From positions 1 through 21,376 of the IMG/VR virus record IMGVR_UViG_3300027754_000505: 21,376 nucleotides of DNA. One strand, written 5' to 3'. Shown here piece by piece: positions 1 through 21,376 of this stretch. This DNA comes from a virus. The translations under genes and the position numbers were made by a program. The number at the start of each line of letters is the position of its first letter. Position 1 is the first letter of the stretch. The notes below the pieces were generated by a model. That model had not been told where the DNA came from. It did not search any database and saw only the letters and a program-made list of their open reading frames with translations.

Positions 1-29
1 GTTATTGAAGAAAATCTAAAGGTGGCAGC

Positions 30-221
30 ATGAAAACTTTTCAACTATTTAGAAACGTGTCTTATGAATACTTTGTTGAAGCTGAAACATTAGAAGAAGC
101 CAAAAACAAGATAATGAACGAAAACCCCAATTATGAAAGTGAAGAATTGATTGAGTGGGTTTTTTTAGACGAACACGATGGGACAGACTGGAAATATGAG
201 CCAGTTTTGCAATCAAGTTGA
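30..221 (+). CDS. Small acidic hypothetical protein
   Basis: This is a 63-residue soluble protein, rich in Glu, Asp and aromatic residues, with no signal peptide or membrane segment. The start is preceded by AAAGGTGG, a good ribosome binding site. I do not recognise a family beyond a general resemblance to small phage proteins with a beta strand followed by an 'EAETLEEAK' helix (residues about 17-25). It is the only plus-strand gene left of the minus-strand early operon, and a strong terminator lies about 60 bases downstream, so it is probably the last gene of a transcript that begins left of the window. Its function is unknown. Confidence 0.7.
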   Translation: MKTFQLFRNVSYEYFVEAETLEEAKNKIMNENPNYESEELIEWVFLDEHDGTDWKYEPVLQSS

Positions 222-279
222 TCTACGCTTGCTTGGCCTTACTCTTACGAATTATTAGCGGGAAACGCTAAACCCTCAG

Positions 280-301
280 ACCCTCTTAGGAGGGTTTTTT
301 T
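280..301 (+). terminator. Rho-independent terminator
   Basis: A perfect 6-bp stem (ACCCTC at 280-285, GAGGGT at 290-295) with a TTAG loop is followed by a run of seven T. It lies downstream of the plus-strand gene ending at 221 and before the convergent minus-strand operon ending at 343. Confidence 0.85.
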
Positions 302-330
302 ACGTCTATGCTACCCAACTATTCACCCAT

Positions 331-366
331 GCTTAAAAACGCCTAGAAAGGGCTTTTAGACCCTTT
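331..366 (-). terminator. Possible weak terminator of the minus-strand early operon
   Basis: On the minus strand the stem AAAGGG/CCCTTT (361-366 and 347-352, 8-nt loop) spans the last codons of the HNH-like gene. It is followed, after a short gap, by five T (335-339 region). The gap between stem and U-tract makes this only a candidate; termination could instead use the opposite side of the 280-301 hairpin. Confidence 0.3.
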
Positions 367-633
367 GGTGGGCATTTCCTCGCACAATCTTCGGATGGTT
401 TCATTCAGTGCGTCTATTTCTTCCATTTTATTGATAGCCCATGCACGTTTTTGCCCATGCCATCCCATTACTGGATTGCGATGGCAATCTACACACAAAG
501 CGATGCAGGTATATTGCAGCCCTTGTTTGTAATGATGCGCCTCGCTTGGCCCTGATGCTTGGCAAACGCTACAAGGTAGGTTTTTAACCCTTGCTAGGTG
601 TAGCCTTTCCCTTGCGCTTAGTTTGTTGTTCAT
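343..633 (-). CDS. HNH-like / zinc-binding phage protein
   Basis: This is a 96-residue protein with the layout of a small zinc-ribbon HNH (beta-beta-alpha metal) protein: C21-x-x-C24, H33-H34, then C47-x-x-C50-H51, followed by a basic helix and a leucine-rich C-terminal helix. Phage proteins with this Cys/His pattern are often annotated as putative HNH or Ref-like nucleases, but I cannot assign cleavage activity from sequence. I chose the start at 633 rather than an upstream ATG (684) because it overlaps the stop of the preceding gene as ATGA (630-633), the junction type used throughout this operon. It is the last gene of the operon. Its role could be recombination-linked nicking or purely structural zinc binding. 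Confidence 0.7.
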   Translation of the reverse strand: MNNKLSARERLHLARVKNLPCSVCQASGPSEAHHYKQGLQYTCIALCVDCHRNPVMGWHGQKRAWAINKMEEIDALNETIRRLCEEMPTKGSKSPF

Positions 634-953
634 TGGGTTGCTTTTTGTTCTATACGGGCTGAGTATTGGGCGGTTCTCCAGCACTCAACCTTTGCTTGGG
701 CGGCTGTCATTAGCCAACGATAGCGTTCTTCTATTTCAACGGCTGCCCTGATTCCCTCGAGTATTTCTACATATTCAGGATGAGCATAAGCAAATGTGTC
801 CTGCTTTCCAAGCACTTCAGTCCCTGCAAGGCTTTTGAGTTGTGCGTGTTTTGATCGCCTAAATTCTTCTAAGTACATACGATCAGACTTAGCCTTGGCG
901 TAAAGCGGGGCTGTTTTTATGATGAACTCTATCGCAAGTGTAGGCTCGTTCAT
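630..953 (-). CDS. Conserved phage protein of unknown function
   Basis: This is a 107-residue, mostly helical protein with no membrane segment. The sequence shows two long amphipathic helical stretches: about residues 8-45, with a basic 'EEFRRSKHAQLK' run, and about 55-107. The motif 'AYAHPEYVEILEGI' links them. Proteins with this pattern are, to my memory, recurrent in phage early regions near replication or nuclease genes, but no function is known to me. Both ends are coupled to neighbours by 4-base ATGA overlaps (950-953 and 630-633), which strongly supports the frame and both boundaries. Confidence 0.75.
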   Translation of the reverse strand: MNEPTLAIEFIIKTAPLYAKAKSDRMYLEEFRRSKHAQLKSLAGTEVLGKQDTFAYAHPEYVEILEGIRAAVEIEERYRWLMTAAQAKVECWRTAQYSARIEQKATQ

Positions 954-1132
954 GTTCTTTCCCTGATCGCATCCATGTGAACATAGCCAGTTGAAGCATC
1001 CAAAATTTCAATTATTTCATTGCGTTCATGCTCCGCTACCAGTTTGGCAAAGCGCACAAGCCCGTCTTCATCAAACTTCAGACCGCTTACAGTGTGTTCT
1101 ATTGCCAATTTAACAATGTCGTCTTTGGTCAT
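950..1132 (-). CDS. Small hypothetical phage protein
   Basis: This is a 60-residue protein predicted to be helical. Its pattern ('GLVRFAKLVAEHERNEI' at about residues 25-41) resembles many small phage proteins with a 'FA.LV...ER..I' helix. There are no catalytic motifs, cysteine pairs or membrane segments. It overlaps its neighbours by ATGA at both ends (1129-1132 and 950-953), so it is almost certainly translated by coupling within the early operon. Function unknown. Confidence 0.7.
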   Translation of the reverse strand: MTKDDIVKLAIEHTVSGLKFDEDGLVRFAKLVAEHERNEIIEILDASTGYVHMDAIRERT

Positions 1133-1365
1133 ACATCCTCCATTTTGTAGTTGAGTTTGTGGTGCTGAAACCGCATTGCTGCTTCCATTTCCAATTCAGC
1201 ACAAGCCTCTTCAGACATACATCCCACAATATCACGCCCAGAGAACCATACTTCTTTTACAGACTCGTTATAGGTGGATTTGTCCTCGTCCATTTCGTAT
1301 TCATAGACTACTGTCACCACTTCGCTACCCTGACCAATTGTTGTGTCAAATTCCCATGTATTCAT
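1129..1365 (-). CDS. Small hypothetical protein
   Basis: This is a 78-residue acidic protein. Residues 3-30 read as beta strands (WEFDTTIGQG..VVTVVYEYEMD), followed by a helical C-terminus rich in Glu. I prefer the ATG at 1365 over a GTG at 1374: AAGGGTG lies about 7 bases upstream of the ATG, while the GTG lies inside that site. A 60-base gap separates it from the upstream nuclease gene, one of the few gaps in the operon, so it has its own ribosome binding site. Its stop overlaps the next gene by ATGA. Function unknown. Confidence 0.65.
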   Translation of the reverse strand: MNTWEFDTTIGQGSEVVTVVYEYEMDEDKSTYNESVKEVWFSGRDIVGCMSEEACAELEMEAAMRFQHHKLNYKMEDV

Positions 1366-1425
1366 AATATTCACCCTTGTTAAAACCTTTAATTTATAGA
1401 CTTTTTGATGGTTTGGAATAGGGAC

Positions 1426-1692
1426 TTACCCTAATGTTTGAATCATTCTTAATGCGGCTTCAGGGTTGTCAATTCTGCACAAAGTGCTTCCCGACCAGTT
1501 CTCAAAGAAGTCTGTTTGTAACTTGGTAAACTTCTTTTTAGAGTTTGTTTTGATCTCTACCAAAAAGGTGTGGTTTTTATACCCTACCAATAAATCAACT
1601 GGCAGACCAATAATCCAAACGTAAGCACCCGCAGATCGCAAAGCACTAACTATTTGAATTTGATTTGCGTCAACACGGGCGGCTCTCCTCAT
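1426..1692 (-). CDS. Minimal PD-(D/E)XK nuclease, VRR-NUC-like
   Basis: This is an 88-residue protein carrying the core of the PD-(D/E)XK fold. An N-terminal helix (about residues 8-21) is followed by P31-x-D33 in 'GLPVDLLVGY', E46-x-K48 in 'FLVEIKT', and a downstream helix with Q59 ('KLQTDFFENW'). This spacing matches stand-alone VRR-NUC domains, which cut branched or single-strand/double-strand junction DNA. It is a single domain with no partner fused. The start overlaps the upstream gene as ATGA (1689-1692). It sits in the operon with a methyltransferase and a replication-type protein, suggesting a role in replication or recombination intermediates. The fold is well supported; the substrate is inferred. 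Confidence 0.8.
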   Translation of the reverse strand: MRRAARVDANQIQIVSALRSAGAYVWIIGLPVDLLVGYKNHTFLVEIKTNSKKKFTKLQTDFFENWSGSTLCRIDNPEAALRMIQTLG

Positions 1693-1901
1693 AATAATGT
1701 CCCATTTTGCATTTGTTGCATAAAAGCCCTTATACGATCTCTTGCACCAGTTCCATAAATTCGCTCGGCTCGCTCAAGTCTCGCCCTAATAAGGTCACGA
1801 TTCTTTCCCCACTCCCAGTTGCGGTAGAGTTCCCTTGCTTCGGCTTGCTCAAGGATTACCCTATCACTTGGGCCTTGGATATTACGTCTGCTCCAAGTCA
1901 C
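1689..1901 (-). CDS. Small arginine-rich helical hypothetical protein
   Basis: This is a 70-residue, strongly basic, mainly helical protein (many R, E and N; 'RDLIRARLERAERIYG' at about residues 35-50). The start is GTG at 1901, inside the preceding 37-codon gene with a 20-base overlap. The next in-frame alternatives would remove most of the N-terminal helix. Its 3' end overlaps the nuclease gene by ATGA. The charge pattern would suit nucleic-acid binding, but there is no recognisable motif and I do not assign a function. Confidence 0.6.
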   Translation of the reverse strand: MTWSRRNIQGPSDRVILEQAEARELYRNWEWGKNRDLIRARLERAERIYGTGARDRIRAFMQQMQNGTLL

Positions 1902-1995
1902 CAGTAAGCTCCAATGCTTGATTGATAAGACGTACCGAATATGGTACGCCTTCCTTAACTCTGTCTAGCAGTCTCATGGCTTCAAAGTAGTTCAT
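1882..1995 (-). CDS. 37-residue micro-protein in the early operon
   Basis: A short frame of 37 codons fills the otherwise empty space between the methyltransferase and the next gene. Its ATG (1993-1995) overlaps the methyltransferase TGA as ATGA, exactly like neighbouring junctions, and its TAA (1882-1884) lies 20 bases inside the next gene. The product begins MNYFEAMRLLDRV and is an amphipathic helix-loop-helix with mixed charge and no membrane segment. The location and coupling make translation likely, although the size means it could instead serve only to couple ribosomes to the next gene. Confidence 0.6.
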   Translation of the reverse strand: MNYFEAMRLLDRVKEGVPYSVRLINQALELTGDLEQT

Positions 1996-3083
1996 GCAAA
2001 ATCCAACGAGGTTTGAGCTGTACGTTTCTTTTGAAGTTTCCCATATTCAGGGTTTAACTCGCACCCAATGTATTGCCTACCAAGGTCTTGGGCTACTTGT
2101 GCAGTAGTTCCTGACCCCATAAATGGGTCTAAAACAATCCCTCCAAGTGGTGCGCCAGCAAGGATGCAGGGTTCAATCAATTCTGTTGGGAAAACGGCAA
2201 AATGTGACCCAGAGTAAGGTTTTGGGTTAACTGTCCAAACACTTCTTTTGTTTTTCAGTTCAGATACTTCTGTTGGCAAAGCATCTGGGTGTTCATTTCC
2301 AGTTGATACTTTTCCATCTACATTTCTCATTGCTTTTTTGGGAGAGTTGAAGCTTCTTTGCTCTCCAGCATGAATAGACTTTTCTTTTATTGACTCGCTA
2401 TCGTAGTAATATTTTGAAGATTTGCTCAACAAAAAGATGTACTCATGCGATTTAGTGCATCTGTCTTGCACCGACTCTGGCATTGGGTTTGGTTTACTCC
2501 AAATGATGTCTTGACGCAAATACCAACCATCTGCCCTCAAAGCAAAAGCAAGCATCCAAGGTATACCAATCAGGTCTTTTGTTTTCAAACCCGTATCGTG
2601 TAACTTGTCTAATTTTCTATCATTGGCTGGCATATTGTTTCTGCCTTCACGTTGATATTCTGGGCTGGCTCTAGCAAAGCCATTTGTATTGCAATAGCTG
2701 TCACCAATGTTTACCCACAAAGTTCCATCGTCTTCCAGCACATCCCACACACATCGGAATACCTCAACCATTGCTTTAATGTATTCCTCTGGGGTTTCCT
2801 CAAGTCCAATTTGCTTATCCTCTCGGACAGAACCACATTTTTTGCATAAATCTTTGTATTGTTTTTTGTATCCTTCTTGGTTTCTGTCGGCTCGTTGTCC
2901 TCCATGTTTATTTTCGCTTTCAACATGGTCGCAATTAACATCCCCACCTTCCCACTTAGCAGTCCCATAGTCTCGCAACCCGTAATATGGTGGGCTTGTT
3001 ATGCAAGTTTGAGCCTTAACGCCTTGTGATGCCCATTTACGCATTGTTTCTCGGCAATCACCAAATTCAATCTTGTTCATCAT
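1992..3083 (-). CDS. Beta-class site-specific DNA methyltransferase (N4-cytosine or N6-adenine)
   Basis: This 363-residue protein transfers a methyl group from S-adenosylmethionine to an amino group of a DNA base. The catalytic motif IV TSPPYY is at residues 29-34, and the AdoMet-binding motif I DPFMGSGTT is at 319-327, followed by 'YIGCELNPEY'. The order IV before I defines the beta class. The central region (about 180-300) would hold target recognition. An unusual insert at about 48-84 carries C51-x-H53 and C80-x-x-C83, which may bind zinc. No restriction endonuclease is adjacent, so it is probably an orphan phage enzyme protecting DNA from host restriction or marking replication. The start has ATG ATG in tandem after AAGGA; the first overlaps the upstream stop. 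Confidence 0.92.
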   Translation of the reverse strand: MMNKIEFGDCRETMRKWASQGVKAQTCITSPPYYGLRDYGTAKWEGGDVNCDHVESENKHGGQRADRNQEGYKKQYKDLCKKCGSVREDKQIGLEETPEEYIKAMVEVFRCVWDVLEDDGTLWVNIGDSYCNTNGFARASPEYQREGRNNMPANDRKLDKLHDTGLKTKDLIGIPWMLAFALRADGWYLRQDIIWSKPNPMPESVQDRCTKSHEYIFLLSKSSKYYYDSESIKEKSIHAGEQRSFNSPKKAMRNVDGKVSTGNEHPDALPTEVSELKNKRSVWTVNPKPYSGSHFAVFPTELIEPCILAGAPLGGIVLDPFMGSGTTAQVAQDLGRQYIGCELNPEYGKLQKKRTAQTSLDFA

Positions 3084-3436
3084 TTATTCCTTAATTGAGC
3101 CATTGCTTGCCTAATGTGTTCAGGCATGGGTACGGCTTTTTTGTTGTCAGCATCAATCTTGGCAAGGGCAGGGTCAATTTGCACTTTGATCCCGAATGAT
3201 TCAGGAATCTCAGCCCCATCCCATCGTTGTTGGTTCAGATAGACCAAAGGTGCGGGAATAAAAGCACCATCGTCTTTTCTCCAAGCATCGGTTGTTTTCA
3301 TCCACTCTATGTGCTTGATGATTTGGTCTGCACAAGTCTCACAGTAAAACTTCTTCCACTTAACAAGGCAAGTAGCCTTACCGCCTTTTCTTATTGACTT
3401 AGGCCATGTTGACCAGAATCTCTCAAAGTTTTCCAT
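3080..3436 (-). CDS. Putative phage replication protein (helicase-loader / replisome-organiser C-terminal type)
   Basis: This is a 118-residue soluble protein. The opening 'FERFWSTWPKSIRKGGKA' and the later 'GAFIPAPLVYLNQQRWDG' (about residues 57-74) match the C-terminal module of many phage replication proteins of the O/DnaD-like type. These read 'FW..YP.K..K..A...W' and end in 'FIP.P..WLN..RW'. In larger relatives this module follows a DNA-binding winged helix; here it stands alone, so a partner protein may supply DNA binding. The start has an AAAGGG-type site 8 bases upstream. It follows the long structured region and is coupled to the methyltransferase by ATGA. Replication function is inferred from the family resemblance. 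Confidence 0.65.
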   Translation of the reverse strand: MENFERFWSTWPKSIRKGGKATCLVKWKKFYCETCADQIIKHIEWMKTTDAWRKDDGAFIPAPLVYLNQQRWDGAEIPESFGIKVQIDPALAKIDADNKKAVPMPEHIRQAMAQLRNK

Positions 3437-3539
3437 ATACGCCCTTTGTTTAAAACCTGTACCTTAAACTCATTTAAGTTCCCTATGTACTAGGTTTTAC
3501 CCTTACTCCCATATATGCTAGTTCAGTTCAGTCGGGTTC

Positions 3540-4030
3540 TAATTGGCAAATACTCACCTAATCCTGAGTAAACAAGATTAGTGAGTACCTATGCTAGTTT
3601 CAGACAAGTCTGGGACGAACATTGGGCTATGCCTTACTGATTGCATAGCTTGCAGGATTACACGCCTCAGAGCGTCCTATCTGCCCGTTCCTGCATCCCA
3701 ATTAAGGGTCACTCATGTGGGCTTGGCTTGGGATAGTTCCCCCGTTGCCTCTCAACACAGTTACGGCGGCCTTACGAGCGGTCTACCTGTGTCCAGTCTC
3801 TAATGGCTAGGTTCTGAGTCCTACTTTACTTGCAGCTAACTTTGGTCTGCAATCCTTACAGTCCCCAAAAGCAAAAACCCCTCAAATAACTCTGGTGGTC
3901 TTGGCTCTTGGCGAGAGCAACAGCAAACGAATGACGCTAATCAAAAGTTCACTTGCCGTCTGACAAGACCACCACAGATATCTGAAGGGTTTAACTAATT
4001 AGCGTCACTCGTCTGATGCCACTCAGACGA
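3540..4030 (-). ncRNA. Large structured non-coding RNA or leader, unassigned family
   Basis: No credible gene fills 3437-4071, yet the segment is dense in complementary arms. On the minus strand, starting about 6-7 bases after a TATAAT box, I find the following helices by eye (plus coordinates). 4009-4016/4023-4030 is 8 bp. 3998-4007/3932-3941 is 10 bp. 3983-3992/3875-3884 is 10 bp with one G-U. 3964-3974/3893-3903 is 11 bp. Further pairs are 3904-3908/3914-3918, 3830-3835/3847-3852, 3755-3760/3787-3792, 3690-3695/3651-3656, 3626-3632/3643-3649, and 3551-3563/3576-3587 with one bulge. A 7-bp long-range pair 3540-3546/3698-3704 may close the distal part. The 3' end is not visible; reading through to the replication gene at 3436 is possible. 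It does not match tRNA, tmRNA, RNase P or group II intron signatures that I can recognise. Confidence 0.7.
3867..4030 (-). other. 5' pseudoknot domain ending in a U-rich tract (possible attenuator)
   Basis: Within the structured region, the 10-bp helix 3998-4007/3932-3941 interleaves with two nested helices, 3983-3992/3875-3884 and 3964-3974/3893-3903. That topology is a pseudoknot. On the minus strand the last helix arm is followed by TTTGCTTTT (3867-3875 region), as expected for a terminator or attenuator. The motif CGTCTGA occurs both in the first hairpin (4010-4016) and inside the pseudoknot loop (3957-3963), giving a possible alternative pairing. These are base-pairing observations; switching is inference. 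Confidence 0.55.
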
Positions 4031-4035
4031 TTTGG

Positions 4036-4062
4036 ATTATACACAGTTCTTTCATGTGTCAA
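4036..4062 (-). promoter_or_regulatory. Sigma-70 type promoter reading into the structured RNA
   Basis: On the minus strand a perfect TTGACA (4057-4062) and a perfect TATAAT (4036-4041) are separated by 15 bases, slightly shorter than the optimum of 17. The expected start, at about 4029-4030, coincides with the first base of the first RNA hairpin. The arms ACACA (4041-4045) and TGTGT (4055-4059) form an inverted repeat between the two boxes and could be an operator. The promoter begins about 10 bases after the stop of the winged-helix gene. Confidence 0.75.
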
Positions 4063-4071
4063 GAAGTTTTT

Positions 4072-4434
4072 TCAAATAAATTGATTATTTGTAATTTCAT
4101 TTGTTGGTTTTCTGCCAAACAAACGAACAGCTTGGTTGTTCATAGAAGCATATTCAGCCTTAGTAAAGATACCTTTAGCGTTCCTGATGTCAAACGGGGT
4201 TAGTAGATCACGAGGCTCATCTACCTTTTCAGCCTCAATCATGTGTGGCTCTAACGTGTACTGAGAAACCCAAGACCGACCCATCTTAATTTTCCCGATT
4301 TTTAGCTTCTTCTTGTATTGCATCTTTGTGCAACAAGCTGCAATGGATAGTCTAGGTATGCCTGTTAAATCCTCTATTTGGTAGGAAGTAAGTGGGCCAT
4401 TTTGTAATGCTCTGATTACTGATTCTTGTGTCAT
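4072..4434 (-). CDS. Winged-helix DNA-binding protein, candidate early regulator
   Basis: This is a 120-residue protein. Residues about 3-60 read as a winged helix: helix 'ESVIRALQNGPLTSYQIEDLTG', a second recognition-type helix at about 25-40 ('PRLSIAACCTKMQYKKK'), then a basic wing 'KIGKIKMGRSWVSQYTL'. The C-terminal 60 residues are polar and not recognised. I place the start at 4434 (ATGA overlap with the upstream 59-codon gene) rather than further upstream. The longer open frame would replace a real overlapping gene and gives an unlikely cysteine-rich N-terminus. It sits directly upstream of the strong promoter of the structured RNA, so autoregulation or control of that promoter is plausible but unproven. 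Confidence 0.7.
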   Translation of the reverse strand: MTQESVIRALQNGPLTSYQIEDLTGIPRLSIAACCTKMQYKKKLKIGKIKMGRSWVSQYTLEPHMIEAEKVDEPRDLLTPFDIRNAKGIFTKAEYASMNNQAVRLFGRKPTNEITNNQFI

Positions 4435-4610
4435 TTGTAAAGGTTCTCCAGGTTGATTGGTCGGTTTAGGTGAAGTTCTAGCGTTCTGGCAAGCAAAGCT
4501 GTTACAGCCGCAATGGAATCCTCTGGCTCGGTTGTATAAGCATCTGCCATTGTTTGGGCGTACCCACACAAGGCTTCAGCGCATCTTTTTTCAAGGATTT
4601 CAGTTTTCAT
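4431..4610 (-). CDS. Small hypothetical protein, first gene of the minus-strand early operon
   Basis: This is a 59-residue helical protein (starts MKTEILEKRCAEAL; 'SIAAVTALLARTLELHL' at about 32-48) with no membrane segment. Its TGA overlaps the ATG of the winged-helix gene (ATGA, 4431-4434), the same coupling seen in the rest of the operon, which is the main reason to believe it. No Shine-Dalgarno sequence precedes the ATG (the 15 upstream minus-strand bases are pyrimidine-rich), so initiation may be leaderless or weak. An internal ATG at codon 21 also lacks a site. Function unknown. Confidence 0.55.
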   Translation of the reverse strand: MKTEILEKRCAEALCGYAQTMADAYTTEPEDSIAAVTALLARTLELHLNRPINLENLYK

Positions 4611-4884
4611 AAGAGGAAGAAAAGAGTAGGAAGGGCTATTAGTTAATAGGACAAGTCTTTTTAGATTAGCATAGAAAAAACTTTGCGTAAGTAGGGAAAA
4701 CCCCTATGTAAAAGGCTAAAAACCTGTGGCACATTAAGGGTGTTTGGCACTCAAACGGCACGAAGTCCATCGAGCTAAACAGTTGCAATGCCATCGAAAC
4801 TTAAGCCAAATATTTATGTTTCGACATGAAGTTTAGGGACGAATTGCAAAAACGGACACTTTTAATAAACCTACAGGAGTAAAT
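4611..4884. promoter_or_regulatory. Divergent early control region
   Basis: This 274-base gap separates the minus-strand and plus-strand early operons and holds no credible gene. It contains several short elements. They are the palindrome at 4636-4649, a TAGGG/CCCTA hairpin (4692-4706), and a GTTTG/CAAAC hairpin (4742-4756). There is also a direct repeat CCATCGA at 4767-4773 and 4791-4797, an inverted repeat TCGAAAC (4794-4800)/GTTTCGA (4818-4824) around an AT-rich loop, and TTGCAA at 4783-4788 and 4844-4849. Promoters for both directions must lie here, but I see no box pair close to consensus. The repeats could alternatively mark a replication origin. Confidence 0.45.
4636..4649. promoter_or_regulatory. 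Palindrome, candidate operator
   Basis: CTATTA-GT-TAATAG is a perfect 6-bp inverted repeat around a 2-base centre, located 26 bases upstream of the first minus-strand early gene. The position between divergent operons and the size suit a binding site for a dimeric regulator. Confidence 0.4.
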
Positions 4885-5103
4885 ATGAAAACAGAAGTAC
4901 CAACAGCTTTTCCTTGGAGTCATGGTGATTTAACGTGTACAGGAATGACCTTGCGTGACTACTTTGCGGCTAAGGCTATGTACTCATTGGGAATTCAGGA
5001 CGCAATTCTTCACAATGAAGATTGTGATTTTTTAACCATTGATGAAATTGCTGAATCAGCTTATTCCCAAGCTGATGCCATGCTCAAAGCAAGGGGTGAA
5101 TGA
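4885..5103 (+). CDS. Small conserved phage protein, first gene of the plus-strand early operon
   Basis: This is a 72-residue protein. The central 'GMTLRDYFAAKAM' (about residues 20-32) and the C-terminal 'AYSQADAMLKARGE' form a pattern I recall from many small phage and prophage proteins of unknown function. It is soluble, helical and acidic. AGGAG sits 6 bases before the ATG, and the gene follows the divergent control region, so it is the promoter-proximal gene. Its stop overlaps the next start as ATGA. No biochemical role is known to me. Confidence 0.8.
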   Translation: MKTEVPTAFPWSHGDLTCTGMTLRDYFAAKAMYSLGIQDAILHNEDCDFLTIDEIAESAYSQADAMLKARGE

Positions 5104-5303
5104 TGCCGATTCTTAATGGAAAAAAGGTCATTGACCTAGAAGTAGATGGAGTGGTAAGTGGAGATTATCCAGATTTCTGTGATGCTTACTTCTCAGATGG
5201 ATGTTACGAGGATGGAACACCATTGACAGAAGATGAGTTGAATAAGCTCACCGATCTGGCGGGTGATGTTCTGTGGGAAATGGCCTTTGAGAGTCTCACA
5301 TGA
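5100..5303 (+). CDS. Small acidic hypothetical protein
   Basis: This is a 67-residue acidic protein containing 'DYPDFCDAYFSDGCYEDG' (about residues 22-39) followed by 'TEDELNKLTDL', an exposed acidic turn and helix. The pattern recurs in small phage proteins, to my memory, without assigned function. Two consecutive ATG codons (5100 and 5103) are possible starts; the first overlaps the upstream stop by ATGA. The stop overlaps the next gene by ATGA (5300-5303). Confidence 0.75.
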   Translation: MMPILNGKKVIDLEVDGVVSGDYPDFCDAYFSDGCYEDGTPLTEDELNKLTDLAGDVLWEMAFESLT

Positions 5304-5488
5304 AAACACTATTCCAGACCTATGTGTCAGAGTTCTCAGACATCCACTACTGCCCTTATTGTTTGACAATTAAGGGAGATAAAATAGTCTGTTGCCAAGA
5401 AGCAGACTTTATTGAGTTCAAGGATTTATACCCTGAGCAACAAAAAGAGATTATTCAACAAGAGTTAAATGAAAATCAAAGGAGTTAA
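5300..5488 (+). CDS. Small cysteine-rich, possibly zinc-binding protein
   Basis: This is a 62-residue protein with C18-x-x-C21 and a second cysteine pair CC at about residues 31-32, spaced as in small zinc ribbons, then an acidic helical tail. The sequence 'HYCPYCLTIKGDKIVCCQE' resembles small phage proteins found beside recombination genes. Zinc binding is inferred from the cysteine spacing only. The start is coupled to the upstream gene by ATGA. The ribosome binding site of the following ERF gene lies inside its last codons. Confidence 0.7.
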   Translation: MKTLFQTYVSEFSDIHYCPYCLTIKGDKIVCCQEADFIEFKDLYPEQQKEIIQQELNENQRS

Positions 5489-5489
5489 T

Positions 5490-6107
5490 ATGGGTTCAGT
5501 ACATAAAAAGTTAATGGCAGCAAGAATAAGTCTGCAAGAAGCACCACTAAAAAAGTCAGGCCACAACAAGTTTGCGGGATATTCTTACTTTGAATTGGGT
5601 GACTTTATCCCAACCATTACCGAGATTTTTTATAATATCGGTTTATGTGGCGTAGTGTCGTTTGGCAAGGAGTTGGCTAGTCTGACCATCACAGACACAG
5701 AAGACGGCTCAGAGATCGTTCTGACAAGCCCTATGGCTGAAGCCAATCTAAAGGGATGCCATCCAATCCAGAACCTTGGTGCAGTAGAAACTTACACCAG
5801 GCGTTATCTCTGGGTGTCAGCAATGGAGATCGTAGAACACGATGCCCTAGACTCTTCTGCACCATTAAAAGAAGATAAGGTCATCATTAGCCCTACTCAA
5901 GGCGCACAAGATAATATTCCTCCAGAGGAATTACAGTACTTGCAAGAGATGGCAGTCGATTTGATTGCCACTTGTGAGCAAGGTGACCCCAAGGCAGCTT
6001 GGGATAAGCTGGAAGGAGAGAACCTAGATGCTGAACAGAAAATAGCATTGTGGACACTTCTTCCCAGTAAAGTAAGAGCCGCTTTAAAGAAAGCAAAGGA
6101 AATGTAA
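5490..6107 (+). CDS. erf: ERF-family single-strand DNA annealing protein
   Basis: This is a 205-residue protein of the ERF superfamily, which pairs complementary single strands during phage recombination and genome circularisation or repair. The conserved core is visible. Residues about 28-43 carry 'FAGYSYFELGDFIPTI', and about 94-107 carry 'QNLGAVETYTRRYL', the G-A-x-x-T-Y-x-x-R-Y signature of the family. The C-terminal third (about 125-205) is variable and helical, as usual. I place the start at 5490, after AAAGGAG with a 5-base gap, not at an ATG 21 bases upstream that lies before that site. The next gene starts on its last stop base. The SSB-like protein downstream is a natural partner. 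Confidence 0.88.
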   Translation: MGSVHKKLMAARISLQEAPLKKSGHNKFAGYSYFELGDFIPTITEIFYNIGLCGVVSFGKELASLTITDTEDGSEIVLTSPMAEANLKGCHPIQNLGAVETYTRRYLWVSAMEIVEHDALDSSAPLKEDKVIISPTQGAQDNIPPEELQYLQEMAVDLIATCEQGDPKAAWDKLEGENLDAEQKIALWTLLPSKVRAALKKAKEM

Positions 6108-6352
6108 TGGATAAGAAAGATAACAGTGGCGTTTTATTCAAGAACGACAAAAAAGAGTCAGAGAAACACCCTCACTATAAGGGGAACATAACTGTAGATG
6201 GGAAAGACTACTGGTTGTCAGCTTGGGTTAAGGATGGCAAATCAGGTAAGTTCATGGGTTTGGCAGTATCACCAAAAGAGCCAGCCCCTAAAAAAGCAGA
6301 TATGTCTGAACACAAAGAGTGGTTAGACGATTTCGATAAAGACCCATTTTGA
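6107..6352 (+). CDS. Small SSB-like / OB-type phage protein next to ERF
   Basis: This is an 81-residue protein. Residues about 8-60 form a beta-rich block ('GVLFKNDKKESEKHPHYKG', 'YWLSAWVKDGKSGKFMGLAV'), a layout seen in small phage proteins of the DUF736-like type. The C-terminus ends DDFDKDPF, close to the acidic tip (D-D-I-P-F) by which single-strand binding proteins recruit partners. Its start overlaps the ERF stop by one base, so the two are co-translated. A role as a single-strand binder or ERF partner fits, but the OB fold is inferred from the pattern, not proven. Confidence 0.65.
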   Translation: MDKKDNSGVLFKNDKKESEKHPHYKGNITVDGKDYWLSAWVKDGKSGKFMGLAVSPKEPAPKKADMSEHKEWLDDFDKDPF

Positions 6353-6366
6353 GTTAATATAAACCC

Positions 6367-6422
6367 GAGGGGAGAGCTGTGCAAAGGATTTTCCTAGCTT
6401 GCAGACGAGCAGTTTTCCCCTC
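6367..6422 (+). ncRNA. Structured leader element before the winged-helix gene
   Basis: The 85-base gap between the SSB-like gene and the next gene contains a 7-bp stem GAGGGGA (6367-6373)/TCCCCTC (6416-6422). It encloses TGCAA/TTGCA (6380-6384/6399-6403) and AGGA/TCCT (6385-6388/6392-6395). The ribosome binding site AGGAG lies just after it. There is no T run, so it is not an ordinary terminator; RNA processing or translational control are the alternatives. Confidence 0.4.
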
Positions 6423-6440
6423 ACCCAATAGGAGTTAATG

Positions 6441-6773
6441 ATGACATTAGATAAAACATGGTTTGGTGGTGCAGTAGAGAGATTCTTTGGCTCACCAGCG
6501 TTTAAACTGGTTAGAAGAGAAGACCCCACAACGAGCCATCAAGCTGCTCAAGTAGTTGATACCACCAAGCTAGAAAGTCTTGTTTATGAGGCCATTAAGA
6601 GCCATCCAGACGGGTGTATCTCAGACGAGATACTAGCCATGTATCCAAACTACCCATATTCCTCAATAACAGCAAGGTATCGTGCTTTGTTAGACAAGGG
6701 ATTTATCGAAGTTACGGGTGTCAAACGAGGTCGGTTTGGCAGAAATCAACGAATTATGAGAGCCATATGCTAG
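6441..6773 (+). CDS. Winged-helix DNA-binding phage protein
   Basis: This is a 110-residue protein. A 'DPTTSHQAA' motif (residues 28-36) precedes a winged helix at about 41-105: 'LESLVYEAIKSHPDGCISDEI', a recognition helix 'SSITARYRALLDKGFI', and a basic wing 'KRGRFGRNQR'. Phage proteins with the 'D-P-x-T-S-H-x-A-A' lead and this fold are common and presumed DNA-binding. ATG codons occur at 6438 and 6441; the second has the better 6-base gap from GGAG, matching the ERF site. Its stop overlaps the next gene by 7 bases. Target and direction of regulation are unknown. Confidence 0.75.
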   Translation: MTLDKTWFGGAVERFFGSPAFKLVRREDPTTSHQAAQVVDTTKLESLVYEAIKSHPDGCISDEILAMYPNYPYSSITARYRALLDKGFIEVTGVKRGRFGRNQRIMRAIC

Positions 6774-6949
6774 AAAAACCACCTCATTCAAAGATCAGCT
6801 ATCCATCCATCCCGACAAAAGACTTTAAATGGTCTTCAGGATCGGATGTTCAAACCCTGTGGAAAAAGCATGGATGGACTCCACCATCAGAGAAGATGCT
6901 GCCACCACCACCTGAGAAGGTTGTTCAGCCACTAAGGAGAGTTAGATAA
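6767..6949 (+). CDS. Small proline-rich hypothetical protein
   Basis: This is a 60-residue protein beginning MLEKPPHSK. It holds 'DVQTLWKKHGWTPPSE' (about residues 28-43), a segment familiar from small phage proteins of unknown role, then a proline run and a basic C-terminus. A longer in-frame extension upstream exists but lies entirely inside the winged-helix gene in another frame. The ATG at 6767, overlapping that gene's end by 7 bases, is the likely start. There is no membrane segment or catalytic motif. Confidence 0.6.
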   Translation: MLEKPPHSKISYPSIPTKDFKWSSGSDVQTLWKKHGWTPPSEKMLPPPPEKVVQPLRRVR

Positions 6950-7029
6950 TGTCAGAAACTAGGTCTTGTTTATGACATAAAGTTGTTCTACGATTTAACA
7001 GCAACAATCGGTTGTTTAAGGAGAAAATT

Positions 7030-7230
7030 ATGAAATTTGAAATGGAATTCGGGATGTTTAACGACAAGTTGGTTATTGAAACCAATGACTTTGACATGAT
7101 AAAAATATTCCAAGAGTTTGTTGAGTTTCAAGAGGCTTATGGATGGGCAGTTAAGTACGAAGCCTCTGAGTTTGAAGATGAAGACGAAGAAGTGGTAGAT
7201 TTCGGCTTAGATTCAAAAGAGGAACTGTAA
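7030..7230 (+). CDS. Small acidic hypothetical protein, last gene of the plus-strand operon
   Basis: This is a 66-residue, very acidic protein: beta-strand-like residues 1-20, a helix 'DMIKIFQEFVEFQEAYG', then an Asp/Glu-rich tail (about 48-66). AAGGAG lies 6 bases before the ATG at 7030, so the in-frame TTG further upstream is rejected. Tails of this kind are seen in DNA-mimic or charge-shielding proteins such as anti-restriction proteins, but nothing beyond composition supports that here. An 80-base gap separates it from the previous gene and holds no gene. Confidence 0.65.
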   Translation: MKFEMEFGMFNDKLVIETNDFDMIKIFQEFVEFQEAYGWAVKYEASEFEDEDEEVVDFGLDSKEEL

Positions 7231-7231
7231 G

Positions 7232-7375
7232 CTACTTTGCTAGTAGATAAAGCCCCACATTGCTAAAGGCGTACCCTGCGTACACGATAGCCATGTAGGG
7301 GTTTTCTTTATAGAGCTGTTCACCAGCAATATAGGCATAGATTGCCCCTGTGAGGATGATTAGCCAAGCACTCAA
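7232..7375 (-). CDS. 47-residue membrane protein
   Basis: This is a small hydrophobic protein with two membrane-spanning candidates, about residues 4-18 (LIILTGAIYAYIAG) and about 28-46 (AIVYAGYAFSNVGLYLLA), joined by a polar turn 'EQLYKENPY'. No ATG is available. The TTG at 7373-7375 overlaps the TGA of the phosphoesterase gene as TTGA, parallel to the ATGA junctions elsewhere, and GTGGGG precedes it. The frame is open only from a stop shortly upstream, and its composition is clearly that of a membrane protein. It ends the late operon. Its role is unknown; holin or antiholin activity is possible for a two-TM phage protein of this size. Confidence 0.65.
   Translation of the reverse strand: MSAWLIILTGAIYAYIAGEQLYKENPYMAIVYAGYAFSNVGLYLLAK
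7253..7309 (+). terminator. Candidate terminator of the plus-strand early operon
   Basis: CCCCACAT (7253-7260) pairs with ATGTAGGGG (7293-7301, one bulged A) and is followed by TTTTCTTT. The 32-base loop contains a small GTAC/GTAC stem. It lies 23 bases after the last plus-strand gene. It also lies inside the coding sequence of the convergent small membrane gene, so the pairing could be partly coincidental. Confidence 0.5.
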
Positions 7376-8361
7376 AACGACCCCACATCAACAACTTCAC
7401 CCCTAAACTGAACCATGTCCTCATCAAATTTATGGACGAGTTCAGGCCATAAAAGCTGACCATTAAAGAAGTTTAACACTGCAAAGCCTGATCTGTGGTT
7501 AGAGGGATTCAGTTCAGCATAGGTAAATTGTGGCCCGTCTGGTTCAGCTAATGTCCCCGTATCCACACCATATCGAACCCCGTTGTAATCACTAAAGGGA
7601 GTGACCTTTAAAGAATGTAAATGCCCAGTCACTACCGAAACACCAGCGTTAACAGTATTGTTGTGTGTAGCATGAACACCGCCCTTATATCGGTGCTTGA
7701 TAATACATTGCTCAGTAGCCCAAACTGCCCAACAGAACTCCCAATCGGTAATGTGGTCTGTCAGCTTAAACCCAACAACATCTTTAAATTGTGGTGCGTG
7801 TTGCGCTAACCGATTACCAAACCGAATATCGTGATTGCCCCATGTAAACAGTAGCTTTACATTATGTCTCGCTGCTTTAGCGGTTTCCTCAATCTCACCT
7901 AGCGCACCCTGACAAGCCTTTAGCTCTTGAATAACAGAAGTTTGTGGTTGGTCAGTTACATCATGCCTTGATATAGAAGCCCCATCAAACGCATCCCCGT
8001 TACATATCACTGCCTTTGGTTTGAAGTGCTGTATAGCCCATAGAAGCCCTTTAAAGGCAGTAGTTCGTTGACCAGGTATGAAGTGAGCATCTGAGAACAC
8101 AATCACAGTCCCATCTAGTATGCCAAGGTCAATCTGTTTTAAAGGGGAAAACGATTGTTTCCTAGCATCATATTTGGCACTACGAGAGTCATTTGCGCCT
8201 AATTTGACCTCATGGAATTTCTCCATGTTGCGTCTGCGGTAGTTAACGGCTCTCTCAGTGATGCCTAGAATCTTTGCTATTTTTGTAACAGACCTATGCT
8301 TGTCCCACAGTTCTATGAACTGTTCATCTGTACAGGAATTCATGTTATTAGTTGATACCAT
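7372..8361 (-). CDS. Helix-turn-helix / calcineurin-like metallophosphoesterase fusion
   Basis: This is a 329-residue protein. Residues about 12-46 form a helix-turn-helix ('VTKIAKILGITERAVNYRRR'). Residues about 84-270 form a dinuclear-metal phosphoesterase with all core motifs: D91-x-H93, G122-D123, G175-N176-H177-D178, H230/H233 and G246-H247-x-H249. Such enzymes hydrolyse phosphomonoesters or phosphodiesters, including nucleic acid ends; the substrate is not predictable. The start at 8361 has AAGGA 5 bases upstream and overlaps the preceding gene by 14 bases; an internal Met7 has no site. It follows the lysis genes in the late transcript. The DNA-binding N-terminus suggests action on DNA, by inference. 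Confidence 0.88.
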   Translation of the reverse strand: MVSTNNMNSCTDEQFIELWDKHRSVTKIAKILGITERAVNYRRRNMEKFHEVKLGANDSRSAKYDARKQSFSPLKQIDLGILDGTVIVFSDAHFIPGQRTTAFKGLLWAIQHFKPKAVICNGDAFDGASISRHDVTDQPQTSVIQELKACQGALGEIEETAKAARHNVKLLFTWGNHDIRFGNRLAQHAPQFKDVVGFKLTDHITDWEFCWAVWATEQCIIKHRYKGGVHATHNNTVNAGVSVVTGHLHSLKVTPFSDYNGVRYGVDTGTLAEPDGPQFTYAELNPSNHRSGFAVLNFFNGQLLWPELVHKFDEDMVQFRGEVVDVGSF

Positions 8362-8722
8362 GAGAGTCCTTAGACAGTAATTTTTCTAACAGGTTGATAA
8401 CCCTATGCTCTTGCATCTCAATCTCATCTTGAGATGATTTGGGGTCTTGAGAAACAACCATCAGATCATGCAGAAAGATGTGCAACAACTCATGCAAAGC
8501 AGTCTTATCTATGCTCTCTGGAGTGATCTTTTCAGCCCCAAAGTCTCCCAAACGATACACAGCCAATCTTGCGTTAGGGGTAAACTCAACAGAAGCCATT
8601 GCTTGCTTGGCAGGCTTGCTTCCCTTTTCGATTCTCCAATCACCCAAACTCAGAACTTGTTGCCACTTTCTGACACTTTGTGCAAATAGTTCAGCGTGTT
8701 CTGGCGTAGGAATGTTAGGCAT
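8348..8722 (-). CDS. Zinc-metalloprotease-like protein with HExxH motif
   Basis: This is a 124-residue protein whose C-terminal half carries H77-E78-L-L-H81 in 'TALHELLHIFLHDL', the zinc-binding and catalytic signature of gluzincin-type peptidases, with a further H85 four residues on. The N-terminal half is beta-rich ('WRIEKGSKP..AMASVEFTPNARLAVYRLG'). This resembles the strand-then-HExxH layout of small SprT- or IrrE-like peptidases. The third zinc ligand is not obvious; a Glu or His in the C-terminal helix (about 100-106) could serve. AAGGTG precedes the ATG. It overlaps the phosphoesterase gene by 14 bases. The proteolytic target is unknown. Confidence 0.65.
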   Translation of the reverse strand: MPNIPTPEHAELFAQSVRKWQQVLSLGDWRIEKGSKPAKQAMASVEFTPNARLAVYRLGDFGAEKITPESIDKTALHELLHIFLHDLMVVSQDPKSSQDEIEMQEHRVINLLEKLLSKDSHGIN

Positions 8723-8757
8723 TTCAACACCTTATACAAGAATTGTTACAGTTTAAT

Positions 8758-9261
8758 TTAAGATAAGAACAAAGCCACTTCAGCTTTGCGTCTTTTGACC
8801 AGACCCGCTACCTCTTTCCCGCCAGCTTTAGTCCACGACATAAAAGCCTCTGCTGCGCCTTCCCAATCACCACGATTGACCTTCATGCGGATTGTGGAGC
8901 GTTGGTAGTTGCCTAAACCAGCGTTGTACGCCATAGAAACGCAAGCGTCGAATTTGCTTTGATGACCAACAAGATTAGGAGACAGTCGAAGAACACCACG
9001 TTCAAAAGTATTGATGTCAACCTTGAACAACTCGACCAGTTCATCTTTAGACCAAACACGGGCATCTCCCTCTTTCAGTTGATAGTCAGACCTGATAAGC
9101 CCTGTATAACCCTCTTTACGGGCGTTTGGAAGGGCTAATTGGTCAGCATACATAGCGTGACCCCACCCAACAGTCCAAATGGCGGCAGAGCATCTGTAAG
9201 GCTTGTTTCTGTAGCCCTCAAAGAAGTGCATCAAGTCCTCACCCGCCTTGCTGATTTTCAT
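8758..9261 (-). CDS. Endolysin, GH24 muramidase (phage lysozyme)
   Basis: This 167-residue lysozyme cleaves the MurNAc-GlcNAc bond of peptidoglycan. The catalytic triad spacing E-8aa-(D/C)-5aa-T is exact: E15, C24, T30, in 'FFEGYRNKPY..' and 'IWTVGWGH'. The C-terminal half has the family's 'FDACVSMAYNAGLG' helix (about residues 104-117). There is no signal peptide or N-terminal membrane anchor, so export needs the holin encoded just upstream, with which it shares an ATGA overlap (9258-9261). The central insert at about residues 40-75 is longer than in compact R21-like enzymes. Confidence 0.95.
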   Translation of the reverse strand: MKISKAGEDLMHFFEGYRNKPYRCSAAIWTVGWGHAMYADQLALPNARKEGYTGLIRSDYQLKEGDARVWSKDELVELFKVDINTFERGVLRLSPNLVGHQSKFDACVSMAYNAGLGNYQRSTIRMKVNRGDWEGAAEAFMSWTKAGGKEVAGLVKRRKAEVALFLS

Positions 9262-9761
9262 TTCTTAGACCAAGAACGTGATCCGAACCAAAATCCAATA
9301 ATTCCACCGAGCATTGCCATCTCATCTGTAGAGAAAATAATGTCAGAAACTCGGATTAAATCGTCCATGCTAGTGACCAAACTAGGACGGGAATAAACGT
9401 AGTAAGCAATCCAAGCATTGATAGAACACAACTCTAAAACAAAGATGTAGGTCACTACAGGGCGTACAGTACCCACGAAGTTGACTACCCATGTAGAAGC
9501 CATCTCTAAGACCTTCTCATCGTGCTTGAGAGCCGCTTCAGTCATCTGTGCATCTGTTTGCATGGCAATCTGGTCTGTGCGGATTTCCTCGACCTTCTGT
9601 TGGGCAATAAAACCCTGTGCCGCCAGTTGTAGTTCTCTCTCAGTCTGTACTTGAGCCAAGGCTAACTCATGCTTTTGGTCAGCTTTGTTCTGAAAGTAAT
9701 CAAGTAGTTTTGGTAAACCAGAGATTAAAAGACCACCAAGTGTTGAGAATAAAGAAAGCAT
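9258..9761 (-). CDS. Holin, 3-TM (GTA-holin-like)
   Basis: This is a 167-residue membrane protein. A hydrophobic N-terminus (about residues 1-20) is followed by a long charged helix (about 24-87) and a hydrophobic span about 101-123 ('VVTYIFVLELCSINAWIAYY') preceded by the V-R-P motif at 99-101. A final short span 'AMLGGIIGFWFGSRSW' (about 150-165) ends in a basic tail. This layout matches the three-TM holins first described for gene transfer agent release. It forms the membrane lesion that lets the adjacent endolysin reach the wall. The start has AAGGAC just upstream; the stop overlaps the endolysin. Confidence 0.82.
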   Translation of the reverse strand: MLSLFSTLGGLLISGLPKLLDYFQNKADQKHELALAQVQTERELQLAAQGFIAQQKVEEIRTDQIAMQTDAQMTEAALKHDEKVLEMASTWVVNFVGTVRPVVTYIFVLELCSINAWIAYYVYSRPSLVTSMDDLIRVSDIIFSTDEMAMLGGIIGFWFGSRSWSKK

Positions 9762-9768
9762 AAAGTCC

Positions 9769-9918
9769 TTAAAAGGGAAGTTTAGACAACAAGTAATCCA
9801 TGATTCTGTCTGACAAGAAGTTAGGTAATATTTTCATAATGTCGAAAAACAACAGAGCCGCCCATCCACCACCAAGGATTTTAAAGAACATATCTGCTTG
9901 TTTTTGGTACTCATTCAC
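9769..9918 (-). CDS. 49-residue single-span membrane protein in the lysis cassette
   Basis: The product starts MNEYQKQADMFFKIL and has one hydrophobic span at about residues 14-31 ('LGGGWAALLFFDIMKILP') with a polar C-terminus. The start is GTG (9916-9918), overlapping the upstream TGA as GTGA; an internal ATG at codon 10 is an alternative but would cut into the span. It lies between a coiled-coil membrane protein and the holin, where antiholins or accessory lysis proteins are expected. No family is recognised, so lysis function rests on position and topology. Confidence 0.65.
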   Translation of the reverse strand: MNEYQKQADMFFKILGGGWAALLFFDIMKILPNFLSDRIMDYLLSKLPF

Positions 9919-10403
9919 CGACCACACCTGTTGGTAGCGCAGTGATCTAAGATTTCATAGATGCCATAACCACACATCACAATAATTAACAGAAGACCAC
10001 CAAGCATCAAGCCTAGTTCTAAGTCTTCTTGGTCAGCCTTCTTCTTACGTTCAGCCGCTTCTTTCTCTCTACGGGCGTTGTGAGCATCTTCTATGTCCAT
10101 AGCAGAGGCACGAGCCTTAATCTTCTGCCAAACATCCATCTTGTTAGACTGAAAAAACAACATCTGAAGTTCTTTTTCAAAGGTTGCCGCTTGGTCTAAA
10201 GCCATCTCTATTTGAAGAGCTGTACCCATGCTAGAGCCACCCTTCTTAGCAGACACTACGGCTTTGGTAGCCTCACTCTTGGCGTTGAAATACTTACCCA
10301 GTAAAGGCCCAAGCGAAGCCACATCATCAACAGTCTTAGAAGCCTGTTTAATGAGCTTTACGGCACTTTGGATGCCTTCTAGGGCTAGTTCTGGGCTAAT
10401 CAT
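9915..10403 (-). CDS. Coiled-coil protein with C-terminal membrane anchor
   Basis: This is a 162-residue protein. Residues 1-125 are mostly helical, with heptad-like and highly charged stretches ('ARREKEAAERKKKADQED' at about 109-126). A single hydrophobic span follows at about 128-150 ('LGLMLGGLLLIIVMCGYGIY'), then a short cysteine-containing tail. A spanin-like or tail-associated role is possible, but the anchor is C-terminal, opposite to a classical i-spanin. The gene is coupled on both sides: ATGA with the small secreted-type gene upstream and GTGA with the small membrane gene downstream. No family recognised. Confidence 0.7.
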   Translation of the reverse strand: MISPELALEGIQSAVKLIKQASKTVDDVASLGPLLGKYFNAKSEATKAVVSAKKGGSSMGTALQIEMALDQAATFEKELQMLFFQSNKMDVWQKIKARASAMDIEDAHNARREKEAAERKKKADQEDLELGLMLGGLLLIIVMCGYGIYEILDHCATNRCGR

Positions 10404-10546
10404 TTCTTCTCAATCTTTTTCCACTCAAGGCAATAGACTTTTCTATTGTAGACATCACCCGTCCAACCCCACCTGACACACCTATATTCCGTAGGGGTAG
10501 CAGATTGCAATAATATAGCTACAAAATATGACAAAAGCAGTGACAC
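10400..10546 (-). CDS. Small secreted-type protein, overlapping frame of the membrane micro-gene
   Basis: This is a 48-residue product. Residues 1-17 form a hydrophobic leader ('MSLLLSYFVAILLQSATP') that looks like a signal peptide or anchor. A compact polar domain follows with 'YRCVRWGWTGDVYNRKVYC' (two cysteines, C23 and C39) and a basic tail. I recall similar 'C..W.WTGDVYNRKV.CL.W' proteins in phages, without known function. The start is GTG at 10546 with only a weak ribosome site. Its stop overlaps the next gene as ATGA (10400-10403). It shares 65 bases with the gene at 10482-10583 in another frame, the arrangement typical of spanin pairs, although no lipobox is present. Confidence 0.6.
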   Translation of the reverse strand: MSLLLSYFVAILLQSATPTEYRCVRWGWTGDVYNRKVYCLEWKKIEKK

Positions 10547-10583
10547 AGATTGCCGCTATTATTGCTTCTATCCAGTCGATCAT
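10482..10583 (-). CDS. 33-residue membrane micro-protein
   Basis: The product MIDWIEAIIAAICV.. is almost entirely one hydrophobic span (about residues 5-28) with three cysteines and a short polar end. Its ATG overlaps the stop of the large ejection-protein gene by one base (TAATG). It overlaps the secreted-type gene at 10400-10546 by 65 bases in a different frame. Position at the head of the lysis cassette suggests a lysis-related role. The length makes this the least certain of the small genes here. Confidence 0.5.
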   Translation of the reverse strand: MIDWIEAIIAAICVTAFVIFCSYIIAICYPYGI

Positions 10584-13333
10584 TATCTAGCCGTTGGCGT
10601 ATATTCGTAAAAAGACTCAGGCTCAGGTGACATTACTTCACTTGGCGAAGCCGCAACAGAACCACCCAAGTATCCTGTTCGCATAACAGACATACCCAAG
10701 GAATTAGCCATGTTTGACAGATCACCAGGCTTGATAAAGTCTGCCAACTCAACCTCTTGACCTTTTTTGTTTATCAAACGGGTAGATGCCTTGATTACGC
10801 CATCCAAACCACCCTTATCCATAAACAGCTTTCTGTGAGCTTCTTTGGTTGCTTGGTCGATGTTTCCCTGACCAATAGCAGCCGCAATGCGGAAACCCTT
10901 GTTAAACACGCTTGAAATCTGGTTTACCAAGATGGCAGATACTTGCTTTGGATCAACACCACCCATTGTTCGTTGCAAAGCAGACATTTCTTTAATAGCG
11001 GCCTGATCTACTGGAAGACGATTTACATCTATCTTTGTTGCCAAACGCTGCACATCAGCCAAGGAAGCTAAATTATCGTAATGTTGTTTGCCAAACAAGC
11101 CAACAAACGCATCTTTATTCTTTTGCAAATAAGCAAACGGATCTTTGTTGTCTAACATTTTGTTAACTAAAGCGTTTTGCACAGCTAAAGTAGTGTTAGT
11201 TTGGTCGTCAGGAGACAATCTTTTTAAATCATTAAAGAACTTTGCTTGATAACCTTTTCCTGTAGAGCTAAGCATACGACTTGTAATGGCATCAACACCG
11301 CCAGTTTCATAGTTTGCCAAGAATGAATCGCCAATTCTGATTCTTTCTGCTTTTGCAGAATCATCTAATGCAACTCTCTCAGATGAAAGAACATTTGCCC
11401 TGTTTGTAGCATCATCAAGTCTTGATTTAAGACCTGGTAATTGAGCAAGAATATCGCTGTATCCACCATTGTTGCTAGTCTTTGTAATCAAAGAATTTAA
11501 CTTGACTGGATCAATGTAACCATCTTTATCTAAAGCAGAGTTATATAACTTTGACATAACTGCTTTTTCAGCTAATGGCATACCTTCATCGCTAGCAACT
11601 TTTAGGAATTGAGTCATTGCTGTAGGACTGTTTGCCAACTGAGGAGCAATTCGTTCTGCATACTCTTGTGAGCCTATCTTTTGAACAGCATCAGCATCTT
11701 TAAATGGAATTCCTACTTTGTTGTAGTAATCCAAATCAAGTTGTGACATTGCATTACCAAATGTTGTCTTTTCGCCACGGAAATTAACATTGATGTCTCC
11801 GCTAGTGTTTTGAACTCTATCAAGAGCCTCATCAACCCGTTGCTGCAAAAGAATTAACTTATCTTTGGTAGCGTCATTTTTAACAGAACGAATATCGGCA
11901 GCCACTCTGCGTTTTAAAGAGTCAAGGCTAGTTATGTCCATGCCAATAGATAAATCTGCGGGAGGAGCTTGACCAGGCACTGTGGGGAGAGTTGTATCTA
12001 CTTGACCTTGTTTTCTCATGCGTGAAAACTCACCAGATTGCTTCTGAACAAGTTTCAACAGATCGGATTGACGACCCCAAGGGTCTTGCATAAACAAGTC
12101 TTTAGCCGTGTTTAACAAGGCTTGAGTCTCATTGGCTGGCAAAATAGCACCCAATTGAGATGCTTGCTTTTTGACACTCTCATACTCTGGAGACAAAGCA
12201 TTTCGAGCCGCAGCCTCTTGCGCTAAAACAACACCTTGAATTGGCTTTCCAAGATCAACAGGAGAGATATTCCCTGCAAGATTCAAGGATTGTGTAAGTT
12301 TTGCTTGTTGGTCAGCAAGGGTTTGAAGCCTTTTTGCATAATCAATTTCAACTTTGCCAATTTGTGTTGAGGCTTTTGGCATTTCAATGCTAGGCTGTGG
12401 ATACAACTCAGTAGCTTTAGTACGCACAGCAGTCTGCAAATCTTGATAAATTTTATTCAACTCTCCCGCTACTTTTGCATCTTTACTAGCTAAGTTTTCT
12501 AAACTTGCTCTTAAAATTCTGCTATCAACACCACCAGTTGCCAAAATATCAGGTTGACCACCAACAAAGGCAATCTTTTTCTTAATGTCTTCTAAGCGGT
12601 TTTTTAAAGTTGGGTCGGCATCTAAGGCTTTTTCAACCAAATCTTTAGCCCTAGAAGTACCTTCTACGCCAGCTAAGTCTTCAACATTAAAGTCTTTAAG
12701 GTTTACTCTGTTTTTGGCTTCTGCCATCAAGCCAACACCTTTAGTAGCACCTGCACCTGAAAGCAAAGCAAACAAAATACCACCAGTTACTTGACCAGGC
12801 AATCCGCCTACTTGTTTGCCAACTTCACCACCAAATTCTCCACCAACACCAGCCATAGTAGAACCAACACCAAGTGCTATTCTTCCTGCCGTAGTGACGG
12901 GCAAACCAATTAAATTAGTTGGGTCTACAAAACCTTCTACACCTGCCATCAAATACTTTTGAGCAGTTGTTGCTGGGCGAATCCCAGTATCAACACCCAT
13001 TCCACGTTGAACACTCTCAGTAGTGATTGGCTCTAATTCAGATTGAGTGGGAAAAGCACCTGCAAATGTTCCTGTTTGCATAGCAGAACCTGCTGTGGCT
13101 CTAGCAAATGGTTGCGTAACACCTTTTTTTACAGTTTCGTATAACAGTTCACCAAGTCCTGTAGCGGCTCTAGCTTTACCTTCAGCAGTAGGGCCTCCCA
13201 TAAGACCACGACCGCCACCAGCGCCTTCTGAGCGAAGTGTAGTTGCCATTTGCGCTAATTTCTGGGCATCCTCTACATTGCCTTCTGCGTCTGCTCTACG
13301 CAGAGCTTCCATCACTTGTTCGTAAGTTGCCAT
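10583..13333 (-). CDS. Large putative ejection / internal virion protein
   Basis: This is a 916-residue protein. The N-terminus 'YEQVMEALRRADAEGNVEDA' (about residues 4-23) is a short helical repeat often found at the start of phage internal virion and tail-tip proteins. About 125-205 is Gly/Ala-rich and hydrophobic ('RIALGVGSTMAGVGGEFGG', 'GGILFALLSGAGA'), suited to membrane insertion. The rest is long, charged and helical with coiled-coil character. No lytic transglycosylase motif is visible. It is the third of three large proteins between the adhesin and the lysis genes, the usual position of podovirus ejection proteins (compare T7 gp14-16). Function is inferred from layout and composition. 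Confidence 0.75.
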   Translation of the reverse strand: MATYEQVMEALRRADAEGNVEDAQKLAQMATTLRSEGAGGGRGLMGGPTAEGKARAATGLGELLYETVKKGVTQPFARATAGSAMQTGTFAGAFPTQSELEPITTESVQRGMGVDTGIRPATTAQKYLMAGVEGFVDPTNLIGLPVTTAGRIALGVGSTMAGVGGEFGGEVGKQVGGLPGQVTGGILFALLSGAGATKGVGLMAEAKNRVNLKDFNVEDLAGVEGTSRAKDLVEKALDADPTLKNRLEDIKKKIAFVGGQPDILATGGVDSRILRASLENLASKDAKVAGELNKIYQDLQTAVRTKATELYPQPSIEMPKASTQIGKVEIDYAKRLQTLADQQAKLTQSLNLAGNISPVDLGKPIQGVVLAQEAAARNALSPEYESVKKQASQLGAILPANETQALLNTAKDLFMQDPWGRQSDLLKLVQKQSGEFSRMRKQGQVDTTLPTVPGQAPPADLSIGMDITSLDSLKRRVAADIRSVKNDATKDKLILLQQRVDEALDRVQNTSGDINVNFRGEKTTFGNAMSQLDLDYYNKVGIPFKDADAVQKIGSQEYAERIAPQLANSPTAMTQFLKVASDEGMPLAEKAVMSKLYNSALDKDGYIDPVKLNSLITKTSNNGGYSDILAQLPGLKSRLDDATNRANVLSSERVALDDSAKAERIRIGDSFLANYETGGVDAITSRMLSSTGKGYQAKFFNDLKRLSPDDQTNTTLAVQNALVNKMLDNKDPFAYLQKNKDAFVGLFGKQHYDNLASLADVQRLATKIDVNRLPVDQAAIKEMSALQRTMGGVDPKQVSAILVNQISSVFNKGFRIAAAIGQGNIDQATKEAHRKLFMDKGGLDGVIKASTRLINKKGQEVELADFIKPGDLSNMANSLGMSVMRTGYLGGSVAASPSEVMSPEPESFYEYTPTAR

Positions 13334-14559
13334 TATTTACTCTCCGCTTGAGGGAACAGATATTTGTCAATCAAAGGATCGCCAGTTTTTGCTGTAGTTG
13401 GTGCGCTTTCACTTTTTTCAACAAGTTTAAACTGTGCAAGTTGAGTATCAATATTTGTCAATGCTTTTTTATAATTGGGAGATTCTAAGTAACCAAATTC
13501 ATCTGCACTATCTTGCAGTTTCTTTTTACGCTCTAATAAAGCACCACGATAAAGAGCAACAGCAAACTTCAATGCTTGGTCTTTTTTTACGTCTGTAGCC
13601 CTACCAGTAAAAAACTTAACAGCATCTCCTGCCAAACGATTATCAAGACCGCCAGTTCTAGCAAAACGCTGAATGTCTTGATTAGACATACTGCTATCTT
13701 TTCCAACCAACCTTGCTAGAGAACCAGGCAAAGCTGCCGCAGAAATATCATTTTCTGTTGATGTGCGAATTACATCAATGGCACTAGGCGCATCTGAAAG
13801 AATAGTAGATGTGCGTTGCATAACTGGGTCTTTACTTAAAACATTTAATGTAAAACTTTCCCAATCTTTTGGCTGCACAGGTGAACCAGGCGTATAAACT
13901 TTTGGTGCGCCTTTCTCTGCTTTTCTTCCTTGCTCTTCTTCAACACGCTTATTAACTGCCGCTTTTTCTGTTGGTGTAAGTTGAGCAAATGGTTTGTTGT
14001 CATACATTTCCCCAGCAATAGCCTCTCTATCAACGCCAAAACGAAGGTCTTTTTCTGGTTTTTCAGGTTTCTCGTATAAAACCAAATCTTCAGGTCTGCC
14101 CGTTCTTTGGTACTCAGCAAGACTTGGAGTAGTATATTTGCCTGATTCAAGTAATTTTTGGAATGGATCAGCAGCCGCTCTTTCACGCATACGTTGTTGA
14201 GACAAAGCAATACTCTCTTGTGCTTTACGAGCATAGTCTGCCAAAGCAAATGCACCTTGTTGGTCGCCCATGTTTGCAAGTGTTTGAGCGCCTTTAAGCA
14301 TTGATTCAGGATTAGTCTGATCTAGTTGACCAATAATCTGTTGACGAGCACTAATGAGCTTCATCTGTGGGTCTTCTACACCCATCAAACCACCACCAAC
14401 ACGACCTAAACCTGCACCTGCTGAGTAAATACCAGCAATGGCTCGGTCTTCAGGGGCCATACGTGCGTAAGCCGCACCTTCATTCATAGCCGATTGACGA
14501 ATACCTTGTTCGTACATTTGTGGCGTTAAGCCAAACAATCCTGCAATATCTGTTGCCAT
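13333..14559 (-). CDS. Putative internal virion / ejection protein
   Basis: This is a 408-residue, largely helical protein with no catalytic motif. It starts 'MATDIAGLFGLTPQMYEQGI', has a Gly/Ala stretch at about 42-62 ('AGIYSAGAGLGRVGGGLMG'), then long polar helices and a central linker rich in Pro, Glu and Lys. AAAGGA stands 7 bases before the ATG. The next gene begins on its last stop base, so the two large proteins are co-translated and presumably co-packaged. Membership in the ejection set is inferred from position between two other large Gly/Ala-rich virion-type proteins. Confidence 0.65.
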   Translation of the reverse strand: MATDIAGLFGLTPQMYEQGIRQSAMNEGAAYARMAPEDRAIAGIYSAGAGLGRVGGGLMGVEDPQMKLISARQQIIGQLDQTNPESMLKGAQTLANMGDQQGAFALADYARKAQESIALSQQRMRERAAADPFQKLLESGKYTTPSLAEYQRTGRPEDLVLYEKPEKPEKDLRFGVDREAIAGEMYDNKPFAQLTPTEKAAVNKRVEEEQGRKAEKGAPKVYTPGSPVQPKDWESFTLNVLSKDPVMQRTSTILSDAPSAIDVIRTSTENDISAAALPGSLARLVGKDSSMSNQDIQRFARTGGLDNRLAGDAVKFFTGRATDVKKDQALKFAVALYRGALLERKKKLQDSADEFGYLESPNYKKALTNIDTQLAQFKLVEKSESAPTTAKTGDPLIDKYLFPQAESK

Positions 14560-14574
14560 GATTTTTCCTTTAAA

Positions 14575-16446
14575 TTAGCCGTTCCACACAGAACCAGTAT
14601 TCATAAAATATGGATTTAATACTGCATTTTGGTCAGCAGTCGGGTTGTAACCAGTAATGTAATTGGCTAATCCTTGACCTAATGTAGAAGTTGGAGAACC
14701 CAAACCACTCAAGAAAGCCGCATAAGGATTATTAGTAACTGCATTGCTTGTCATCAAGTTACCTTGTATCTGAGCGCCTGTAAGACCTAATTGACCAGAC
14801 CTAGCACCTGCTGTAGATGCTTGTTGGGCAAGACTAGCACCCATAGCCAAAGGCTGTTGTGCTTGAGTCTCCAAGTTCTGTACTTGTCCCAAAGCAGTTG
14901 TGTAAGGAGCGTAAGCGGCTTGTTGACCACCATAGTAGTTACCCATTGCTGTAGCGCCTTGACCCAATAGACCCGCACCAAACAAGACGTTCTGTTGACC
15001 AGCTTGTTGAGCATTAGCCGCCAGTTGGAGTTCTTGTTGCGCTCTAGCGTTATACAAAGCCTGTAGTTCAGGAGTAGTAGCACCCAATGAGCCACCTTGA
15101 GCAACAGAAAGACCCGCACGACCTTGTTGTTGGAGTCTGTTTTGCAGATTAGCTAATTCCATCTCACGAGAAGGTTGTAATAACTGCATCTGTTGATTGA
15201 TGTAGTTCTGAGCAACATCTTGTGGAGATTGAGAAATATATTGGTTACCCAAGCCAAACAAGTTCTGTGCGCCAGTCTGAAGTGGTGCAAATTGTTGTTG
15301 AGCTGCTTCTGCTTGTGTCAAACCACGACCTGCCAAGCCAACTAAGCGATCCTGAGCTGCTTTAGCTTCTTGTGACAACTTATAACCCGCAGTAACCATA
15401 CGTCCCGTTACAGGGTCATAAGTGTACTGAGATGTACCAAAGCGAGTAGTCATTCCAACAGGACGGAACTGAGAGGCTTCTACGGCTTGCTGTGTAGCAG
15501 TCTTGACATTTTGTGCGGCAGTTTGAGCCGCTTCTCTTGATTGTTGTTGTTGTAAAACACCACCCGTTAAGCCTAGACCGCCAGTAATAGCATTACCCAA
15601 TAAATTAGTTCCAACATTAGTTAATAGATTAGCACCTATACCCGTACCAACGCCTGCCAAAGTAGTTCCAAGACCTGCTCCAACACCAGTTGATAAACCA
15701 CCTAAAGTAGAGCCTAAAGTAGAGCCACCAAGTAAGGTGTTTCCTACGCCTAATTCACCAGCCGTAAGACCTGCGCCAGTTCCTAAAGCTCCTAAGCCAC
15801 CTGAAGTTGATAGTCCAAGTCCAGTATTTGCAGTTGACAAACCAGTCCCAGCACCCATTCCAGCAACACTAGAACCACTAGTCAACAGTCCACCTTCTGT
15901 TCCAGCGACAATATCAGCCACATTGGTAGCGGCAGCAAGGTTATTACCGCCTAACCCTAATTCACTAAGTGTTAGACCTTCTGTAGCTAATGCACTAGTC
16001 GCACCAGCACCAGCATTTAATAAAGTTGGCAAACCAAATAGTAGTCCAGCACCAAGAGCAAACTCTTTTAGACCACTTTTAACTTCTTGTTGTGTGCCAG
16101 TTTGCTCTACTTCACCAGTAGGTGTGTATTGGGTATAAGCGCCACCAGCTTTGTTATCACTTGCTTTATAAGTAATGACGTTTTCTAGTCCACCAATTTG
16201 CTGATCTTCACCAGAGCCACTAACTTGGTAAACAGGTTGAACAATAGTGTCACCAAGTTGGATTGTTTGGTTAGGAGGAATAACAGCCGCTACACGAGCC
16301 GCCACCTCTCCTTCTGGAATACCAACAGCAGTAGCCATTTGCGCTGGAGACACACCATATTGCTCCATAGCAGAAACGATTTGTGCATCGCTCATGCCCT
16401 GGTTGGCTAATAGAAAATTTAAAATGTCTTGACTAGATACTGCCAT
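14575..16446 (-). CDS. Large Gly/Ala/Gln-rich putative ejection or tail protein
   Basis: This is a 623-residue protein. Residues about 17-50 ('SDAQIVSAMEQYGVSPAQMA', then a second helix) form a small helical domain seen at the start of various phage virion proteins. About 125-315 is extremely rich in Gly, Leu, Ala and Thr with imperfect repeats ('GLGALGTGAGL' type). About 330-400 holds 'FRPVGMTTRFGTSQYTYDP', recurrent in podovirus structural proteins. The C-terminus is Gln/Ala-rich and helical. The repeats and hydrophobic centre suit a membrane-penetrating ejection protein. AAGGAAAAATC precedes the ATG. Confidence 0.7.
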   Translation of the reverse strand: MAVSSQDILNFLLANQGMSDAQIVSAMEQYGVSPAQMATAVGIPEGEVAARVAAVIPPNQTIQLGDTIVQPVYQVSGSGEDQQIGGLENVITYKASDNKAGGAYTQYTPTGEVEQTGTQQEVKSGLKEFALGAGLLFGLPTLLNAGAGATSALATEGLTLSELGLGGNNLAAATNVADIVAGTEGGLLTSGSSVAGMGAGTGLSTANTGLGLSTSGGLGALGTGAGLTAGELGVGNTLLGGSTLGSTLGGLSTGVGAGLGTTLAGVGTGIGANLLTNVGTNLLGNAITGGLGLTGGVLQQQQSREAAQTAAQNVKTATQQAVEASQFRPVGMTTRFGTSQYTYDPVTGRMVTAGYKLSQEAKAAQDRLVGLAGRGLTQAEAAQQQFAPLQTGAQNLFGLGNQYISQSPQDVAQNYINQQMQLLQPSREMELANLQNRLQQQGRAGLSVAQGGSLGATTPELQALYNARAQQELQLAANAQQAGQQNVLFGAGLLGQGATAMGNYYGGQQAAYAPYTTALGQVQNLETQAQQPLAMGASLAQQASTAGARSGQLGLTGAQIQGNLMTSNAVTNNPYAAFLSGLGSPTSTLGQGLANYITGYNPTADQNAVLNPYFMNTGSVWNG

Positions 16447-16455
16447 GATTTTTCC

Positions 16456-17358
16456 TTAAATATCACCTGTGTTTGTAGATGGGAAAGCTCGTCCAGAACC
16501 CCAAATAATTCTTACTGCGCCAGAGCCACCTGCTGAACCTACAGTTGGGCCACTTCCAAATTGATACCAAAAACCACCACCACCACCGCCACCATATGCG
16601 CCACCTGCGCCACCATAAGTTCCACCAGTAGAGCCACTGGAGCCGCCAGTTCCACCATCGCCAGAATTTGAAACACCACCAGTACCGCTAGTTCCTTGTC
16701 CCAAGATTCCAGTACCACCACCAGAACCTCCTTCGTTAACCGCTGATGTACCAAAAGTAGCACCACCGCCACCACCGCCACCAGAGCCATTTGCTCCTGC
16801 TGTGCTTCCAGAAATACCACCTGCACCACCCGCACCTGAGTAGCCAGCAGCACCGCCACCGCCTGCGCCAGCGTATGACAAACTACTATTTAGTGTACTA
16901 CCGCCATTTCCACCCGCACCGCCAGTAGCACCAGCAGATGCACCAGTTGCGCCATTAGTACCACCTGCGCCTCCTGAGCCACCAGCGACACCACCGCCAC
17001 CACCTGTGCCTCTTGCAACGCTACCGTTAACAAAGTAGCTATCACCACCTGCATTTCCATTGGACTCAGTACCACTTGTTCCAACAGTACCGCCAGCACC
17101 AACAACAACTGTGTAAGTGTTTCCTGCTGTGACAGCGTAATCATTTAAATAAGAAAGACCACCGCCTCCACCGCCACCACCATTGGTTTTGCTAGATGTT
17201 TGTCCAGTAGCACCAGAGCCTCCACCGCCAATACAAACAACACAAACCGAAGTTACCCCAAATGGAGCAGTCCATGTGTAAGTTCCAGCAGTTGTAAAGG
17301 CTTGTTGACTAATAGAACTAGACCCACCTGTTTGAAAGGAGTTAAGTGCGGCAAACAT
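16456..17358 (-). CDS. Glycine-rich adhesin / tail-tip protein
   Basis: This is a 300-residue protein. About 10-45 is a beta-rich lead ('AFTTAGTYTWTAPFGVTSV'), and about 45-280 is glycine-dominated, with runs of up to eight Gly separated by Ser, Thr and Ala. The end 'GAVRIIWGSGRAFPST' is a closing motif seen in many phage glycine-rich tail proteins. Such polyglycine-II-like domains occur in receptor-binding adhesins (compare T-even gp38). I place the start at 17358, overlapping the upstream stop by one base, not 36 bases further up inside the previous gene. It follows a fibre-like gene, so host recognition is the best inference. Confidence 0.78.
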   Translation of the reverse strand: MFAALNSFQTGGSSSISQQAFTTAGTYTWTAPFGVTSVCVVCIGGGGSGATGQTSSKTNGGGGGGGGLSYLNDYAVTAGNTYTVVVGAGGTVGTSGTESNGNAGGDSYFVNGSVARGTGGGGGVAGGSGGAGGTNGATGASAGATGGAGGNGGSTLNSSLSYAGAGGGGAAGYSGAGGAGGISGSTAGANGSGGGGGGGATFGTSAVNEGGSGGGTGILGQGTSGTGGVSNSGDGGTGGSSGSTGGTYGGAGGAYGGGGGGGFWYQFGSGPTVGSAGGSGAVRIIWGSGRAFPSTNTGDI

Positions 17359-17936
17359 TATGGTGTATACCCTTGTGTGACATTTCCATACCAATTAGTA
17401 CCATCTGCTACAAACGAAAAGATGTCCATCTTTCCCGCAGCAGCAGTCATTGTAGGAGTGCCAGCTACGTTATATTTAACACCAGTAAATGTCGCAGTAC
17501 CATTACCTGTAGATGCCGCTTGTTTTAACAACAATATAAAAGACTTACCCGCAGTAGCAGTAGGCATCGTAAATGTGCAAGCAGTAGAAGCAGTCAGGGT
17601 TGCTGTTTGTACAGTACCGCTTGTCAAAACTAATGTGTGTGCGCTAGTTACAGTACCAATGGCAACAACACTCTCAACATAGTTCGTAACAGTTGGGTTT
17701 GTCAGAGTCTTGTTTGTCAGACCTTGAGTATCTGTTGTGCCAACTACATCGCCAGTAGGCGCAGTCTTTAATGCAAAAGCCGCTAAATCAGCGTCATAGT
17801 CTTGCTTGGTAGCAATAGACGTAGCAATGTTGTTGAACTCAGTGTCAATCTCAGTACCTTTGACAATCTTTGCTGCATTACCAGAGCTAAGGTTATCTTT
17901 GGTTGCAAAGTTCGTACTCTTGGTGTAATCGCTCAT
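17358..17936 (-). CDS. Tail-fibre-like structural protein
   Basis: This is a 192-residue protein. The N-terminal 'TNFATKDNLSSGNAAKIVKG' and 'EIDTEFNNIATSIATKQDYD' segments (about 7-47) match the lead seen in many phage tail fibres and collar fibres. A Thr/Val/Ala-rich beta region (about 60-175) and a terminal 'FSFVADGTNWYGN' motif, also typical of phage fibre ends, follow. It is short for a complete fibre and carries no enzyme domain, so it may be an adaptor linking the glycine-rich adhesin to the tail. It is coupled by ATGA to the upstream tail protein and by TAATG to the adhesin gene. Confidence 0.72.
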   Translation of the reverse strand: MSDYTKSTNFATKDNLSSGNAAKIVKGTEIDTEFNNIATSIATKQDYDADLAAFALKTAPTGDVVGTTDTQGLTNKTLTNPTVTNYVESVVAIGTVTSAHTLVLTSGTVQTATLTASTACTFTMPTATAGKSFILLLKQAASTGNGTATFTGVKYNVAGTPTMTAAAGKMDIFSFVADGTNWYGNVTQGYTP

Positions 17937-19492
17937 GATAATTTCCCATTTTTAGCTTGGATTTCAATCTTTTGAATAGACAGTTGTGACCCGTTAATAT
18001 CAGACTCGTAGCCCGTCTGAACCACCTTACCAGTACCACTGGCAGATACTCTTAATGTATTCAAAGCAACACCATCAGAATACTCCGCTACCACTGTTGC
18101 ATTTGCACCATATTCAGCAATGTTGTATTGAGCAACACCCTGAACAGGGATGGTTGTAGTGGCACTTAGATAGTTTGCTTTAAAGTCAAAACCCCACTTG
18201 ATAATTAGGTTCTGATTTGTGCCACCAATAACGACAATAGAAATCTTCTTTAAAACAGATGTCTGATTAACATTACCAAGGTCTGCATGGTTGGTGTAAT
18301 ACTGCATCCGATACACACTTGTGTAGTCGTTATAGCCCGTATATTGACCGATGTAGCCATTCTTACCAATGTAGACAGCACCGCTTCTTAAAGATGTCAA
18401 CGCTGTCGGAGTAATTGAGTCCCAAGTGGTTACACGGGAAGAACCATCTTGCAAGATAACCTTGGTATCAAAGCAGTAAACAGACTGAGTAACGGGCATT
18501 GTCAACAGATAAAAGCCTTCTCGCTCAGAGTAAACAGACTTAATGTTTGCCAATGTCTGAGAGGAAACATCACTCATCAAGTCATTACGCACATTCTTAG
18601 ACAAGTCTCTCTCAGGAGCAGACTTCTCTTGAATCGTTCTCATTAAGGAACGAACACCTGAGTTTGACAAGAAGATCACATCAGAACTGGTTGTCTGAAC
18701 ACTGTCTCTTGATAAGCAACCAATCCCTCCAACTGTGTCAGAAATAGACATCGTAGAAGGAGTAGTCGCACCCTGATAAACAAGAATCTGTCGTTTACCA
18801 AAGATAAACAAGAAACCATTGTGAGCAGCCAATGCCTGAACTTCATCAGCACCATTAGGCCAAACTCTACTCGTGTCTAAATTACCAGTAGTGCCACCAG
18901 ACCATACATGACCCGCAATCAGATCAGAGAAGCTAACAGTGACCTTATCTGTGCTAGAAGAAGCCACCCACAAGCGACCATAAGCCGCTATAGCGACATT
19001 TCCACTAGGAACAGTTCCTACATAGCCAGTCTTCTCAGAAACCCGTCTATAGGTCGTTGTACTTACAGCAGGGTCATAAATGATTGGATCGTGACCTGTT
19101 TGAAAGAAGTAAGTAATCCCATTAAGAGAAGCACACTGCCAATTACTTGCAGTAATGGTAGGGCCAGTACCACCCCCCCCATAGGTCAACTCAGTGACTA
19201 CGTTAGAAGCACCGAGCTTAAATATCTTGTTGTTGCCAGCGAAGAGCACTGTTAACGTGCCATCAGTCTGGACTAACTCATGGATGACACCAACATCGTT
19301 AGCACCAAGGTTTCCAGAAGCAGAGTTAACCCTTGTCCAACCTTTTCTAGCACCAATACGACCATACTGGTCAATCACGCAATTAGTGGCAACCAAAGCA
19401 AAACCACTAGCTAAATCCAACGGGCTATCCTGAGTGTTTAACCCATAAAAGCCTGGTGCGCTAATGCTGAATGTTTCGATTGGTTGAGCCAT
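17933..19492 (-). CDS. Tail tube / nozzle-type structural protein
   Basis: This is a 519-residue, beta-rich protein. The N-terminal 'GLNTQDSPLDLASGFALVAT' and 'DQYGRIGARKGWTRVN' (about residues 17-56) form a conserved opening in podovirus tail proteins. Repeated four-stranded blades follow ('HNGFLFIFGKRQILVYQG', 'VIFLSNSGVRSL', 'REGFYLLTMP'), consistent with a beta-propeller like P22 gp10-type stabilisation or nozzle proteins. There is no catalytic motif. It directly follows the adaptor gene, as tail tube B follows tail tube A in podoviruses. The assignment to gp10 or T7 gp12 type cannot be settled by eye. Confidence 0.7.
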   Translation of the reverse strand: MAQPIETFSISAPGFYGLNTQDSPLDLASGFALVATNCVIDQYGRIGARKGWTRVNSASGNLGANDVGVIHELVQTDGTLTVLFAGNNKIFKLGASNVVTELTYGGGGTGPTITASNWQCASLNGITYFFQTGHDPIIYDPAVSTTTYRRVSEKTGYVGTVPSGNVAIAAYGRLWVASSSTDKVTVSFSDLIAGHVWSGGTTGNLDTSRVWPNGADEVQALAAHNGFLFIFGKRQILVYQGATTPSTMSISDTVGGIGCLSRDSVQTTSSDVIFLSNSGVRSLMRTIQEKSAPERDLSKNVRNDLMSDVSSQTLANIKSVYSEREGFYLLTMPVTQSVYCFDTKVILQDGSSRVTTWDSITPTALTSLRSGAVYIGKNGYIGQYTGYNDYTSVYRMQYYTNHADLGNVNQTSVLKKISIVVIGGTNQNLIIKWGFDFKANYLSATTTIPVQGVAQYNIAEYGANATVVAEYSDGVALNTLRVSASGTGKVVQTGYESDINGSQLSIQKIEIQAKNGKLS

Positions 19493-20142
19493 TAAACTGC
19501 CTCAAAAGAGCCAAATTCTGGATAGCGAGTAGCTTCCATAGAGATGTAATCAGAAAGCATAGCCCTGTATAACTGATAAGCCTCTGAAGAAGATAGACCA
19601 CCATCCTCACCACGCTCAACCAAAGCACGAGCATAAGCACTTTGAACCACCAACTCAGATGGCATCAGAATCACAGTAGCATCAGAAGTCAATGGTGCTT
19701 GTGGCACGATTAAGCTAAATCTTAGACTAACAACACTGTCAGGAATAGGGAATACAGTTACTTTAGTGTCGTAACTGGCATCTACACCATCAAAAGCATA
19801 ATACAAAGGTACACCACTAGAGACAGTACCAAAGTTCAAATAACGATTCATGTTAACAAACGGGATGTTTGTCATGGCTGTGTTATTCGTATCATTGATA
19901 ACGTCTTGAACACGGAACTTCTGACCCGCACCTGTTAAGGAGTAAGAGGAAGTGTTGGCAACAGTAGAAACTACTACTGTAGTACCAAGAATGTTCCACT
20001 CATAAGAGTCTTCAACCTGACGCTTGGCATCATTGACAAACTTGCCAATCAAAGAGGAATAGCTTGTTTCGGTAACAGTAGAGACTTCTTCTTCTCTGAG
20101 TCGAACAAGAACGTCATTAACAGCTTGAAGGTATGTGGTCAT
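19492..20142 (-). CDS. Head-tail adaptor, tail tubular protein A-like
   Basis: This is a 216-residue protein. The helix 'YLQAVNDVLVRLREEEVSTV' (about 4-23) and 'SLIGKFVNDAKRQVEDSYEW' (about 29-48), followed by beta strands and C-terminal helices ('VVQSAYARALVERGEDGG'), match the fold seen in T7 gp11-like adaptors. These join the portal to the tail nozzle. It is of normal length for that family. Its stop overlaps the start of the nozzle-type gene by one base, and the upstream small beta protein overlaps its start by ATGA. The gene order supports the assignment. Confidence 0.78.
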   Translation of the reverse strand: MTTYLQAVNDVLVRLREEEVSTVTETSYSSLIGKFVNDAKRQVEDSYEWNILGTTVVVSTVANTSSYSLTGAGQKFRVQDVINDTNNTAMTNIPFVNMNRYLNFGTVSSGVPLYYAFDGVDASYDTKVTVFPIPDSVVSLRFSLIVPQAPLTSDATVILMPSELVVQSAYARALVERGEDGGLSSSEAYQLYRAMLSDYISMEATRYPEFGSFEAV

Positions 20143-20474
20143 GCTCTTGTTAATCCTATTTGTTCAAAAGTAGCAATAAAACTAAACGTACTAGATGATT
20201 GCGTAGTAATTTGAATCTTATCGCCCTCTTCTAAAACGATATAAGCATTGCCATCAAATTGAAGGTATTGCTTTGAAGTAAAGTCGTAAGCAGTAAGAAT
20301 ATCGTAGGAAGTGGCGGCACTGGCATCATTCCACTGAACAGTAATGTGCTTAGTCGATCCACCAGTATTGTGAATGTACATCACAGTAAACTTGGCGTAG
20401 TAACCCGTAGGAACTGTGTAAACAGTTGTCAGCACTGCGGCTGCTGGGCTAACTCCGACTGATATTGGTCTCAT
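20139..20474 (-). CDS. Small beta-sandwich structural protein
   Basis: This is a 111-residue protein, almost entirely beta-strand, with alternating hydrophobic residues, no cysteine and no membrane segment. 'VYTVPTGYYAKFTVMYIHN' (about 18-36) and 'YIVLEEGDKIQITTQSS' (about 78-94) give the look of a jelly-roll or immunoglobulin-like decoration or fibre head. Small proteins of this kind sit between head and tail genes in many phages. It may be a head decoration protein or a stopper. ATGA overlaps join it to both neighbours. Confidence 0.65.
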   Translation of the reverse strand: MRPISVGVSPAAAVLTTVYTVPTGYYAKFTVMYIHNTGGSTKHITVQWNDASAATSYDILTAYDFTSKQYLQFDGNAYIVLEEGDKIQITTQSSSTFSFIATFEQIGLTRA

Positions 20475-20746
20475 TTGTTCCTCTTAGAGATCGCTTTAGC
20501 CTTTGCTTTAGCGTCTTCCTTGGACGTTGCGCCCCAAGCTCTAAGAGAAAGTAAAAGTCGAGTAGGCTTTCCATCTTTCATCTCAGCGCCAGGCATATTG
20601 CCCATACGTGCTAAAAAGGAGGCCCTACGAGGGTTGTCGCCTGACTTTACTGGAGGCTTTAAATTACCACCAGTTTCTGCATTATACGATGCTCTACCTT
20701 TGGCATTCAAGCCCCCCTTGGGGTTTTGGTGAGCTTTTATTGTCAT
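20471..20746 (-). CDS. Conserved basic phage protein ('KGGLNAKGR' family)
   Basis: This is a 91-residue, strongly basic protein. 'NPKGGLNAKGRASYN' (about 8-22), 'GNLKPPVKSGDNPRRASFLA' (about 27-46) and 'GKPTRLLLSLRAWG' are a conserved string in small phage proteins near structural genes, possibly DUF6321-like. The function is unknown; its Lys/Arg content suggests contact with packaged DNA or capsid. ATGA overlaps at both ends support the boundaries. It is the last of three consecutive complete basic proteins. Confidence 0.75.
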   Translation of the reverse strand: MTIKAHQNPKGGLNAKGRASYNAETGGNLKPPVKSGDNPRRASFLARMGNMPGAEMKDGKPTRLLLSLRAWGATSKEDAKAKAKAISKRNK

Positions 20747-20889
20747 TTCTTTTTAGCAGTCTTAGCTGCTTGCTTGAAGTCCTTTGCAGTAGGAGCACCC
20801 TTAGAGCCAACCTTACGCATCTTTTCGCCTGAACCAGATTTGATACGTTCCCTCTTTGCGGCAATGTTACTGTAGAGTCCTTGTTTCAT
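20743..20889 (-). CDS. 48-residue lysine-rich phage protein
   Basis: The product begins MKQGLYSNIAAKRERIKSG and ends in a lysine-rich helix; about one residue in three is Lys or Arg. The string 'AAKRERIKSGSGEKMR' followed by 'GAPTAKDFKQAAKTAKK' is one I recall as recurring in small phage proteins of unknown role. Its ATG and TGA overlap the neighbouring genes by ATGA, which fixes the frame. DNA binding is likely from charge, but not shown. Confidence 0.75.
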   Translation of the reverse strand: MKQGLYSNIAAKRERIKSGSGEKMRKVGSKGAPTAKDFKQAAKTAKKK

Positions 20890-21038
20890 TTCTTCTTCCT
20901 TTTAGCCTCTGATAAAGCTATTGCAATCGCTTGGTCTTTAGACTTAACAACAGGGCCTTTCTTGCCAGAATGCAGAGTACCTTCTTTGTACTCACGCATA
21001 ACCTTGGAAATCTTAGCTTCTGCTTTAGTCTTTTTCAT
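20886..21038 (-). CDS. 50-residue DUF6496-like basic protein
   Basis: The product carries 'KVMREYKEGTLHSGKKGPVV' (about 12-31) and 'KDQAIAIALSEAKRK' (about 34-48), the hallmark strings of DUF6496 proteins, which are short, basic and common in phages and bacteria. No activity is known. The stop overlaps the next gene by ATGA; the start lies 1 base after the stop of the upstream beta protein. It is encoded among capsid and tail genes, so it may be virion-associated. Confidence 0.82.
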   Translation of the reverse strand: MKKTKAEAKISKVMREYKEGTLHSGKKGPVVKSKDQAIAIALSEAKRKKK

Positions 21039-21039
21039 A

Positions 21040-21324
21040 TCAGTACAAAACCTTTGCTGTAATTGTTCCAGATGTATATGCCGTGCAATTGGCTCTTAAA
21101 TAGTTAGGAGCATTTGCAATAGTAATGATGCCATCAGCAGTTAAAGCAGTGCCAATGGTTGCGTAGGTTGTGCCATCAAGACTTCCTTGAAGAGCAACAG
21201 TAGCCGTTGTAATGCCTGTAACTTGTAGAAACGCAGGTTGACCCGCATCAGCTTGAACAGCCTTAGAAGCACCAGTTGCAACAACAGCACTAAGCAGAGT
21301 AACTGGAGTAGTTAAAGATGCCAT
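21040..21324 (-). CDS. Small beta-rich structural protein
   Basis: This is a 94-residue protein rich in Ala, Thr and Val, with a predicted all-beta fold. 'ATVALQGSLDGTTYATIG' (about 41-58) resembles repeats in phage decoration and fibre proteins, where 'GSxDGxTY' turns are common. There is no signal peptide or cysteine pair beyond one Cys. It shares one base with the stop of the partial gene upstream. It is probably a capsid decoration or minor head protein, by inference from composition and position. Confidence 0.65.
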   Translation of the reverse strand: MASLTTPVTLLSAVVATGASKAVQADAGQPAFLQVTGITTATVALQGSLDGTTYATIGTALTADGIITIANAPNYLRANCTAYTSGTITAKVLY

Positions 21325-21376
21325 TATTTGCCTCTTCCAGATTTCTTCATCATGTTTGTAGCAGTACGACCGCCAC
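21324..21376 (-). CDS. Partial basic protein, 3' end only
   Basis: Only the last 16 codons and the stop (TAA at 21324-21326) are in the window. The visible C-terminus GGRTATNMMKKSGRGK is strongly basic. The TAATG junction with the next gene supports that this is a coding frame. It runs off the right edge; the family cannot be named. Confidence 0.6.
   Translation of the reverse strand, partial: GGRTATNMMKKSGRGK

Follow-up and report, generated by a model that had tools for sequence, protein, structure and literature searches.

We identified an abundant class of structured RNA that is found at no fewer than 272 distinct viral loci, i.e. at least 272, and was previously unnoticed in freshwater phages. 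The class itself, i.e. its sequence, architecture and modularity, is well supported; an earlier description was not found in the open-licence literature. Its role is more tentative: we assign a probability of roughly 0.4 to the reading that it is a two-module phage noncoding RNA that would control, and perhaps help to start, the replication of its own genome. The representative analysed here stems from a virus record in IMG/VR, 21,376 bases long, which was analysed over its full length and is called “the window” below, and in which the RNA is coded on the minus strand. It occupies a noncoding stretch on that strand between an early gene (4072-4569), possibly encoding an HTH protein (weak PHROG matches only), and the gene for a replication protein of 118 aa (3080-3436). 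The first-pass annotation had proposed one RNA of about 600 nt. A minus-strand structured RNA was indeed recovered, but it consists of two exchangeable modules totalling ~530 nt; the last 70 nt (3506-3437) vary between relatives, and the conserved RNA stops near 3506.

The early gene stops ~9 nt before the promoter of the RNA (4036-4062, minus strand). Its −35 box (TTGACA, 4062-4057) and −10 box (TATAAT, 4041-4036) are both perfect and are separated by a 15-nt spacer, so that a standard promoter scan, which allows spacers of 16-18 nt only, missed it. Of 183 distinct homologues, 152 have a promoter with at least 9 of 12 matching positions ahead of module 1, compared to 37 of 549 control windows, and among the homologues with a promoter the −10 box is mostly at the same distance from module 1. 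The minus-strand promoter that had been noticed at the start of the RNA is thus conserved. An inverted repeat, TTGACACA ... TGTGTACAA, is located inside the promoter in the window and in many relatives (such as L007), and may serve the early regulator encoded upstream as an operator. A GC-skew switch is seen near 4 kb of the window, where it is confounded by gene direction.

Folding of the whole 614 nt yielded z values of −4.2 for the RNA strand and −3.7 for the opposite strand. The many helices described earlier were borne out, with the qualifications that the folding signal resides in the first 168 nt only (z −7.3 compared to shuffled sequence, versus −0.9 for the remainder alone) and that the covarying pairs include a pseudoknot, which a search for simple hairpins would miss. 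These first nucleotides contain module 1, type A (m1A; 3870-4033, minus strand), a structured RNA of ~164 nt with a terminator-like helix at its end. The covariance model R1 matches it with 170 bits (E 1.6e-36), the window being one of the 36 sequences from which the model was built. The 5′ hairpin P1 (4010-4029; CGUCUGA-GUGGCA-UCAGACG) is nearly invariant among the 36 homologues. It is followed by the hypervariable tag a (3998-4006; GACGCUAAU), by the 5′ strand of helix b (3964-3992) and by hairpin c (3919-3960; helix 4 of the covariation analysis), the loop of which bears tag a′ (3933-3941; AUUAGCGUC). Alignment and covariation further delineate a small hairpin d (3904-3918; GCUCUCGCCAAGAGC) and the 3′ strand of helix b (3873-3903), which leads into a U-tract. 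Helix b is a G+C-rich stem of 26 bp, with changes on both sides in 11 of its 26 pairs; it covaries in m1A and ends with CCC(C)/GGGG followed by UUUUU. Module m1A therefore has the stable stem plus U-tract of a putative intrinsic terminator or attenuator. The 9-bp pairing of a and a′ crosses helix b and hence forms a pseudoknot.

To quantify covariation, the alignment of the 36 distinct module 1 homologues (A1) was compared to shuffled controls. The fraction of paired cells was 98.6% (90.8% shuffled), the number of double-change cells was 150 (36 shuffled), and the covariation score was 0.259 (0.111 shuffled), a value reached in 0 of 500 shuffles. For the pseudoknot alone the difference was larger, i.e. 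97.1% versus 69.5% paired cells and a score of 0.637 versus 0.143. The tags pair to 98% with their own partner, and to 67% when they are swapped between homologues. Tag columns are 2.5 times as variable as the other columns; 19 distinct tag pairs occur in the alignment set, and 23 distinct tags in 112 loci. Matches to a tag elsewhere in its own phage genome showed no excess (7 versus 10.6 expected). A trans target inside the phage genome was therefore rejected, and the partner of the tag is most likely the RNA itself. On the opposite strand the same pairs of module 1 form in 88.9% of the cells, compared to 98.6% on the RNA strand, because G-U pairs are kept on the latter, and this fixes the sense of the RNA.

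Module 2 of the window is a core of type A, ~360 nt in length (3506-3866, minus strand; nhmmer match 3864-3506). Among 12 phages, its mean nucleotide identity is 96.2%, compared to 81.3% for module 1 and 85.9% for the replication gene. Folded alone, core A does not exceed chance (z −0.9), and covariation was not found in it, the sequences being too alike for the test. In place of one 6-nt loop, relatives carry GAAA or GCAA tetraloops. That core A acts as RNA is thus supported by the conservation, by the location behind the promoter and by the sibling cores, and its structure is uncertain. The siblings covary, with 50 double-change cells versus 7.7 for core B, 26 versus 6.2 for core C, and 49 versus 14 for core D. 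Cores D and B share a common 5′ part (CCGTACTCC..CACG) and then diverge (L193, L231, L241, L245), so that the cores appear to be composite. Some copies of core D contain inserts, and in L241, which has two tRNA genes (3799-3879 and 5904-6044), the nearer one lies ~0.1 kb past the core D RNA. Dozens of core D loci lack a recognisable module 1 (e.g. L359, L363, L353, L384), and a further, third type may be present in some of these. A module-1-like RNA outside both profiles, with promoter-like and U-tract ends, precedes core B in L250 (2260-2509) and in L252.

The suggestion that this is a new class of phage noncoding RNA has held up. Module 1 and the sibling cores B, C and D covary well above background, and a search of Rfam 15 revealed no family at the gathering score and nothing credible up to an E-value of 10. 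GOLLD, ROOL, OLE and HEARO were thereby rejected, as none of them reached its gathering score or occurred among the matches up to E 10. A protein-coding gene was rejected since no frame is open across all homologues of any module; of 13 homologues, nine have a frameshift in the plus-strand ORF at 3591-3803 and a tenth has an altered end of this ORF, in line with the initial impression that the segment lacks a credible gene. ARAGORN predicted 0 genes in the window, which excludes a tRNA or tmRNA. A self-splicing intron of group I or II was rejected as well, because no Rfam intron matched and the RNA lies between complete genes, for example directly behind the terminase or the replication gene, and has its own promoter. 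Likewise rejected was an origin with DnaA boxes: the motif TTWTNCACA is no more frequent in the window than chance would give (3 versus 3.7 expected), and a perfect DnaA box (TTATCCACA) within core C of some phages (L028, about 5790) is not conserved in others.

The homologues were collected from a starting set of 80 loci, obtained in a search with the neighbouring protein. Some of these loci contain the whole RNA, some the first 208 nt only, and some the promoter only; alignments showed that different conserved cores can follow the same promoter. Scans for patterns of individual parts, together with profile searches, distinguished module 1 types A and B and core types A to D. Each of the two module 1 types occurs with each of the four cores, which gives eight pairings; those of m1A with core D, and most of those of m1B with core D, are overlapping matches outside the automatic pairing count. 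Module m1B cannot be aligned to m1A, yet it follows the same plan, i.e. the loops of a 5′ hairpin and of a terminator hairpin pair with each other, and a run of Us comes after the latter. Its own tags pair over at least 7 bp in 25 of 25 sequences, compared to 21% for swapped tags.

Long viral records contain exactly one copy of m1A (20 of 20 records); weaker matches on the opposite strand are the mirror image of this single copy. A query of the m1B-like module plus core D had no match in plasmids. Among 50,697 GenBank phage records, MW202484.1 is the only one that matches any query tried, and part of the RNA in this sole genome is annotated as a hypothetical protein: UOF77725.1 overlaps part of m1B and core B (L106, 6421-6780) and is probably not a gene. 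The phages probably infect Burkholderiales, as inferred from a bacterial contig bearing the RNA (L254), which belongs to a Comamonadaceae MAG, and from the sequenced bacteria that have a relative of the replication protein, which are Burkholderiales. The family of this MAG was searched in 401 bacterial genomes, where the m1A model had no match under strict filters and without a positive control, and on this basis a prophage in the hosts was rejected; the core D query yielded one weak match of 51 nt only in the same genomes.

Gene context was analysed for 166 loci with at least 1.5 kb of flanking sequence on each side. The RNA lies beside a shortened replication gene in 113 of these, a fraction that partly reflects the collection (several searches used the replication protein), so that the proportions are no census. 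It is upstream of this gene in 107 loci and downstream in six (L106, L191, L201, L219, L240, L454). In most of the other 53 loci it is upstream of a primase-helicase gene or directly after a primase gene; in about 10 it adjoins the gene for the terminase large subunit, and several others have no assigned neighbour. In another phage group the RNA is located 24-221 nt past the terminase large subunit gene (L351, L278, L265, L269, L329, L339, L391). As the neighbours differ between loci, the RNA is not bound to one downstream gene.

The replication-initiation protein of the window (3080-3436, minus strand) is cut to its C-terminal domain, matching positions 177-252 of the 288 of PHROG 9474 (E 1.7e-14). 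This “replisome organizer” domain (window 3427-3080; L107 2698-3246) had no PDB match by sequence. Relatives of the domain were scored for what precedes it. The automatic table contained 52 cases with the RNA and a short initiator, none with the RNA and a long one, 17 without the RNA and with a long one, and two without the RNA and with a short one. Both apparent exceptions were inspected: L193 does carry the RNA (m1B-like plus core D), and L182 has the N-terminal part in an ORF with a start that the table had missed. The corrected values are 53/0/18/0, i.e. a short initiator in 53 of 53 cases with the RNA and an N-terminal domain in 18 of 18 without it; these counts are not independent, as relatives share ancestry and separate origins are few. 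The N-terminal parts of the RNA-less initiators are diverse and include DUF1376 and HTH_36. Module 1 was absent from 16 entire RNA-less records, including the complete genome MW202481.1; in its complete sister genome from the same spring, MW202484.1, m1B and core B accompany a shortened initiator. Within the O-like initiator family only, the RNA is thus found where the DNA-binding domain of the initiator is absent, as would be the case for an RNA-based origin, expected where an initiator or this domain is lacking.

Replication control could operate as follows. Transcription from the promoter would yield a short module 1 RNA when the terminator helix wins, and would otherwise continue into the core and, in most cases, on into the replication gene. 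Pairing of a and a′, either intramolecular or between RNA copies from one phage, would bias the decision between a stop at 3873 and continuation. The sequence does not force such a switch, since no nucleotide belongs to both the pseudoknot and helix b. One RNA contains both tag and anti-tag, so that RNA copies made by one phage can also pair with each other; this would provide a self-specific measure of genome dose, and the tag may be a sensor of dosage or timing, in the manner of the variable loops in plasmid copy-control RNAs. Tags that vary while keeping their self-pairing would be the expected product of selection for self-recognition among co-infecting relatives. More speculatively, the read-through core might supply what the shortened initiator is missing, namely origin recognition or priming. 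The extended proposal, in which the modular RNA of lytic phages takes the place of that half of the initiator which recognises the origin, is possible but doubtful; the core would mark or prime the origin and recruit the leftover helicase-loading domain, and the tag would confine the response to the own phage. Replication control is supported by the covariation of m1A, the promoter and the terminator, the same plan in the unrelated m1B, the single m1A copy per record, the mutual exclusion of the RNA and the N-terminal domain, and the replication-gene neighbours. The roughly 10 loci beside terminase and the several unassigned ones count against it, as do the few separate origins behind the 53/18 split and core A, with its fold at chance level and its lack of covariation.

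Several of these features are also compatible with other functions. Promoter, terminator geometry and the location upstream of the replication gene in 107 of 166 loci would suit a purely cis-acting leader, with module 1 as an attenuator, possibly sensing a ligand or a protein, and the core as a 5′-UTR that controls translation or stability of the early operon. The very long leader considered in the first-pass annotation has lost support, given that some copies of the RNA lie downstream of the replication gene or beside unrelated genes, with a different next gene elsewhere; in addition, a leader leaves the self-complementary hypervariable tags and the missing protein N-terminus unexplained, and we regard it as unlikely. 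To a similar degree we doubt an autonomous phage sRNA gene (“moron”) with trans effects on the host or rival phages, in which the core would be a second RNA or a read-through form. The strong bias to replication genes and shortened initiators, the single copy per long record and the tag without a target in the phage genomes searched are at odds with it, although it would account for the own promoter and terminator, for the portability between loci, including those beside terminase, and for m1A not being found in the 401 related bacterial genomes (strict filters, no positive control).

The conservation of the self-complementary tags as pairs could also reflect a homo-oligomerising RNA like GOLLD or ROOL, in which a and a′ pair between copies to form a multimer; a variable 5′ part and a conserved 3′ part have been reported for GOLLD (PMC12286853). 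This appears quite improbable, given that the RNA matches the GOLLD, ROOL and OLE models neither in sequence nor in structure and that intramolecular pairing accounts equally well for the covariation. Two further possibilities have very little probability. A packaging RNA working with terminase would explain the ~10 loci directly before or after the large subunit gene, in contrast to most copies, which adjoin replication genes. Selection on DNA, i.e. on origin cruciforms or protein sites, would be in accord with inverted repeats being present on both strands and with origins often being palindromic, but it does not predict the better pairing on the RNA strand (98.6% versus 88.9% of cells) with its kept G-U pairs, the GNRA loops on this strand, or the fixed distance of the promoter.

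The RNA may be a device controlling how the virus starts copying itself, usually located near DNA-copying genes and often where the DNA-recognising part of the initiator is missing. The trade-off between an RNA and a protein domain raises the testable question of whether an RNA can do part of the job of an initiator in phage replication. The orthogonal, self-recognising tags and the interchangeable modules would serve as parts for RNA switches.

A precedent in favour of replication control, with an RNA taking the place of an initiator protein, has been described for the parABS mycobacteriophages Alma, LadyBird and RedRock, the prophages of which use either RepA or an initiator RNA (PMC7157519). 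In the available text of that article, which also treats the ColE1 copy-control RNA, a noncoding RNA is present in phages without the initiator protein, and both kinds occur among related phages, as in our case (PMC7157519). The same text assigns that RNA to prophage maintenance and replication, its deletion having left lytic growth unharmed, and describes different hosts and neither a tag nor a two-module plan (PMC7157519); this prophage-only role counts against replication control by the RNA described here. GOLLD and ROOL are likewise large structured phage RNAs with kissing pairs, and GOLLD combines a conserved 3′ part with a variable 5′ part. The present RNA differs in matching none of the models, in being smaller, in its internal terminator-like helix, and in the free combination of two 5′ kinds with four 3′ kinds; as a rule it is not beside tRNA islands. 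The pRNA of phi29 resembles it in having paired complementary loops that differ between phages. These loops pair different pRNA molecules with each other on the packaging motor, whereas most loci here are beside replication genes. In plasmid copy-control RNAs (ColE1 RNA I/II, pT181 attenuation, IncI/IncB pseudoknots), variable self-specific loops occur together with pseudoknots or terminators at the replication gene, and this combination recurs in the phage RNA. There a separate antisense RNA is involved, whereas here the complementary tag resides in the same RNA, which has no Rfam match. The mechanism could be a variant of RNA-based replication control.
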